From positions 2,418,001 through 2,482,000 of the forward strand of contig NZ_CP037940.1 of the NCBI RefSeq assembly GCF_004358325.1: 64,000 nt of DNA, given 5' to 3'. Made by a program: the position numbers and the translations under genes. The notes beneath the pieces are model-generated. The model did not search any database, was not told the DNA's origin, and was given only the letters and a program-made list of their open reading frames with translations. Shown here piece after piece: positions 1-64,000 of this stretch (within the stretch, counting starts at the first letter, position 1; every line of letters starts with the position of its first letter). The stretch comes from Periweissella cryptocerci (lineage in GTDB: Bacteria > Bacillota > Bacilli > Lactobacillales > Lactobacillaceae).

Positions 1-1980
1 CTCGAAGATTTGGAAAATGAATTTGGTGCCACTGTCGCTTTAATTGTGGACGGAGTTACCAAGTTAGGGAAAATTGAATATAAGAGTAGCCAAGAACAAT
101 TGGCTGAAAACCACCGGAAATTATTACTTGCCATGTCTAAGGATATTCGGGTAATTATTGTGAAGTTGGCTGACCGTTTGCACAATATGCGGACATTGCA
201 ACATTTACGGGAAGAAAAACAACGGCGAATTGCTTCAGAAACTTTAGAAATCTATGCGCCATTAGCTGACCGTTTAGGTATTAGCACAATTAAATGGGAG
301 TTAGAAGATACTTCATTACGTTATTTGAACCCGGAACAATATCACCGAATTGCCCACTTGATGGATAGTCGGCGGGATGAGCGGTTAGCATATATTAACG
401 CGGCCATTGGTGAAATTCAAAAAGCGACTGATGAGTTTGGTTATAAGAATGTTAAAATTTACGGTCGTCCAAAACACATCTATTCGGTTTACCGGAAGAT
501 GGTTGATAAGAAAAAGCAATTTGATGAAATCTATGATTTATTAGCCATCCGGATTGAAGTTAATACGATTGCGGAAACGTATGCGGTACTTGGCGTTATT
601 CACTCAAAGTGGACACCAATTCCTGGACGCTTTAAGGACTATATTGCGCTACCAAAAGCGAACGGTTATCAAAGTTTGCACACGACAGTAGTTGGGCCTC
701 AAGGGAAACGATTAGAAATTCAAATTCGGACCCATGAAATGCACCGCGTGGCTGAATTTGGGGTTGCCGCTCACTGGGCTTATAAAGAAGGTAATTTTTC
801 TGGTGCTGATGTTGCTAATAATGATCAAAAGAAATTAAATATGATTCAAGGTATCCTGGAAATTCAGAAAGAATCAAAAGACGCTGATGATTTCATGGAT
901 TCAGTGAAAGGTGATTTATTCTCTGATCGGGTTTATGCATTTACACCAAAAGGTGATGTATATGAATTACCAAAGGGTGCCGGTCCATTAGATATGGCCT
1001 ACATTATTCACACCGAAGTTGGTAATAAAACTACTGGTGCGAAGGTGAACGGGAAAATTGTTCCCTTGGATTCCGAACTTAAAACCGGGGATATTGTCGA
1101 AATTATTACTAGTAATTTAGCGCGTCCTAGTCGAGATTGGTTTAACTTAGTTTCAACGCGGCGGGCACGTAATAAGATTAAGCAATACTTCCGTAAGCAA
1201 GATCGTGAAGAAAACGTCGAAGCCGGACAAGCTTTGATGGTACGTTTCTTACAAGAAGAAGGTTTTAACCCTGATGAGATCTTAACGGATGCTAACGAAG
1301 AACGCGCATTAGAAAAGCTTCATGTGATGAGTATTGAAGATATGTTTGCTTCACTTGGGTATGGTGATTTATCACCACAAGGTGTGGCGAATAAGTTGAC
1401 GGAGACTAAACGGGCTGAAATTGAAGCTGAGCGAATTAAGCAACAAGAACGTGAACTACTTGAAGAACACAAGGAAATGGAAGTCGGCAAAGGCAAATTA
1501 ACTGCTAAGCATCAAACTAAGTCGTCTTCAGAAGGTGTTGTGATTCAGGGGGTAGACGGTCTGCTAGTTCGCTTAAGTCACTGTTGTACGCCAATTCCTG
1601 GTGATGATATTGTCGGTTATATCACTAAGGGACGTGGCGTCTCAGTCCACCGGGTAGATTGTCCTAACGTCAAATCTGCTGAAAACCAAGGCCAACGCCT
1701 GATTGAAGTTGCTTGGGAAAATCCAGATGGTGAACGGCCAAATTACGATGCTGACTTAACGATTAGTGGTAATAATCGTAATGGGTTGTTAAACGATGTA
1801 ATTAAGGCAGCTAATAACACTACGAAGTATTTAACGTCAGTGAACGGCCGGGTTGATCACAATGGCATGGTGATGATTTCATTATCAGTAGGGGTACGGA
1901 ATGCCGTCCACCTCGAACAAATCATGACCGCATTGAATAACATTCCCGAAGTTTATGATGTAAAACGCGCTTTACACTAA
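1..1980 (+). CDS. rel: Bifunctional (p)ppGpp synthetase/hydrolase RelA/SpoT (Rel), 5' end outside the window
   Basis: Stringent-response enzyme that makes and degrades (p)ppGpp in the cytosol. The reading frame is open to base 1 (codons for L-E-D precede the TTG at 10), so the N-terminal part of the HD hydrolase domain is cut off by the window edge. Visible in order: the end of the HD domain with HNMRTL (about residue 58), the synthetase domain with YGRPKHIYSVYRKM (about 150) and GRFKDYIALPKANGYQSLHTTV-like core (about 205), a TGS domain (RVYAFTPKGDVYELPKG, about 308), a conserved Cys/His region (LSHCCTPIPGD) and a C-terminal ACT domain. The RFKD signature is the form found in bifunctional Rel rather than in monofunctional RelA. 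In Firmicutes rel is usually followed closely by dtd. Here about 1.3 kb of repeats separates them. Confidence 0.95.
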   Translation, partial: LEDLENEFGATVALIVDGVTKLGKIEYKSSQEQLAENHRKLLLAMSKDIRVIIVKLADRLHNMRTLQHLREEKQRRIASETLEIYAPLADRLGISTIKWELEDTSLRYLNPEQYHRIAHLMDSRRDERLAYINAAIGEIQKATDEFGYKNVKIYGRPKHIYSVYRKMVDKKKQFDEIYDLLAIRIEVNTIAETYAVLGVIHSKWTPIPGRFKDYIALPKANGYQSLHTTVVGPQGKRLEIQIRTHEMHRVAEFGVAAHWAYKEGNFSGADVANNDQKKLNMIQGILEIQKESKDADDFMDSVKGDLFSDRVYAFTPKGDVYELPKGAGPLDMAYIIHTEVGNKTTGAKVNGKIVPLDSELKTGDIVEIITSNLARPSRDWFNLVSTRRARNKIKQYFRKQDREENVEAGQALMVRFLQEEGFNPDEILTDANEERALEKLHVMSIEDMFASLGYGDLSPQGVANKLTETKRAEIEAERIKQQERELLEEHKEMEVGKGKLTAKHQTKSSSEGVVIQGVDGLLVRLSHCCTPIPGDDIVGYITKGRGVSVHRVDCPNVKSAENQGQRLIEVAWENPDGERPNYDADLTISGNNRNGLLNDVIKAANNTTKYLTSVNGRVDHNGMVMISLSVGVRNAVHLEQIMTALNNIPEVYDVKRALH

Positions 1981-1999
1981 ACTTTATAAATTAAATAAT

Positions 2000-2394
2000 G
2001 GCTCTATTCTGTCTGAAGTGGGATTGAATAAAATTGGCCACTACGTGTCAGTAAATTACTTGGCGCACCACGCTGGAAGCAACCTCCTAAGCCAAAAAGC
2101 GGTCTTAGAAGGTTCGGCTAAGCTGGGAGTCTAAGGAATAAATTCCTAAGACTCCTCATCTTACCCTCAGCGGCGATATGTGTTACACACATATCACCCC
2201 AGTCGCGGTGTAAAGGCTACGCCCGCCAAGTAATTTACCGCCACTTCGTTAGTTAGGAATAATGTAACTAGCGAAAAACAGTTGCCAACCACAGGCCGCA
2301 GTAGCATGAAAAAACAACACCAAGAACCAATCGGACCTCAGTAATTAGGTGATTGAAAAGTACAGAAACGACGATCCCACACTAGAATAAATAG
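2000..2394 (+). repeat. Structured intergenic repeat, form A, copy 1 (about 395 bp)
   Basis: The element is bounded by imperfect terminal inverted repeats: GTGGGATT near 2018-2025 on the left and ATCCCAC-ACTAGAATAAATAG at the right end. Inside are a 15-bp perfect inverted repeat (GTAAATTACTTGGCG at 2051-2065, complement at 2224-2238), a hairpin with arms 2126-2139/2142-2155 and a hairpin 2175-2183/2187-2195. The boxes CCCTCAGCG (2164-2172) and CGGTGTAAAG (2206-2215) lie between stems. A near-identical copy is at 20170-20563 and a reverse-oriented copy at 4047-4430. There is no convincing ORF. It resembles a MITE or a structured RNA element; I do not recognise a named family. Confidence 0.8.
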
Positions 2395-2497
2395 AAATTA
2401 AATAATTGAAAAGGGGCTTGGAATGCGTTTGTTCCGGCACCTTTTTTTGAACCATGTGAAAGCCGATGATGGGCACCAATGTTTTGTGAATTTTATG

Positions 2498-3233
2498 GGC
2501 TCTGTTCCGTCTGACGTGGATTTTATAAAATGTGATGAGATGTATGAGGCCACTGCGTGCCTGAAAATCACATTGTGCACCGAGATGGAAGCACATGCCC
2601 AAGCCACGTGCTTATGCCTGAGGTACGGCAACGCAAAACATTCCAGCAGTTTGTTTTCAACAAACAACTGAATCTAATCAAAAACCGATTAGATTAGCCT
2701 TCCAGGCTGAATGTCTGTCTTGGGCAATTCGGGATAGCTGGCAGTCTAATGGCTAAAGCCAAAAGACTGCTCACATTTGTAGCTACGCTGGACAAATAAG
2801 GCCCGGTCGGCTCTACCCTCAGCGACAAACTTGACACATGGTGTCAAGTTCGTCCCATCACGGTGTAAAGCCTGTCGGCCACAAAGTGATTTTCAGTCAC
2901 CCCGCTAGATAAGCGTGGAATTATTGATTACCGCTAAACTTGAAGCGACAAGGATTACGGCATATTACTAGTCAGACTGGCTGCTCAAACTAACGAAGTG
3001 GCTGGAAACAGGCTGGACTTTAGCTCGCACCGTGATGGCATAATCAGTAACGGTTTTCGTTACTGATTATGGATTTGTGAAGATGGTTAGCGCGTTAGCG
3101 AACCAAGCTTCGCAAACATTTGAAGACCGCACTGTGGCTTCAAATGCTTGTCTTCCATTACGGTATCCAGACTGGTTCTAGACACGTAGTGGGAATCAAT
3201 CTGGGACACATATCCAAATTCCACGCTAGAAAA
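2498..3233 (+). repeat. Structured intergenic repeat, form B, copy 1 (about 735 bp)
   Basis: The left end is GGCTCTGTTCCGTCTGACGTGG and the right end is AAATTCCACGCTAGAA, forming imperfect terminal inverted repeats like form A. The first half has an internal inverted repeat (CTGAAAATCACATTGTG at 2561-2577, 16 of 17 matching 2880-2896), a hairpin at 2741-2770, the box CCCTCAGCG (2816-2824), a hairpin 2828-2837/2841-2850 and the box CGGTGTAAAG (2861-2870). The second half begins near GCGTGGAATTATTGATTACCGC and carries the hairpin TAATCAGTAACG/CGTTACTGATTA, and so may be a second module. A shorter copy lies at 25097-25613. Short ORFs here are not credible genes. Confidence 0.78.
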
Positions 3234-3283
3234 AATTTAGCCATTTTATGTAGCGTTGATAACGAAATAATGAGGTAGAAAAA

Positions 3284-3730
3284 ATGCGAGTAGTTTTACA
3301 ACGAGTTGCAAACGCATCAGTTGCGATTGCGGGGCAAACTGTTGGGGCAATTGACCGCGGTTATTTGCTATTAGTGGGCATTGCCGATAGTGACACCCAA
3401 GCAGAATTAGATTACGTCGTCCGAAAAGTTAGTAATTTACGGATTTTTGAAGATGCCGATGACCGAATGAATTTGGCATTGGCGGATGTGAATGGCGCGA
3501 TTTTATCAGTTTCGCAGTTTACATTATATGCGAACACAAAAAAAGGGAACCGGCCGAGCTTTACAGATGCGGGCCAACCAGAATTTGCCGAATTAATGTA
3601 TGATAAGTTCAATGCACAATTGGCTGCTGCGGGTTTCGCGGTGGCGACTGGGGAGTTCGGTGCCGATATGCAAGTGTCATTAGTTAATGATGGTCCGGTG
3701 ACGATTATCTTTGATACAGATAATAAATAA
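3284..3730 (+). CDS. dtd: D-aminoacyl-tRNA deacylase
   Basis: Removes D-amino acids mischarged on tRNA (and glycine from tRNA-Ala in known family members), in the cytosol. At 148 residues it has the usual family length. It starts MRVVLQRV, and carries the catalytic SQFTLYA motif (about residue 78), the KKGNRPSF segment, and the C-terminal [11 protein letters not shown] motif with the Gly-Pro that reads the D-chiral centre. The start is supported by GAGGT upstream of ATG. It normally sits in an operon with rel, which lies upstream beyond the repeat block. A strong hairpin terminator follows at about 3941. Confidence 0.95.
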
Positions 3731-3779
3731 CTGTAGTATTAACGTTTTGTTTAGAATATAAGGTGCACAAAAATAGGAA

Positions 3780-3935
3780 GTGGGACAAAAGGCCATCCAC
3801 AATCGTGATATAAAGAAACTTAATTCGTCAGCGATAGCGAGTAAAGCGAACGAGGTGATGAATTAAGTGAGTTATATCAACGGGTGCCGCGAATAAATAC
3901 ATTCGCCAGTCCCGGCTGGAAGCCTTTTGTCGCAC
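3780..3935 (+). repeat. Self-complementary intergenic element with nested stems
   Basis: The ends form a long stem, GTGGGACAAAAGGC (3780-3793) with GCCTTTTGTCGCAC (3922-3935). Nested inside are GATATAA/TTATATC, CTTAATTC/GATGAATTAAG-type arms and CGAAT/ATTCG. It does not share sequence with the form A/B repeats except for the short CTGGAAGC. It may be a small structured RNA or a relic mobile element. No ORF is visible. Confidence 0.5.
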
Positions 3936-3940
3936 GCAAA

Positions 3941-3989
3941 TAAGACTGATTTCTACCTTACTACGATAAGGAGAAATCAGTCTTATTTT
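3941..3989 (+). terminator. Strong hairpin terminator downstream of dtd
   Basis: Long stem (TAAGACTGATTTCT with AGAAATCAGTCTTA) followed by ATTTTG. The A-rich 5' side means it could work in both directions. Confidence 0.7.
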
Positions 3990-4046
3990 GCTGGCTGGAC
4001 AATTTATGTCTCAGCACTTATTTGGAGTGGTATTAATAGGGGCAAT

Positions 4047-4430
4047 ATTTTTCTAGTGTGGAATTGTCGTTTCTGTAATTTTCAATCATCGAATTACTGA
4101 GGTTCTATTGTCAGTGGCATTTTCCACGCTACTGCGGTCTGTGGGTGATAACCGTTTTTTGCTAGTTACATTATTCCTAACTAACGGAGTGCCGGTAAAT
4201 TACTTGGCGGTCGCAGACTTTACACCGCGACTGGGGCGATATGTGTGAAACACATGTCGCCGCTGAGGATGAGATGAGGAGTCTAGGGAATTTTTTCCCG
4301 AAGAGTCCCAGCTTATCCGAGTTGTTCAAGACCGTACTTTGGCTTGAACATGCGCTTCCATCGTGGTGCGCCAAGTAATTTACTGGCACGCAGTGGCCAA
4401 TTTTATTCAATTCCACGCCAGATGAAATAG
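4047..4430 (-). repeat. Structured intergenic repeat, form A, copy 2 (reverse orientation)
   Basis: The reverse complement reads like the copies at 2000 and 20170. It runs from CTATTTCATCTGGCGTGGAA at 4430 through GTAAATTACTTGGCG and the two hairpins to GACAATTCCACACTAGAA near 4050. It immediately abuts the 3' end of the nucleoside hydrolase gene. The reversed orientation shows that the element is not tied to one strand of its neighbours. Confidence 0.78.
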
Positions 4431-4434
4431 AGAA

Positions 4435-5352
4435 TTAATATGTTGCTAGTGAATCAAGAATCAATGCTACAAAACGATCATTATCTAGACTAGTTAATAG
4501 CTTAGCGTTAGGCAGGTTACCCGTCATATCGTTTTGATCAACAACCAGCCGCCCACGAGTTAATTGACCTTGCGTTTCAACATCAACATAGTAGTCCGTA
4601 CCAGTAAACATCATTGGATCAATCAAATAGGCAATGACTTCGGGATCATTTAACACAACTGGTGTATCAGGATCAGAAAAGTCGCCATAGTTTTCCATTA
4701 AATCGGCGGCAACTTGCGCAACTGGGTTATCAATTGCCCGCATTTTAGCAACCGTTGCTTCGGTGATGATTCCTTGCTCAGTCATATCGCGAGTTGCCAT
4801 CACAATTGGAAGTCCGCTGTTGAGTAAAATTTTGGCGGCTTCAGGGTCAATTGAGAAATTGTATTCAACACCAGGATAACGATTGCCAGTATTAATGGCA
4901 CCACCCATTAATACGATTTGTTCGATTTTTGCATGTAATTCAGGATGGGCTGCCACAAGTAAGGCAACGTTAGTAACCGGGCCCGAAATTGCAATGGTCA
5001 TGGGTTCGGCGCTTTCGGATAAAGTCTTCGCCATCAAGTCAATGCCTGACAATTGTGATGGGGCAAATGACGGTATTGGAAAATTAGCACCATCTAAGCC
5101 GGTAAAGTCACGCCAATTATCAGCTAAGCCAAATGGTTCAATGAGTGGTTTAGCGGCACCGCGGGCGACTGGAATATCAGTGCGGCCAAGTAATTCAAGC
5201 GCCTTCATCGCATTTTTTTGGACATTTTCGGGAGTTTGGTAAGCCACGGTAGTTGAAATTGCCTGAATGTTAATTTCGGTACTGGTTAAGGCAAGCATCA
5301 AGCCAAAGAAATCTTCATGACCTGGATCACAATCTAAAATAATATTTTTCAT
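4435..5352 (-). CDS. Nucleoside hydrolase, IU-nucleoside N-ribohydrolase family
   Basis: Predicted to cleave the N-glycosidic bond of ribonucleosides to ribose and free base, in the cytosol. It starts MKNIILDCDPGHED, with the Ca-binding N-terminal signature. ATG at 5352 is preferred because GAGAG lies just upstream; the TTG 18 nt earlier has no clear ribosome site. At about 305 residues it has normal length. Two variations from the family are seen: the second Asp of the usual DPGxDD signature is Glu (GHED), and the C-terminal HDP motif is NDP (LNDPEVIAYLIDP), so the general-acid His is missing. Substrate range may therefore differ. It is probably cotranscribed with the upstream oxidoreductase gene (short gap). 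Confidence 0.85.
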   Translation of the reverse strand: MKNIILDCDPGHEDFFGLMLALTSTEINIQAISTTVAYQTPENVQKNAMKALELLGRTDIPVARGAAKPLIEPFGLADNWRDFTGLDGANFPIPSFAPSQLSGIDLMAKTLSESAEPMTIAISGPVTNVALLVAAHPELHAKIEQIVLMGGAINTGNRYPGVEYNFSIDPEAAKILLNSGLPIVMATRDMTEQGIITEATVAKMRAIDNPVAQVAADLMENYGDFSDPDTPVVLNDPEVIAYLIDPMMFTGTDYYVDVETQGQLTRGRLVVDQNDMTGNLPNAKLLTSLDNDRFVALILDSLATY

Positions 5353-5379
5353 TTTTTCTCTCTTTTTCAATGTAGTTAA

Positions 5380-6435
5380 TTATTGATTGAATTTAACAAC
5401 GTGGGGACCAGCTTCTTGAAAACCGGCATCCAAAATTTCAAGTTGTGCAATGATTTGGGCATCGGTTACTTCTTTATCAGCACCATCTAACACCACATCT
5501 GCGGCATTTTGATACATTTGTCCGTAATTACCAATTGGGGTTTCAAGCTTGTGTTCAACCGGATCGCCATAAGCATTAATGTACTTTAAGACACCATAAT
5601 TATCGGGATTATCTTTACCAAATAATGGATCCGCAGGTGAAATTCCCGCTAAGATGTCATTTTCTTGGGCATCCATCCCGTATTTAATGAAGCTCCCATT
5701 AGTACCATGTAAAATGTATTTAGGATATTCTTGAGCAACTAAAAATGAAGTTTTGATTTTGGCACGGAGGTTGGCATAGTGTAATGTGACATCAAAATTA
5801 TCATCGACACCATCTGGATTCGTTACCGACTTGATGTCGTAACCAACAGAATCGGGAGTCCCCCACAGTTTAATGATTTGATCAAGGGGGTGGACACCGT
5901 AGCCATAAAAGGCCCCGTCGATTTGTTCACCAGGATTTGAGCTTGCACCAGGGCGGAAGTAGTCAAAGTGGGATTCAAATTCAATTGGTTCGCCAATATA
6001 CCCGTGAGCCAATACGTGTTGTAGTTCCAAAAATTCACCATCAAAGCGGCGATTTTGGAAAGGCGTAATTAGTAAACCTTTTTCATTTGCTAGCTTGATT
6101 AATTCTTTACCTTCCGCAACTGAAGTCACAAAAGGTTTTTCAACCATCACGTTTTTGCCGGATTCTAAAATTTTCTTGGCAAGTTCAAAGTGTGAAGGGG
6201 CTGGTGTGATGACTGACACAAATTGGATTTCGGGATCATTGAGGATTGCATCCAATGAATCTGTAAATTCAATTCCTTGTGCTTCTAAAGCAGCTTGTTC
6301 GGTTGGTCGCTTACCAAGTGTGTGTGCGTAAATCGTTTTTAAATTAAGGTTATCGTTAGTTAAAATATAAGGTAAGTGATAGCGATTAGCGGAGTTACCA
6401 AAACCGACGAGCGCCATTGTGAGTTTTTTTGTCAT
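5380..6435 (-). CDS. Gfo/Idh/MocA-family oxidoreductase
   Basis: NAD(P)-dependent dehydrogenase of sugars, inositols or related polyols. Visible are an N-terminal Rossmann motif (ALVGFGNSANRYHLPYI, about residue 8) and the family's catalytic EKPF segment (NVMVEKPFVTSV, about 95). At 351 residues it is typical. AAGGAG lies upstream of the ATG. It is first gene of a probable two-gene operon with the nucleoside hydrolase, and a perfect cre box lies about 70 bp upstream, so carbon catabolite control is likely. The exact substrate cannot be read from sequence. Confidence 0.88.
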   Translation of the reverse strand: MTKKLTMALVGFGNSANRYHLPYILTNDNLNLKTIYAHTLGKRPTEQAALEAQGIEFTDSLDAILNDPEIQFVSVITPAPSHFELAKKILESGKNVMVEKPFVTSVAEGKELIKLANEKGLLITPFQNRRFDGEFLELQHVLAHGYIGEPIEFESHFDYFRPGASSNPGEQIDGAFYGYGVHPLDQIIKLWGTPDSVGYDIKSVTNPDGVDDNFDVTLHYANLRAKIKTSFLVAQEYPKYILHGTNGSFIKYGMDAQENDILAGISPADPLFGKDNPDNYGVLKYINAYGDPVEHKLETPIGNYGQMYQNAADVVLDGADKEVTDAQIIAQLEILDAGFQEAGPHVVKFNQ

Positions 6436-6505
6436 GTTACTAAAGCTCCTTTTGCGAGATGATTTAAATTATTATGTCTTTTATTGTAACAGTTATCACA
6501 AATAA

Positions 6506-6519
6506 TGTAATCGCTTTCA
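6506..6519 (-). promoter_or_regulatory. Catabolite-responsive element (cre) for the oxidoreductase/nucleoside hydrolase operon
   Basis: TGTAATCGCTTTCA matches the CcpA consensus TGWNANCGNTNWCA at every defined position. It lies in the promoter region about 70 bp upstream of the divergently read start at 6435. Confidence 0.75.
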
Positions 6520-6592
6520 CAAAAGTTTCACATTTATTTATTCTAGCAACCAACTAACCAAAATTGAGTAGCACCGTAATAAGATCCTTATG

Positions 6593-6618
6593 CCAATACC
6601 CCGCTATTGGTTTTTTTT
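6593..6618 (+). terminator. Hairpin plus T-run upstream of uvrC
   Basis: CCAATA/TATTGG stem with eight T residues. No plus-strand gene precedes it, because the neighbouring genes are on the minus strand. It may end a short RNA or block antisense read-through. TATAAT at 6628-6633, just downstream, is a likely -10 for uvrC. Confidence 0.5.
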
Positions 6619-6669
6619 AATTAATCGTATAATATAGTAGAAAAGTAAGTAAATGAAGGAGGGCATGAT

Positions 6670-8472
6670 TTGGCTTCAGAACATATTGAACATAAATTAG
6701 CACTCTTACCGGATGAACCAGGTTCATACCAGATGAAGGATATTAACGGTAAAATTATTTACGTCGGGAAAGCCAAAAATTTAAAAAATCGTGTGCGCTC
6801 ATATTTTAAAGCAGAGCATGATGGTAAGACGGCAGAATTAGTCCGAAATATTGCTGATTTTGATTTTATTGTGACAAATTCTGATAAAGAAGCGTTCTTA
6901 TTAGAAATTACCCTGATTCAAAAGTGGCAACCATATTATAATATTCGGTTGAAACGGGGGACCGGGTATCCATATATCAAAATTACTAACGAACGTAACC
7001 CAGAGTTAGTGTTAGTCAGTGACTTAAAAAAAGACGGCGCCTACTACTTTGGCCCTTATCCGAATGTGTACGCTGCGCAAGAAACTTTGCATTTCTTGCA
7101 AAAGGTATATCCACTGCGACGATGTAACGGTTTCCAAGGGCGCCCATGTTTGTATTACCATATGGGACAATGTTTGGGGCCTTGTTGGCACGAAGTTCCT
7201 GAAGAAGAGTATACAAAACAAATTAAAAAAATTAAGTCATTTTTGAATGGCAATACAGCTTCAGTGACTAAAAAATTAGATCAAATGATGACCAAAGCTG
7301 CTGAAAATCTCGAATTTGAACGGGCCGCTGAAATCCGCGACCAGCTTAAATTTATTGATGCAACAGTCGAAAAGCAGAAAATCATTTCAAATGACAACAC
7401 ACCACGTGATGTCTTTAATTTTTATATGGATAAGGGGTGGTTATCAGTTCAAGTATTCTTCATGCGGCAAGCACGGTTGATGAAGCGTGAAAAGCGCTTG
7501 TTTTCAATTGTTGGGACTGCCGAAGAAGAAATGAGCAGCTTTATTTTACAATTTTACAACCGCAAGAATGTTAAAATGCCTAATGAAATTTTAGTACCAG
7601 CGGGAATCGACACCGATGTTTTAGAAGATGTTTTACACGTACCAGTGCGAACACCACAACGGGGTGAAAAGAAAAATTTAATGGAATTGGCTGGTAAAAA
7701 TGCCCAAATTTCATTGGAAGAAAAATTCCGGTTGTTAGAACTAGGTGAGATGAAAACCACCGGGGCGATGAAAGAAATCACTGACGCGCTTGGCTTGCCT
7801 GAGGGACATAAAATCGAAGCATTTGATCACTCGCACATTCAAGGAACTGATTTGGTTTCAGCAATGGTTGTGTTTGTAGACGGACAACCAAATAAAAACT
7901 TGTATCGGAAATTTAAGTTGAAAACAGTTGACCATGCCGACGAAGCAGCCTCAACGCAAGAAGTTATTCGACGCCGTTATACGCGGTTACTCAAAGAACA
8001 TGCAACAATGCCAGATTTAATCTTGATGGATGGTGGCGAAATTCAATTGAATGCGGCCAAAGATGTGTTGGAAAATGAACTTGGATTGGATGTTCCGGTG
8101 GCGGCGATGGTTAAAAATGAACATCACAAAACTGCCGATTTGTTGAAACAAGAAGGTGATGAACACTTACACTTAGATCCGAAATCACAAGGTTTTTTCT
8201 TACTACAACGAATTCAAGACGAAGTCCACCGGTTTGCGATTAGTTTTCACCGGCAAGTTCACTCGAAAAACTCATTGGCATCACGGCTCGATGGAATTCA
8301 CGGTGTTGGTCCAAAAACACGGCAAAAGCTGTTGACGAAGTTTGGCTCGATTAAGAAAATTGCGAATGCCTCATTGGAAGAACTCCATGCAGTTGGTATC
8401 TCAGAGAGCACGGCAAAGCTTATTAAGGTTTCCTTAGAAGCATCGTTAAAAGCAGAAGAACAAAAAAAGTAA
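6670..8472 (+). CDS. uvrC: UvrABC system protein C, nucleotide excision repair endonuclease
   Basis: Makes the dual incisions around DNA lesions after UvrAB recognition. It is 600 residues, of normal length. Domains in order: GIY-YIG nuclease at residues about 13-95 (GSYQMKDINGKIIYVGKAKNLKNR), the Cys-containing linker (RCNGFQGRPCLYYHMGQCLGPC), a UVR helical motif about 200-235, the RNase H-like C-terminal nuclease (EAFDHSHIQGTDLVSAMVVF) and two helix-hairpin-helix motifs at the end (IHGVGPKTRQKLLTKFG). The start codon is TTG, chosen because AAGGAGGG ends 6 nt upstream; the nearby ATG at 6665 is out of frame. Confidence 0.96.
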   Translation: MASEHIEHKLALLPDEPGSYQMKDINGKIIYVGKAKNLKNRVRSYFKAEHDGKTAELVRNIADFDFIVTNSDKEAFLLEITLIQKWQPYYNIRLKRGTGYPYIKITNERNPELVLVSDLKKDGAYYFGPYPNVYAAQETLHFLQKVYPLRRCNGFQGRPCLYYHMGQCLGPCWHEVPEEEYTKQIKKIKSFLNGNTASVTKKLDQMMTKAAENLEFERAAEIRDQLKFIDATVEKQKIISNDNTPRDVFNFYMDKGWLSVQVFFMRQARLMKREKRLFSIVGTAEEEMSSFILQFYNRKNVKMPNEILVPAGIDTDVLEDVLHVPVRTPQRGEKKNLMELAGKNAQISLEEKFRLLELGEMKTTGAMKEITDALGLPEGHKIEAFDHSHIQGTDLVSAMVVFVDGQPNKNLYRKFKLKTVDHADEAASTQEVIRRRYTRLLKEHATMPDLILMDGGEIQLNAAKDVLENELGLDVPVAAMVKNEHHKTADLLKQEGDEHLHLDPKSQGFFLLQRIQDEVHRFAISFHRQVHSKNSLASRLDGIHGVGPKTRQKLLTKFGSIKKIANASLEELHAVGISESTAKLIKVSLEASLKAEEQKK

Positions 8473-8501
8473 AAAGGTGAATATACCTTGATATGACTCT
8501 A

Positions 8502-8557
8502 AATGGCTTGCTTTCCACCTATCTGATTTTTGGATAAGGAGAAAGCGAGCTATTTTT
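8502..8557 (+). terminator. Terminator after uvrC
   Basis: Imperfect stem TGGCTTGCTTTC / GAAAGCGAGCTA followed by TTTTT. Confidence 0.6.
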
Positions 8558-8665
8558 ATAACCATTTGGATAGATTTAACGTAGATTTTCCTGTAGTTAT
8601 CCGTGCTTTTAGCTTACGTCTGCGTTAAAATGAAAACATTACTGGAAAGAAACGGTAGGTCCATA

Positions 8666-9826
8666 ATGGGTAAAAAAACAAATAACTTAGACTATTACAT
8701 TTTAATTCCTGCGGTTACGCTGGCATTATTTGGGATTGTGAATGTGTTCTCAGCGAGTTCAAACATGGCTTCCGGGTCACCATTTTCTTTCTTGATTAAG
8801 CAGACGTTTTTCGTGTTTGTTGCAGTTATTGTCGGAACGTTCTTGTTTAAAATGCGCCTCAATTATTTGATGAGCTCGCGCTTTTTACGCATCATGCTCT
8901 GGATAATTATTATGTTATTGGCATTTGCGCGGTTTATTGCTCCCCCAGTCAACGGGGCGCACGGCTGGATTATGTTGCCAGGATTTAGTTTGCAACCAGC
9001 TGAATTTGCCAAAGTAGCCTTGATTGTCTACTTCGCTAATTTCTTTGCACGGCACCCATATCAAAAAGGGCACGCCTTAGAAACAACGTTTAAAGGTGGC
9101 CGGTGGTTTTTACCAAGCATAATTTTAGTATTAATCTTAGTGATGCCAGATATGGGGAATTTTGCCATCAACGGCTTCATTGTGATGGTAATGCTATTGG
9201 CATCAGGAATTGCTTGGTATTGGGCAGCCGGAGCTTTTAGCGCTTTTGGAATCATTTGGGTGATATTACCCAAAATTATTGAGACCATGCAAATTGATCC
9301 GCAAAAGCACTATAGTTTGGCCCGATTGGTAGCATTCGTTAATCCATGGGAATATCAACAAAGCTCAGGTACGCAATTAATTAATTCATATTATGCGATT
9401 AGTAATGGTGGCTTGTTCGGGGTTGGCTTAGGTAATTCAATTCAAAAAACAGGTTACCTGCCTGAACCGAATACCGACTTTATCATGGCCGTCGTTGGTG
9501 AAGAATGGGGTGCGATTGTCATCGTAATTGTTTTAGCTTTAATGGGGATCATTATTGGTCGAATCATTCAAGTTGGTACGCGAACGCATGAAACTTATAT
9601 CCGGATTATGATGTATGGGATTGCAGCGTACTTAACAATTCAAGTATTGATTAATCTTGGTGGAGTTAGTGGTGTATTGCCAATCACCGGGGTGACGTTC
9701 CCATTCATTTCATATGGTGGATCTTCAATGTTGGTGCTTAGTATCGCCATTGGGTTAGCGATGAACGCAAGCGCAACGGTTAGTCGAGCACGACAAATGA
9801 AAGTCATCCAAGAAAAAACACGTTAG
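8666..9826 (+). CDS. ftsW: SEDS-family peptidoglycan glycosyltransferase FtsW
   Basis: Polytopic membrane enzyme that polymerises lipid II at the division septum with a partner class B PBP. It is about 386 residues with ten hydrophobic segments. Family motifs are VFSASS in the first segment, LQPAEFAK, the extracytoplasmic PEPNTDFIMAVVGEEWG, and ITGVTFPFISYGGSSML near the end. The ATG at 8666 is chosen over an upstream in-frame ATG (8603) because the protein then begins MGKKTNNLDYYIL, as in relatives. Assignment to FtsW rather than RodA rests on the neighbours ylbG-rsmD-coaD, the usual lactobacillar setting. Confidence 0.88.
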   Translation: MGKKTNNLDYYILIPAVTLALFGIVNVFSASSNMASGSPFSFLIKQTFFVFVAVIVGTFLFKMRLNYLMSSRFLRIMLWIIIMLLAFARFIAPPVNGAHGWIMLPGFSLQPAEFAKVALIVYFANFFARHPYQKGHALETTFKGGRWFLPSIILVLILVMPDMGNFAINGFIVMVMLLASGIAWYWAAGAFSAFGIIWVILPKIIETMQIDPQKHYSLARLVAFVNPWEYQQSSGTQLINSYYAISNGGLFGVGLGNSIQKTGYLPEPNTDFIMAVVGEEWGAIVIVIVLALMGIIIGRIIQVGTRTHETYIRIMMYGIAAYLTIQVLINLGGVSGVLPITGVTFPFISYGGSSMLVLSIAIGLAMNASATVSRARQMKVIQEKTR

Positions 9827-9885
9827 CCAAAGTTGTGGGACACATGTGAGTCCGGCAGTGCAATAAAATTACGAAGGAGCATACA

Positions 9886-10200
9886 ATGGAATTTACTGCA
9901 GAAAAACGGCGGGCATTGATTGTCTACGTGCGTAACTTACGCCAAGTCAAACAATTACGCCGCTATGGGAATGTTGAGTTCATCTCACGTAAAATGCATT
10001 ATGTGGTGATTTACATGAATGAAACTGATCTCCTTGCTAATCAAGAAAAAATAGAAAAATTAGGATTTGTAACACGCACGGAAATTTCATTGCGTCCAGA
10101 TTTAAATCCGGAATTAGCTGATAAAAAAGAAGATGCTAGCTTCTCAATCGACAATGATGAGGAGTTAGAAAATATTGAACCCGATGGAGATGAAGTGTAA
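9886..10200 (+). CDS. ylbG: YlbG family protein (DUF2129)
   Basis: Small 104-residue cytosolic protein of unknown function, conserved in Firmicutes next to rsmD. It begins MEFTAEKRRALIVYVRNLRQVKQLRRYGNVEFIS, typical of the family, and ends in an acidic tail. GAAGGAG precedes the ATG. Its TAA overlaps the ATG of rsmD (TAATG), which indicates translational coupling. Confidence 0.88.
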   Translation: MEFTAEKRRALIVYVRNLRQVKQLRRYGNVEFISRKMHYVVIYMNETDLLANQEKIEKLGFVTRTEISLRPDLNPELADKKEDASFSIDNDEELENIEPDGDEV

Positions 10201-10766
10201 TGCGCATAGTGGCAGGAGAGTTCGGTGGGCGACCATTGAAGGCTGTCCCAGGAACAGCAACGCGACCAACGACTGATAAGGTCAAAGAAGCAATGTTTAG
10301 TATGGTGGGACCATATTTTGATGGTGGCACGAGTTTGGATTTATTTGCTGGCTCAGGTGGACTTTCGATTGAGGGGGTTTCACGTGGTTTGGATCATGCC
10401 TATTTGGTAGATAAACAATTTGCCGCAATCAAAACGATTAATGAAAATATCGCGATGACCAAGGCACCAGAACGTTTCACGGTTCTTAAGCGGGATGCAC
10501 GGTTAGCGCTTCAACAATTTGCAGCTGATAAAGTTGTATTTGACGTAATTTATCTTGATCCACCATATGCAAAGCAACAAATTCTTGATGATATTCAAAT
10601 GATGATTGATTTACATCTTTTAAATGAAGATGCCATTATTGTTGCTGAAACGGATCATGAAGCTGGCTTGCCAGAAGAGGTACCAAGTTTTACACGCACA
10701 CACCACAAAAATTACGGGATTACAGAAGTTACTGTGTATGAGTACGAGGGGAGTACAGATCAATGA
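10200..10766 (+). CDS. rsmD: 16S rRNA (guanine(966)-N2)-methyltransferase
   Basis: SAM-dependent methyltransferase acting on small-subunit rRNA. It is 188 residues. It shows the N-terminal MRIVAGEFGGRPLKAVPGTATRPTTDKVKEA segment typical of RsmD, SAM motif I (LDLFAGSGGLSIEGVSRG, about residue 47), and catalytic motif DPPY (IYLDPPYAKQQ, about 120). It sits in a tightly packed operon: a TAATG overlap with ylbG upstream and a 4-nt ATGA overlap with coaD downstream. Confidence 0.95.
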   Translation: MRIVAGEFGGRPLKAVPGTATRPTTDKVKEAMFSMVGPYFDGGTSLDLFAGSGGLSIEGVSRGLDHAYLVDKQFAAIKTINENIAMTKAPERFTVLKRDARLALQQFAADKVVFDVIYLDPPYAKQQILDDIQMMIDLHLLNEDAIIVAETDHEAGLPEEVPSFTRTHHKNYGITEVTVYEYEGSTDQ

Positions 10767-11242
10767 AAGTAGCATTATTTCCAGGAAGTTTTGATCCATT
10801 GACAAATGGTCACCTTGATATTATTAAGCGAGCAAGTAGGCTATTTGATACATTAGTTGTTGGTGTGGGAACAAACACCACGAAAGCACCAATGTTTGCA
10901 ACACCTGAAAAAATTGATTTAATCAAACAAGCAACCGCTGATATTAAAAATGTTGAAGTAATGGAGATTACTGGTCTGACAGTTGCCGTTATGGATCAAC
11001 TGGGCGCACAATTTTTAGTTCGTGGGTTGCGTAATGAAACTGATTATTTGTACGAACGAGACATTGCAGAAATGAACCGGCATTTACGCGGGGACTTTGA
11101 AACGGTGATTTTATTGGCCCATCATGAAAACCAAAATATTGCTTCGAGCATGATTAAAGAAATTGCGCACTTTGGTGGTGATGTGTCAGCACTTGTACCA
11201 CCTGTGGTGAGTGCGGCACTTAAAGCTAAACAAATCAATTAA
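10763..11242 (+). CDS. coaD: Phosphopantetheine adenylyltransferase
   Basis: Transfers AMP from ATP to 4'-phosphopantetheine, the penultimate step of CoA synthesis. It is 159 residues. The nucleotidyltransferase motif TNGHLDII (T/HxGH, about residue 15) follows ALFPGSFDP, RGLRNETDYLYE is about residue 88, and the MIKEIAHFGGDVSALVPP segment lies near the C-terminus. It overlaps rsmD by 4 nt. Confidence 0.96.
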   Translation: MKVALFPGSFDPLTNGHLDIIKRASRLFDTLVVGVGTNTTKAPMFATPEKIDLIKQATADIKNVEVMEITGLTVAVMDQLGAQFLVRGLRNETDYLYERDIAEMNRHLRGDFETVILLAHHENQNIASSMIKEIAHFGGDVSALVPPVVSAALKAKQIN

Positions 11243-11255
11243 AAAGGAATCGTGA

Positions 11256-12293
11256 ATGAAAAAAATAATACAGTTCAAGGGCTGGATAATTGGGGCAGTG
11301 GCACTAGTTGCGGTATTAATTGCTTTCTTTTTACCACTAAATTCATATATTGAGACTCCCGGTGGAGCAGATGATTTGAAGCCGTTTGTAAAAGTCGGCG
11401 GTAAAGAAGATCAAAAACCCGGGAAATATATGATTACTTATGTATCCCTGCGCCAAGCGACACCTTTTAGCTTGGTAGCAGCCCGGTTGAATCCGTTAGC
11501 TGATGTTGAAAAAGCACAGGATGTGACCGGTGGCGTGGATAATGCTATATACAATCAAGTTCAAAGCTTTTATATGCAAAATGCAATTAATGAAGCCGTC
11601 GGGATTGCTTTTAAAACTGCTCATCGAACTGTGCACACTAAGTACATTGGAATTTTCATTACGAGTCTGGCTGAAAATTCGCACTTTGCGAATGACTTGC
11701 AAGTGGGTGATACGGTTACGCAAGTGGATGGTCATCATTTTGACAACGCGCGTGGCTATCAAATGTTTTTAGCGAAAAAAAGTACGCATGACAAAGTCAC
11801 CGTGACGTATATGCGAAATGGTAAAACCCGGAAAACAACACGGCATTTGATGGATTTAGGCGGTCGTGCTGGGCTTGGAATTAGTCTGGCTGATAATGTT
11901 GAAGTTTCAACAACACCCAATGTCGCCGTAAATCCAGGCTCGATTGGTGGCCCATCAGGCGGTCTAATGTTTAGTCTCCAGATTTATGATCAATTGACCG
12001 GTGGACATCTACGTCAGGGACGAAAGATTGCTGGTACTGGTACGATTGATTTAGATGGTTATGTTGGGGAAATTGGTGGGATTGATAAGAAAATCGTAGC
12101 AGCTAAAAAAGCTGGTGCCACAATTTTCTTTGCACCTTATGTGAAGCCAACTAAATTGAACAAGCAAATTGATGGCGGCCAAACAAATTACGAGTTGGCC
12201 AAAGCAACTGCCAAAAAATATGCACCGAAAATGAAAGTTGTGCCAGTTGCAACTTTTGAACAAGCGATTAAGTATTTAGAGACACACAAATAA
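11256..12293 (+). CDS. SepM/YlbL family PDZ-Lon membrane serine protease
   Basis: Membrane-anchored protease with its active site outside the cytoplasm; streptococcal SepM processes a peptide pheromone. It is 345 residues. There is one N-terminal membrane helix (residues about 9-27), a PDZ domain around 125-200 (ITSLAENSHFANDLQVGDTVTQVDG), and a C-terminal Lon-type protease domain with Ser in GGPSGGLMFSL (about 233) and Lys in GEIGGIDKKIVAAKKAG (about 278), the Ser-Lys dyad. It follows coaD by 13 nt. Downstream, the next gene is abnormally a headless ftsA. Confidence 0.9.
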   Translation: MKKIIQFKGWIIGAVALVAVLIAFFLPLNSYIETPGGADDLKPFVKVGGKEDQKPGKYMITYVSLRQATPFSLVAARLNPLADVEKAQDVTGGVDNAIYNQVQSFYMQNAINEAVGIAFKTAHRTVHTKYIGIFITSLAENSHFANDLQVGDTVTQVDGHHFDNARGYQMFLAKKSTHDKVTVTYMRNGKTRKTTRHLMDLGGRAGLGISLADNVEVSTTPNVAVNPGSIGGPSGGLMFSLQIYDQLTGGHLRQGRKIAGTGTIDLDGYVGEIGGIDKKIVAAKKAGATIFFAPYVKPTKLNKQIDGGQTNYELAKATAKKYAPKMKVVPVATFEQAIKYLETHK

Positions 12294-12440
12294 AATTAAG
12301 CACGAGTATGCTCTCAAAAGTTCGATTTTACGTTAAAGTGGAACGAACAAGTCCAAGGACTGACAGCAATCACTAGTGAAACTAAACGGATTACGTATGA
12401 TGATGTTCAAGTTGTAGCTGAACAGGCAATTATTCAAAAC

Positions 12441-13460
12441 TTGCCACCAGAACGAGAAATTATTGATTTATTACCTGCCGAATTCATCGTTGATGGTTTT
12501 GACGGGATCAAAGATCCATACGATATGGTTGGGGTCCGTTTGGAAATGCGTGGAATCGCATTTACAGGCCCTAAGACAATTGTGCACAACATCAAGATGG
12601 CAGTTGAACGGGCAGGCTTAAAGTTACGCGAGTTTGTAGTTGCGCCATTGGCAATTGGCCGCACAATTTTGACTGATGGCGAACAAGATTTTGGCACAGT
12701 CGTCATTGATCTTGGTGCAGGCCAAGCGACAGCAGCTGTGATTCATGATCATCAGTTGAAGTTTGCAGCGGTTGACCAAGAAGGTGGTGATTATATCACC
12801 AAAGACGTCTCAACAGTCTTGAATATTTCAATGGCCGATGCAGAAAAAATCAAACGTGATTATGGTTTTGCGAATCCATTACAAGCTTCGGTAAATAATG
12901 AATTTCCAATCCATCCTGTTGGTAAGAGCGAAGCAACTCGGATTTCGGAAAAATACTTGGCTGAAATTATTGAAGCACGTGTTGAACAAATTTTCACGAA
13001 CTTGTTTAAGCAGTTGCAACCAACTGGTGCATTAGATATGCCTGGTGGCCTCGTTTTAACGGGGGGCTCAGCTGCATTAGCTGGTATTAAAGAATTAGCT
13101 CATCAAATGTTTGGCATGTCAGTTAAAGTGATGGCACCAACTGAAATTGGTTTGCGACACCCAAGTTATACAACTGGTTACGCTGTTGCAAAGCTTGCGG
13201 CACAACAAACGATGACTGAACGAGTTGTCAAACAAGCAATCTCAGGAAATCGTTTGACGGCAGTTCAACAAGATGAAGCAACCCAAACTGAACCAAAGAA
13301 GCGTAGTTTGTTCCGCAAGAATGAAGAAAAACAAGAAAATGATATGAATACAAAGCCTAGCAATGAAGAACCTGATCTTGAAGGTGAGTATTTCGATGAA
13401 GAACCAAAAGAAAAAATGACAGATAAAATCAAAGGTTTGTTCGCAAACTTCTTTGACTAG
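12441..13460 (+). CDS. ftsA: Cell division protein FtsA, 5'-truncated
   Basis: Actin-like protein that tethers FtsZ to the membrane. The frame from 12441 (TTG) gives 339 residues: LPPEREIIDLLPAEFIVDGFDG, the second ATPase subdomain VIDLGAGQATAAV (about residue 94), GGLVLTGGSAALAGI, and a C-terminal amphipathic membrane-targeting helix (DKIKGLFANFFD). FtsA-like coding continues upstream in frame (VQGLTAITSETKRITYDDVQ) to about 12327, then meets a stop at 12297. The first roughly 90 residues, including the N-terminal nucleotide-binding DIGTxS strand, are missing, and no ribosome site precedes any in-frame start. This is a deletion, a pseudogene or an assembly join. Confidence 0.75.
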   Translation: MPPEREIIDLLPAEFIVDGFDGIKDPYDMVGVRLEMRGIAFTGPKTIVHNIKMAVERAGLKLREFVVAPLAIGRTILTDGEQDFGTVVIDLGAGQATAAVIHDHQLKFAAVDQEGGDYITKDVSTVLNISMADAEKIKRDYGFANPLQASVNNEFPIHPVGKSEATRISEKYLAEIIEARVEQIFTNLFKQLQPTGALDMPGGLVLTGGSAALAGIKELAHQMFGMSVKVMAPTEIGLRHPSYTTGYAVAKLAAQQTMTERVVKQAISGNRLTAVQQDEATQTEPKKRSLFRKNEEKQENDMNTKPSNEEPDLEGEYFDEEPKEKMTDKIKGLFANFFD

Positions 13461-13479
13461 GGTAATTGGAGGATAGACA

Positions 13480-14769
13480 ATGGATTTCATGTTAGACGCA
13501 ACCGAACAATTCGGGGCAAAAATTAAAGTAATTGGTGTCGGTGGAGGTGGCTCAAACGCCGTTAACCGAATGATTGACGAAGGTGTTGATGGTGTTGAAT
13601 TCATCGTTGCCAATACTGATGTACAAGCATTAGAAGCTTCACGGGCAGAAACTAAGATTCAACTTGGACCTAAGTTAACTAAGGGTTTGGGCGCCGGTTC
13701 TAACCCTGAAGTTGGGACTAAAGCAGCCCAAGAATCAGAACAAGATATCGCTGAAGCATTAGCTGGTGCTGATATGGTCTTTGTTACTGCCGGCATGGGT
13801 GGTGGTACTGGGAACGGTGCTGCACCTGTAGTTGCCCGTATTGCTAAGGAACAAGGCGCATTGACGGTTGGGGTTGTCACACGACCATTTACGTTTGAAG
13901 GACCTCGTCGTGGCCGTTACGCCGCTGAAGGTTTATCAAACTTGAAGGACAACGTTGATACTTTAATCGTGATTGCTAACAACCGTTTGTTGGAACTTGT
14001 TGATAAAACAGCACCAATGATGGAAGCTTTCAAAGAAGCTGATAATGTGTTGCGTCAAGGTGTGCAAGGGATTTCTGATTTGATTATTAACCCTGGTTTC
14101 ATCAACTTGGATTTTGCTGATGTGAAAACTGTGATGACCAACCAAGGAACAGCATTGATGGGTATTGGCTCAGCTACCGGTGAAAACCGAGCTGCTGAAG
14201 CAACTAAGAAGGCTATCTCATCACCATTGCTGGAAGCTGAAATTACTGGTGCAGAACAAGTGCTCTTGAACATCACTGGTGGTCCAGACATGTCATTGTT
14301 TGAAGCACAATCTGCTTCAGATGTTGTGTCACAAGCTGCCGGTACAGATGTTAACATCATTTTCGGTACTTCAATCGACATGGAAATGAACGAACAAATT
14401 CGAGTTACGGTAATCGCAACGGGGATTGAAAACGGAAAGAACCAACCAGTACCAACAAATGGTACATCAGTTTTTGATCGTGCAACTGCGCCAGTACATG
14501 TTACGCCAGTTGCTAACCCAACAGTTGCGCCAGTGCAACAACCAAAGCCAGCAACACCAAATGACCGTTTTGAAGGCTGGAATGATTTGCAAGCGAGCGA
14601 AGAAAAGACTGCACAAGCACCTTTCCAAAACAGCTCAACTAGCGATGAATTTGCCGGCGTTGAAAAGCCTGAATTTAAGGTTTTTAACACTGATAACGCA
14701 ACCAACACTGACGATGACGACAATGATGGTGATTTGAGTACTCCTGTTTTCTTGAAGCGTCGTAAGTAA
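13480..14769 (+). CDS. ftsZ: Cell division GTPase FtsZ
   Basis: Tubulin-like GTPase that forms the division ring. It is 429 residues. The N-terminal [17 protein letters not shown] and tubulin signature [13 protein letters not shown] (about residue 107) are intact, as is the synergy-loop region [21 protein letters not shown] (about 200). A long low-complexity linker leads to an acidic stretch and the C-terminal peptide [11 protein letters not shown], which binds FtsA/SepF. GGAGG lies upstream of the ATG. It is 19 nt after ftsA and is followed by sepF. Confidence 0.98.
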
Positions 14770-14792
14770 ACGCAGTACAAGTGAGGTAAAAC

Positions 14793-15242
14793 ATGGCATT
14801 TAGTTTTCGTAACTTTTTCGGAGTCGACGATGAATTCGCCGATGGTCCCGAAGATGATTATCAAGCACCAACTGAACCACAAATGAATGCAGGGACGCCC
14901 AAACGTCCAATGCGCCAAAATGTGGTTTCAATGGATGAACGCCGCGCAGGTGTGACCGAGTCAAATAGCAAAATTGCGTTATTTGAACCACGAATCTATT
15001 CTGACGTGAAAGAAATTGCAAATCAATTGATGGCAAATCAAGCGATAATTGTGAATTTTTCGTCAATCGAGGACAGTCAAGCTAAGCGCATTGTTGATTT
15101 TTTAACTGGGACGGTTTACGCCATTGATGGTGAAATCGAACGCATTGGTGACGCCATCTTTTTGGTGACACCACACAACTATGAAATTAGCGGCAGCGTC
15201 TCAACGTCAATTAACAGTGACATCAGCGAGTATGCTAAATAG
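14793..15242 (+). CDS. sepF: Cell division protein SepF
   Basis: Membrane-binding FtsZ anchor that overlaps FtsA in function. It is 149 residues. The N-terminus MAFSFRNFFG is a likely amphipathic membrane helix, followed by an acidic linker, then the SepF core IALFEPRIYSDVKEIANQLMANQAIIVNFSSIED and TGTVYAIDGEIERIGDAIFLVTP. It lies 23 nt after ftsZ. Because ftsA here appears headless, an intact sepF could partly explain viability if that truncation is real. Confidence 0.95.
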   Translation: MAFSFRNFFGVDDEFADGPEDDYQAPTEPQMNAGTPKRPMRQNVVSMDERRAGVTESNSKIALFEPRIYSDVKEIANQLMANQAIIVNFSSIEDSQAKRIVDFLTGTVYAIDGEIERIGDAIFLVTPHNYEISGSVSTSINSDISEYAK

Positions 15243-15251
15243 GAGACGTTT

Positions 15252-15512
15252 ATGATAGCTTTATTAGTACTAATTCTTACCCGGGTAATTGAGATTTACA
15301 TTTTTGTCATTATCGCAAATGCGTTGATGTCTTGGTTACCTGGAGCAAACGAATCAAAATTGGGGCAACTAATTTCGCGATTAGCAGAACCATATTTGAA
15401 CGTGTTTCGCTTTTTGCCAACATTAGGTGGAATTGATTTTTCACCAGTCTTGGCCATTATCGTATTAGAACTTGCACAACAGGGCTTAACTCGTGTTGCG
15501 TTCATGTTTTAA
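15252..15512 (+). CDS. YggT family membrane protein
   Basis: Small two-helix membrane protein (86 residues) found in division clusters between sepF and ylmH, probably linked to cell envelope or division; the exact role is unknown. Hydrophobic segments lie at residues about 2-26 and 60-80. The characteristic NALMSWLPGANES and FRFLPTLGGIDFSPVLA motifs are present. AGGAG precedes the ATG, 9 nt after sepF. Confidence 0.9.
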   Translation: MIALLVLILTRVIEIYIFVIIANALMSWLPGANESKLGQLISRLAEPYLNVFRFLPTLGGIDFSPVLAIIVLELAQQGLTRVAFMF

Positions 15513-15546
15513 TATTTAAAATATACATTGAATGAGGGTGAGCAAA

Positions 15547-16344
15547 TTGACTGATTTAGAGAACATCACGCAACACTTCCGTCCAGACGAAGCGAACTTC
15601 ATTGAGCAAGTTCAAGGTTGGGTACGCCAAGTGGCTGATGAATATCGGCCAGTATTGACTCATTTTTTGAATCCACGACAACGTTTTATTGCGCAAACGA
15701 TTGTTAATCGGGAAGATGGGATGCGCCAGGCTAGTCGTGGTGGCTTACCTAATGCAGAAATGCAACGGATGCTTATTTATCCTGATTATTACGTGTTTGT
15801 GGAAGCTGATTTTCATTTGCAATTAATGGAAATCGTCTATCCAACCAAATTTGCAGATATTCACCATAATCAAATTTTAGGAACATTAGTTAATCAAGGT
15901 ATCGAACGAAATGTATTTGGCGATATTTTGGGCGCTAATGAAACCTGGCAATTTTTAATTGAAGATAAAATGGTTGATTATTTTAGTTTGCAAGTTGATC
16001 GGATTGGTAATATCAAAGTGCATCTAATGCCACATGCGATGGCGGATATCGTACAACCTGAAGTTGACTGGGTGCAAACTCAAACCACGATCGCGTCGTT
16101 ACGGATTGATGTCATTATCTCAACGGCATTCAATATTTCACGAAGCCGTGTGAAAACATTGGTCGAAGGTGGCGCTGTGCGGTTGAACTGGACCGAAATT
16201 ATTAAGCCAGATTACGAATTAGCAACGGGTGATATGTTGTCAGTCCGTGGATTTGGACGTATGCGGTTAGTTGAACTTGAAGGTACTACTAAAAAAGATA
16301 AGCTCCGAGTAGTCATGGAAACAATACAAAATAACAAAAAATGA
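15547..16344 (+). CDS. ylmH: YlmH family RNA-binding protein (S4 domain)
   Basis: RNA-binding protein of the division cluster; B. subtilis YlmH has been linked to ribosome rescue and division. It is about 265 residues, with an N-terminal domain (HFLNPRQRFIAQTIVNREDG) and a C-terminal S4 domain at about 180-245 (ASLRIDVIISTAFNISRSRVKTLVEGGAVRLNW). The start is taken as TTG at 15547, because GAGGGTGAG lies just before it. An in-frame ATG at 15532 has no ribosome site and overlaps that purine tract. Confidence 0.88.
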   Translation: MTDLENITQHFRPDEANFIEQVQGWVRQVADEYRPVLTHFLNPRQRFIAQTIVNREDGMRQASRGGLPNAEMQRMLIYPDYYVFVEADFHLQLMEIVYPTKFADIHHNQILGTLVNQGIERNVFGDILGANETWQFLIEDKMVDYFSLQVDRIGNIKVHLMPHAMADIVQPEVDWVQTQTTIASLRIDVIISTAFNISRSRVKTLVEGGAVRLNWTEIIKPDYELATGDMLSVRGFGRMRLVELEGTTKKDKLRVVMETIQNNKK

Positions 16345-16355
16345 GGTAAGGATAA

Positions 16356-17045
16356 ATGGCATTAACTCCAATTGATATTCAAAATAAAGAATTTTCTAAA
16401 AGTGGCCGTAAAGGTTATGACTCTACTGAAGTTAACGATTACTTAGATCAAGTTATCAAAGATTACGCTGCAGTAGTTGAAGAAAATACGCAACTTAAAA
16501 CAAAGGTTGCTGATTTTGAAGCACAAAGCGCACAAATCGAAGATATGAAGGGTTCAGTTACCCAATCAATCTTGGTTGCCCAAGAAGCCGCTGATCGTTT
16601 GAAGCGTACAGCTGATGAATCAGCTAAGAAGACTTTGACGCAAGCTCAAGAAGAAGCTCAACGGATGGTTGCCGATGCAACTGCCAAGTCAAATGCAATG
16701 ATGACCGATGCCCAAACTAAGTCAGAGACCATCTTAAATGATGCCGCCAATGACAACGAAAAACTTGCAACTGAAACGGATGCTATTAAGCAAGATACAT
16801 TGGATTTCCGCAGCAAGATGCAAACTTTGTTGCAAGCACAATTGGAATTAATCAACCGGCCTGATTGGGATGCTACTTTGGAACAAAAGGGTATGTCAAA
16901 GGCACCAGCATCTGCGGCTTATAATGAAAAAAAGGCCAACGAAACTGTTGACACAGCTGCTACTGATAGCGTAAACTCAGATTCAGCAGATGAAGTGCAA
17001 ACTTCAATCTTGCTTCCAGCTGATGAAGCTGAAAAGCACGTTTAG
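16356..17045 (+). CDS. divIVA: Cell division initiation protein DivIVA
   Basis: Coiled-coil protein that binds negatively curved membrane at septa and poles. It is 229 residues. The N-terminal lipid-binding domain MALTPIDIQNKEFSKSGRKGYDSTEVNDYLDQVIKDY is typical. A long Ala/Gln/Lys-rich coiled coil runs about 30-170, then a disordered acidic tail. GAGG lies upstream of the ATG, 11 nt after ylmH. It is the last gene before the ileS T-box leader. Confidence 0.95.
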   Translation: MALTPIDIQNKEFSKSGRKGYDSTEVNDYLDQVIKDYAAVVEENTQLKTKVADFEAQSAQIEDMKGSVTQSILVAQEAADRLKRTADESAKKTLTQAQEEAQRMVADATAKSNAMMTDAQTKSETILNDAANDNEKLATETDAIKQDTLDFRSKMQTLLQAQLELINRPDWDATLEQKGMSKAPASAAYNEKKANETVDTAATDSVNSDSADEVQTSILLPADEAEKHV

Positions 17046-17084
17046 TAATGTATTTCGATACACATGTAATCCATTCATCCATTA

Positions 17085-17256
17085 GTGAGTCAAGAAATAG
17101 TGAGAACTTGGCAGGCTCTGGTGGGATACATGATCAATTACTATCAACAATTGCATACTATAATGAGGATTAGCCAACCAGGTTAATCGAATTAGGGTGG
17201 TACCACGATAGCAATCGTCCCTGGTGTTCTTTTTTAAGAACGCTGGGGGCTTTTAT
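17085..17256 (+). ncRNA. T-box leader of ileS
   Basis: The conserved T-box AGGGTGGTACCACG is at about 17194-17207, followed by a terminator hairpin (CCCTGGTGTTCTT/AAGAACGCTGGGGG, 17219-17249) and T-rich tract. Upstream, ATAGTGAGAAC and ACTAT arms form a Stem I, with ATC and ATT (both Ile codons) in the 3' side of the probable specifier loop. Uncharged tRNA-Ile is expected to favour antitermination. Confidence 0.9.
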
Positions 17257-17285
17257 TTTACCAAAAGAAAAGGAGTACAGATTCC

Positions 17286-20081
17286 ATGAAGCTTAAAGAA
17301 ACATTGAACCTCGGGAAGACTAAGTTTCCAATGCGCGGTAGTTTACCAACCAAGGAACTTGAACGTGAAAACGTTTGGTTTGAAAACAAAGTCTATGAAG
17401 CACGTCAAAAATTAAATGAAGGTAAGCCATTTTTCGTATTACATGATGGCCCTCCATATGCTAACGGTAACATCCACATGGGTCACGCTTTGAATAAGAT
17501 TTCTAAGGATATTATCGTACGTTATAAGTCAATGAGTGGCTTTAACTCACCATATGTTCCTGGTTGGGATACACATGGTTTGCCAATTGAACAACAATTG
17601 ACAAAGGCTGGTCATAACCGTAAAGAATTAAGTAAGGTTGAATGGCGTAAGCTCGCCGAACAATTTGCGCGTGAACAAGTTGATAAGCAACGTGAAGACT
17701 TTAAGCGTCTTGGTGTTTCTGCTGAATGGGATAACCCATATTTGACTTTGTTACCTGAATTCGAAGCCGCCCAAATTCGGACTTTCGGTGAAATGGCGAA
17801 AAAAGGCTACATTTACAAGGGTAAGAAACCAGTTTACTGGTCATGGTCATCTGAATCCGCTTTGGCTGAAGCTGAAATTGAATACCACGATGTGACGTCA
17901 CCAACTGCGTTCTATGCTGAACGTGTCGTTGATGGTAAGGGTATCTTGGATACTGATACTTACATGGTTGTTTGGACGACTACGCCATGGACAATTCCTG
18001 GTTCACGTGGGATTACTATTGGTGCCAAGTACGAATATTCAGTTGTTAAACCTGCTGGATCAGACAAGAAGTACGTTGTGGCGACTGATTTATTAGCTGG
18101 CGATGCTGAAAAGTTTGGCTGGGCTGATTATGAAGTTGAAAAGATTGTGAAGGGTGTTGATATGGAAAATATCATCGCTCAACACCCATTCTATGAAGAC
18201 GTTAAGTTAGTTACGATGCTTGGCGATTTCGTTACTTTGGATGCCGGTACTGGTCTTGTTCACACTGCCCCTGGTTTTGGGGAAGACGATTTCTGGGTTG
18301 GTCAAAAGTACGGCTTGGAAGTTGCTGTTCCCGTTGATGATCAAGGAATGATGACTGAAGAAGCCGGCGCTGACTTTGAAGGTGTTTTCTATGAAAAAGC
18401 AAACGCAATTTCACTCCAAAAGTTGACTGATCTTGGTTTACTTTTGAAGCAAGAAGACATTGAACACAGCTACCCATTTGACTGGCGGACTAAAAAGCCC
18501 GTTATTTTCCGGGCAGTGCCACAATGGTTTGCCTCTGTTGAAGCATTCCGTCAACAAATCTTGGATTCATTAGATGAAGTTGAATTTTTACCTGAATGGG
18601 GTAAGAATCGTCTTTACAACATGATCAAAGATCGTGGCGACTGGGTTATCTCACGTCAACGTGTCTGGGGTGTTCCATTGCCAATCTTCTATGCTGAAGA
18701 TGGCGAACCAATTTTGACTGAAGAAACGGTTAACCACGTGGCTGACTTGTTCGGCGAATTTGGATCAAATGTCTGGTTTGAACGTGAAGCTAAAGACTTG
18801 TTGCCTGAAGGTTATACTTCAGAACACTCACCAAACGGTATTTTCACCAAAGAAGAAGATATCATGGATGTGTGGTTTGATTCTGGTTCATCACACCAAG
18901 GTGTTTTGGCACAACGTGATTACTTGCCAGATCAAGCTGACTTGTACTTGGAAGGTTCTGACCAATATCGTGGTTGGTTCAACTCATCATTGATCACTTC
19001 TGTTGCAGTTACTGGTCACGCACCATACAAGGGTCTTATCTCACAAGGATTCGTGCTTGATGGTGAAGGTCGCAAGATGTCTAAGTCAATAGGTAACACG
19101 ATCGTTCCAAATGACGTTATCAAGCAAATGGGTGCTGAAATCATCCGTTTGTGGGTAGCTTCAGTTGATACGGATAGCGATGTCCGTGTTTCAATGGAAA
19201 TTTTGAAGCAATCTTCAGAAACTTACCGGAAGATTCGTAACACAATGCGTTTCTTGTTAGCTAATACTGAAGATTTCGATAACGCTAAAGATGCAGTGGC
19301 TTATGAAGATATGCCAGCGTCAGATAAGTACTTCTATGCGTTAGTTAATGATTTGACCAAGGACTTATTGGCTGATTATGACCAATACAAGTTTGTTGAC
19401 TTATTCAAACGCGTCGTTAACTTTATCAACGTTGATTTGTCTGCTTACTACTTGGATTACGCTAAGGACGTTGTTTATACCGAAGCACCTGATTCTGTGG
19501 AACGTCGGGCAATGCAAACTAACTTCTACAAGACTGTGCTTAATTTGACGAAACTCTTGTTGCCAATCTTGCCACACACTTCTGAAGAAATTTGGGAATA
19601 CCTCCAAGAACCAGAAGAATTCGGTTACTTATCAGAAATGGTTGTTGCCGAAGACTTGGCTGATTCAGCTAGCTTGATTGCTAACTGGGGTGAATTCCGC
19701 CTCATGCGCGATAAGGTTAACAAGGCCTTGGAAGAAGCGCGTGATAACAAGTTGATTGGTAAGCCTGCTGAAGCAGCGGTTACGCTCTATTTGACTGCTG
19801 AACAACGTGCCTTGATTGATACATTAGATTCTGACGTGCGCGTGATGCTCTTAGTATCACAATTGCACTTAGTTGATATTGCCGATGCACCAGCTGATGC
19901 CCAAGACATTGATGGCTTGAAGTTGACTGTTGCTCATGCTGAAGGTGAAGTATCAGCTCGTGACCGCTTGTACCACACTGATTTGGGAGCCGATGCCGAC
20001 TTCCCAATGTTGAGTGCCCACGAAGCTGCCATTGTGCGCCAATACTACCCTGAAGCTGTTGAAAATGGCTTTGAAGACTAG
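17286..20081 (+). CDS. ileS: Isoleucyl-tRNA synthetase
   Basis: Class I synthetase that charges tRNA-Ile, with an editing domain. It is 931 residues, of normal length. HIGH-type motif [14 protein letters not shown] is about residue 58; the CP1 editing domain follows, with [12 protein letters not shown] about 230; KMSKS motif [10 protein letters not shown] is about 596. The tail differs from most bacterial enzymes: where two CxxC pairs normally bind zinc (about residues 893-915), it reads [14 protein letters not shown] and LSAHEAA, with no cysteine. The rest of that fold ([24 protein letters not shown]) is recognisable. Controlled by the T-box just upstream. Confidence 0.97.
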
Positions 20082-20101
20082 TTTTAATATTTAAACCGGA
20101 A

Positions 20102-20137
20102 AAGACTTACCTATTTTGAAAATAGGTAGGTCTTTTT
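20102..20137 (+). terminator. Terminator after ileS
   Basis: AAGAC-tt-ACCTATTTT stem with AAAATAGGT-ag-GTCTT, then TTTTT. Confidence 0.85.
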
Positions 20138-20169
20138 ATTGTGGGTAATACTAAGTTGTAAAATATCAG

Positions 20170-20563
20170 GGCTCTATTTGAGCTGACATGGGATTGAATA
20201 ATATTGGCCACTCCGTGCCTGGAAATTACTTGGCGCACCACACTGGAAGCAACCTCCCAAGCCAAAATGCGGTCTTGTGAGGTTCGGATAAGCTGGGAGT
20301 CTAAGGAATAAATTCCTGAGACTCCTCATCTCATCCTCAGCGGCGACATGTGTTGCACACATCTCACCCCAGTCGTGGTGTAAAGGCTACGCCCGCCAAG
20401 CACTTTCCAGACACTTCGTTAGTTAGTAATAACTCTCAAACTAGAAAAAACAGTTGTAAATCACAGGTCACAGCAGAATGGAAAAAACAACGCTGGCAAT
20501 AGGACCTCAGTAATTCGATGATTGAAAAGTACAGAAACAACAATCCTACGCTAGAATAAATAG
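20170..20563 (+). repeat. Structured intergenic repeat, form A, copy 3 (about 394 bp)
   Basis: Nearly the same over its whole length as 2000-2394, with the same ends (GCTCTATTTGAGCTGACATGGGATT and CAATCCTACGCTAGAATAAATAG), the AGTCT hairpin, and the GGTGTAAAG box. The right half of the internal stem has drifted (CCAAGCACTTTCCAG). It lies directly after the ileS terminator. Confidence 0.8.
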
Positions 20564-20750
20564 AACCTAAATTGTAAATATTAGGTACTCCGTTAATATG
20601 TACAACGAGTGATATCCAATTAGGTAACCTACAGAATATCAAGGGGGACATACAACTTGTTAAATCCATTGTGCAAATAGTTTGGATGACGTAAAAATGT
20701 TGCTAATTTTCACGGATTAACGATTTTTTTGAAAATTTTGTTCAAAGGAA

Positions 20751-20778
20751 TTGCCAAACGGTTTGATTGTCGTATACT
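20751..20778 (+). promoter_or_regulatory. Promoter with overlapping palindromic operator for the sugar transporter
   Basis: -35 TTGCCA (20751-20756), 16-bp spacer, -10 TATACT (20773-20778). The palindrome CAAACGGTTTG (20755-20765) overlaps the -35 and spacer, as expected for a LacI-type repressor or CcpA-like site; it is not a full cre match. Confidence 0.55.
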
Positions 20779-20831
20779 AAATCTATTACTTTATTGGTCA
20801 AAATCTTTAGAAATTATTGAGAGTGTGAAAA

Positions 20832-21740
20832 ATGGATATATTAATGGCGTTAATTCCCGCGTTAACGTGGGGTTCGATTGGATTATTAACGGGTAAATTC
20901 GGTGGTTCAGCTGGACAACAAGTTTTTGGGATGACATCAGGTGCTTTCATCTTGTCAGCCATCATTTGGCTAGTGACGAAGCCAACAATGACACCAACGA
21001 TTTGGATTCTTGGTTTAGTCTCAGGTTTGTTCTGGGCAGTTGGTACATCACAACAATTTGTTTCATTTAAGGAAATTGGTGTATCAAAAGCCTTTCCAAT
21101 TTCAACCGCGGGACAATTAGTTACGAATGCTTTAATGGGCGCAATTGTCTTTGGAGAATGGAAAAATCCCATCATGTGGTTGATGGGGGTTGCAGCAATC
21201 GCCATCATGGTTATTGGTGCCGTATTCATTGGTAAAAAGGACCCTAAGAGCCCATTTAAGCAACCAGAGAACATAACTGGGAATATGCGCGCTGGAATTA
21301 TTGCGTTAACGCTCTCGACGTTTGGGTACCTTGTATACACGTTCATTCCAAAAGCATATCAAACGTGGGGTGGGATGCCATCAACATCCGGTTCTGAGTT
21401 TACTTTTGCGATTCTTTTACCACAAACAATGGGGATGGTTATCGGAGCCTTTATCTTTGCGAAGTTCATGATTCGTGAAAATAACTTGGTCAGCGTTACG
21501 ACCGCCAAGAACGGTATTACAGGGATTGGTTGGGCAATCGGGAACTTATTCATGTTCTTGTCTGCGATGTCTGCCATGGGGCTCGCAACGGCATATACGC
21601 TTTCACAAATGGGCGTGATTATCTCAACCTTTGGGGCAATTATATTCTTAGGTGAAAAGAAAACGAAAAAAGAATTTATCTATACCTTTATTGGAACGGC
21701 AGCGGTAATTCTTGGTGGCGTCCTTGTGGGAATGATATAA
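20832..21740 (+). CDS. GRP-family sugar transporter (RbsU/GlcU-like)
   Basis: Membrane transporter of the glucose/ribose porter family, thought to take up sugars by proton coupling. It is 302 residues with about ten hydrophobic helices. It begins MDILMALIPALTWGSIGLLTGKFGGS, and shows the family's EIGVSKAFPISTAGQL segment (about residue 79) and the repeat-half ATAYTLSQMGVIISTFGAIIFLGEKKTKKE near the end. Monocistronic: own promoter with a palindromic operator, and a strong terminator. Glucose versus ribose cannot be told. Confidence 0.85.
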   Translation: MDILMALIPALTWGSIGLLTGKFGGSAGQQVFGMTSGAFILSAIIWLVTKPTMTPTIWILGLVSGLFWAVGTSQQFVSFKEIGVSKAFPISTAGQLVTNALMGAIVFGEWKNPIMWLMGVAAIAIMVIGAVFIGKKDPKSPFKQPENITGNMRAGIIALTLSTFGYLVYTFIPKAYQTWGGMPSTSGSEFTFAILLPQTMGMVIGAFIFAKFMIRENNLVSVTTAKNGITGIGWAIGNLFMFLSAMSAMGLATAYTLSQMGVIISTFGAIIFLGEKKTKKEFIYTFIGTAAVILGGVLVGMI

Positions 21741-21743
21741 ATA

Positions 21744-21792
21744 AAAACGTGCAGGTATGACCGATTATCGGACACCTGCACGTTTTATTTTT
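21744..21792 (+). terminator. Terminator after sugar transporter gene
   Basis: 13-bp stem AAAACGTGCAGGT/ACCTGCACGTTTT followed by ATTTTTTG. Symmetric enough to serve the tRNA on the other strand too. Confidence 0.85.
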
Positions 21793-21802
21793 TGTCTTAC
21801 GA

Positions 21803-21876
21803 TGATGAGCGTGGGATTCGAACCCACGACCTACAGTTTAGAAGACTGTTGCTCTATCCAACTGAGCTAGCCCACC
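21803..21876 (-). tRNA. tRNA-Arg (anticodon UCU)
   Basis: The reverse complement folds as a cloverleaf: acceptor GGTGGGC/GCTCATC, D stem GCTC/GAGC, anticodon stem ACAGT/ACTGT with loop CTTCTAA (anticodon TCT), and T arm GTGGG-TTCGAAT-CCCAC. The CCA end is not encoded. Confidence 0.95.
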
Positions 21877-22165
21877 GCAATATATAAAATTATATATGTA
21901 ATAAGACAGACAGTCAACGACATAAAAATGAAGTCTAATAGACGTTTTTGCGTAAGTTTAGGTTTTTTCTTGAAGATTAGGCTCAAAAATTGACGATATG
22001 AAAGCGATTTCGTATACTTAAATAGTAGACGTTCAAGAGATATGATTTATTGAACACAAAACACGATCTTTAGTAAAGATATAACGATTTTAGGGATACT
22101 ATCGTATGGGTTGGGATGCCAAAGATTGCTGATTAATCGACGATTAAAAAAGTAGAGGTAGCCAC

Positions 22166-22810
22166 ATGACAACAAAGACAGATCCACGAGTTTTAAAGAC
22201 TCGCAATAGTTTAAAACGCGCGTTAGTTAAGTTAATGCGTGAATATAAATTGCAATATATTACAGTTCAAAAAATTACTGAAGAAGCCAACATAACTCGC
22301 GGTACCTTCTATTTGCATTACCATGACAAGGAAGACTTCGTTCAACGGGCGATGCAAGAAATTATTGATGACTTTTTTGCAGAAACAATTTATATGACGA
22401 ATCGCGGTTTTAAAAGTCACACTAAGGATGATAGTGCCGCAGAATTATGTCGTTTCTCAATTGCACGTGCATTTGCGTACATTGAAAACGATTCAGAAGT
22501 TTTCGATGTTTTGTTAAACGAGCAAGAAAACAATGTTTTTGAACAACAAATTTATAACCATCTCTCAGAATATATGCAACAGTTCAAACAAACTTGTCAA
22601 AGTGAGTTTGTTGAACTTGAAGTACCTGATGAACTGCAAATTTCATTTATTGTTTCGGCCTTGTTGGGGGTAATTAAACGGTGGTTACATACTGGTATGA
22701 TGTATACACCACGCTATATGACCGCAAGTATGAAGCGAATTCTTGAGTTTAAGCAACCTAAACAAGTTGAGTTTGCAGATTTCTTTGATGCAGCAGAAGT
22801 GTTAGACTAA
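22166..22810 (+). CDS. TetR/AcrR family transcriptional regulator
   Basis: DNA-binding repressor of 214 residues. The N-terminal helix-turn-helix is clear at about 22-65 (QYITVQKITEEANITRGTFYLHYHDKEDFVQRAM); the C-terminal ligand domain is not recognisable by eye. GAGG lies upstream of the ATG. The 285-bp upstream region contains GATACTATCGT (22095-22105), whose complement recurs inside a perfect palindrome at 26187-26205 before brnQ, so both may be its operators (inference). It ends in its own terminator. Confidence 0.85.
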   Translation: MTTKTDPRVLKTRNSLKRALVKLMREYKLQYITVQKITEEANITRGTFYLHYHDKEDFVQRAMQEIIDDFFAETIYMTNRGFKSHTKDDSAAELCRFSIARAFAYIENDSEVFDVLLNEQENNVFEQQIYNHLSEYMQQFKQTCQSEFVELEVPDELQISFIVSALLGVIKRWLHTGMMYTPRYMTASMKRILEFKQPKQVEFADFFDAAEVLD

Positions 22811-22824
22811 TTAATAGTTTTTTG

Positions 22825-22856
22825 CGTAGCTGGCCAATTATGGTCGGCTACGTTTT
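22825..22856 (+). terminator. Terminator after tetR-family gene
   Basis: CGTAGCTGGCC/GGTCGGCTACG stem and TTTTGT. Confidence 0.7.
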
Positions 22857-22896
22857 GTATAACAATAAATTCGGTTATCACTGATTTGGGGATTTG

Positions 22897-22985
22897 TTCA
22901 AACTAGTGCCTAATGTATATTCCGTGGTACGCGAGTATTCTTAAGCAAAAGTACAAAAATGAGAATTCCACGCTAGAATAAATGA
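22897..22985 (+). repeat. Solo right end of the structured repeat family (form C, copy 1)
   Basis: About 90 bp ending in GAATTCCACGCTAGAATAAATG, the right terminus seen in forms A and B, preceded by AAAAGTACAAAAATGAG. A copy with the same left part (TATATTCCGTGGTACG) is at 44593-44681. It lacks the left terminal repeat. Confidence 0.65.
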
Positions 22986-23075
22986 AGACAAAGTTTTTAG
23001 AAGTCCTGGCTGCACAATTGAATTTTTGCGTGGCCGACAGGGGCTGACAAATACAAAAATTATAAGGAGAGTAAG

Positions 23076-23345
23076 ATGGCACAAAAAGTTTTTTGTCAAA
23101 GTTGTGGAATGCCACTACAAAATAAAGCTGACTTTGGAACGAATAAGGATGGTTCGTTTTCAACGGAGTATTGTTCATATTGTTACTTAAATGGTGAATT
23201 CGTTGATCCTAATGCTACAGTCGCGTCAATGATTGCGGTTGGGGAAAAAGGAATTGAGCAAAATCCACAAATGGGAAAGATTACTAAGTTCTTTCTTAAA
23301 AAAATGTATCCAATGCAAGTTAAAAATTTGAAACGTTGGAAATAA
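23076..23345 (+). CDS. Putative zinc-ribbon protein
   Basis: Cytosolic protein of 89 residues. Two CxxC knuckles (VFCQSCGMPL and YCSYCYLNGEF) form an N-terminal zinc ribbon, as in the small putative zinc-ribbon family of Firmicutes. The C-terminal half is basic and ends FLKKMYPMQVKNLKRWK. AAGGAG precedes the ATG. Function unknown; no operon partner is evident. Confidence 0.8.
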   Translation: MAQKVFCQSCGMPLQNKADFGTNKDGSFSTEYCSYCYLNGEFVDPNATVASMIAVGEKGIEQNPQMGKITKFFLKKMYPMQVKNLKRWK

Positions 23346-23527
23346 GCATTTTCTGGGGGCCTATTTGATGGGTTAAGCTGGTTGAATTTTTTAATCTAGA
23401 ATTGCATGGTTCTGGTGTTTCTTGTATGATTATTACTATGAAAAAGATTAGTTAGTGGGGATACGAACTAGTCGAATAGGAAATGAATGGTTCGCCTGAA
23501 ACTAGGGAAACTATGAAGGAGAGTGTT

Positions 23528-24037
23528 ATGAAAAAGTTTGTTTTATTGCTGACAACGGCATGTCTAGCATTTATTTTGGTAGCTTGTGGTCAGAAGACAT
23601 ATGCTGGTATTCAAATTGATAACGACAAGTATTCGCAATTGACGCAATCGAAGAAGAATATTAATACATTGCTTGATACATTGAGCAAATATGATTACCG
23701 CAACTCTGCCTCTGCTAATGCGGTTTATCGCGCTGCTGATAAGGTAATGAGCACTAATGCCCGTGGTTTAGATACCGCCGACAAAGAAAAATTAGATGTG
23801 GTACTTGATAATTCACCCCATGGTATAAAGGGAATTATTAAAGACGCGACTAAGAAACAATATAATGTGGATGGCAGTGTTGCCTCGCAATTCCATAACA
23901 ATTTTCAAGTAATTATTGATACAACTGCTAAAGCCGTCACCCACTCAGAAGTTCAAGCCGACAAAGTTAGTTCACAACTTAATCAGGAATTAAATGTTGA
24001 AAAGCGCTTGTACAAGTTGGGCTCACAAAACGAATAA
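23528..24037 (+). CDS. Putative lipoprotein of unknown function
   Basis: Exported lipid-anchored protein of 169 residues. The signal peptide MKKFVLLLTTACLAFILVAC ends in a lipobox (LVAC), so Cys20 should be lipidated. The mature part is helical and charged (KKNINTLLDTLSKYDYRNSASANAVYRAADKV) without a family I recognise. The start at 23528 is chosen because AAGGAGAG lies just upstream; an earlier in-frame ATG would put non-signal residues in front. The small membrane protein gene follows about 130 nt downstream. Confidence 0.85.
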   Translation: MKKFVLLLTTACLAFILVACGQKTYAGIQIDNDKYSQLTQSKKNINTLLDTLSKYDYRNSASANAVYRAADKVMSTNARGLDTADKEKLDVVLDNSPHGIKGIIKDATKKQYNVDGSVASQFHNNFQVIIDTTAKAVTHSEVQADKVSSQLNQELNVEKRLYKLGSQNE

Positions 24038-24168
24038 AATAATTAAGGAAGATTAAAGTTTCTAAACAGAAGCTTAAAAGACGTAAAAATTCTCCCGTCA
24101 ACACTGAAAGTATACGATAATTAGTATATAAATAAAGTATGCCAAAACGGCGAAGACGGAGGATGAAG

Positions 24169-24309
24169 ATGATTTCACTAATTATTATCTTGGCTGTACT
24201 CCTTATTGCAGCAATTGTCGAAGTAGTTCGACAAAGTACTACAACTAATGAAGAACATTCGGTTGTCAACACTGAGACTGTGACGACGCGGATGGCCGCA
24301 CGGCATTAA
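24169..24309 (+). CDS. Small single-pass membrane protein
   Basis: 46 residues: a hydrophobic helix right at the N-terminus (MISLIIILAVLLIAAIVEVV) and a short polar tail. The ATG at 24169 is chosen because GGAGG (24158-24162) ends 6 nt upstream. Two earlier in-frame ATGs (24139, 24163) would add a PKRRRRRMK prefix but have worse spacing. A terminator follows at 24351. I do not recognise a family; the ribosome site and terminator support a real gene. Confidence 0.6.
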   Translation: MISLIIILAVLLIAAIVEVVRQSTTTNEEHSVVNTETVTTRMAARH

Positions 24310-24350
24310 TTAGTCTCAATTCTTAATTTAACACCTCGATAGGTACCATG

Positions 24351-24382
24351 AACAGTCCGTCTCAACCGCGGGCTGTTTTTTT
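24351..24382 (+). terminator. Terminator after small membrane protein gene
   Basis: AACAGTCCG/CGGGCTGTT stem followed by a seven-T run. Confidence 0.8.
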
Positions 24383-24497
24383 GCAGATTTATGACAAATA
24401 TGTAAATTATAAAAATATTTAAAAAAAGTAAGCACATTTGGTTTGTTTTTTGATATTATAGTTTTCATAATTTATTCATATTTCTGGAGAACGAAAA

Positions 24498-25052
24498 ATG
24501 CTTGCTCATATTCTTGAAGAAACTATTCAACCAAAGGCACCCACAAACATTAACCCAAACATTGCCTTCCGTTTGGCGGAAGCGAATGATTTACCAATTT
24601 TTACTGCTATTTATAATGAATCGATTCGGACCCGGGGTATTACGACGGATCTTGAAGAACAAACAGTTGAACAACGGCGCGGCTGGTTTGAAGCGCATCA
24701 AAATGATCCGCGGCATCCCATCTTTGCGGCAGTGGAAAATAATCAAGTTGTAGGTTATGGCTCACTTAGCGTGTATCGTCCGCGGAAAGGGGTGGACGCC
24801 GTGGCTGAAATTTCTTACTATTTTGATCATAGCGTTCGCGGTAAAGGCTTCGGCTCAGCCATTATGGATTACTTGATTTCATATGCACAAACGCAAGGTT
24901 TTAGTAATTTATTGGCGTTTGTGAATGGCTTGAACGAAACTAGCGCCGGGTTGTTAACCAAATTTGGCTTTGCTGAATGGGGCCGCTTTCCCGGAATTAG
25001 TTTTGATGGAGAATTTTTCCATGATCAAATTATCTTTGGTCGTAAAATTTAA
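24498..25052 (+). CDS. GNAT family N-acetyltransferase, paralogue 1
   Basis: Acetyl-CoA-dependent acetyltransferase of the phosphinothricin-acetyltransferase-like group, 184 residues. The GNAT fold shows in IAFRLAEANDLPIFTAIYNESI (about 23), EISYYFDHSVRGKGFGSAIMDYLI with the acetyl-CoA pyrophosphate loop RGKGFG (about 115), and GLLTKFGFAEWGRFPGISFDGEFFHDQIIFG. GGAGA precedes the ATG. Closely similar to the gene at 25673, from which it is separated only by a form B repeat; the pair is a local duplication. Substrate unknown. Confidence 0.88.
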   Translation: MLAHILEETIQPKAPTNINPNIAFRLAEANDLPIFTAIYNESIRTRGITTDLEEQTVEQRRGWFEAHQNDPRHPIFAAVENNQVVGYGSLSVYRPRKGVDAVAEISYYFDHSVRGKGFGSAIMDYLISYAQTQGFSNLLAFVNGLNETSAGLLTKFGFAEWGRFPGISFDGEFFHDQIIFGRKI

Positions 25053-25096
25053 TAATATATGGAACTAGTTTGTCGAAAATGATGAACTAGTTTTTT

Positions 25097-25613
25097 GGTT
25101 CTATTCCGTCTGGCGTGGGATTTATAAAATGTAATGAGATGTATGATGCCACTGCGTGCCTGAAAATCACATTGTGCACCGAGATGGAAGCGCATGCCCA
25201 AGCTGCTTGCTTATGCCTGCGAACCGGCAACGCAAAACCCGACACGTGGTGTCACGTCCCATTTCGGTGTAAAGCCTGCCGGCCACAAAGTGATTTTCAG
25301 TCACTCCGCTAGATAAGCGTGGGATTATTGATTACCGCATATTACTAGTCAAACTGCGCGCTCAAACTAGCGAAGAGTCTGGAAACAGGCTGGACTTTAG
25401 CTCGCACCGTGATGGCATAATCAGTAACGGGTTTCGTTACTGATTATGGATTTGTGAAGATGGTTACCGCGTTAGCGAACCAAGCTTCGCAAACATTTGA
25501 AGACCGCACTGTGGCTTCAAATGCTTGTCTTCCATCACGGTGTCCAGACTGGTTCCAGCCTCGTAGTGGGAATCAATCTGAGACACGTATCCAAATTCCA
25601 CGCTAGAATAAAT
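25097..25613 (+). repeat. Structured intergenic repeat, form B, copy 2 (about 517 bp, internally deleted)
   Basis: Matches 2498-3233 at both ends (left GGTTCTATTCCGTCTGGCGTGGGATT; right AAATTCCACGCTAGAATAAAT). It lacks the internal AGTCT hairpin region of copy 1, joining GCAACGCAAAAC directly to the CGACACGTGGTGTCACGTCCC hairpin. The second module, including TAATCAGTAACG/CGTTACTGATTA, is kept. Confidence 0.78.
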
Positions 25614-25672
25614 GAGACCAAATGAAGTTGGAATACAGTATAATAAGGAAAAATGAAAGCGTGGACTAAATA

Positions 25673-26179
25673 ATGACGGAATCAGCTTACGAGATTCGCT
25701 TGGCTATCAATAATGATTTACCACGATTGACGGATATTTATAATCAGTCAATTCGGGCCCGGGGCATCACCGCGGATTTAGATGAGCAATCGGTTGAACA
25801 GCGGCGAGGTTGGTTTGAGGAACATCAAAATAATTTGCGCTATCCGTTATATGTGCTTGTGGCTGACGGTGCGGTGCAAGGATATGGGTATCTTGGACCA
25901 TATCGAACTAGGCGGAGCTTTGACCAAACGGCGGAAGTTTCATATTATTTCGATCACCAAGTGCGTGGTCGTGGATATGGATCTGCGATGCTACAGCATT
26001 TAATTGAAATTGGACGCGAACAAAAAATGACAACTTTAATTGCGGCGATTTTTAATACAAACACGCAGAGTGCTGGTTTATTAAAAAAATTCGGCTTTGC
26101 AGAATGGGGTCGGTTACCGCGAATTAGTTTTGACGGTGAAAACTATCAAGATCAAGTTTATTACGGTCGAGAAATATAA
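25673..26179 (+). CDS. GNAT family N-acetyltransferase, paralogue 2
   Basis: 168 residues, aligning over its length with the gene at 24498 (shared blocks include QRRGWFE, EVSYYFDHQVRGRGYGSAML, and LLKKFGFAEWGR). The acetyl-CoA loop is RGRGYG (about 108). It lacks the 15-residue N-terminal extension of paralogue 1 and has only a weak ribosome site. It probably acetylates a small amine; substrate unknown. Duplication is inferred from tandem arrangement. Confidence 0.88.
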   Translation: MTESAYEIRLAINNDLPRLTDIYNQSIRARGITADLDEQSVEQRRGWFEEHQNNLRYPLYVLVADGAVQGYGYLGPYRTRRSFDQTAEVSYYFDHQVRGRGYGSAMLQHLIEIGREQKMTTLIAAIFNTNTQSAGLLKKFGFAEWGRLPRISFDGENYQDQVYYGREI

Positions 26180-26186
26180 TGAGATT

Positions 26187-26205
26187 TTAACGATAGTATC
26201 GTTAA
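26187..26205. promoter_or_regulatory. Perfect 19-bp palindrome, candidate TetR-type operator
   Basis: TTAACGATAGTATCGTTAA is a perfect odd palindrome centred on 26196. Its core ACGATAGTATC is the complement of GATACTATCGT upstream of the TetR gene at 22166. It is not followed by a T-run, so a terminator role is unlikely. It lies about 50 bp upstream of the brnQ leader promoter. Confidence 0.45.
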
Positions 26206-26254
26206 TTAAATGGGAATAATTTTATTCTTTTGCCATAATATTTTAATTTAGTTC

Positions 26255-26284
26255 TTGCAATGCCAACTGGTACGTGGTTAAATA
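26255..26284 (+). promoter_or_regulatory. Candidate promoter of the brnQ leader transcript
   Basis: TTGCAA (26255-26260) and an AT-rich -10-like TTAAAT/TAAATA at about 26278-26284 with spacing near 17, placing the transcript start just before the leader peptide. Confidence 0.4.
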
Positions 26285-26330
26285 ATAAACAACAAAGATA
26301 TTAAATATTAAAAAAGGATGGCTTGAACTT

Positions 26331-26393
26331 ATGAACTCAACTAACTTCACACAAGTTAATAACATTATTATCAGCGCAATTATTATTATTTAA
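26331..26393 (+). CDS. Isoleucine-rich leader peptide of brnQ
   Basis: A 20-codon ORF, MNSTNFTQVNN followed by III-SA-IIII and TAA, with seven isoleucine codons in the last nine. AAGGATGG lies about 10 nt upstream. The ORF is too short and too biased to be a functional protein. It sits in the leader of a branched-chain amino acid transporter and is followed by two hairpins, the second with a T-run. This matches ribosome-mediated attenuation: stalling at Ile codons when charged tRNA-Ile is scarce would let transcription proceed into brnQ. Confidence 0.75.
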   Translation: MNSTNFTQVNNIIISAIIII

Positions 26394-26519
26394 TAATGAT
26401 GGGCTGACAATTGTTGTTGCTCATCATGAAGAAATTCACATGATGAGCAGCTGAGAATATTCAAGTCAAACTAAGGACCTGATTAGCTGTGGAATACTAC
26501 AGCTAATCGGGTCCTTTTT
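26372..26519 (+). promoter_or_regulatory. Transcription attenuator of brnQ
   Basis: Three pairings are visible. (i) TCAGC in the Ile region can pair with GCTGA at about 26403-26407. (ii) TGCTCATCATG (26418-26428) pairs with CATGATGAGCA (26439-26449). (iii) An 18-bp terminator stem AAGGACCTGATTAGCTGT (26473-26490)/ACAGCTAATCGGGTCCTT (26499-26516) with T-run. The segment GCAGCTGA (about 26447-26454) can also pair with TTAGCTGT in the 5' arm of the terminator, giving a possible antiterminator. The choice between forms by the ribosome position is inference. Confidence 0.7.
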
Positions 26520-26592
26520 ATTTATTCAGAATCTTTAGGAAATTTTGCAATCATAATCGTTTGGGTGTTTATCAAGGAAAGAGGTAGTTATT

Positions 26593-27966
26593 ATGGATCA
26601 AAAGCAACACAATTGGCGCAATACAGTTTTGGTAGCTTCATTAATTTTCGGGATGTTCTTTGGGGCTGGTAATTTAATTTTTCCGGTTCAACTTGGTCAA
26701 TTAGCTGGTGGAAATTGGCTCTTGGCAACAGCGGGGTTTTTGGTTACGGGGACGTTGGTACCATTTCTAGCGATGCTCGCAGTTAGTGTGACACGTAGTA
26801 AAGGCGTGTTTGATATCGCCAAACCAGTCGCACCGTGGTTTGGCACGGTATTCTTAGTAATGCTGCATTTAACAATTGGTCCGTTTTTTGGAACTCCGCG
26901 GACTGCCGCCACTGCATTCTCGATGGGAGTGGCACCTTTATTACCAAAGGGCATGCAAACCGTTGGAATGCTCATTTTTTCAGCAGTGTTCTTCGGCTTA
27001 GCATATTTTCTTAGTACTAAAGAGGCCAATGTGGTTGCTTGGATTGGTAAGTATTTGAATCCGTTATTTTTAGTTTTGCTAGTCGGAACTTTATTGTTGG
27101 CAGTTTTTTTACCAATGGGAAACTTACACCAACAGGTTGGGGAAGCATACCAAAGTAACGCATTCTTCCAAGGATTCTTGGATGGTTACAATACAATGGA
27201 CGGAATTGCCTTATTGGCTTTAGCTGTAACCGTTGTTTATGCAATCAAGGGTCTAGGCTATCATGAAGATGCTGTGCCCAAAGTCGTAGCAAAGTCAGGC
27301 TTGCTCGCAATTGCTGCTGAAGTTGTTTTGTACACTGGCTTAGTATTACTTGGTACATCAAGTTTGGGAACATTTAAAGCCGCTGCAAATGGTGGGGATG
27401 CGTTCGCTCAAATTGTTGCACATTACACTGGTAATTTTGGAACTTTATTCACGGGACTGGTTGTTACATTGGCTGTCTTCACAACCGCAATGGGGCTCTT
27501 TGCTTCATTTGCTCAAGATATGCACAAGACGTTTCCGAAAGTCAGTTATAAAAATTTCTTACGGGCAATTGCAGTAGGTTCATTTGTAACTGCGAATGCC
27601 GGATTGACCAACATTATTACCTGGGCAGTACCAGTTTTGATGTTGATGTATCCACTGGCCTTGTCACTAATCACGTTGTCATTGTTGGCGAAGTACTTTA
27701 ACCGGGCGAGTGTTGTGTATCGAGCCATGATGTTGTTTGTGGCTGGACCTGCGTTGCTAGACGCATTGGCTAACTCGCCATTGGTCACTAAGGTTTGGGC
27801 GGCGGGCCTTGTTAACGAATATCACCATATCGTACCTTTCGCCTCAATGGGATTAGGCTGGGTATTACCCGGAGCCTTTGGATTCGTATTAGGTTATGGC
27901 TTGTACAAATTCAGCCCAGAATTACAGACGGGTGGTGTGATTTTGCACTCAGCTGATGTTGAATAG
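26593..27966 (+). CDS. brnQ: Branched-chain amino acid transport system carrier protein BrnQ
   Basis: Cation-coupled importer of Leu, Ile and Val in the membrane. It is 457 residues with about twelve helices. It begins VLVASLIFGMFFGAGNLIFPVQLGQLAGGNW, the BrnQ signature with the unwound ion-binding region, and has IGPFFGTPRTAATAFSMGV (about 95) and a second conserved GLGYHEDAVPKV region. AAGAGG precedes the ATG. The isoleucine leader peptide and terminator upstream suggest regulation by Ile-tRNA charging. A bidirectional terminator follows. Confidence 0.95.
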   Translation: MDQKQHNWRNTVLVASLIFGMFFGAGNLIFPVQLGQLAGGNWLLATAGFLVTGTLVPFLAMLAVSVTRSKGVFDIAKPVAPWFGTVFLVMLHLTIGPFFGTPRTAATAFSMGVAPLLPKGMQTVGMLIFSAVFFGLAYFLSTKEANVVAWIGKYLNPLFLVLLVGTLLLAVFLPMGNLHQQVGEAYQSNAFFQGFLDGYNTMDGIALLALAVTVVYAIKGLGYHEDAVPKVVAKSGLLAIAAEVVLYTGLVLLGTSSLGTFKAAANGGDAFAQIVAHYTGNFGTLFTGLVVTLAVFTTAMGLFASFAQDMHKTFPKVSYKNFLRAIAVGSFVTANAGLTNIITWAVPVLMLMYPLALSLITLSLLAKYFNRASVVYRAMMLFVAGPALLDALANSPLVTKVWAAGLVNEYHHIVPFASMGLGWVLPGAFGFVLGYGLYKFSPELQTGGVILHSADVE

Positions 27967-27973
27967 TTAGAAT

Positions 27974-28016
27974 AAAAAATCGGTCCAGCCTTATTAAAGG
28001 CTGAACCGATTTTTTT
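27974..28016. terminator. Bidirectional terminator between brnQ and the DUF3042 gene
   Basis: AAAAATCGGTccAGCC/GGCTgaACCGATTTTTTT; A-tract and T-tract allow use on both strands. Confidence 0.85.
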
Positions 28017-28070
28017 GAATCGTATCTAAATTCACATCACAATTAAAATTGGAATGTGAATTTGGAGTAA

Positions 28071-28253
28071 TTAAAATTTTGAGCTGTGAGCTGAACGACC
28101 CTTACGAGCTGATTTGATGCGTGTGTTTTCAAACTTTGCTTCTTCGTCCTTAACGGGCTTAACCACCGTTTTGTGGAAGCCAGCAAGTGCACCGACACCA
28201 GCAGCAACTGTACTAAGAACCCCAATTAATACGCCTGTACCAAATTTCTTCAT
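28071..28253 (-). CDS. DUF3042 family protein
   Basis: 60 residues with an N-terminal hydrophobic Gly/Ala-rich segment (KKFGTGVLIGVLSTVAAGVGALAGF) and a basic tail (FENTRIKSARKGRSAHSSKF). This is the layout of the small DUF3042 family of lactobacilli, function unknown. GGAGG lies upstream on the minus strand. It is convergent with brnQ. Confidence 0.8.
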   Translation of the reverse strand: MKKFGTGVLIGVLSTVAAGVGALAGFHKTVVKPVKDEEAKFENTRIKSARKGRSAHSSKF

Positions 28254-28370
28254 ATCTGTTCCTCCAACAATAGTTTATAATTACATGATAAAGAAGTTTA
28301 GCGTAAAATGCTAGTAATGTATTATGAATATTCTAAGAATTTGTTCAGGACAACAAAAAGGTAGGCTGAA

Positions 28371-29111
28371 ATGATGGAAACGCAGATATTCGCTCACCGC
28401 GGCGCCCGACGGAAAGCACCAGAAAATACAATCCCAGCATATTTGAAAGCACTCGAAACCGAAGAAATTGACGGTTTAGAAATTGATGTTCATTTGACTA
28501 AAGACAATCAATTAGTCGTCATTCATGACGAAAAATTAGAACGAACGACAAATGGGCATGGCTTAGTTGGTGACTATACTTTAGCTGAGTTACAAGCTCT
28601 CGATGCTGGCAGTTACTTCAGTCCAGAATTTGCGGGGACTAAAATTCCTTCATTGGATGAAGTCTTAACGTTTTTGCAAGTCCAACATTTTCATAAAATA
28701 TTATTAATTGAAGTTAAAACTGATCACGTTGAGTACCCAGGGATTGAACAGCGGTTACTTGATAAGATAGCCGAGTATCATGTGACTTATCCAGTGATAT
28801 ATCAAAGCTTTAATCTGGATACGTTACAACGATTGCACGATCTCGATGACACTTTAGCGATTGATGCATTAACGTATACACCAAGGTGGCGCTTGTGGAA
28901 GCTCCAGCGACAGCGCGTTATCGAGTATATTCACCCCGATAATCGCTGGTTTATGAACAAAATTTATTGGTGGGGGAAACACCCACGAACACGCCCATGG
29001 ACTGTGAATAAAAAGGCCGAAATGCGAAAGGTTTTTCAAGCAAAATTACCCGGTATTATTACCGATGAACTGGATTTAGCGGTTCAGTTACGAAAGGAAA
29101 TTCAAGGATGA
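28371..29111 (+). CDS. glpQ: Glycerophosphodiester phosphodiesterase
   Basis: Hydrolyses glycerophosphodiesters to glycerol-3-phosphate and an alcohol. It is 246 residues without a signal peptide, so probably cytosolic. GDPD motifs are present: FAHRGARRKAPENTIPAY (catalytic His, about residue 8), EIDVHLTKDNQLVVIHDEKLERTTNG (metal-binding Glu/Asp and second His, about 37-60), and LIEVKTD (about 112). It overlaps miaA by 4 nt (ATGA), an arrangement that suggests cotranscription. Confidence 0.92.
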   Translation: MMETQIFAHRGARRKAPENTIPAYLKALETEEIDGLEIDVHLTKDNQLVVIHDEKLERTTNGHGLVGDYTLAELQALDAGSYFSPEFAGTKIPSLDEVLTFLQVQHFHKILLIEVKTDHVEYPGIEQRLLDKIAEYHVTYPVIYQSFNLDTLQRLHDLDDTLAIDALTYTPRWRLWKLQRQRVIEYIHPDNRWFMNKIYWWGKHPRTRPWTVNKKAEMRKVFQAKLPGIITDELDLAVQLRKEIQG

Positions 29112-30034
29112 ATAAAATTATTGTAATCGTGGGACCAACTGCAGTGGGGAAAACCGCCCTTTCAATTAAATTGGCTAAAAAATATGATGGTGAAATTATT
29201 TCAGGAGATTCAATGCAAGTCTACCGCGGACTTGATATTGGTACCGCGAAAATTACCGATGTCGAAAAAGAAGGTGTTCCTCATTATCTAATTGATACTA
29301 AGGATATGACCGACAACTTTACGGTGGCCGAATGGGTCGCAGCGGCCAAAGAACATATCGCGGATATTACGAGTCGTGGCAAAATGCCAATTATCGTTGG
29401 TGGCACTGGCTTCTACATTGCCGCCTTGCTTGGTGATATGCCATTAGGCGGTGACGATACCGATGCCGATGATGAAATTCGGGCTAAGTGGCAAGCTTTT
29501 GCCGATGATTTTGGTGGAATGGCAGTTTGGGACGAATTGAATGAAGTCGATCCAGTGGCAGCCAAAGATATCCCAGCAGGGAATGTGCGCCGGATTATTC
29601 GGGCCTTGGAAGTTTACGAGCTCACCGGTAAGCCATTTTCAGAACAAAAGCCAAGCAAGGGTGAACGCCAGTATGACGCCTTAGTGATTGGTTTGAATAC
29701 GAGTCGCGAATTACTCTATGACCGCATTAATTTGCGGGTCGACCAAATGCTTGATGATGGTTTGATGGCTGAAGCTAAGCGTCTGTATGACGCTGGTGGT
29801 GCCCAACTCCAAAGTGGCCAAGGAATTGGTTACAAGGAATTATTCCCATTCTTTGGTGAATATGATACCGAAGAACGAGCAATTGAGTTAATTAAGCGTA
29901 ATTCACGACGCTTTGCTAAACGGCAATTAACGTGGTTTAACAACCAAATGCCAGATATTCACTGGTTCGATCTTGTACGTCAACCAACTGAAATCGATGC
30001 AATTGATGAGTTAGTTGAAACGTTCAATAAATAG
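29108..30034 (+). CDS. miaA: tRNA dimethylallyltransferase
   Basis: Adds a dimethylallyl group to A37 of tRNAs reading UNN codons. It is 308 residues. It has a P-loop GPTAVGKTALS (about residue 8), the substrate-binding GEIISGDSMQVYRGLDIGTAK, GGTGFYIAALL (about 98), and the C-terminal RNSRRFAKRQLTWFNN. It overlaps glpQ upstream and ends with a strong terminator. Confidence 0.96.
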   Translation: MNKIIVIVGPTAVGKTALSIKLAKKYDGEIISGDSMQVYRGLDIGTAKITDVEKEGVPHYLIDTKDMTDNFTVAEWVAAAKEHIADITSRGKMPIIVGGTGFYIAALLGDMPLGGDDTDADDEIRAKWQAFADDFGGMAVWDELNEVDPVAAKDIPAGNVRRIIRALEVYELTGKPFSEQKPSKGERQYDALVIGLNTSRELLYDRINLRVDQMLDDGLMAEAKRLYDAGGAQLQSGQGIGYKELFPFFGEYDTEERAIELIKRNSRRFAKRQLTWFNNQMPDIHWFDLVRQPTEIDAIDELVETFNK

Positions 30035-30057
30035 AAAATGTGAAGAAATTCCAAAGA

Positions 30058-30104
30058 AACGACGACCTGTGTTAGGAAACCTGACATGGGTCGTTGTTTT
30101 TATT
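30058..30104 (+). terminator. Terminator after miaA
   Basis: Long stem AACGACGACCTGTGTTAGG/CCTGACATGGGTCGTTGTT followed by TTTTAT. Confidence 0.85.
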
Positions 30105-30121
30105 GTGTCAGGTGATACAAT
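30094..30121 (+). promoter_or_regulatory. Promoter and palindromic operator of glnRA
   Basis: -35 TTGTTT (30094-30099), 16-bp spacer, -10 TACAAT (30116-30121). The near-palindrome TTGTGTCA-GG-TGATACAA (30103-30120) covers the spacer and -10, a plausible GlnR site. It resembles but does not exactly fit TGTNAN7TNACA. Confidence 0.55.
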
Positions 30122-30159
30122 GAACGTATCTTAAGCAAAGACATTAAGGAGGTACTCGA

Positions 30160-30516
30160 ATGGCTGAAAAAGAACTGCGCCGAAATTTGGCAGTCCTTCC
30201 AATTGGTACAATTCGTGAACTGACTGATTTGACTGATCGACAGATTCGTTATTACGAGGAACAGCATTTGATTATGCCACAGCGGACAGCTAGTAATCGC
30301 CGGATGTTTTCTTTGAACGATGTTGATCGTTTACTTGAGATTAAAGATTATTTGGATGCTGGTGACAGTATTGCTGATATCCAAGCAATTTATTCGAAAA
30401 AAGCAGCAAAACAACGTGAGCCAGATTTATCTGCTCATGAAATGCGCCAAGCACTAGCGTCAGAGTTTATCAACCTTGCCGGATTTTCGGTGAATAAGAA
30501 AAGAAAGGGCTATTAA
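30160..30516 (+). CDS. glnR: Nitrogen-responsive MerR-family repressor GlnR
   Basis: Represses glnRA and other nitrogen genes when glutamine is plentiful, by feedback-inhibited glutamine synthetase. It is 118 residues. The MerR winged helix is at residues about 12-80 ([49 protein letters not shown]); the short C-terminal tail is the family's GlnA-interaction region. AAGGAGG precedes the ATG. Located 2 nt before glnA, the classical operon. Confidence 0.95.
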
Positions 30517-30518
30517 CA

Positions 30519-31865
30519 ATGCCAAAGCATGATTATACAAAAGATGATATTCGCAACCTCGTAAAGTCAGAAAATGTTGAATTTTTACGTTTAACATTTA
30601 CTGATATGTACGGAATTATCAAGAACGTGGAAGTTCCAGCGTCACAACTTGAAAAAGTTTTAGCTAACAACATGATGTTTGATGGTTCATCAATTGATGG
30701 GTTTGTACGGATTGAAGAATCAGATATGTACTTGTACCCAGACCTTTCAACGTTCATGATTTTCCCATGGGCGACTGATTCACACGGTGGTAAGGTTGCA
30801 CGGATTATTGCCAGTGTTTACACGGCGGCGCGCGAACCATTTATGGGCGATCCACGGAATGTCTTGAAGGAAAACTTAGCTAATGCTAAAGCTGCTGGTT
30901 TTGATGCCTTCAATATCGGACCTGAACCAGAATTTTTCTTATTCAAGCTTGATGAACTTGGCAAGCCAACGACTAAATTGAACGATTCCGGTTCATACTT
31001 TGATTTGGCACCACTCGACATGGGTGAAAACGTCCGTCGTGAAATCGTTTTAACACTTGAAGAAATGGGCTTTGAAGTTGAAGCTGCGCACCACGAAGTT
31101 GCTCCTGGTCAACACGAAGTCGATTTTAAGTATGCTAACGCGCTTGAAGCTGCGGATAACATTCAAACATTTAAATTAATCGTAAAAACAATTGCCCGTA
31201 AAAACGGCTTATATGCAACTTTCATGCCTAAACCAGTTTCTGGTATCAATGGTAATGGGATGCACGTTAACATGTCACTTTTCGCAGAAGGAACCAATGC
31301 GTTCTTCGATGAAAATGATGAAATGCAACTTTCAACAACCGCTTACAACTTCTTGGGTGGTATCTTGAAGCACGCCCAAAACTTCACGGCAATTACTAAT
31401 CCAACTGTTAACTCATACAAGCGATTAGTACCTGGTTTTGAAGCGCCTGTGTACGTGGCGTGGTCTGGTTCAAACCGTTCACCAATGGTTCGTGTCCCAG
31501 CTTCACGTGGGCAATCAACACGTTTGGAACTTCGTTCAGTTGACCCAACTGCAAACCCATACTTGGCCTTGGCAGCTATCTTAGCATCAGGCCTTGATGG
31601 GATTAAGGATAGCCTTGAACCAAACGAATCAGTTGATCGTAACATTTACTTGATGGACGAATCAGAACGGATTAAAGCAGGCATTAAGGACTTACCTGAT
31701 ACCTTGTTAGCAGCCGTTCGTGATTTAGAAGGTGATGAAATTGTGCGTGATGCATTAGGTTACAACTTATCACAACAATTTATCGATGCTAAGTTGCTTG
31801 AATACCGTCAATATCGTCAAGAAGTATCAGCATGGGAATTAGATAGCTACTTGGACTTGTACTAA
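30519..31865 (+). CDS. glnA: Glutamine synthetase, type I
   Basis: ATP-dependent synthesis of glutamine from glutamate and ammonium; it also co-represses with GlnR. It is 448 residues, the size of the short Gram-positive GSI-alpha group. It shows [23 protein letters not shown] (about residue 52), [15 protein letters not shown] (metal ligands, about 190), [12 protein letters not shown] (about 250), and [13 protein letters not shown] (about 322). No adenylylation-loop insert is apparent. The terminator at 31916 closes the operon. Confidence 0.97.
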
Positions 31866-31915
31866 AAGCTACAAACCAAATAGGTGACTATTACACCTAT
31901 TTAGAAATACAATCG

Positions 31916-31952
31916 AAAAACGGACATCGCAGTTAATTGCGGTGTCCGTTTT
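31916..31952 (+). terminator. Terminator after glnA
   Basis: AAAACGGACATCGC/GCGGTGTCCGTTTT stem. A second small hairpin AAATAGGTG/CACCTATTT precedes it at 31878-31902. Confidence 0.8.
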
Positions 31953-32050
31953 GAGTTGTGCCGCTATTTGTTGGTAGCCTAATAAAAGTGACCAGTAATT
32001 AGTGGAACATGATAATATGGTAGGTAATACATAGAAGCTAGGAGATGGAC

Positions 32051-32920
32051 ATGGCAAACTATTTACCAGTAATCAATACGAATTTTACTTTGTTTGGTGG
32101 GCATGCTGAGACGGTGCCCGTTGGTTGGAGTTGGAAAACGGAAGAGCACCCAGCGTTTGAATTAATTTATGTTTTAGCAGGTGAACAACGGACAATTAGC
32201 GATACGAATGAATTTTTTATTTGTGCCGGGCAGATGATTTTGATTCCAATTGGTATTCGCCACACTAATTATCAGGTGGGGAGTGAAAAATTAAAATATT
32301 TCACGATGCACTTCAACTTGGAATCACCGGAGCTAAAATATTTATTGATTAGTGGTTATGCTAATCGCATTATCACAACGGAAACCGCAGGGCATGCAGC
32401 ATTAGTTGCGCAACTTGATACCATTGTGGCGATGATTCAAGCTGACTATCAATTGTTTGATTATCTGAATTTACAGGCGAGCGTTTTGGATGTTATCTTA
32501 ACTTTGACCAAGGCATTGCAAAATGATAAAGCTTTGAAAGTCAGTCAAGGCGAGATTAATCAGTTTATGCTGTGGCAAACATTGGCGAGCGATATCAAAG
32601 ATAAATTAGATTATCAAATTTATCATGCGAACCATGCCACTAAGATTGCTATCGCAGAGGTGGTTGAAGCCCATCACATTAGTCAAAGTTACGCCTTGAA
32701 GTTATTTAAAAAGTTTACGGCTAAAAGTCCTCAAGCTTATTTGATTGATTTGAAATTGGCGACTGCCAAACAGCTATTGTTGCAACCCAATATGTTGATT
32801 AGCGAGGTGGCGGAGAAGCTGGCATATTCCTCGCCAAGTCACTTTACACGAGAATTCACTAAGAATATTGGTATGTCACCAAGGCAATATATTGTAGCTG
32901 GTAGTGTTGATGAAAACTAA
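32051..32920 (+). CDS. AraC family transcriptional regulator
   Basis: Sugar-type activator, about 289 residues: an N-terminal cupin-like ligand domain (HPAFELIYVLAGEQRTI, HTNYQVGSEKLKYFTMHFNL) and a C-terminal double helix-turn-helix at about 190-285 (IAEVVEAHHISQSYALKLFKKFTAKSPQAYLIDLKLATAKQLL and ISEVAEKLAYSSPSHFTREFTKNIGMSPRQYI). ATG at 32051 is preferred since AGGAG ends 6 nt upstream. It precedes the beta-xylosidase/MFS genes on the same strand and probably controls them. Confidence 0.9.
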   Translation: MANYLPVINTNFTLFGGHAETVPVGWSWKTEEHPAFELIYVLAGEQRTISDTNEFFICAGQMILIPIGIRHTNYQVGSEKLKYFTMHFNLESPELKYLLISGYANRIITTETAGHAALVAQLDTIVAMIQADYQLFDYLNLQASVLDVILTLTKALQNDKALKVSQGEINQFMLWQTLASDIKDKLDYQIYHANHATKIAIAEVVEAHHISQSYALKLFKKFTAKSPQAYLIDLKLATAKQLLLQPNMLISEVAEKLAYSSPSHFTREFTKNIGMSPRQYIVAGSVDEN

Positions 32921-32995
32921 ATTTGTACGAATTAAGGATAGTTCAGAATGAATTATCCTATTTTTTGTGGCGTTTTTTAATGGCATAATATATCT

Positions 32996-33009
32996 TGTAA
33001 GCGGTTACA
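32996..33009 (+). promoter_or_regulatory. Catabolite-responsive element upstream of the xylosidase/MFS genes
   Basis: TGTAAGCGGTTACA fits TGWNANCGNTNWCA at every defined position and is almost perfectly palindromic. A -10-like CATAAT lies just upstream (about 32984), so CcpA bound here would block initiation or elongation. About 145 bp before the GH43 start. Confidence 0.8.
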
Positions 33010-33153
33010 AAGAAACGAAAAACAAAGAAATATAACGCAATGACACGGTTTGTTGTGAAAAACATACCGCGTGATGCAATGAATTAGCTAACCGTAAAAA
33101 TAAACAAGCAAACAACTTAAAACGAATAAATAACAGACAAATGAGGAGCAAGT

Positions 33154-34812
33154 ATGTCATACACAATTCAAAATCCAATTATTCCAGGTTACGCACCAGA
33201 TCCATCAATTATTCGCGTCGACCATGATTACTACATCGCCACGTCAACTTTTCACTTGAATCCAGCGATTAGTATTTACCACTCAACCGACTTAGCTAAC
33301 TGGGAAATGGTTGATCATGGTTTGAAAAATCATGAAGTTGATCTCCGGGGTACTAATACACCGGCTGGTATCTGGGCACCACATCTATCTTACGATGTGG
33401 CCACTAAAAAGTTTTGGTTGGCATATTCACACATGTTGAACATGGAAGGTCGTGAATTTAACGCCGATAACTACGCAATTTCAGCGGATAGTATTCATGG
33501 TCCCTGGAGTGAACCAGTTTTCTTAGGTGCAATTGGGTTTGATCCATCGCTCTTCCATGATGAAGACGGGCGCCATTACATGACAATTTTGGAATGGGAA
33601 ACACGTGATGGATATCAACACCCAGGACACATTGTCATCCAAGAAATGGATTTGGCTAATAATCAATTTATCGGTGAGGCAGTACGTGTAACGCAAGGTT
33701 TTACAACGCGCGGTTGTGCCGAAGCACCCCAAATTTACAAGCGCGATGGTTATTATTACTTGGTGCTTGCTGCTGGTGGGACGGGGTATGCCCACGGAGT
33801 TGAAATGGGTCGCTCAAAAAATATCTTTGGCCCATACGAAGCTAACCCAACAAATGAACCAATTATCACGTCAGCACCGCAACATATTTATAGCTTAGGT
33901 GATCCTGATGCCGGACACTTTGAAGCATATAACCCACATTCAATCATGCAAAAATCAGGCCATGGTTCGATTGTTCAGACGCATACTGGCGAATGGTATA
34001 TTGCGCATTTGATGTCACGACCATTGCCAGGCACGACTTTGAACCCATTAGGACGCGAAACGGCTATCCAAAAAATGACCTGGAATGATGCTGGTTGGTT
34101 GCAAATGGCCGATGGTTCAAATTTAGCAAAAATGACAGCTCCCGGAATGACAGGCGTCGAAGCTGGTGAAACAGCAGGGCATTCATTCGAGGATCAGTTT
34201 GAAAATGAAACTTATAATGTCCGTTTCACAACGCCCTACCGTGAGCAAAATACAAAATGGGTCAATACAAGCGAAAATCAAGGACATTTGCGAATCCATG
34301 GTGAAAACTCATTCTTTTCACGCATGAATCCAGCCATTATGGCAGTTGCAGCTTCAGCATTTGAATTTGAGCTTGAAACGCAACTTGAATTCCACCCAGA
34401 ACACTACTCACAAAGTGCGGGGATGAACATGTATTACGATGCTTCAAACTGGTTATATGCCCGCTTGTATCACTCAGAATCATTAGGTGGGACGACTTTA
34501 GGAATTTTACAGGCTAAACAAGGTGAACGAATTGAATTCATTCACGACAAGGTCTTTATTCCAAATGGCGTTGTGGCGCTAAAATTTGTAACAACCTTTG
34601 GCAAAACCAAAATTTACTACCAAATCGAAAACCAAGCGTGGAAACAAGTGGGACCAGAATTTAACACCGCTTACCTATCAGATGAAGGGGTTGGTGGTTC
34701 GGAAGGTGAAATTGGTGGATTTACAGGCTTGCTATGTGGAATTGGTGCTGTCGATGCGTACCGCCACGAATCATATGCAGATTTTGATTTCTTTAAAATG
34801 ACTAATAAATAA
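33154..34812 (+). CDS. xynB: Glycoside hydrolase family 43 beta-xylosidase (possibly arabinofuranosidase)
   Basis: Cleaves xylo-oligosaccharides, probably in the cytosol because no signal peptide is present. It is 552 residues. The five-bladed propeller starts NPIIPGYAPDPSIIRVDHDYYIATSTF with the catalytic base Asp; IGFDPSLFHDEDGRHYM carries the pKa-modulating Asp; CAEAPQIYKRDGYYYL contains the acid Glu (about residue 192). A C-terminal beta-sandwich about 350-550 is typical of GH43 xylosidases. GAGGAGC precedes the ATG. Followed by an MFS transporter, behind a cre box. Confidence 0.9.
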   Translation: MSYTIQNPIIPGYAPDPSIIRVDHDYYIATSTFHLNPAISIYHSTDLANWEMVDHGLKNHEVDLRGTNTPAGIWAPHLSYDVATKKFWLAYSHMLNMEGREFNADNYAISADSIHGPWSEPVFLGAIGFDPSLFHDEDGRHYMTILEWETRDGYQHPGHIVIQEMDLANNQFIGEAVRVTQGFTTRGCAEAPQIYKRDGYYYLVLAAGGTGYAHGVEMGRSKNIFGPYEANPTNEPIITSAPQHIYSLGDPDAGHFEAYNPHSIMQKSGHGSIVQTHTGEWYIAHLMSRPLPGTTLNPLGRETAIQKMTWNDAGWLQMADGSNLAKMTAPGMTGVEAGETAGHSFEDQFENETYNVRFTTPYREQNTKWVNTSENQGHLRIHGENSFFSRMNPAIMAVAASAFEFELETQLEFHPEHYSQSAGMNMYYDASNWLYARLYHSESLGGTTLGILQAKQGERIEFIHDKVFIPNGVVALKFVTTFGKTKIYYQIENQAWKQVGPEFNTAYLSDEGVGGSEGEIGGFTGLLCGIGAVDAYRHESYADFDFFKMTNK

Positions 34813-34882
34813 GCATCAATAGGAAGTGTAGCGCCTAGACTAAATGGAAGTGGGGCGAAACACATATAGAAGGAGAATTATT

Positions 34883-36115
34883 ATGAAAAGTATCTCACTT
34901 AAACGGATGATTCCTGGTTTAGTAACTGGGGCCGGAACCTGGCTTGGTCCATACATTGTTGCGGTTTCAATTTTCTTGCCATTGAAAATTCAAGCACTTG
35001 ATGCACCGCACAAGGTGGCATTGGTCGCTGTATTTTCATCAATCGCGATGGTAATCGCAACGATTGCAAATTTATTTGCCGGTGCGTTATCAGATAAAAC
35101 TAAGTCGCGTTTTGGTAAGCGGACACCATGGTTTGTGATTGGTGGCTTAGCTTCAATGTTGTTACTGATGGGAGCTGCGTGGGCACCATCAATTGCCATC
35201 TTGTTAGTTTTTTGGTCACTTTATCAAGTCACTTTGAACATGTCAGTCGCTTCAGTTGGCGTCTTGATGGAATACACGGATAAGGAACAACGTGGATCTG
35301 CTTCAAGTGCGTATGGTATTGGGATGTCAATTGGGAACTATGCTTTCCCAATCTTGGGTGCGATGTTCATGAAAAACATTACCCTTGGATTTATCGTATT
35401 CGGATTAATTGCTGGGGTCGGTGGGATTTTAACGGCACTTATTATCAAAGAACCATCAAACAAAAATGTTGTTGATTCGCCAGTTGAAAAGAAAGAAAAA
35501 AAGTCATTCAAGGAATTGCTTAAATTGATGCCCGGCGTGAAAGAAGGGCGTGACTTCTATCTTGCTTTAGGTGGTAAATTATTATTCGGAATCGGTCAGT
35601 TCTTAGTTGTTTCATACCAAATGTTCATTTTGACGGATTACATGAAATTGAGTGAAAAGACGACCCAAGATACGATTCAACTTATCTCAGCGGTGATGAT
35701 GGTGGCCGCAATCGTCGTTGGCGGTTTAGTTGGACCTTTGGCAGATAAAATTAAATCAATCAAGTTACCAACCTCAGTTGCCGCAATTTTACTTGGGATT
35801 GGTGCCATCTTCCCATTCTTCGCTGCGAAACCTTGGACAATGATTGTTTTCGCCATTATCGGTGGGATTGGAATTGGTTCGTGGAATGGGATTGATCAAT
35901 CATTGAATGTCACAGTTGGTGAAGCTCTGGATAAGGAACGCTTAGGTTTCTTTATGGGAGTTTACAACTTGGGTAACACCTTATGTCAAGCTGCAGCTCC
36001 AATTATTGCCGCTGCTTTGATTTCAACTTTAGGTTTCCAAATGATTTTCCCATTCGCTACAATTTTCGCAATTGCCGGTGGGGTGCTGATTCTAATGATT
36101 AAGAGTGTTAAGTAA
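34883..36115 (+). CDS. MFS (GPH-like) glycoside transporter
   Basis: About 410 residues with roughly twelve membrane helices. Loop 2-3 has GALSDKTKSRFGKRTPWFVIGG, the motif seen in MFS/GPH sugar transporters. The cytosolic loop around residues 185-210 is Lys/Glu-rich. Start chosen at MKSISLKRM because AGAAGGAG lies just upstream; an earlier in-frame start adds 13 unlikely residues. Gene order suggests it imports the xylosides cut by the neighbouring GH43 enzyme (inference). Terminator at 36122. Confidence 0.85.
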   Translation: MKSISLKRMIPGLVTGAGTWLGPYIVAVSIFLPLKIQALDAPHKVALVAVFSSIAMVIATIANLFAGALSDKTKSRFGKRTPWFVIGGLASMLLLMGAAWAPSIAILLVFWSLYQVTLNMSVASVGVLMEYTDKEQRGSASSAYGIGMSIGNYAFPILGAMFMKNITLGFIVFGLIAGVGGILTALIIKEPSNKNVVDSPVEKKEKKSFKELLKLMPGVKEGRDFYLALGGKLLFGIGQFLVVSYQMFILTDYMKLSEKTTQDTIQLISAVMMVAAIVVGGLVGPLADKIKSIKLPTSVAAILLGIGAIFPFFAAKPWTMIVFAIIGGIGIGSWNGIDQSLNVTVGEALDKERLGFFMGVYNLGNTLCQAAAPIIAAALISTLGFQMIFPFATIFAIAGGVLILMIKSVK

Positions 36116-36121
36116 AAAAAT

Positions 36122-36162
36122 GCAAAGAAAAAAACATCTCACGTAGAGGTGTTTTTTCTTTG
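36122..36162. terminator. Bidirectional terminator after MFS gene
   Basis: GCAAAGAAAAAAACATCTC/GAGGTGTTTTTTCTTTG; T-runs on both strands allow it to serve the convergent NmrA-like gene too. Confidence 0.8.
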
Positions 36163-36309
36163 TATGTGAGAATTTGTTGTGTGTATTAAAAATTTTAATA
36201 GGCGCATTTACGCTGAATGCTTACAAGGCAAAATAGTTAAAACGAATAATATGAGTGAAAAAATGGTTTTAATAAATTAGATAAATATTAAGCAGGCAAC
36301 CGTATTTTA

Positions 36310-37203
36310 CTATTGTGCGTTATAAACTTGCACAAATTCTTTTGCAAAATCGGTCATTTTTACCTGGCCTAGAACGGGCATATGTTCATACAAATCTGCA
36401 TAGAATTTATCTGGTGTACGACCAGCTATATTCATTTGTAGAAATCCTTTTGCTCCCGCTTCAGTAAGACCACTTGCAATTAAGCCCGCTAATTGTTGCC
36501 CATCTGTAATTTCAACATATCTTAAATCAGGCATATCCAGCGCTTCAGCTAAAATTGGAACATACTCATCAGGAGTACTCATTTCGCTAACTACATAAAC
36601 AACATTGTGTCCAGCAGTTGGCTTTTTCATTGCAGATAGAACTACTGCAGCAATATCACTAGGCGCAACCCAAGCGTGTGGAATGTTAGAGGGAACGTTG
36701 CTTACAATCGTGTGGCTTGCTTTGATTGAAGGGATATTCGCATAAAGATTGCTGTAAAAGCCAACTGGTCGAATGAAGGTGACATCTACTCCATTGAGTT
36801 CAAGAAGTGCATTTTCAATGAAATGATAGATAGGCAAGGCGCCAACTTCTGGACCGTTTTGAGCCGCAATGCTACTTAAGTTCACAACATGTTTCACACC
36901 GCTATTTTGTACAGCATCACGAAAATTGTTACCAACTTGTTGGGCACGTTCAAACATGTTTCCTCGATTTTGAGAGCCACTAACGGAAAGCATTAAGTAA
37001 GCTAAGTCTGCTCCCGAAAAAGTATCTGTCAAGAAATCAACGTCCTCCATTGAACCGACAGCAGCTGTTGCCCCAAGTTTTTCTATTGCGGGTACACGTT
37101 CAGGACGTGTCGTGATGATCAATACATCATGTCCATCTGCGATTAATTTTGGAACAACAATTCGATTGATATTTCCGAGAGATCCTAGCATAGCAATTTT
37201 CAT
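36310..37203 (-). CDS. NmrA-like NAD(P)-binding protein (atypical SDR)
   Basis: 297 residues. The N-terminal Rossmann motif MKIAMLGSLGNINRIVVPKLIADGHDVLIITTRPE, and the GADLAYLML and VVNLSSIAAQNGPEVGALPIYHFIENALLELNGVDVTFIRPVGFYSNL segments, are typical of the NmrA/quinone-oxidoreductase-like group. It may be a redox sensor or a reductase; the family includes both. Divergent from a TetR gene with several palindromes between them, so the pair is probably a repressor and its target. Confidence 0.85.
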   Translation of the reverse strand: MKIAMLGSLGNINRIVVPKLIADGHDVLIITTRPERVPAIEKLGATAAVGSMEDVDFLTDTFSGADLAYLMLSVSGSQNRGNMFERAQQVGNNFRDAVQNSGVKHVVNLSSIAAQNGPEVGALPIYHFIENALLELNGVDVTFIRPVGFYSNLYANIPSIKASHTIVSNVPSNIPHAWVAPSDIAAVVLSAMKKPTAGHNVVYVVSEMSTPDEYVPILAEALDMPDLRYVEITDGQQLAGLIASGLTEAGAKGFLQMNIAGRTPDKFYADLYEHMPVLGQVKMTDFAKEFVQVYNAQ

Positions 37204-37226
37204 AGTAATTTGCCTTCTTTCTTTTA

Positions 37227-37306
37227 AAAGATATATCTATCTTTAATGATGATTAAAATATAACAGATAGGGTTATATTTTGTCAATAGGTATAGCTCTA
37301 TCTGTT
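37227..37306. promoter_or_regulatory. Cluster of palindromic operators between the NmrA-like and TetR genes
   Basis: Three overlapping palindromes: AAAGATA-TATC-TATCTTT (37227-37244), TATAAC-AGATAGG-GTTATA (37259-37277), and the arms AACAGATAG (37262-37270)/CTATCTGTT (37298-37306). The layout fits a TetR repressor controlling both divergent promoters. Confidence 0.6.
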
Positions 37307-37345
37307 TTAATTGTTTTTTGGCGTAATTTCACATAAAATGAAGAT

Positions 37346-37918
37346 ATGAAAATTAAAGATGAAGAAAAATATGAAAGAATCCTACAAGCTGCATCAGAAA
37401 TCATCGAGCGCGATGGCGTGGCGGCTATCTCAACCACAAAAGTCGCAAAACTTGCCGGCGTGCCACAATCAAATATTTATATTTATTTCAAAAACAAGGA
37501 GGATTTATTGGTCCAACTTTTCAAAAAAATTAGCGGTAGTTTGGGTAAGGGACAACGAGAAATTTTAGCTAGTAATTTAAGTTTAGAAGAAAAAATAAAA
37601 GCAACAATTAAAAACATGTATGATTTTTCAATCAAGAATCCTGACGCAATGGTAGTAATTGAGCAGGTTAAGCAATTACCTGAATTAACACCTTATTTTG
37701 CTGCCACATGGGGAAGCACTGAAAATCCTGTAATGGTCATGTTGCATCAAGCAATCGCGGAAAAAATTGTTCATAACATTCCGGATAATATCGCAATGGC
37801 AATCGTATTTACAACAATTAATCGGCAAGCACAAAGTATTAATGAGGGCGTCTATACGGAAAAAGAATTTGGATTTGATGAAGTTTACAATTTAATTTGG
37901 CGGATGTTTTCGAACTAG
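37346..37918 (+). CDS. TetR/AcrR family transcriptional regulator
   Basis: 190 residues. N-terminal helix-turn-helix at about 10-55 (RILQAASEIIERDGVAAISTTKVAKLAGVPQSNIYIYFKNKEDLL); variable C-terminal ligand domain. No strong ribosome site is visible before the ATG. Divergent from the NmrA-like gene, with palindromic operators in between; likely an autoregulated local repressor. Confidence 0.87.
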   Translation: MKIKDEEKYERILQAASEIIERDGVAAISTTKVAKLAGVPQSNIYIYFKNKEDLLVQLFKKISGSLGKGQREILASNLSLEEKIKATIKNMYDFSIKNPDAMVVIEQVKQLPELTPYFAATWGSTENPVMVMLHQAIAEKIVHNIPDNIAMAIVFTTINRQAQSINEGVYTEKEFGFDEVYNLIWRMFSN

Positions 37919-37981
37919 TAGGTTGAGGGTATAAAGCGGCGGCCTGAAAATAAACTTGTTAATTCGTACTTTAAGAAAAAT

Positions 37982-38025
37982 AAAATCCCGTCATTCACCG
38001 TAAAAAACGGATATGACGGGATTTT
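37982..38025. terminator. Bidirectional terminator between TetR and metallophosphoesterase genes
   Basis: 13-bp perfect arms AAAATCCCGTCAT/ATGACGGGATTTT between convergent genes. Confidence 0.85.
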
Positions 38026-38048
38026 GATATGCGAGAATGGTTAAGCAA

Positions 38049-39389
38049 TTAGGGAGTCATACCGGTTGATGACCAATTCAAGTTATCTTGACTCGAGAGA
38101 CTCACGCGCAAAATTTGACGTAATTCTGCATCAGGTATAGTCCGTAACAACGTAAGATCTTTTTTTGATTTGGAGGTTGTGCCAGCAAATGTGGCGACAT
38201 TAATCTGAGCAAAGGCATCTGCATAGGTAGCTTGTTTTTGTGGTGATAATTTTGCCGTTGCTGGACTAGTGGTTAACATGCGCTCAGCAAAACGGCGTCC
38301 AGACTGATACAAAGCAGCGTGATCAGTAGCGAGCATTTGTTTAGCTTTTGATGAACCATATTTAGCTGTCCATGTGGTCAGCAAATCAATTGGTTTGGCG
38401 TGATAGGCTAATTGGTGATTGTGATAATCATAGGTTAATTCGCCATAATAGTGTGGGGAGACGGGTAAGGCCCCTTGAGTTATGTCGGTTAATCCAGCTT
38501 GTGTCGTGATGCTTTGGGCGTGCATATGACCGGAGATTGTTAAGTGTACGCCGTATTCTCGCAATACTTTATCAAAAGTCTGGTAATTATTGACCGCAAA
38601 GTGACCAGCAAGATTGCCATGGACTAGAGCGCTATGGTGTAAGACGGGAATTATTGTTGCCCCGGCTTTTTTAGCAGCTTTTAAACTTGCGGTGATGTAA
38701 CGGCCGGTTGCTGGTTTAAAATAGCCATCATCTGCAGATTTTTGTAAAGCTTGATTATGGTCGTAGATATTTGAATCTAACATCAGGAACCAAAGCTTTT
38801 TTGCAGGCTTAACCAGATAAGAAAGACTGGCGGCGTCTTTAGTACTTGCTTGGGTGTAGCCGTCATTTTGGAAAATTGTCTGAAAGTCGGCTGGTGACAT
38901 TTGATCAGTGAGATTTGTTTTTGCGCCTTTAAATGAACGTGCTTGGGGGTTATTAATATCGTGATTACCTGGGATAACATATGTTTTGATGCCGGCCTTA
39001 CGTAATCGCGTCAGTTGGTTAGCGAGATATTGGGCGTTGCGAGCTTCACCATTACTAGTCAAGTCACCAGCAATGATGACAATCGCTGGTTTTGTTTGCA
39101 GTAACTGAGTGATGGTTGCTTGTAAAATTTGCGTATTATAATTAATATCCATACCAGCACTAGTATTTTCAAAAGTTTTCCAAGCGGTTCCGTTATCGTG
39201 AAGTTGCTCGGCGAGTACGTGCGTATCAGAAAGTACCGCGATTTTGATGTTTTGGTTAGCGTGGATTGGTGCTGTATTTAAGTATGAGGTGTGTTGATGA
39301 TATAAGGTTGCCCCGATGCCCGCAAGCACCAATAGTATGATACCAATGATTGGAACTAGTAGTTTTTTCATAATGCTAATTATACTCAT
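38049..39389 (-). CDS. Membrane-anchored metallophosphoesterase (calcineurin-like)
   Basis: 446 residues. A hydrophobic N-terminal anchor (LLVPIIGIILLVLAGIGATLY) places the enzyme outside the membrane. Metal-binding motifs follow in order: AVLSDTH (about residue 54), IIAGDLTSNGE (about 108), IPGNHD (about 141), VLHHSALVHG (about 248), and SGHMHAQS (about 284). Phosphatase or phosphodiesterase on an unknown substrate. No good ribosome site is seen; ATG at 39371 (MKKLLVP) is an equally likely start. The roughly 300 bp between this gene and obg hold no gene I can support. Confidence 0.88.
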   Translation of the reverse strand: MSIISIMKKLLVPIIGIILLVLAGIGATLYHQHTSYLNTAPIHANQNIKIAVLSDTHVLAEQLHDNGTAWKTFENTSAGMDINYNTQILQATITQLLQTKPAIVIIAGDLTSNGEARNAQYLANQLTRLRKAGIKTYVIPGNHDINNPQARSFKGAKTNLTDQMSPADFQTIFQNDGYTQASTKDAASLSYLVKPAKKLWFLMLDSNIYDHNQALQKSADDGYFKPATGRYITASLKAAKKAGATIIPVLHHSALVHGNLAGHFAVNNYQTFDKVLREYGVHLTISGHMHAQSITTQAGLTDITQGALPVSPHYYGELTYDYHNHQLAYHAKPIDLLTTWTAKYGSSKAKQMLATDHAALYQSGRRFAERMLTTSPATAKLSPQKQATYADAFAQINVATFAGTTSKSKKDLTLLRTIPDAELRQILRVSLSSQDNLNWSSTGMTP

Positions 39390-39706
39390 ATTGAATGTGA
39401 TGAGAAAGCAGTTTTCGGAATACGGCGTCGTTAAAAATAAGCAACAAGGGGATATTCACTCCTTAAGTGGCAAAATTGTTAAACAAGTATGGTTAATCGT
39501 GAGAAAACGTGTGTTGTGCTTTACTTGCAGTAAACACAGAGGTTATACTTATAGTTGGAATTTTGCACGTTGCACTCAGCGTTTGTGGATATGATGAGTG
39601 GTGTCTTTAACGGTTTTATTTCGTAGGCACAAGTATTTTTAATATGCATTTGTAAGTTGCCTAGTAATCAAAGTATTGAATGCAGGTAACTGATAAGGAG
39701 AAAACA

Positions 39707-41011
39707 ATGGCGTTTGTCGATCAAGTTAAAGTTGAAGTAAAAGCCGGAAGTGGTGGCGATGGTATCGTCTCATTCCGTCGTGAAAAGTTTGTTGATATGG
39801 GTGGTCCTTTCGGGGGTGACGGTGGTCGTGGTGGTTCAATTATCCTCCGCGTTGATGAAGGGCTACGGACTTTGATGGATTTCCGTTACAACCGTCACTT
39901 CCGCGCTGAACATGGTGATAAGGGTGGTACCAAGGGTATGACCGGCCGTTCAGCCAAAGACATGTATATCAAAGTCCCACAAGGAACTACAGTTTCTGAT
40001 GCTGATTCTGGTCAAGTGCTCGTTGATTTGACTGAAAACGGTGATGAATTTGTGATTGCGCGTGGTGGTCGTGGTGGTCGTGGTAATATTCACTTCGCGA
40101 CACCTGCCAATCCTGCACCAGAACTTGCCGAAAATGGTGAACCTGGTCAAGTACGTAACATTAAATTAGAATTGAAAGTTCTGGCCGACGTTGGTTTGGT
40201 TGGTTTCCCATCTGTTGGTAAATCAACATTGCTCTCAATCGTAACCTCTGCTAAGCCTAAGATTGCTGAATATCACTTTACGACCTTGGTTCCTAACTTG
40301 GGAATGGTACGTTTGGATGATGGTCGCGACTTTGTTATGGCCGATTTACCTGGTTTGATTGAAGGTGCGTCTACTGGGGTTGGACTTGGGATTCAGTTTT
40401 TGCGTCACGTCGAACGGACGCGGGTTATCTTGCACGTGATTGATATGAGTGGGATTGAAGAAACTGACCCATATGAAAACTACGTTAAGATTAATGAAGA
40501 ATTGAAAAATTATGATCCATCAATTCTTGATCGCCCACAAATTGTGGTGCCTTCAAAGATGGATATGCCAGATGCTGAAGAAAACTTGAAGAAGTTTGAA
40601 GACCGCTTGGATGAAGATCCATATTTGGCAGAACGCCCATTAGTGATGCCAATATCTGCATTGACACGTCAAGGTTTAACACCATTGTTGGCAACGACGG
40701 CGGACTTACTCGACGTAACACCTGAATTCCCAATGAAGGGGATTGACGCTGATGTTGAAGATGCTATGTATGAACTTGATGAGGACGAACCAGCCTTCAC
40801 AATTTCAACTGGTCAATATGGCGAATGGGTCTTGAGTGGTGAAAAGATTGAAAAACTTTACCGCATGACTAACACAACCACGGATGAAAGCTTGATGCGT
40901 TTTGCGCGTCAACTTCGTGGAATGGGTGTTGATGATGCCTTGCGTGAAGCTGGAGCACAAAACGGGGACGAAGTCTTGATTGTCGACTTCCGCTTTGAAT
41001 TCTCAGATTAA
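39707..41011 (+). CDS. obg: GTPase Obg (CgtA)
   Basis: Ribosome-associated GTPase for 50S assembly and stress control. It is 434 residues: glycine-rich Obg fold at 1-158, G domain with [11 protein letters not shown] (G1, about 168), DLPGLIEGA (G3, about 215), and a C-terminal OCT domain ([25 protein letters not shown]). ATG at 39707 is chosen because AAGGAG lies just upstream; an ATG 27 nt earlier has no ribosome site. Terminator at 41021. Confidence 0.96.
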
Positions 41012-41020
41012 ATATTTAAT

Positions 41021-41057
41021 GCAGCACTTTCAGTTTTTCTGGAGGTGCTGTTTTTTT
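41021..41057 (+). terminator. Terminator after obg
   Basis: GCAGCACtt/aggTGCTG stem followed by seven T. Confidence 0.75.
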
Positions 41058-41088
41058 GTTTTTACTTATTTGACTTATAAGAAAGTAT

Positions 41089-41276
41089 GGCTCTGTTCCG
41101 TCTGACGCGGGATTGAATAAACTTGGTCACTTCGTTAGTTAGGAATAATGTAACTAGCGAAAACAGTTACCGACCACAGGCCGTAGTAGCATGGAAAAAA
41201 GCTGAGAACCATTAGAGCCCCAGTAATTCGATGATTGAAAAGTGCGGAAACGACAATCCCACGCTAGAATAAATAG
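41089..41276 (+). repeat. Structured intergenic repeat, form A, short copy (about 188 bp)
   Basis: Both termini of form A are present (GGCTCTGTTCCGTCTGACGCGGGATT; CAATCCCACGCTAGAATAAATAG). The interior from the first stem arm to CACTTCGTTAGTTAGG is deleted, so only the ends and the right-hand 150 bp remain. Its survival suggests that the ends are the mobile unit. Confidence 0.75.
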
Positions 41277-41356
41277 CCATTTTTTGATTTATAATAAAGT
41301 ATCGATTTGAGCACAGCCCAATCTTGTGGGGGCATTGATATTGAACAATTTTAAAT

Positions 41357-41412
41357 AATAAAGGACTCCAAGTCCGTTAGATTATGGCTAACGTTCCGGG
41401 AGTCCTTTATTT
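41357..41412. terminator. Long hairpin downstream of the YisL-family gene
   Basis: AAATAATAAAGGACTCC/GGGAGTCCTTTATTT with an inner GTTAG/CTAAC stem; symmetric, so it can end the minus-strand gene at 41460. Confidence 0.7.
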
Positions 41413-41459
41413 GGAATTTTAGGTAAATTTTGAGTCGCGGATATAGGTGCTAAAAGTTA

Positions 41460-41810
41460 TTAAACGCCGAAATGCAATAAAAAGCCAACTGCAAAAACAG
41501 CGACGAACAGGACGAGAATGAGAATCAATAGGCGCCAGCTGACTTTAATTTGGGCTTTGTAAGCGGCGAGAACTTCTAGGCCACCAACTAGGGCAATCGC
41601 TAAAATTATTTTGAGCGTCGCTAGGAACCAGTGGTGTGGGAAAGCATCGAAAGCCAGCAGACCACCAGTAACAAAAAGGACTAAGTAGAGCGCGCGGTTG
41701 ACAGTTACCAAAACTTTGAGGCGTTTATTTGTACGCGCAAAAATAATGAGGATGGAGACAACTAATAGTAACATTGCGCAGATTAAATGGAGTAAGAGAG
41801 TTATTGGCAT
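41460..41810 (-). CDS. DUF1516 (YisL) family membrane protein
   Basis: 116 residues with four predicted helices (ITLLLHLICAMLLLVVSILIIF, ALYLVLFVTGGLLAF, TLKIILAIALVGGLEVL, LLILILVLFVAVFAVGFLL). This layout and length match the YisL family of unknown function. Start at MPITLLL (41810) because AAAGG lies upstream; a longer frame adds nine unlikely residues. Confidence 0.8.
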   Translation of the reverse strand: MPITLLLHLICAMLLLVVSILIIFARTNKRLKVLVTVNRALYLVLFVTGGLLAFDAFPHHWFLATLKIILAIALVGGLEVLAAYKAQIKVSWRLLILILVLFVAVFAVGFLLHFGV

Positions 41811-42076
41811 GGGAAAATCCTTTCTTAATATTTTCAATTATTATATCATACCACCTAATTAGATTTTCAAAGACGCAGTTGAATTGTGAGCCAGAGGCCT
41901 AGGTAGTTAAGCCAAATGATAAATAAAATTGTCGCTAATTCAACAGATGTTTTTCGACAATGAAAATGCGAAAAGACGGTTGATTTATAAATTTGGCTTT
42001 GTTAATATATACCGATGGTTCATCGGACGTTGGCAAAAAGTTAAATATAAAAAAGTTTAATTCGAGGTAGAAAAGC

Positions 42077-42373
42077 ATGGTAGTTGCAACAGAAGAAGTT
42101 GAAAATAACTCAGGATTCAATATTGGTGACTTGGTTCAGGCAAAGAAATTTGCAAACCTGGAACATGATTTTGAAGGAACCGTTGAAAAAATATATGATC
42201 ACGCACTACTAGTGGTGATTACTGAGAATGATCCAGAAGATCAATCTACTGTTAATGAATATAATCACCGGGCCATCATCCGGATGAGTGAAACAGAAGT
42301 ATTGATTCCAGCACCGGAACCAGAGCCAGTTGCCACTGATGAAGCTGCGGATGTAGTGGCTGACGGTGAGTAG
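42077..42373 (+). CDS. Small cytosolic protein, DUF2187-like
   Basis: 98 residues. The central FNIGDLVQAKKFANLEHDFEGTVEKIYDHALLVVI resembles a KOW/SH3-like barrel as in DUF2187 proteins; the tail is acidic and Pro-rich (PAPEPEPVATDEA). GAGG lies upstream of the ATG. Function unknown; family assignment is by eye and uncertain. Confidence 0.6.
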   Translation: MVVATEEVENNSGFNIGDLVQAKKFANLEHDFEGTVEKIYDHALLVVITENDPEDQSTVNEYNHRAIIRMSETEVLIPAPEPEPVATDEAADVVADGE

Positions 42374-42468
42374 ATTTATTTCATTTTTTTGGAAATTTCA
42401 TTAAAAATAAGATTAAACAGATTAATTATTGCAAATTCGCGAGAATCGTATATAATTAATCTTGTATT

Positions 42469-42539
42469 GCGAAGTTAGTTTAGTGGTAAAATAACAGCTT
42501 CCCAAGCTGTGGTCGCGGGTCCGATTCCCGTACTTCGCT
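42469..42539 (+). tRNA. tRNA-Gly (anticodon CCC)
   Basis: Cloverleaf: acceptor GCGAAGT/ACTTCGC, anticodon stem ACAGC/GCTGT with loop TTCCCAA (anticodon CCC), T arm CGGG-TCCGATT-CCCG, discriminator T. CCA is not encoded. A TATAAT box lies about 20 nt upstream. The argS T-box starts about 30 nt downstream. Confidence 0.93.
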
Positions 42540-42567
42540 TTTCAGACTAATAAAGTCATTCAATTTA

Positions 42568-42748
42568 AGGATAACAATCAGCGTTCGCTCAGCAAGTTTG
42601 GGGTGTTGTGAGCCAGACCGAATTAGATTGTTGGCGCGTTAATTGATAATAATTGCATATCTAATGAGTGGAATTTATTTCAATTAGAGTGGTACCACGG
42701 GTAAAAACTCGTCTCTTGCAGTAAAATGTGAGTGACGAGTTTTTTTGT
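42568..42748 (+). ncRNA. T-box leader of argS
   Basis: The conserved T-box AGAGTGGTACCACGG is at 42686-42700, followed by terminator AACTCGTC/GACGAGTT with seven T. Stem I base AACAATC/GATTGTT encloses a loop holding AGACCGA, which contains Arg codons CGA and AGA, consistent with regulation by tRNA-Arg. Confidence 0.9.
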
Positions 42749-42855
42749 TTCTTTGAATTATGAATGAATTTGTTACGACTGGGATGGATTAGTCTGAATT
42801 AACAATTATTGTGATTACTAAAATGAAATAAACAGCAGATAGGGAGATAGCCAAA

Positions 42856-44547
42856 ATGGATAACAAGACACAAGTAGCTAACGCAATCGCCGCAGTATTG
42901 GGCGACCAATTGAGCTTCGATGATATCATTGTCAAAATTGAAGTACCAAAGACCTCAGATTTGGGTGATTTAGCTTTTCCAACATTTATGTTGGCGAAGA
43001 CAATGCACAAGGCACCCCAACAAATCGCCGCAGGTATTGTTGAAGAAATCAACAAAGATGGCTTTGAAAAAGTTGTTGCAATGGGGCCTTATGTTAACTT
43101 CTTCTTAGACAAACAAGTTGTTGGTGCCAACATCTTGAATGAAGTTTTGTCAGCAGGGGCCGACTACGGTAACAATGAAGATGGGAACCATGGTAACGTG
43201 CCAATTGACATGTCATCACCTAACATCGCTAAGCCAATGTCAATGGGGCACTTGCGTTCAACAGTTATTGGGAATGCCTTAGCTAACATTTTGACGAAGA
43301 ACGGGTATAACCCAATCAAGATTAACCACTTGGGTGACTGGGGTACACAATTTGGTAAGTTGATGGTTGCTTACAAAATGTGGGGATCTGAAGAAGCAGT
43401 TAAAAAAGACCCAATTAACACGTTGGTTAAGTACTACGTGCGTTTCCACGAAGAAGCTAAGGAAAAACCTGAAATGGACGATGAAGGTCGTGCATGGTTT
43501 AAGAAGCTTGAAGACGGGGATGCGGAAGCACAAGAACTCTGGAAATGGTTCCGTGATGAATCATTGAAGGAATTTTTGACGCTCTACGATGAACTTGAAA
43601 TTACTTTTGACTCATTCAATGGTGAAGCATTCTACAACGATAAGATGGATGCAGTTATCGATACTTTGAATGAAAAGCAACTCTTGGTTGAATCACAAGG
43701 TGCCCAAATTGTTGACTTGGAAAAGTACAACTTACCAGTGGCAATGATTAAGCGGACTGATGGCGCTACTTTGTACATGACCCGTGATTTGGCAGCCGCC
43801 ATTTACCGGAAGAACGAATACAACTTTGTGAAGAGCTTGTATGTCGTTGGTGGTGAACAACGTGAACACTTCCAACAAATGAAAGCAATCTTGAAGGAAA
43901 TGGGATACGCCTGGTCTGATGACATTGAACACATCCCATTTGGTTTGATTACGGTTGATGGTAAGAAACTTTCAACTCGTTCAGGTCGGATTATTTTACT
44001 TCAAGACGTGTTGGATGATGCCGTTAAGTTGGCAGGTCAACAAATCGAAGAAAAGAACCCTGATCTTGCTAATAAGGAACAAGTTGCCCGCGAAGTCGGA
44101 ATTGGCGCCGTGGTCTTCCATGACTTGAAGAATGAACGTTTGAACAACTTCGACTTTAGCTTGGCTGAAGTGGTGCGTTTTGAAGGTGATACTGGTCCAT
44201 ACGTCCAATACTCACACGCACGTGCCCAATCAATCTTGCGTAAGGCAGGGAACCCAGATCTTGCCGGCGTTGACTTGAAAATTTCTGATGAAGCTGCTTG
44301 GGATACTTTGAAGGCCTTGGCTGACTTCCCAGCAACTGTTCGTCGTGCGTTACGCGACCGCGAACCATCAATCATTGCCAAGTATGCTTTGAACTTGTCT
44401 CGTGCTTACAACAAGTACTACGCTAACTCAAAGATTTTGACTGATGATACTGAAAAGCCAGCTCGTTTAGCACTCGTTAAGTCAGTTGCGACTGTCTTAG
44501 CTGAAAGCCTGCGTTTGCTTGGCGTACATGCACCAAACGAAATGTAA
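42856..44547 (+). CDS. argS: Arginyl-tRNA synthetase
   Basis: Charges tRNA-Arg. It is 563 residues, of family length. An N-terminal Arg-S additional domain (1-100), then HIGH-type motif SPNIAKPMSMGHLRSTVIGNAL (about residue 118), MTRDLAAAIYR (about 310), the KMSKS-equivalent DGKKLSTRSGRIILL (about 370), and a C-terminal anticodon-binding DALR domain (SRAYNKYYANSKIL). Preceded by its T-box; followed by a terminator. Confidence 0.97.
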   Translation: MDNKTQVANAIAAVLGDQLSFDDIIVKIEVPKTSDLGDLAFPTFMLAKTMHKAPQQIAAGIVEEINKDGFEKVVAMGPYVNFFLDKQVVGANILNEVLSAGADYGNNEDGNHGNVPIDMSSPNIAKPMSMGHLRSTVIGNALANILTKNGYNPIKINHLGDWGTQFGKLMVAYKMWGSEEAVKKDPINTLVKYYVRFHEEAKEKPEMDDEGRAWFKKLEDGDAEAQELWKWFRDESLKEFLTLYDELEITFDSFNGEAFYNDKMDAVIDTLNEKQLLVESQGAQIVDLEKYNLPVAMIKRTDGATLYMTRDLAAAIYRKNEYNFVKSLYVVGGEQREHFQQMKAILKEMGYAWSDDIEHIPFGLITVDGKKLSTRSGRIILLQDVLDDAVKLAGQQIEEKNPDLANKEQVAREVGIGAVVFHDLKNERLNNFDFSLAEVVRFEGDTGPYVQYSHARAQSILRKAGNPDLAGVDLKISDEAAWDTLKALADFPATVRRALRDREPSIIAKYALNLSRAYNKYYANSKILTDDTEKPARLALVKSVATVLAESLRLLGVHAPNEM

Positions 44548-44557
44548 TTTATTGGAG

Positions 44558-44585
44558 AACCGCGATGTAGAAGTCGCGGTTTTTT
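44558..44585 (+). terminator. Terminator after argS
   Basis: AACCGCGA/TCGCGGTT stem followed by TTTTT. Confidence 0.9.
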
Positions 44586-44592
44586 GTGATGT

Positions 44593-44681
44593 TCTCAAAC
44601 TATTGCCTAGGGTATATTCCGTGGTACGTGAGTATTCTTAAATAAAAGTACAGAAATGAGAATCCCACGCTAGAATAAATG
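44593..44681 (+). repeat. Solo right end of the structured repeat family (form C, copy 2)
   Basis: Matches 22897-22985 along about 90 bp (TATATTCCGTGGTACGTGAGTATTCTTAA) and ends in AATCCCACGCTAGAATAAATGG. Like copy 1, it sits a few bases after a terminator. Confidence 0.65.
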
Positions 44682-44930
44682 GAGATATTCTAGAGATTTT
44701 CTGATGAGTTTTAGGAAATACCAACACTCAATAGCTAAGGACTTCTTAAGTACGCGATAGTTGTATTTATGCAGATAATAGTATATGGTTACGTTAATTG
44801 GTATAATTTGGGGCTATTTTTACCAAGGGATAAATTGTTTTAGTAACTTACGATATCCATAGAATATGTATGGACTCGGGGTGGGTTGATTTTTGGCTCA
44901 TTCTTGCAGACAGAAATTGAGGGGAAAACA

Positions 44931-45260
44931 ATGGTACCAGACATTTCATCATCATTAGCAAACTTAGTTAATACAACACAACATCACTACGCACATATTG
45001 CTGCGGGACATGATTTTATCCGGGCATGGGCGATTCAATTTGAATTAGTGTATACCGATTTTCGGGAAGTAATTCGGGATTTACCCGCAGATCAAGTACC
45101 AGCGTTCACCCAAGCGTATCAAGCAGTTTTCTCATATGAATGGGAATTTGTCGCTGGTGGGTTAGCTGGCTTTCAAGCAAAATATCCAACAAAAGCTGAT
45201 TTGGAAAGTTACAAAAAAGCGGTTGATGATTTAGTGGAGCTTGCAGAAAAACTCCAGTAA
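44931..45260 (+). CDS. Hypothetical protein
   Basis: 109 residues, predicted all-helical and cytosolic, Ala/Gln/Tyr-rich (HHYAHIAAGHDFIRAWAIQFELVYTDFREVI). No family recognised. Start at MVPDISSS because GAGGGGAA lies upstream; an earlier in-frame start adds 15 residues without a ribosome site. The alpha/beta hydrolase gene follows 32 nt later, so the two may be cotranscribed. Confidence 0.65.
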   Translation: MVPDISSSLANLVNTTQHHYAHIAAGHDFIRAWAIQFELVYTDFREVIRDLPADQVPAFTQAYQAVFSYEWEFVAGGLAGFQAKYPTKADLESYKKAVDDLVELAEKLQ

Positions 45261-45292
45261 AGTTAATCGGATTGTATTAAAGGGGGGGCTAT

Positions 45293-46087
45293 ATGATTAG
45301 GACTGAAAAAAATATTGCCTATGGACCACTTGACCAACAAACATTAGATGTCTACGTGCCAGATAAACCAAATGGTGCAGCAATCTTGGATTTGCACGGT
45401 GGTGGCTGGTGGCAAGGCGATAAGGCAAAAGAAGCCAAAATTGCGACAATTTTAGCTGATGCTGGCTATCTCGTAGTAGCCGCTAATTATCGTTTAGCGA
45501 CTGCAACCGAAAATCATTATCCAACTCAAGTTGATGACGTCAAACTAGCAAATGAGTGGCTGATTAGTAGTGCTTACGATTTTGATCGTAAGCGCCTTGG
45601 GTACTTTGGCGGCTCAACGGGTGGTAATTTAGCTACTGAGTTAGGCTTAGCTACTGGGCGGCCATTTGTCTCTTGGTCAGGTTTGTTAGATTTAGCGGGT
45701 TTTTATAATACTCACCTTGAATTGGTACCAAAACAACTTGTAATTGGTAAGTCGGTTCCGAGTGACCAAATCGATCAAGATGGAGCGAATGATGCGTATT
45801 ACAAGTGGATAATCATTAATTTACTCGGGGACCAAGTGAGCCCCGAAAAATTAGTTGCGGCGACATTGTATCAACGGATTAGTAAGCAGTCTGGACCTGG
45901 ATTGTTAGCTAATTCAATGCATGAAATTGTGCCAGCTTATGAGCATCAAAAAGTAGCACAACTATTGCAGGAAGCTGATGTTCCAGTTGAAACAATTTTG
46001 TTAGCAGGGAATCGCCATGCTGAAGCATATCAAGAAGATGCGTTACCAGCGACCTTAGCATTTTTGAAACGGTATTTGCTGGCGTAA
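45293..46087 (+). CDS. Alpha/beta hydrolase (esterase/lipase-like)
   Basis: 264 residues, cytosolic. Oxyanion-hole motif LDLHGGGWWQGD (about residue 33), nucleophile elbow FGGSTGGN (about 104, GxSxG), and a C-terminal His in AGNRHAEAY (about 242) give a plausible catalytic set of the BD-FAE/carboxylesterase type. GGGGGG upstream of the ATG. Terminator at 46124. Substrate unknown. Confidence 0.85.
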   Translation: MIRTEKNIAYGPLDQQTLDVYVPDKPNGAAILDLHGGGWWQGDKAKEAKIATILADAGYLVVAANYRLATATENHYPTQVDDVKLANEWLISSAYDFDRKRLGYFGGSTGGNLATELGLATGRPFVSWSGLLDLAGFYNTHLELVPKQLVIGKSVPSDQIDQDGANDAYYKWIIINLLGDQVSPEKLVAATLYQRISKQSGPGLLANSMHEIVPAYEHQKVAQLLQEADVPVETILLAGNRHAEAYQEDALPATLAFLKRYLLA

Positions 46088-46123
46088 GAGATTGAAACTA
46101 GTTTTAAAATTTTAAATATTGGA

Positions 46124-46158
46124 GCGACCATCTTTCAAAACGAAGGGTGGTCGTTTTT
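46124..46158 (+). terminator. Terminator after the hydrolase gene
   Basis: GCGACCATC/GGTGGTCG stem followed by TTTTTG. Confidence 0.8.
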
Positions 46159-46276
46159 GTGCGGTCTGGATTGGTAAATTTAGGAAAAATTCAGACATCT
46201 TGGATGATTTCTTTTCCATAATGGGGCGTTAATTTAGTATAATGAGAAATAATTAATGAAAACGAGGAATCAATCA

Positions 46277-46549
46277 ATGAAACGAGCCGTAGTTACAGTT
46301 GTCGGAAAAGACCGGAGTGGTATTATCGCAGAAGTTGCCACTGCTTTAGCGAACCACCAAGTTAATATTTTGGATTTGAGCCAAACGATTATGGATGATG
46401 TTTTCACGATGAGCATGTTGGTAGACGTCACGGCTGTGGATGAACATTTTGATGATTTACAAGATGATTTGAACGAATTAGCCGGTGCACTTGGTGTTAC
46501 CATTCACACGCAACGCGAAGAATTATTTGACGCGATTTCAAAAATTTAA
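46277..46549 (+). CDS. ACT domain-containing protein (UPF0237)
   Basis: 90 residues, a single ACT domain (MKRAVVTVVGKDRSGIIAEVATALANHQVNILDLSQTIMDDVFTMSMLVDV), expected to bind an amino acid. Start chosen at the second ATG because GAGGAA lies upstream. Sits 15 nt before the UPF0210 gene; the pair is conserved in Firmicutes and probably forms a functional unit of unknown role. Confidence 0.9.
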   Translation: MKRAVVTVVGKDRSGIIAEVATALANHQVNILDLSQTIMDDVFTMSMLVDVTAVDEHFDDLQDDLNELAGALGVTIHTQREELFDAISKI

Positions 46550-46564
46550 GGCGGGATAAGATAA

Positions 46565-47908
46565 ATGGACATATCACATATTCAAGAAACAATTGCCATG
46601 GTAGCCGAAGAACATTTTGATATTCGGACAATCACGATGGGAATTTCACTATTAGACTGTATTGATGCGGACCCTGATCAAGCCGCACAAAATATTTACG
46701 ATAAAATTACGACCAAAGGTAAGAATTTGGTCGCAGTCGCTGAACAAATCGAACGTGAATACGGCGTACCTATCACGAACAAGCGGGTAACGGTAACGCC
46801 AATCGCCTTGGTTGCCGGTAAGACAGCAGCCAAAGACATGATTAAGTATGCCAAAGCAATGGACGCTGCTGCCAAAAAAATCGGGATTGATTACATCGGT
46901 GGCTATTCAGCTTTAGTCCAAAAAGGCTTCAGCAATGGCGATTTAGCACTGATTAATTCATTACCCCAAGTATTAACGGAAACCGATATCGTCTGTGCCT
47001 CAATCAACGTAGGCTCAAGCAAAGCCGGCATCAACTTAGATGCCATCAAGTTGATGGGTGAAAAAGTTTACGAAATGGGTCAAATTAACGAAGTTGCTAA
47101 TTCAAAATTAGTCATTTTTGCCAATGCGGTTGAAGATAATCCATTCATGGCTGGTGGATTCCACGGTGTCTCTGAAGGCGACGTGGTAATTAATGTCGGT
47201 GTTAGTGGACCCGGTGTGGTGAAACGGGCGCTGGAAGAAGTTAGGGGCCAACCAATTGATGTCGTTGCTGAAACGGTCAAGCGCACAACGTTCAAGATTA
47301 CGCGTATCGGCCAAATGGTTGGTTCATTAGCCGCTGATCGGCTCGATGCTGAATTTGGGATCGTTGACTTATCATTGGCACCAACACCAGCGCGTGGTGA
47401 TTCAGTCGCTGAAGTGCTCGAAGAAATTGGCCTCGAACAAGTCGGTGCTCACGGCACAACCGCGGCATTAATGCTCTTAAACGACGCCGTTAAGAAGGGT
47501 GGCGTGATGGCTTCACAACGTGTTGGGGGCTTGTCAGGAGCGTTTATTCCAGTATCAGAAGATGCGGGGATGATTGATGCCGTCGTTGCCGGCACACTAT
47601 CGCTTGCTAAACTAGAAGCAATGACTTCAGTGTGTTCAGTCGGCTTAGACATGGTCGCAATTCCCGGTGACACGCCAGCCACAACAATCAGTGCAATGAT
47701 TGCCGATGAAGCAGCCATTGGTGTACAAAATAATAAGACAACGGCCGTTCGCCTATTGCCTGCTAAGGGTAAGGGCATCGGCGACACGATTGAATACGGT
47801 GGCCTCTTTGGGAGTGCACCTGTCATGGAAGTAATTGATAAGTCATCCGCTGACTTTATTAATCGTGGTGGCCATATTCCGGCACCAATTCATTCGTTTA
47901 AGAACTAA
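46565..47908 (+). CDS. UPF0210 (DUF711) family protein, PFL-like
   Basis: 447 residues, cytosolic, function unknown. Typical family features: N-terminal [16 protein letters not shown], a Gly-rich core ([43 protein letters not shown]), and C-terminal [38 protein letters not shown]. The fold is related to pyruvate-formate-lyase-like barrels, but no glycyl-radical motif is seen. Paired with the ACT-domain gene. Confidence 0.92.
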
Positions 47909-47920
47909 AATAATTGTGAG

Positions 47921-47951
47921 AGACTCGACATTTAGGTGTTGGGTCTTTTTT
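47921..47951 (+). terminator. Terminator after UPF0210 gene
   Basis: AGACTCGACA/TGTTGGGTCT stem followed by TTTTTT. Confidence 0.8.
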
Positions 47952-48032
47952 GCTACTAGTGGCTAAATGTGATGAATGCAAGAAATTTGTGTAAAACTTG
48001 TGATAATAATCACGAGGAATAACAAAAAATGA

Positions 48033-48038
48033 TATAAT
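48033..48038 (+). promoter_or_regulatory. Likely -10 of the cas operon promoter
   Basis: TGATATAAT forms an extended -10 (TG-N-TATAAT) about 33 nt before the cas9 ATG. No clear -35 was found. Confidence 0.55.
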
Positions 48039-48070
48039 GAATTCGAATATACTTATAAGGAGATCATCAT

Positions 48071-51000
48071 ATGAAAAAGACAGAATACAGCGTTGGTTTA
48101 GACATTGGTACCGGATCAGTCGGATGGGCTGTAATTGGAGATGATTATAAATTAATTAGCGCAAAAGGTAAAAATTTAATTGGAGTTCGGCTATTTGAAG
48201 GTGCTGAAACGGCCGAAGAACGACGTGGATATCGAACAACTCGGCGACGGTTATCTCGCCGCCATTGGCGATTAAACTTATTGAATGAATTTTTTTCATC
48301 TGAGCTTCAGTTGGTTGATAATAATTTCTTAGCGCGATTAAAATATAGTTGGGTGCATCCTGATGATACCAATAATCCCCATTTTGGTGCGGGTATTTTT
48401 GCAGACCAAATCAAAGAAAAAGAATTTTATAGCAAATATCCAACAATTTATCACTTACGTCATGAATTGATGATAGATACAAAACAACATGATTTACGTG
48501 AAATATATTTAGCAATTCATCACATTGTTAAGTATCGCGGTCATTTTTTGAACGCAGCAAATCAAATGAGTGCCAAAAATTCATTCAATGTTACGGCTTT
48601 TATTCATGCGATGGAAGAATATAATGCTGATACGGAAAATATATTTGCAACAATAATTAATCCCGAAAAATTTTCGCTAGCATTAACAAATCATAATGCG
48701 CGTAATAAAACTGTTCGAGTTGAAGACGCAATGCAGTTTATTGAAGGTGACAAGTTAGCACTCAAGGCAATGAAGGCAGTGCTAACAGGATTAGTTGGTA
48801 ACGTTGCAAATATTGAAACAATTTTTTCTATTCCAGACTTGGATAAGGATGAAAAAAAGTTATTCAAGTTGAATTTCGATGTGGAAGATCGGGATACTTT
48901 ACTAGAACTAATTCGAGAAAAATTGTCGGTTGAACAGGCTGAAATGTTAGATGCAATTATTGAAGCCTATGAAGGTATAACCTTGAAAATGATTTTAGGA
49001 GAGCATACTTCAATTAGTGCATCAATGATTGAAAAGTATAAAGCTCACCATGAGGATTGGGAATTTATTAAAGCAAATATCCGTAATCGGGAAAATAAAG
49101 ATGAAATTAATACAGCATATAAAGCCGTTTTGAGTGTCGATGAAAATCTGCATAAGGACGGCCTTAAGGTATTCAAAAAATTAATAAGCGCTGCTGAAAT
49201 TGTTGAAAACGATAAGGCTGATTTGTTAAATAAAATTGAAAATGATGAATTTTTGCCACGACAACGGACAAAGCAAAATGGAATATTACCTCATCAATTA
49301 CATTTAGCGGAACTTGAAGCAATTATTGAAAAACAAAAAAAGTATTATCCATTTTTGGCAGAAGAATACACGCAAGAGGGGAAAACACAAACAAAATTAG
49401 CAGGATTACTTAAATTTCGGGTTCCGTATTACGTAGGTCCGCTAGTTGAAGCTGATAAAGTTGCTGGCGATGGTACAAATCACTGGTTGATTCGTAAAAG
49501 CAACGCTTCTCAAAATATTACACCTTGGAACTTTGCTGATATTGTTGATAAGGACGCAAGTGGTGAAGCGTTCATTTCACGTTTAACAGGTACGGATACT
49601 TATTTGATTGGTGAACCAACATTACCTGAAAAAAGCCTGTTATATCAGGACTATAATGTACTTCAAGAATTAAATAATGTGCGTGATGAAAATCATCGGC
49701 GACTGGACGTTAGAACTAAACAAGCAATCTTCGAGAAAGTTTTTAAAATTCACAATAAAATATCAGCACAAGTTGTTGAAGAATTTATCTTGAGTCAGAC
49801 TGGAAAGAAATTTGAGATTAATGGTTTAGCGGATACAAAATCAAATACATTTAATAATCAACTCTCAACTTATAATTTTTTTGTTAGTGTTCTTGGACGT
49901 GAAAAAGTCGAAACACTCTCACCACAATTACTTGAAGAATTGGTTATGGTGCAAACTGTTTTTGAGGATCGAGAAATTAGATTACGCCGTTTGGCACAAC
50001 CACAATTCGCTGTATTTAGTGCCGATGAGAAAGAAAAATTGGCAGCAAAACATTACACCGGTTGGGGGCGTTTATCCCAAAAATTGCTAACTTCTAAATT
50101 TATTGAAATTAATTTAGAGACAGCCGGTGACGTAGTTCCACAAAAACATAGTATTTTTGAACTGTTATACCATACTGATCAAAATTTAATGGAGATTTTG
50201 AATAATGGTGATTACGGTGTTCAAGATTGGCTTAATGAACAAAATAGTGTACAAGAAGAGAACGCTATTAAAGAACAAATTGAAGCACTTGCGGGGCCTA
50301 AGAATATTAAACGAGGTATCACGCAAGTATTCCGTATTCTAGAAGATTTGCGTAAAGTTCTTGGTGGCAATCCAGAAAAAGTTTATATTGAGTTCGCGCG
50401 TGAACCTCAAAATACAGGAATAACTAACTCCCGTTTACGGCGAGTTCAGGATTTATATAGTAGTGCATCACTGAATGAAACGTTTAAAGACTTAGCAGCT
50501 AGTTTAGCGGAACAAACAAAAGAATCAATTCAGGATGACCGCTTATATTTATATTATCTCCAAGAAGGTAAAGATATGTATACGGGTGAACCGATTGAGT
50601 TGGAGCACTTGTCTGAATGGTATGATATCGATCACATCATTCCACAAGCATTTACCAAGGACAATTCATTAGATAATCGAGTGTTGGTAAATCGGGGCAC
50701 AAACGCGCGGAAAGCTGATTCACCCACTTACACGGATGACATTATTACAAAACGTAAATCTTGGTGGAAATCTTTGTTGGAACTTGAGTTAATCAGTAAA
50801 AGTAAGTATGAACGTCTAACAAATCGAAAAGGTGATTTTTCAGAGGCACAAACTAGCCGGTTTATTGCACGACAACTAGTCGAAACGCGGCAGATTATTA
50901 AAAATGTGGCCAATTTGATTGATGTTAACTATGCTGCTGAGGGTAAACATATCACTACCGCGGTTAAGGCATCATTAACGGCAGAAATGCGACGCTATAT

Positions 51001-52132
51001 TGCGTGGCCTAAAAATCGTGATATTAATGATTATCATCACGCACATGATGCATTGTTGATGGCAACTGTTGGTAAGTATATTGATCGCCGTGGTTTCTTT
51101 AGTAAAGGACGGGTTAGTGACGCAGCAGGTAACAGTTATTATCGGTACACTAAGGATTGGATGAAAAAAGTCCGTAGTGGCGCCAAAGATGATAGTGTTC
51201 GAATTCAACCATATGGATTTATTGTAGGATCGATGAATTCTAAGGATATTCAACAACAAGTTAATCAAGATACTGGTGAAATTGTCTGGAGTGACGCTAG
51301 TCGAGAATATATTTGGAAAGTTATGGATTATTCGAAAATTTTGGTAACAAAGCGGAGCAGTGATCAAACTGGACAATTATATAATGAATCACGTTATCAA
51401 AGTAAGTTGCATGATGTTAAATCGAAGGGGAAATTTGCTTTTGACAAACATAAGAGTGTGGACCTATATGGTGGTTTTGATTCGGCTAAGCCAGCATATG
51501 CAGCATTAGTGTTTACTAAGAAAAAATATCGATTGGTGAATGTTCTACGGGAGTGGGTTGAAAATGCACGCGGGAATGACGAATTTTTAATTAACAAAAT
51601 TCGTGAAATGTACCCAGATGCTAAACTAGTCCTTAATCACATTCCTTATGGACAGGTATTGGTTAAAGATGGAGCTTTAGTGACTGTGTCATCGGCAACT
51701 GAATTACACAATTTTCAACAATTATATTTGTCTCGTGAAGAGTATAAAAAAATTAGTCAATTATTAAAGGCACAACATGAAAAAATGGGCGATAATGACA
51801 ATTTTTTAGAAGCGTTTGATTTAATCATGACGCATGCTAAAAAATATTATCCATTACATCAAAACGCTTTAACCAAGGTTGAGATGAAGCGTGCTGATTT
51901 TGAAACGTTATCATTTGAAGATAAACAGCAGACATTGAGTCGAATTTTATTAGCTCTGCATGCAAATCCTTCAAACACGGATTTAAAAAAAATAAAGGCG
52001 TCAGGTGAGTTTGGACGTTTGAAAAATACTGGTGTGTTAAATGAACATGATTTATTTGTATATCAGTCAGCAACGGGACTATTTGAACAAAAATATACAG
52101 TTGAAGAGTTAGCGAAACGGGCAAATCTTTAG
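48071..52132 (+). CDS. cas9: CRISPR-associated endonuclease Cas9 (type II-A)
   Basis: RNA-guided double-strand DNA nuclease. It is 1353 residues. RuvC-I YSVGLDIGTGSVGWAV (Asp11), Arg-rich bridge helix ERRGYRTTRRRLSRRHWRLNLL (about 57), RuvC-II KVYIEFAREP (Glu774), HNH YDIDHIIPQAFTKDNSLDNRVL (His855, about 851-872), and RuvC-III YHHAHDALL (about 988-996) are all intact, so both nuclease sites should work. AAGGAG precedes the ATG. First gene of cas9-cas1-cas2-csn2. PAM and spacer targets cannot be told from the sequence. Confidence 0.97.
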   Translation: MKKTEYSVGLDIGTGSVGWAVIGDDYKLISAKGKNLIGVRLFEGAETAEERRGYRTTRRRLSRRHWRLNLLNEFFSSELQLVDNNFLARLKYSWVHPDDTNNPHFGAGIFADQIKEKEFYSKYPTIYHLRHELMIDTKQHDLREIYLAIHHIVKYRGHFLNAANQMSAKNSFNVTAFIHAMEEYNADTENIFATIINPEKFSLALTNHNARNKTVRVEDAMQFIEGDKLALKAMKAVLTGLVGNVANIETIFSIPDLDKDEKKLFKLNFDVEDRDTLLELIREKLSVEQAEMLDAIIEAYEGITLKMILGEHTSISASMIEKYKAHHEDWEFIKANIRNRENKDEINTAYKAVLSVDENLHKDGLKVFKKLISAAEIVENDKADLLNKIENDEFLPRQRTKQNGILPHQLHLAELEAIIEKQKKYYPFLAEEYTQEGKTQTKLAGLLKFRVPYYVGPLVEADKVAGDGTNHWLIRKSNASQNITPWNFADIVDKDASGEAFISRLTGTDTYLIGEPTLPEKSLLYQDYNVLQELNNVRDENHRRLDVRTKQAIFEKVFKIHNKISAQVVEEFILSQTGKKFEINGLADTKSNTFNNQLSTYNFFVSVLGREKVETLSPQLLEELVMVQTVFEDREIRLRRLAQPQFAVFSADEKEKLAAKHYTGWGRLSQKLLTSKFIEINLETAGDVVPQKHSIFELLYHTDQNLMEILNNGDYGVQDWLNEQNSVQEENAIKEQIEALAGPKNIKRGITQVFRILEDLRKVLGGNPEKVYIEFAREPQNTGITNSRLRRVQDLYSSASLNETFKDLAASLAEQTKESIQDDRLYLYYLQEGKDMYTGEPIELEHLSEWYDIDHIIPQAFTKDNSLDNRVLVNRGTNARKADSPTYTDDIITKRKSWWKSLLELELISKSKYERLTNRKGDFSEAQTSRFIARQLVETRQIIKNVANLIDVNYAAEGKHITTAVKASLTAEMRRYIAWPKNRDINDYHHAHDALLMATVGKYIDRRGFFSKGRVSDAAGNSYYRYTKDWMKKVRSGAKDDSVRIQPYGFIVGSMNSKDIQQQVNQDTGEIVWSDASREYIWKVMDYSKILVTKRSSDQTGQLYNESRYQSKLHDVKSKGKFAFDKHKSVDLYGGFDSAKPAYAALVFTKKKYRLVNVLREWVENARGNDEFLINKIREMYPDAKLVLNHIPYGQVLVKDGALVTVSSATELHNFQQLYLSREEYKKISQLLKAQHEKMGDNDNFLEAFDLIMTHAKKYYPLHQNALTKVEMKRADFETLSFEDKQQTLSRILLALHANPSNTDLKKIKASGEFGRLKNTGVLNEHDLFVYQSATGLFEQKYTVEELAKRANL

Positions 52133-52141
52133 ACACCAATA

Positions 52142-52176
52142 GGACGCACTCTGCAATTGAGTGCGTCTTATTTTTT
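52142..52176 (+). terminator. Terminator after cas9
   Basis: GGACGCACTC/GAGTGCGTC stem followed by TTATTTTTT. It would limit read-through into cas1, which may need its own promoter. Confidence 0.8.
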
Positions 52177-52193
52177 ATGTTACTAAATTTATG

Positions 52194-52315
52194 CAAAAAA
52201 AAAGGCCATAAGGCCATCTCCAAGGAGATAAATAAGCTCAGTCGAAACTTTGCTTTACTTCAATACTGTATGTCAGATCAATGACATTGAACCGATGTGG
52301 TATGACTAGTACCAC
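52194..52315 (-). ncRNA. tracrRNA, antisense between cas9 and cas1
   Basis: On the minus strand an anti-repeat GGTTCAATGTCATTGATCTGACATACA (about 52292-52266) is complementary to the CRISPR repeat except for a few bases. After it come a short nexus-like hairpin (AGTTTCGACT), ATCTCC/GGAGAT, and GGCC-TTAT-GGCC with nine T as terminator. An extended -10 (TGTTATAAT, forward 52322-52327) gives a promoter. The 5' end may form an extra hairpin GTGGTA/TACCAC (52297-52315). The exact start is inferred. Confidence 0.85.
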
Positions 52316-52345
52316 AAATATATTATAACACACCGGAGGTGAAAA

Positions 52346-53215
52346 ATGAGTTGGCGATCGTTATTAATTACGCAACATTCAAAGTTAACGTATAAGATGA
52401 ATCATTTAGTCATTACAACACAGACAGATGTAATTCAAGTTCCGATTGATGATGTTAGGGTTGTAATTGTTGGAACAACTCGTGCTGCAGTAACTAGTTA
52501 TGCGGTGATGGAAATTATCAAGCATGATATTAAGTTAATTTTTACAAGTGAGAATGGTATGCCGATTGGGGAAATCAATCGGTACCATGGGCACACTAGT
52601 CGTAACATCAATATTTTAAAGCAATTTAAGTGGTCAGATATGCGCAAACAACAACTATGGCAACTAATGATACAAACAAAAATTACCGTTCAACAGCAAG
52701 TATTGGAAGAAACAAGTAATAATAGCGAGGCAATGGACAAGCTTGTCGATTCAGTTGAAGTGGGTGATGAAACAAATCGTGAAGCTGTTGCGGCAAGGCT
52801 ATATTTTCCGCGACTATTTGGTAAAAATTTTACTAGGCGGGATGATAAGCAAGTACAAAACGGGGCACTAAACTATGGATACGGTATTTTAATTGCGAAT
52901 TTAGCGCGCGAAATTTCAGAATTTGGATATTTAACAGAACTGGGAATACATCATGATAATGCAAATAATGAATTTAATTTGGCGAATGATTTGATGGAGC
53001 TATTCCGTCCGTTGGTAGATCGGATTGTTTATTTGCAGGATAAGGGAGAACTAACAAATGCAATGAAAGGTGATTTAATCAATGTTATCAATCTATCAGT
53101 CGGTTGGAATGGGAAAGAAACGCAAATTACTACCGTGATTACGGAAGTTGTGCGGACAAGTTTATTGTTTCTTGAGGAGAAATCAGAGCTACCTGAATGG
53201 CGGATTGAGATATGA
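52346..53215 (+). CDS. cas1: CRISPR-associated endonuclease Cas1 (type II)
   Basis: Spacer-integrating nuclease of the adaptation complex. It is 289 residues. Begins SWRSLLITQHSKLTYKMNHLVI, as type II Cas1 proteins do; metal-site residues lie in EVGDETNREAVAARLYFPRLFG (about 138) and in the later Glu/His/Asp region TELGIHHDNANNEFNLANDLMELFRPLVD (about 200). GGAGGTG precedes the ATG. It overlaps cas2 by 4 nt. Confidence 0.96.
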   Translation: MSWRSLLITQHSKLTYKMNHLVITTQTDVIQVPIDDVRVVIVGTTRAAVTSYAVMEIIKHDIKLIFTSENGMPIGEINRYHGHTSRNINILKQFKWSDMRKQQLWQLMIQTKITVQQQVLEETSNNSEAMDKLVDSVEVGDETNREAVAARLYFPRLFGKNFTRRDDKQVQNGALNYGYGILIANLAREISEFGYLTELGIHHDNANNEFNLANDLMELFRPLVDRIVYLQDKGELTNAMKGDLINVINLSVGWNGKETQITTVITEVVRTSLLFLEEKSELPEWRIEI

Positions 53216-53532
53216 GGTATCGAGTTATGCGATTAATGTTATTTTTTGATTTGCCTGTATTAACAAGTGAACAACGTCGGAACTATCGTCGTTTTCGCAA
53301 ACAATTAATTAATGAAGGCTTTTTGATGATTCAAGAAAGCGTTTATGTACGAGTAGCAATAAATCGAAAAAGTGCCGAATTTCTTGAAAAACGATTATTA
53401 GATGTAGTACCACCTGAGGGTATCGTGCAAACGTTAATAGTAACTGAAAAACAATATGCTTCAATGAATTTTCTGGTAGGAGCAAGTATTGACGATGTGA
53501 AAAATAACGATGACAAGGTAATTATCATATGA
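53212..53532 (+). CDS. cas2: CRISPR-associated protein Cas2
   Basis: Structural partner of Cas1 in spacer acquisition. It is 106 residues with a ferredoxin-like fold: MLFFDLPVLTSEQRRNYRRFRKQLINEGFLMIQESVYVRV. ATGA overlaps link it to cas1 upstream and csn2 downstream, a single coupled translational unit. Confidence 0.95.
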   Translation: MRYRVMRLMLFFDLPVLTSEQRRNYRRFRKQLINEGFLMIQESVYVRVAINRKSAEFLEKRLLDVVPPEGIVQTLIVTEKQYASMNFLVGASIDDVKNNDDKVIII

Positions 53533-54191
53533 AATATTTAGTAACTACGTTTCCGTATCAACCTGTTGAGATTGAAGGCTTGACCGTGTTAGGAATTAGT
53601 GACACACAGTTATACTGGCAAATATTAAATGGTTTGTTAGATCCAGAGAGTGAAAAGGTAATTGTTAGTATCAATGACAAGGTTGTAAAAAAAGAATACA
53701 GAGTACTAGGGGATATCGCCGGAATTTCAGAAGTATCAAGCCTATTTAAAAAACAAGCGATGAGTAAATTAACGGCTTATTTAGATGAGCATATTCAACA
53801 ACGAATGTTTGAAATAGATTGTGAAATAAAAACAATGCTGTGGCAAGTGATTTCGGAGAGTGATTTGCCCCTGGAAATCACCGATGGATGGGATGTTGGT
53901 AACGTCTTAAAAGCCCAGAATATCAACGTTTCTTCATTGGAAACGGGCTCTGGATATGATAAAATGGATAGTATAATAAACATTGCGAGTGAACTTAGCG
54001 ATACTAGTTTGCTTATTTTTTCAAATGTACATCTATACTTATCTCTCGAACAAATTGACTATTTGTTTGAGGACATTAAACAAAAAGAATTGTCGGTTCT
54101 CTTCCTTGAAAAAACAACATCTAAATTGAGACTAGCTCCCGAATTTGCAGATAATAATCACTTTATAGACGATGATTTTGTTCAGCTTTAA
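53529..54191 (+). CDS. csn2: CRISPR type II-A protein Csn2
   Basis: Ring-forming DNA-end-binding protein needed for spacer acquisition in type II-A systems. It is 220 residues, the common short Csn2 form. The segments QPVEIEGLTVLGISDTQLYWQILNGLL and IFSNVHLYLSLEQIDYLFEDIKQKELSVLFLE are characteristic. Presence of csn2 fixes the subtype as II-A. It overlaps cas2 by 4 nt and lies 87 bp before the first repeat. Confidence 0.92.
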   Translation: MKYLVTTFPYQPVEIEGLTVLGISDTQLYWQILNGLLDPESEKVIVSINDKVVKKEYRVLGDIAGISEVSSLFKKQAMSKLTAYLDEHIQQRMFEIDCEIKTMLWQVISESDLPLEITDGWDVGNVLKAQNINVSSLETGSGYDKMDSIINIASELSDTSLLIFSNVHLYLSLEQIDYLFEDIKQKELSVLFLEKTTSKLRLAPEFADNNHFIDDDFVQL

Positions 54192-54278
54192 GACTAAAAG
54201 TTCGAACAAAAGATGCAGAAAAAGGTGATAGCGTAAAAGTATGTTCGTTGGAATGTTATCAATACGAACGAGCTGTCT
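54192..54278 (+). promoter_or_regulatory. CRISPR leader
   Basis: 87-bp A/T-rich stretch between csn2 and the first repeat. It contains an inverted repeat GTTCGT (54243-54248)/ACGAAC (54264-54269) and ends in GAGCTGTCT next to repeat 1. Leader side is inferred because repeats here are perfect while those at the other end decay. Confidence 0.6.
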
Positions 54279-55086
54279 GCTTCAGATGTATGTCAGATCA
54301 ATGATGTTTGAACCAATTCTTAACGCAATTTGGGATTAACACAAGCTTCAGATGTATGTCAGATCAATGATGTTTGAACCACGCATCACAAATCAATGCG
54401 CACAACGCAAGCTTCAGATGTATGTCAGATCAATGATGTTTGAACCATGATTGTTGTGTAAGTTGTAACTGTGTTAGCTTCAGATGTATGTCAGATCAAT
54501 GATGTTTGAACCATAGCTGAAAGTGACCTTAAAGCTATTAGGGCTTCAGATGTATGTCAGATCAATGATGTTTGAACCACACCGACGCTAGCCACAACGC
54601 TAGTGTTAGCTTCAGATGTATGTCAGATCAATGATGTTTGAACCCCATTTGAGCAGCGCCAATCCCAATGGCTAGCTTCAGATGTATGTCAGATCAATGA
54701 TGTTTGAACCAAAGTTGGTGACTATGACGTTGCTAAAGCAGCTTCAGATGTATGTCAGATCAATGATGTTTGAACCGGTAAGTAGCGTCAATTAAATCGT
54801 CTGGTAGCTTCAGATGTATGTCAGATCAATGATGTTTGAACCTTGGTAGCTTGAGCGGTACACAGTCAGCTGGCTTCAGATGTATGTCAGATCAATGATG
54901 TTTGAACCAACGCTTCATAGCTACCACATTTACAGTGTGCTTCAGATCAATGATGTTTGAACCATTACGATCATCTTGGCGACCTAACGCATTGCTTCAG
55001 ATGTATGTCAGATCAATGATGTTTGAACCACTGCATTCGTAGCGCAATACGTCTCGGTAGCTTCAGATGTATGTCAGATCAATGAT
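54279..55086 (+). CRISPR. Type II-A CRISPR array: 13 repeats, 12 spacers
   Basis: 36-bp repeat beginning GCTTCAGATGTATGTCAG and ending ATCAATGATGTTTGAACC, with 30-bp spacers throughout. Repeats start at 54279, 54345, 54411, 54477, 54543, 54609, 54675, 54741, 54807, 54873, 54939, 54994 and 55060. The repeat at 54939-54963 is only 25 nt, missing 11 nt between two CAGAT motifs. The last repeat keeps about 27 nt and then diverges. The plus strand is the crRNA sense, since the repeat 5' half pairs with the tracrRNA segment next to its nexus. No spacer was seen to match this window. Confidence 0.97.
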
Positions 55087-55161
55087 TATTGATGATCGTC
55101 AAGATTGGGAACTTACGGATAGTGAGTTAAAAAAACGGAATGAAGAACGGTATATCGTGGC

Positions 55162-55196
55162 GCTTAGATGTGTATTAAATCAATGAGTTTTGAACC
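55162..55196 (+). repeat. Degenerate CRISPR repeat in the array trailer, copy 1
   Basis: 35 bp beginning GCTTAGATGTGTATTAAATC and ending TTTTGAACC, clearly derived from the array repeat with several substitutions and a deletion. It is separated from the last array repeat by about 75 bp of coding-like sequence. Confidence 0.75.
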
Positions 55197-55396
55197 TTGC
55201 TGTACGTTGAATGCTTACGTGGTCAATGGCTTCCTATTTTTGTACGAATTTTAATAGCTTTTGAGTACCATCCAGAGTTAAAACACCATTGGTGGTAAAC
55301 GATTTGATTGTAGCGATATGGAAATAGCTATTCAAAACCAATCACTTGCATTACGATAGCATGTGAGACAAAATTATCTTGGGTACATCGAAGATA

Positions 55397-55579
55397 ATGC
55401 GGGCAATTACAGAGCTTCAAGAATTTATTCGCGTTCGTCGTAACTCAAGGAATGTATCGTATTACTACAATTTTGTTTTCGTCAATCACGGGGATAGCCT
55501 AGCAAGTTGGAGTCAAACCCAATTGTCTATTTTTGATAACTTTGTTTCATTTGGAGTAAGTAAAATAGGTGTAAAGTGA
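55397..55579 (+). CDS. Hypothetical small ORF between degenerate CRISPR repeats
   Basis: 60 codons from MRAITELQEFIRVRRNSRN to GVSKIGVK. No family recognised; ribosome site weak (GAAG). Its TGA overlaps the ATG of the next ORF (TGATG), which suggests an old operon. It may be a gene remnant rather than a working gene. Confidence 0.35.
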   Translation: MRAITELQEFIRVRRNSRNVSYYYNFVFVNHGDSLASWSQTQLSIFDNFVSFGVSKIGVK

Positions 55580-55905
55580 TGATTTATATTCCACGTGACG
55601 TATTTAAAAATATCGATAACATGAACAAGGTGTTTGATGTTTTAAATCAATTTAAAATGCTTGATATTGGGACAGTGCAAGATTTCAAAGTGATGGATGA
55701 AAGGTTCACGCATGTAGTTAATTTTATTGAGCATGACTTGCACGAACAGAAGCTGCTAAATACATTAAGCAAAGTAGCATTATTTAAAAAGAGCAACCAA
55801 AATCAAGCTTCATATACGTATCAAATTAACAATCAGTTTTCCAATCGAGTTGTAATGGTTCCTAAAGGAATTGCTTCAGATGTGTGTCAGATCAATGAGT
55901 ATTGA
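55579..55905 (+). CDS. Hypothetical ORF whose C-terminus is encoded by a degenerate CRISPR repeat
   Basis: 108 codons, MIYIPRDVFKNIDNMNKVFDV onward, helical and charged, no recognised family. The last ten residues (ASDVCQINEY) are translated from the degenerate repeat at 55873-55908. The ORF was therefore probably cut or joined there, and is best read as a truncated gene fragment. The TGATG overlap with the previous ORF is kept. Confidence 0.4.
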   Translation: MIYIPRDVFKNIDNMNKVFDVLNQFKMLDIGTVQDFKVMDERFTHVVNFIEHDLHEQKLLNTLSKVALFKKSNQNQASYTYQINNQFSNRVVMVPKGIASDVCQINEY

Positions 55906-55908
55906 ATC
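55873..55908 (+). repeat. Degenerate CRISPR repeat in the array trailer, copy 2
   Basis: 36 bp, GCTTCAGATGTGTGTCAG then ATCAATGAGTATTGAATC, differing from the array repeat at only a few positions although it lies about 790 bp beyond the last array repeat. Confidence 0.8.
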
Positions 55909-56158
55909 TTAGTAATGACTGCTTTATCACCCGTTGACTAGGGTGCTGTAATTGTATAAGAGTGTAGAATGATTGACCGTCTCGAAACTATCATTCACTC
56001 GTTGTTTAGAATCTGTTTGCTTGTTTGCAAGCGGACTTCAAATTAATTTCAAGTGCTTGAACCATTTTTTATAGTTAATATGATGGTATTGAGGAAAAAG
56101 AAAACAGTCCAAGTATTTATGTTAGCTTGAATCACGGAAAGGTGAGGGTGTTTGAACT

Positions 56159-56287
56159 ATGATAAGAGAATGTTATGTAGATGCTCTTAAAACACTTAAA
56201 CTAAGGACAGCTGATGATGTTGGTGAGGTTACTCGTTTGGCTGCGGATAGTATGGGATGGAAATATAAGGTGATTAAAGATGTCTGA
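56159..56287 (+). CDS. Tiny hypothetical ORF 1
   Basis: 42 codons: MIRECYVDALKTLKLRTADD then a segment ending KVIKDV. A GGTGAGGGTG purine tract lies about 9 nt before the ATG, and its end overlaps the next ORF by 8 nt. Just upstream, an open frame without a start (SPSIYVSLNHGKVRVFEL) ends at this ATG, another sign of a decayed gene run. Phage or mobile-element origin is plausible but not shown. Confidence 0.4.
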   Translation: MIRECYVDALKTLKLRTADDVGEVTRLAADSMGWKYKVIKDV

Positions 56288-56447
56288 AAAATTATTTATA
56301 GATGATCGCCCAGATACAATGCTTACTGAAAAAGAATTAGCGGAACGGTATAAGGACGTTTGGATGATTGATATGACAACGAAAGAGCAACAAGCTAGCT
56401 TGGCGAAAATGGTAAAACGGGCTAAAGAAATGGGGTTAATAAAATAA
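56280..56447 (+). CDS. Tiny hypothetical ORF 2
   Basis: 55 codons, MSEKLFIDDRPDTMLTEKEL to KRAKEMGLIK, charged and helical. AAGGTGAT lies about 7 nt upstream of the ATG and a terminator follows directly, so expression is plausible. Its N-terminal IDDRPDTMLTEKELAERY resembles the translation of the 75-bp fragment after the last CRISPR repeat (IDDRQDWELTDSELKKRN), so a related gene was once present there. No family recognised. Confidence 0.5.
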   Translation: MSEKLFIDDRPDTMLTEKELAERYKDVWMIDMTTKEQQASLAKMVKRAKEMGLIK

Positions 56448-56449
56448 AA

Positions 56450-56478
56450 AACAATTCACATAACAGTGAGTTGCTTTT
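56450..56478 (+). terminator. Terminator after tiny ORF 2
   Basis: CAATTCAC/GTGAGTTG stem followed by CTTTTC. The remaining 220 bp before argR hold a further weak hairpin (about 56597-56632) and nothing else I can support. Confidence 0.6.
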
Positions 56479-56701
56479 CATTTGGTCCACAATACCTTCC
56501 GCCCAACTAATTTAAATCCATCACCGATATTTCAATACAAAATCAAGAATTCCAAGATGCACTGATAGATTTTGTAAATACAAACAAATCACCACTGAGG
56601 CTCCTAAAAATTTTATGAGTCTTTTTTGTGCATTTCCGTCAGAACATTGTATAATTACCAGAGCTTACAGCAAGCGATGAAATCAATATAGGGAGCAATC
56701 T

Positions 56702-57169
56702 ATGATCAAAAAAGAACGTTTGACAGTTATTGCCGAGATTTTAGAAAAGGAACCGGTGGCTAGTCAGCAGGAATTAGTTGCTGCACTTGCTAAACGTGGG
56801 ATTGATGTGCAACAATCATCGATTTCACGTGATTTGGCAGCGTTGAATTATGTTAAAGTGACGGGTGCTAATGGGGTTACGCATTATCAAAAAATATTAG
56901 CTAGTGATAGTCGCGACCGTGATCATTTACATGAAATGGTCAGCGAAGTGATGATCTCGATTACACGGATTCAATTTATGAATGTTATTAAGACATTACC
57001 AGCTAATGGGAACTTGTTAGCGGCGGTGATTGATGACTTGGCAATGCCTGAAGTTGTGGGTACGTTGGCTGGGCATGATACAATTTACGTGACTAGTCCA
57101 GACGAGGAAACTGCCACGAGATTGTATGATGAGCTGCTTGAATACTTGAGTTTAACGGATATTTATTAA
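56702..57169 (+). CDS. argR: Arginine repressor ArgR family regulator
   Basis: Hexameric arginine-sensing regulator, 155 residues. N-terminal winged helix: RLTVIAEILEKEPVASQQELVAALAKRGIDVQQSSISRDLAALNYVKV (about 5-52). C-terminal oligomerisation and arginine-binding domain: LLAAVIDDLAMPEVVGTLAGHDTIYVTSPDEETA. The usual GTIAGDDT loop reads GTLAGHDT, with His for Asp, which may alter arginine binding. AGGGAG precedes the ATG. Monocistronic. Confidence 0.9.
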   Translation: MIKKERLTVIAEILEKEPVASQQELVAALAKRGIDVQQSSISRDLAALNYVKVTGANGVTHYQKILASDSRDRDHLHEMVSEVMISITRIQFMNVIKTLPANGNLLAAVIDDLAMPEVVGTLAGHDTIYVTSPDEETATRLYDELLEYLSLTDIY

Positions 57170-57304
57170 TAATTGATTTAATTTAGAAGGTAACGAGTTA
57201 ATTCGCAAAGCAATTAGGAATAATTGTGGTAAAATTCATGTTACGGTTTTTGTGGTATACAAATAAAAAGTCGCAAGTGTTTTAAATTAATTAATGGAGT
57301 ACCA

Positions 57305-59392
57305 ATGAAAAATAATTCTTCTGTATCAACATTTAAAAAAATAAGAATCAAAATCGATGACGTAATTGGGCCGTTTTGGCGGCGCTACCAAATTAAACGG
57401 TGGATTATTGTTTTAATTCTGAGTGTCATTTTTTTGCTCAGCGCATATTTAACCTTTGAAGCGAAGACCGCCAACGTCAAAAATTTACAGGCGGCACTTG
57501 AACAAACGACGGAAATTTACGATAAAGATGGTGATAAAGCCGGTACATTGTTCGCCCAAAAAGGGACGTATGTGAAGTTAGATAAAATTTCACCGAATTT
57601 ACAAAATGCAGTGCTTTCAACCGAAGACCGGAATTTCTATCATGAATATGGATTCTCTGTCAAAGGGATTGCCCGTGCGGTCGTTCTTGCGGTACGTAAT
57701 AAGTTAACCGGTGCCGATTATATTGCGGGTGGTGGTTCAACTATTACGCAACAGCTTGTTAAGAACGCGTTGCTTTCCCAAGAACAAACGGTTTCGCGGA
57801 AGGCGCGGGAAATTTTCTTATCAGTTGAAGTTGAAAATTGCTATTCAAAGCAAGAAATTTTAACGATGTATCTGAACAATGCTTATTTCGGCCGTGGAGT
57901 CTGGGGTGTTGAAGACGCCTCTGAACGGTACTTCGGGGTGCATGCAAGTCAACTTAAGGATAGCCAAGCAGCGACCTTAGCGGCAATGCTACGGTCACCA
58001 GTGATTTATGATCCAATTGCTAATCCTAAGAACTCGCACGCACGTCGGAACTTAGTGCTGGACTTGATGGTTGAAAATAAAAAATTACCAGAAGCCAGTG
58101 CCAAGGCTGCTCAAGCGGCACCAACGCACATTGTGAATAACTATAAACGCGGAGCGACGTATCAATATCCATGGTTCTTCGATTCAGTTATTAACGAAGC
58201 GATTAACAAATACGGGCTAACCGAATCAGATATTATGAACCGTGGTTATAAAATTTACACAACATTAGGGCAACGCATTCAAACTTCGATGCAAAAGCAG
58301 TTTGATGCTAGTTGGAACTATCCAACGTCAGATGTCCAAGCAGCTTCAATTGCAGTTAATCCTAAAACGGGTGGGGTGCTTGCGGTTATTGGTGGACGTG
58401 GGAAACACGTTTTCCGTGGCTTTAACCGCGCAACACAGATGAAACGCCAACCAGGTTCAACGATGAAGCCACTAGCTGTCTATGCGCCAGCAATTGAGAA
58501 TGGCTACTACTATGACTCCGAATTGAGCGATAAGGAAACGTCATTTGGGACCAATCATTACAAGCCAACCAATGAAAATGGTCTCTATCAAGATAAAATG
58601 CCAATGTACAAAGCACTCCAACAAAGTGTGAATGTACCAGCAGTTTGGTTACTCAATAAAATTGGTGTTGATACTGGTTTTGATATGGCGCAATCATTTG
58701 GCATGGATTTGACGGATGATGATAAAAACTTGTCACTAGCACTCGGGGGTACCCATACAGGGGTCTCACCATTACAATTGGCACAAGCATATGGTGCCTT
58801 TGCAAATAGTGGAACGATGAATCATGCGTACTTTATTCGTAAGATTGTTGATGCCTCGGGTAAAGTGATTGTTGATAACGAAACACCCAAAACAACCAAA
58901 GTCATGTCGGCTAAAACCGCTAACACGATGACTAGTATGCTCCAAGGTGTCTTTAGTTATGGTACTGGGGCTTCTTCAAAACCATACGGCTATGCGATTG
59001 CTGGTAAAACTGGGACGACTGAAGCATCTGGTACAAATGAAAAGAGCGGTTCAAATGATAAATGGATTGTCGGCTACACACCAGACTTGGTCATGGCGAC
59101 ATGGGAAGGTTACGACAACAATTCATCCGGTAAAACTTTATCAGCTAATCCAGCATACAACGTCGGGCCATTGTTCAAAACGGAAATGTCTGCAGCCTTG
59201 CCATATACTAAGGGCACAAAGTTTAGTGTTCCTGATGCGAACGTCATGGCGGCTGGAAACACCTCGAACAGTTCGGTTGATAACTTCTTTAATTCATTTG
59301 GCGATGCAAGTAAGGGCGTTAAAGACGGTGCTAACAAGGTCAAAGACAAAGCTAAAAATTTGTGGGACCAAGTCAAAGGGCTGTTTGGTTAA
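57305..59392 (+). CDS. Class A penicillin-binding protein (PBP1A-like)
   Basis: Bifunctional peptidoglycan synthase outside the membrane. It is 695 residues. Cytosolic N-terminus, one membrane helix (IIVLILSVIFLLSAYLTFEA, about 34-54), GT51 glycosyltransferase with STEDRNFYHEYGFSVKGIARA and GGGSTITQQLVKN (about 100-150), then transpeptidase with SxxK in RQPGSTMKPLAVYA (about 380), SVN (about 440), and KTGTT (about 562). The C-terminal tail ends in a Lys-rich helix. GGAG precedes the ATG. Confidence 0.93.
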   Translation: MKNNSSVSTFKKIRIKIDDVIGPFWRRYQIKRWIIVLILSVIFLLSAYLTFEAKTANVKNLQAALEQTTEIYDKDGDKAGTLFAQKGTYVKLDKISPNLQNAVLSTEDRNFYHEYGFSVKGIARAVVLAVRNKLTGADYIAGGGSTITQQLVKNALLSQEQTVSRKAREIFLSVEVENCYSKQEILTMYLNNAYFGRGVWGVEDASERYFGVHASQLKDSQAATLAAMLRSPVIYDPIANPKNSHARRNLVLDLMVENKKLPEASAKAAQAAPTHIVNNYKRGATYQYPWFFDSVINEAINKYGLTESDIMNRGYKIYTTLGQRIQTSMQKQFDASWNYPTSDVQAASIAVNPKTGGVLAVIGGRGKHVFRGFNRATQMKRQPGSTMKPLAVYAPAIENGYYYDSELSDKETSFGTNHYKPTNENGLYQDKMPMYKALQQSVNVPAVWLLNKIGVDTGFDMAQSFGMDLTDDDKNLSLALGGTHTGVSPLQLAQAYGAFANSGTMNHAYFIRKIVDASGKVIVDNETPKTTKVMSAKTANTMTSMLQGVFSYGTGASSKPYGYAIAGKTGTTEASGTNEKSGSNDKWIVGYTPDLVMATWEGYDNNSSGKTLSANPAYNVGPLFKTEMSAALPYTKGTKFSVPDANVMAAGNTSNSSVDNFFNSFGDASKGVKDGANKVKDKAKNLWDQVKGLFG

Positions 59393-59514
59393 AATATGAC
59401 CAACATGCAGATTTTTTCAAAAAATGGAATGATTTGCGAACCAACGGCGGTCAGTGTTTTTAAAACATGTTATGATATATCTACAAAATAAATTTAAATA
59501 AAGGTGATTAAACG

Positions 59515-59856
59515 ATGGTTAACATTTACGATACAGCGAACCAATTAGAACGTGATTTACGTGAAACTGATGAATACAAGGCTTTGGAAGAAGCATTTGG
59601 TACGATGAAGGCTGACCAAGAATCATACTTGGTTTTCAAGGAATTCCAAAATGCCCAAATCGAAATCCAACAATTGATGAGTCAAGGCCAAGCGCCTGAC
59701 GAAACCAAGATGAAGGAATGGCAAGAAATTGCTGCCAAGATTGAAAAGTACCCATTAGTGCAAGCTTTGATGGCTCACGAACAAGCAATGGACGTAATGA
59801 TGCGCGACATTAATGCGATTGTTACTAAGCCTATGGCAGATTTGTACAAAAACTAA
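59515..59856 (+). CDS. YlbF/YmcA family protein (UPF0342)
   Basis: 113 residues, helical and cytosolic. The core ESYLVFKEFQNAQIEIQQLMSQGQAPDETKMKEWQEIAAKIEKYPLVQALMAHEQAMDVMMRDINAIVTKPMADLY is typical of the YheA/YmcA/YlbF group. B. subtilis relatives act with RNase Y, but the UPF0342 branch is less well known. AAAGGTG precedes the ATG. Confidence 0.85.
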   Translation: MVNIYDTANQLERDLRETDEYKALEEAFGTMKADQESYLVFKEFQNAQIEIQQLMSQGQAPDETKMKEWQEIAAKIEKYPLVQALMAHEQAMDVMMRDINAIVTKPMADLYKN

Positions 59857-59868
59857 TCCAACAAGCGG

Positions 59869-59915
59869 AGTTCTCAGCTAATCGTTGTCATGACGGTCAG
59901 TTGGGAACTTTTTTA
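59869..59915 (+). terminator. Terminator after the YlbF-family gene
   Basis: AGTTCTCAGCT/AGTTGGGAACT stem followed by TTTTTT. Confidence 0.8.
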
Positions 59916-59932
59916 TTGAATTGCAACGACTT

Positions 59933-60107
59933 AATTTCGGTTGACGTGGGATTGAATAAAATTTGTCACTGCGTTAGTTAGTGATAATGTTCAAACTAGT
60001 GGAAAACAGTTGTCAACCACAGTAGCATGAAAAAACATTGACAATAGAACCTCTGCAATTCGATGATTGAAAAGTGCAGAAACGACAATCCCGCGCTAGA
60101 ACCATAG
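59933..60107 (+). repeat. Structured intergenic repeat, form A, short copy (about 175 bp)
   Basis: The left end TTTCGGTTGACGTGGGATTGAATAAA and right end ACAATCCCGCGCTAGAA match form A. The interior is deleted as in the copy at 41089, joining the left end to CACTGCGTTAGTTAGTGATAATG. It directly follows a terminator. Confidence 0.72.
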
Positions 60108-60298
60108 AAATCAACAGTGGCTTGACGTTTCGGATGCAATGCAAAATTATTGATACAAGTTAGTTGAAACAAAAAAGGCCACAGGAATTAAAATTAAAGG
60201 CAATTCGTTAGTTGTGAAGACAATCTCATTGTCATTACAACCGCTTTCGAGTAAAATAATAAAGTATGAATTTAAGAGAGAAGGAAAAGTGTTAAAAA

Positions 60299-61252
60299 AT
60301 GAAAACTAAATATAAATTGAGTCTCCTTTCAATGTTGACCCTCTTGGTCGTCTTCTTGAGCGGATGTGTGCGCACGAAGAAGGTTGATGGGAATTTGATT
60401 CCATTTGGGATGGTTTGGAACTACTTAGGACACCCACTTGAAAATCTTATGAATTGGATTGCGGGTATGTTCGGTGGTGTTCATGCTGTTAACGCGGTTG
60501 GTTGGGCCGTAATGATTTTGACGATCATTGTGCGTTTAATCTTGTTACCAATGATGGTTTCACAACAACACAAGTCAACGATTCAACAAGAAAAGATGAG
60601 TATGTTGCGGCCACAACTTAACAAGTTGCAAGAAGCTTCTAAGAACGCCACGACACAAGAAGAAAAAGCCGCTGCCTCACAAGCTACGATGCAAGTGTAC
60701 AAGGCGAACGGTGTGTCAATGACTGGTGGAATTGGCTGTTTACCAATTTTGATTCAATTACCAGTGTTCTCAGGTTTGTATGCGGCTATTCGCTACTCAC
60801 CATCATTATCCGGTGCAACCTTCTTCGGAACTGCTTTGAACAAGCCAAGCATGGTGTTGGCAATATTGGCCTTCGTCGTTTACTTGATTCAAGGTTGGTT
60901 GATGCTCATGGGTGTCCCTGAAGAACAAAAGAAGATGATGCGTACAACGATGTTCTTGAGCCCCGTGATGATTTTGGTCTTCTCATGGTCAACTAGTGCG
61001 GGTCTTGGGCTCTACTTCTTCATTGGTGGGGTATTTGCCATCATCCAAACTTTAATTATTAACATCTTACGTCCACGGATTCGCGACAATGTTTCTAAGA
61101 CTTTCATCGTTAAGGAAGTAGCTGATGAAATTTTGAAGGATTTCCGCAAAGAAGTGAAGGGAACTGAAGTTAGTTCAAAGCCAAACGCGGCAAAACAAAC
61201 TAATGACCCTAACAAAAAGCGTAATGCAGGTAAGCAACAACGTAAAAATTAA
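60299..61252 (+). CDS. yidC: Membrane protein insertase YidC (Oxa1 family), lipoprotein form
   Basis: Inserts membrane proteins with or without Sec. It is 317 residues. Signal peptide with lipobox FLSGC (Cys about 23), then five hydrophobic segments; the conserved WAVMILTIIVRLILLPMMVSQQHKS with the groove Arg (about 80), the cytosolic coiled loop (EKMSMLRPQLNKLQEASKN), GGIGCLPILIQLPVFSGLYAAI, and a basic Lys/Asn-rich tail for ribosome binding (DPNKKRNAGKQQRKN). Tail length fits a YidC2-like paralogue. Terminator follows. Confidence 0.93.
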   Translation: MKTKYKLSLLSMLTLLVVFLSGCVRTKKVDGNLIPFGMVWNYLGHPLENLMNWIAGMFGGVHAVNAVGWAVMILTIIVRLILLPMMVSQQHKSTIQQEKMSMLRPQLNKLQEASKNATTQEEKAAASQATMQVYKANGVSMTGGIGCLPILIQLPVFSGLYAAIRYSPSLSGATFFGTALNKPSMVLAILAFVVYLIQGWLMLMGVPEEQKKMMRTTMFLSPVMILVFSWSTSAGLGLYFFIGGVFAIIQTLIINILRPRIRDNVSKTFIVKEVADEILKDFRKEVKGTEVSSKPNAAKQTNDPNKKRNAGKQQRKN

Positions 61253-61260
61253 GCGTAATG

Positions 61261-61293
61261 AAAGAATCTGATTTTTATATCAGGTTCTTTTTT
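61261..61293 (+). terminator. Terminator after yidC
   Basis: AAAGAATCTGAT/ATCAGGTTCTTT stem followed by TTTC. Confidence 0.8.
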
Positions 61294-61487
61294 CGTGCAA
61301 CAGGCACAAGATTAATGGTACCGTGGCATGGGGTATAATACCCTGGAACGATTGTTGGTAAATAATCAAGCGACCGAGGTATTTCAATTTAGTGGGACAT
61401 GAAATTATTTTGTTCGGTTCAATTCAGCCAATCGAGGGCTATTTTATGTTAAACTAGGCAATACAATAAAAGGACGGATGAATATTA

Positions 61488-62258
61488 ATGGAAAAGATTA
61501 CAAGTAAAGCAAATAATCGGATTAAGGCATGGGCTAAGCTCGCAACTAAGAAGGGGCGCGAAACTTCAGGCACCTACTTGTTGGATGGTTGGCACTTAGT
61601 ACAAGAAGCAATCAATCACAATGCCAAATTACGTGCGATTATCTTAACAGACGAACAATTAACTGAACACGAAGCCGCTTTACCAGCCGGTGTGCCAGTA
61701 TTTGTTGTGCCAGAAGATATCGCTAAGCACATTGGTGACACTGTTAACCCACAAGGGATTTTTGCAGAAGTTACGTTGCCAAGCAAGACATTTTCACCAA
61801 GCTACGTGCACGAAGGCGCATGGTTGCTTTTAGATAAGATTCAAGATCCAGGTAACATCGGTACAATGGTCCGGACTGCTGACGCTGCTGGCTTTAAGGG
61901 TGTCGTTTTAGGTACTGGCTCAGCTGATGCATTTGGTCCTAAAGTTGTGCGCGCAATGCAAGGTAGCCAATTCCACTTGGAACTTCTTCAAGGTGACTTA
62001 GTTGAATGGACAAAGGCGTTGCAAGACAACAACTTGCCCGTATATGGTTCACAATTGAATCCAGAAGCTAAGAGTTACCGGACGATTGATCGCGTAATGG
62101 ACTTCGGTTTAATCATGGGTAATGAAGGCCAAGGAATGGCTGACGAATTAGCAGCGGCAACGACTGCTAACTTGTACATTCCAATCGAAGGCCAAGCTGA
62201 ATCATTGAACGTTGGGGTTGCCGCTGGTATCTTGATGTTTGCAATTAAATTAGATTAG
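61488..62258 (+). CDS. TrmH/SpoU family RNA 2'-O-methyltransferase
   Basis: SAM-dependent ribose methyltransferase acting on rRNA or tRNA; target unknown. It is 256 residues. An N-terminal substrate-binding domain (KITSKANNRIKAWAKLATKKGRETSGTYLLDGWHLVQEA) is followed by the SPOUT knot: motif 1 DKIQDPGNIGTMVRTADAAGF (about 122), motif 2 LIMGNEGQGM (about 205), and motif 3 IPIEGQAESLNVGVAAGILMF (about 230). Monocistronic with terminator. Confidence 0.93.
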   Translation: MEKITSKANNRIKAWAKLATKKGRETSGTYLLDGWHLVQEAINHNAKLRAIILTDEQLTEHEAALPAGVPVFVVPEDIAKHIGDTVNPQGIFAEVTLPSKTFSPSYVHEGAWLLLDKIQDPGNIGTMVRTADAAGFKGVVLGTGSADAFGPKVVRAMQGSQFHLELLQGDLVEWTKALQDNNLPVYGSQLNPEAKSYRTIDRVMDFGLIMGNEGQGMADELAAATTANLYIPIEGQAESLNVGVAAGILMFAIKLD

Positions 62259-62264
62259 TAATTT

Positions 62265-62300
62265 GAGGGGGTTGGGACGAATTTGTTCCAGCTCTTTTTT
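62265..62300 (+). terminator. Terminator after the methyltransferase gene
   Basis: GAG-gg-GGTTGGGAC/GTTCCAGCTC imperfect stem followed by TTTTTT. Confidence 0.7.
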
Positions 62301-62420
62301 ATTATGTGTTATACGAATTTAGCAGCGAATATCGATATTGATTTATTTTTTCACAAAGTGGGGGGAGTAATGGCGATTTGATAGGGTTTATTGCAGAAAA
62401 ATGGGAAAATATCTACGTGA

Positions 62421-62434
62421 TGTGAGCGGTTACT
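62421..62434 (+). promoter_or_regulatory. Near-cre site upstream of the gluconate kinase gene
   Basis: TGTGAGCGGTTACT differs from the CcpA consensus TGWNANCGNTNWCA only at the last base. About 85 bp before the start codon, where catabolite control of gluconate use would be expected. Confidence 0.5.
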
Positions 62435-62518
62435 ATTGCTAAAAATCTCACAATTTGTTAAAATTTTTCATAGTAAATAAGATTATATGAAAATAATTTT
62501 CAAGAAGAGGGTTAAAAA

Positions 62519-64000
62519 ATGGATTATACAATTGGTGTCGATTTAGGAACTACTTCAACTAAGGTTGTCCTTTTTGATGAAAACAGTCACGTGATTGCGA
62601 CTGCGAACCACGGTTATCCTTTGTATCGTGAATTGCCTGATATGGCCGAAGAAGATATGAACGAAATCTTCCAAGCTACACAAGATGGCTTGATGGACGT
62701 TGTACGCCACATTGATTTTGAAGCTGGCGACAAGTTGTTAGCTGTATCATTTTCTAGCGCAATGCACTCGTTGATTGCATTTGATAAAGACTGGAATGCA
62801 TTAACGCGTGTGATTACTTGGGCCGATACGCGTGCCGTTAAGTACACCGAAGAATTGAAGTCAACGGGCTTGGGTCAAGAAATTTACTCTAAGACGGGGA
62901 CACCAATTCACCCAATGGCACCACTTTCAAAACTTTTGTGGTTGAAAGCAGAAAAGCCTGATATCTATGCTAATGCTGCTCACTACTTGGGGATTAAGGA
63001 ATATATCTTCCACCGTTTGTTCGGTGCTAACAAGATGGATATTTCAATTGCCTCAGGGACAGGTTTGTTCAACATCTTCAACTTAGATTGGGATGAACAA
63101 GCTCTTAGCGTGACTGGTATTGATAAGTCACAATTACCAGAACCAGTTGAACCATACGAAATGGAAACTGCCATGGCTGAAGAATACGCTAAGGTAATTG
63201 GTATTCCAGCCGATACACCATTTGTTTACGGTGCCGGTGATGGTCCATTGTCTAACTTAGGTGTGAACGCTATTCAACCAGGTGTTGCGGCGGTTACTAT
63301 CGGTACTTCTGGTGCTATTCGAGTGGTTTCAGATAAGCCCGTTATTGATCCTAAGGGCCGGACATTCACATACGCCTTGGACAAGGATCACTGGGTTGTT
63401 GGTGGACCAGTTAACAACGGTGGTGATGTCTTCCGTTGGGCTAAGGACAACTTGTTTGATGCAGAAAAATCAACAGCTGCATTGTTGAACATGGATCCAT
63501 ATGATTTGTTAACTGAAATCGCATCTAAGGTACCCGCTGGTGCGGATGGATTGTTATTCCACCCATACCTTGGTGGTGAACGTGCGCCAATTTGGGATGC
63601 CAATGCGCGTGGTTCATTCTTTGGTTTGACGCACGAACACGGCCGGGCCCACATGGTTCGTTCAGTGCTCGAAGGAATTATTTTCAACATCTACATGGTT
63701 TCATTGGCCTTGGAAGAAGTTGTTGGTGATTTACACAATATTCAAGCAACTGGTGGGTTCGCACGCTCACCATTGTGGCGCCAAATGGCTGCGGATATCT
63801 TTGAACAACCAGTTACAGTACCTGAAGCATTTGAATCAGGCGCTTTAGCTGCCACAGTTGTTGCTAAGAAAGCATTGGGCATCATGGATAACTTGGAAGA
63901 TATTGCTGAATTAGTTGGTGATAGTAACACTTACCAACCTAACCCAGAAAACTACGAAGTTTACCGTGAACTTGCACCAATCTTTATTCGTTTGAGCCGT
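62519..64000 (+). CDS. gntK: Gluconokinase (FGGY family), 3' end outside the window
   Basis: Phosphorylates gluconate to 6-phosphogluconate, feeding the phosphoketolase or pentose phosphate pathway. 494 codons are visible and no stop occurs before base 64000; relatives are slightly longer. FGGY features: MDYTIGVDLGTTSTKVVLFDE (phosphate-binding, residues 1-20), AVSFSSAMHSL (about 78), WADTRA (about 101), GAGDGPLSNLGVNAIQPGVAAVTIGTSGAI (about 240), and the C-terminal ATGGFARSPLWRQMAADIFEQPV (about 410). GAGGG precedes the ATG. Other FGGY sugar kinases cannot be fully excluded. Confidence 0.88.
   Translation, partial: MDYTIGVDLGTTSTKVVLFDENSHVIATANHGYPLYRELPDMAEEDMNEIFQATQDGLMDVVRHIDFEAGDKLLAVSFSSAMHSLIAFDKDWNALTRVITWADTRAVKYTEELKSTGLGQEIYSKTGTPIHPMAPLSKLLWLKAEKPDIYANAAHYLGIKEYIFHRLFGANKMDISIASGTGLFNIFNLDWDEQALSVTGIDKSQLPEPVEPYEMETAMAEEYAKVIGIPADTPFVYGAGDGPLSNLGVNAIQPGVAAVTIGTSGAIRVVSDKPVIDPKGRTFTYALDKDHWVVGGPVNNGGDVFRWAKDNLFDAEKSTAALLNMDPYDLLTEIASKVPAGADGLLFHPYLGGERAPIWDANARGSFFGLTHEHGRAHMVRSVLEGIIFNIYMVSLALEEVVGDLHNIQATGGFARSPLWRQMAADIFEQPVTVPEAFESGALAATVVAKKALGIMDNLEDIAELVGDSNTYQPNPENYEVYRELAPIFIRLSR

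Follow-up and report, generated by a model that had tools for sequence, protein, structure and literature searches.

Organization of the brnQ leader region

The stretch of DNA analysed here (64,000 nt; the window) contains a brnQ gene that is preceded by a short open reading frame (ORF), a first hairpin and an intrinsic terminator (Table 1). The stop codon of the leader ORF occupies positions 26391-26393 and is followed by in-frame TAA and TGA codons. Seven of the last nine codons encode Ile (26364-26372 and 26379-26390), and the 20-codon Ile-rich ORF described in the first-pass annotation is read directly from the DNA. It is the one ATG-initiated ORF of 10-40 codons with at least seven Ile codons in nine in the whole window, and no such ORF occurs in 40 dinucleotide shuffles of the window. 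Two GNAT acetyltransferase genes, alike by eye, lie upstream of the leader (24498-25052 and 25673-26179).

Table 1. Positions of the leader elements, brnQ and the T-box matches in the window.
Feature	Positions	Strand	Description	Basis
Shine-Dalgarno-like element of leader ORF	26314-26321	+	AAGGATGG	sequence
Segment X	26320-26327	+	GGCTTGAA; 5' arm of outer helix Z, between Shine-Dalgarno-like element and ATG	fold; X:Y coevolution
Leader peptide ORF	26331-26393	+	MNSTNFTQVNNIIISAIIII; 20 codons, ATG at 26331	read from sequence
Segment A core	26371-26375	+	TCAGC within Ile codons	A:B coevolution
Segment B	26396-26407	+	ATGATGGGCTGA; directly 3' of stop codon; partner A or C	coevolution, folds
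Segment C	26416-26428	+	5' arm of first hairpin; partner D, or B via 26419-26427	C:D coevolution
Segment D	26439-26454	+	3' arm of first hairpin plus GCAGCTGA (26447-26454), possible partner of E	D:E coevolution
Segment Y	26460-26467	+	TTCAAGTC; 3' arm of outer helix Z	fold, coevolution
Segment E	26473-26492	+	5' arm of intrinsic terminator; 26483-26490 pairs with D in putative antiterminator	
Segment F	26497-26519	+	3' arm of terminator and T-run	E:F coevolution
brnQ	26593-27966	+	branched-chain amino acid carrier (LIVCS), 457 aa; putative regulated gene	Pfam PF05525 388.9 bits; TIGR00796 329.8 bits (cut-off 243.4)
T-box match before ileS	17051-17225		41.4 bits, E 9.4e-6	Rfam RF00230, gathering 93
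T-box match before argS	42550-42719		53.5 bits, E 7.2e-9	Rfam RF00230, gathering 93

The leader RNA is divided into eight arms, named X, A, B, C, D, Y, E and F from 5' to 3'. The terminating state consists of X:Y (helix Z), A:B, C:D and E:F, and the antiterminating state consists of B:C and D:E. The first hairpin contains 13 base pairs (26416-26428 with 26439-26451), and the terminator stem contains 20 base pairs, counting G-T pairs (26473-26492 with 26497-26516), followed by the T-run. Both elements had been recognized in the first-pass annotation, but the hairpin spans 26416-26451 rather than 26418-26449, and the stem is not the 18-bp stem described there. The two alternative pairings proposed there hold as they were given. 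In D:E, the 3' flank of the first hairpin pairs with TTAGCTGT (26483-26490) of the terminator 5' arm, and in A:B, TCAGC of the Ile codons pairs with GCTGA (26403-26407).

The earlier three-stem structure is nevertheless incomplete because B:C and Z are missing from it. The B:C helix joins 26396-26404 to 26419-26427 (ATGATGGGC:GCTCATCAT) through 9 bp and is the true alternative to the first hairpin. Helix Z, formed between 26320-26327 and 26460-26467, joins the leader start to the antiterminator strand. The predicted fold of the region (26320-26530) has an energy of -82.8 kcal/mol, compared with -37.5 +/- 4.3 kcal/mol in 200 shuffles (z -10.6). No Rfam family matches here at its gathering score. 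With an E limit of 1, seven matches are obtained in 26000-26700, each with a score far under the gathering score of its family.

Distribution of the leader and its downstream genes

A BrnQ protein scan of one genome per GTDB species yielded 36 loci. A related leader with an Ile/Val run is present at all 30 brnQ loci with 59-78% identity, which belong to Leuconostoc, Oenococcus, Fructobacillus, Convivina, Weissella, Periweissella and two Lactobacillaceae records; 18 of these loci are in the R1 alignment and match by construction, and 12 are outside it. The leader is absent from all six brnQ loci with 36-41% identity. At seven Leuconostoc loci of the 30, the leader lies upstream of a hydratase-like gene that is followed by brnQ. 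The ilvD gene is missing in five of five genomes of the window's genus (controls, 14/14), and uptake of Ile (branched-chain amino acids, BCAA) should therefore matter in this genus.

Of 301 genomes of the family, 66 match R1, a covariance model built from 19 brnQ leaders and used at E <= 1e-3; the matching genomes represent 20 of 40 genera. The matches were read in part, and the weakest include chance matches. The earlier statement that ribosome-stalling BCAA leaders are known in only a few Firmicutes understates their frequency in Lactobacillaceae. Three family matches at 35-37 bits (L132, L134 and L137) were rejected as chance matches without a convincing Ile/Val leader, and another match in the window's own genome (L145, 25.2 bits) has no Ile leader by eye. 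Within the window, the R1 match at 41003-41169 (23.4 bits) is also a chance match, with a terminator but no Ile ORF; the gene before it, named by eye, is presumably an Obg-like GTPase gene. An exact DNA pattern for III-S-III, with matches in 70 of 151 genomes, was dropped, since the reversed pattern that served as its control matched many as well.

Alignment A3 contains 83 rows from 72 sources, which were chosen among the fetched loci with no random draw and with several weak family matches left out. Four rows were excluded (the reverse-strand matches L031 and L034 at 2888-3049, L029 with a terminator masked in the record, and L129 with A and B unaligned), and 79 leaders were retained. The first gene behind the leader is brnQ in 34 cases and an MHS-type MFS transporter gene in 19. 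A hydratase gene comes first in 13, with brnQ next in eight of them, and a gene for an EIIC-like protein (PF13303) in four, one of which is followed by a hydratase gene and one by ilvE. Two leaders precede gshA, and one each precedes ilvD, a beta-glucoside PTS IIABC gene, another MFS gene and a gene for an SSF-like protein. Overall, 76 of the 79 leaders are followed on their own strand by a matched gene no more than 2.5 kb away; three lack one.

The leaders before ilvD and the PTS IIABC gene are located at 2486-2629 of L112 and 2496-2653 of L111, respectively, and the latter gene is unexpected for Ile control. The leaders before the GshA-like genes (L034, 5943-6088; L031, 5943-6084) encode a peptide that is rich in Ser, Val and Thr, not in Ile (MIKSASINLTVSVSSVTH), and this gshA-associated module may have changed its amino acid, judging from the encoded peptide. 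In L119 (425-3998), three attenuators are arranged in tandem within 4 kb, each before a different transporter-like gene. Attenuator copies without a same-strand gene behind them are found in L122, L123, L125 and L129, with L122 resembling L125 and L123 adjoining a phosphoketolase gene (XFP) in the opposite direction; such copies may be relics or leader RNAs that stand alone.

Among 295 genomes drawn from the order, nine match R1, of which six are outside the family. Three of these six, all in one family, have real leaders with IISIIIR-type peptides, located before genes for Peripla_BP_6 proteins (LivJ-like by domain; L150, L152 and L155) and, in L158, for an IlvE-like protein of aminotransferase class IV. 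The remaining three genomes match by chance; among the seven out-of-family matches read, L151, L153 and L154 have no convincing Ile/Val leader.

Sequence conservation in the leader peptide

The core of the leader peptide is IIISIII or IIISAIIII, and 75 of the 79 leaders contain at least five Ile or Val residues within nine codons. Ala, Lys, Leu and Pro are also observed in some leaders. Val outnumbers Ile in 10 of the 79 leaders, including the VVVSVV peptides ahead of second brnQ copies in Fructobacillus, where Val is encoded by GTC codons with the frame and the stop codon retained. F. ficulneus carries an Ile-type leader before one brnQ gene (L033) and a Val-type leader before another (L029). 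Loss of the Ile run with regulation kept, which the first-pass annotation had named as evidence against its reading, was not seen in close relatives; in leaders without the Ile block, Val mainly takes its place (L029, L030 and L032).

The Ser codon AGC, which is part of TCAGC, is located opposite GCTGA of segment B. In L119, L118 and L121, the Arg codons CGC or CGA replace Ser AGC, and segment B then contains GCGGA. RNA pairing thus appears to determine which residue stands within the Ile run. The leader peptide as a whole looks to be under selection as a peptide.

Coevolution of the competing helices

Coevolution was analysed with an alignment-free arm-swap test, in which the duplex energy of an arm with its own partner is compared with that obtained with partners from other leaders. 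The test was applied to 44 representatives of the 79 leaders (0.78 similarity cut). Helix Z (X:Y) has an energy of -11.1 kcal/mol with its own partners versus -6.9 kcal/mol with swapped ones (z -12.6), and A:B (z -12.8), B:C (z -12.9), C:D (z -14.0), D:E (z -5.4) and E:F (z -23.4) behave likewise, each, as for Z, with 0 of 2000 permutations reaching the observed value. Ten control arm pairs range from z -1.9 to +1.8 in the same 44 leaders, and kinship alone is therefore insufficient to explain the signal; the D:F control is borderline (z -1.9, 72 of 2000 permutations). By this test, all six helices coevolve across the 44 leaders, and the ten control pairings do not.

All six helices also hold within the 12 MHS-type leaders (D:E, 7/2000), and five hold within the 22 brnQ-type leaders. 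In the latter group D:E is not significant (z -1.0, 304/2000) because D and E hardly vary there. Column counts in 19 brnQ-type leaders gave 94.1% paired cells for A:B, C:D and E:F, with both sides changed in 49 cells versus 13.6 in shuffles (0/500). For B:C and D:E, 85.8% of cells are paired and both sides are changed in 17 cells versus 7.5 in shuffles (0/500); the number of B:C and D:E pairs with a change on both sides is reached in 27 of 500 shuffles, and further pair types in these column counts are not above shuffles (140 and 143 of 500). Segment B aligns poorly between leaders of different types in A3, and column counts of B:C on this alignment were therefore replaced by the swap test.

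No coevolution is seen between the leader start (X) and E (z 1.3) or F (z -0.4), or between E and the spacer Y taken by itself (z -0.9). X does coevolve with D (z -6.2) because Z runs into D. Z and D:E have at least 3 nt in common in 42 of the 44 leaders and therefore compete; given the lack of coevolution between Y and E, these shared nucleotides belong to the end of D.

Ribosome spacing and folds with a masked ribosome

The distance from the first Ile/Val codon to B has a median of 29 nt (IQR 27-31.5, range 24-50), and that from the stop codon to B has a median of 2 nt (IQR 0.5-3, range -9 to 8), in 79 leaders whose arms were cut by model positions, which limits the spread; the automatic leader picks are doubtful for L125 (wrong frame) and L126 (start). 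With these spacings, B would be covered by a ribosome at the stop codon but not by one at the first Ile codons. The arrangement fits a ribosome footprint.

Partition-function folds were computed for the 44 leaders with the ribosome masked and F not yet made. With the ribosome stalled at the first Ile codon, the expected pairs are 6.7 for B:C, 4.9 for C:D and 6.5 for D:E; with the ribosome at the stop codon, they are 0.05 for B:C (B masked), 9.75 for C:D and 4.8 for D:E. Upon stalling, D:E gains more than one pair in 21 of 44 leaders and B:C gains more than two in 30 of 44. For the window leader stalled at the first Ile codon with E made, B:C has 0.2 and C:D 15.0 expected pairs. B:C wins only when D is not yet made (10.2-10.7 expected pairs, stalls at codons 12-17), and after F has been made, the terminator prevails for all ribosome positions that were modelled. 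Stalling therefore tips the fold to the antiterminator on average over the 44 leaders but not at equilibrium for the window leader, which would require kinetic trapping because C:D and the terminator win at equilibrium.

Proposed mechanism of brnQ attenuation

The region very probably represents a ribosome-mediated transcription attenuator that controls brnQ and senses charged tRNA-Ile. Judged by its comparative anatomy, it would be an attenuator of the his/trp type with six segments, and it shows these structural features of that kind: a leader ORF rich in Ile codons, an intrinsic terminator, a conserved, mutually exclusive antiterminator and suitable ribosome spacing. The comparative evidence favours control of brnQ by the position of the ribosome on the Ile codons, as the first-pass annotation had proposed, and the proposal draws support from the presence of the leader at 30 of 30 loci, from the coevolving, competing helices and from the spacing.

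We infer that the leader is translated, that the signal is the charging of Ile-tRNA, that the RNA switches and that Z has a role in this, and the following sequence of events is proposed. The ribosome would reach the leader Ile codons while RNA polymerase is still within the leader. When Ile-tRNA is plentiful, the ribosome would run to the stop codon and cover B a few nucleotides downstream; C:D and then E:F would form, and transcription would end before brnQ. When Ile-tRNA is scarce, the ribosome would stall on the Ile codons and cover A, leaving B free. Free B would pair with C as soon as C is made, and D, being single, would pair with E, whereby the terminator would be delayed or blocked and brnQ would be transcribed. 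If the leader is not translated, Z, A:B, C:D and E:F would all form, and brnQ would be off. Z, in which the leader start pairs with a strand that overlaps D and extends immediately 3' of it, would compete with D:E, and we tentatively suggest that it locks untranslated leaders in the off state.

In the his operon attenuator of E. coli and Salmonella, segments A-F form A:B, C:D and E:F for termination and B:C and D:E for antitermination, with the stalled ribosome covering A. The leader described here shares this six-segment chain, the same terminating and antiterminating pairings and the covering of A by a stalled ribosome. It differs in its Ile (or Val) codons, in mostly preceding transporter genes and in the extra outer helix Z, and the likeness described is one of architecture.

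Ribosome-dependent attenuation needs coupled transcription and translation. Such coupling has been reported to be weak in Bacillus subtilis, and the many natural ribosome-dependent leaders in a related order therefore offer a way to test the question of coupling. From the presence of the module, roles connected with Ile are also predicted for the MHS-type MFS transporters, the EIIC-like protein and the hydratase, whose substrates are unassigned.

Among Firmicutes, the Listeria monocytogenes rli60 leader of ilv-leu is likewise a BCAA-codon leader with a ribosome-mediated mode, which is reported to be supported in Listeria by start-codon, ribosome-binding-site and terminator mutants (PMC5864092). 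It differs from the brnQ leader in serving BCAA biosynthesis and in its four-segment model, as presented there (PMC5864092). The rli60 family (RF02414) scores 25.5 bits on the window leader (E 0.47), below its gathering score of 60. The ilv-leu attenuator of S. aureus, for which experimental support is reported, combines a BCAA-rich leader peptide of 26 residues with a terminator; in contrast to the brnQ leader, it is described as controlling biosynthesis, mainly in response to Leu, through a proposed antiterminator that pairs with the poly-U tail (PMC5794164). The C. glutamicum ilvBNC leader resembles the brnQ leader in encoding a BCAA leader peptide and in having terminator, antiterminator and anti-antiterminator hairpins, but it belongs to a biosynthetic operon of an actinobacterium and has three hairpins, and no counterpart of Z was found in the account of it (PMC11857589). 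BCAA-rich leaders of Lactobacillales are also cited, as predicted ones, for ilv of Lactococcus lactis and Streptococcus, but are described before biosynthetic genes (PMC5794164 and PMC6123439).

A full-text search (titles and abstract starts; subscription journals mostly outside its coverage) returned, among the matches listed, no description of an attenuator with a leader peptide, either ahead of brnQ or in Leuconostocaceae. The main-text terms of PMC3766115 and of PMC2965389 include neither brnQ nor Leuconostoc. The B:C switch, the conserved helix Z, the leaders of Val type and the occurrence of the module before a range of uptake genes are new here. It is possible, although we advance it with reserve, that these leaders constitute an undescribed Ile/Val attenuator class in two Lactobacillales families. 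In this class, Z would be a third sensing element in which the initiation region takes the antiterminator strand and the RNA reads both whether translation has begun and where the ribosome stalls, and the module would have been copied before a BCAA-scavenging set (BrnQ, the MHS-type transporter, the EIIC-like protein with IlvE, the hydratase and LivJ-like binding proteins).

Alternative explanations and T-box matches in the window

The brnQ gene could be controlled by a T-box leader, which senses tRNA without a ribosome, as for ileS and argS. The window contains T-box matches before both of these genes (Table 1), whose products are class I tRNA synthetases by Pfam, and TGGTACGTGG (26268-26277) bears a faint resemblance to the core motif of T-boxes, TGGNACCGCG. 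BrnQ-family (LIVCS) transporters are also treated in a T-box survey, whose main-text terms include neither Leuconostoc nor Oenococcus (PMC2494555). However, the library that finds the ileS and argS T-boxes does not match RF00230 anywhere in 26000-26700, even with E allowed to reach 1, neither TGGTACGTGG nor TGGNACCGCG occurs in the 1100 nt upstream in any of 30 relatives, and a T-box gives no reason for a conserved ORF of Ile/Val codons. A T-box before brnQ is thus highly improbable.

Much of the Ile run can pair with RNA directly 3' of the stop codon (repeats I4-I6), and RNA pairing alone could therefore favour ATT repeats. The Ile-rich ORF would then be a by-product of A/T-rich pairing strands in a riboswitch or a protein-binding leader. 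This is hard to reconcile with the GTC-encoded VVVSVV peptides that retain the frame and the stop codon, with the Ser-to-Arg codon changes matched in B (L119, L118 and L121) or with the tight spacing between the stop codon and B; moreover, no Rfam family reaches its gathering score, and the matches admitted by an E limit of 1 fall far short of theirs. We consider such a by-product very unlikely. The copies without a downstream gene (L122, L123, L125 and L129) would suit a leader peptide or short leader RNA that acts in trans behind a constitutive terminator, and a trans role is on record for the leader peptide peTrpL (PMC7298713). In such a case, the conserved B:C and D:E helices, which compete with C:D and the terminator, would be purposeless, and the same-strand genes behind 76 of the 79 leaders point to action in cis; a trans-acting leader is accordingly scarcely probable. 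Attenuation of brnQ by a ribosome on the Ile codons is the reading that we prefer.

The T-boxes that the first-pass annotation had placed before ileS and argS are matched, but only below the Rfam gathering score (41.4 and 53.5 versus 93 bits), and annotation at the gathering score would therefore miss both. The argS T-box match is immediately preceded by a gene for tRNA-Gly with the anticodon CCC (42469-42719 together), which is perhaps co-transcribed with it.
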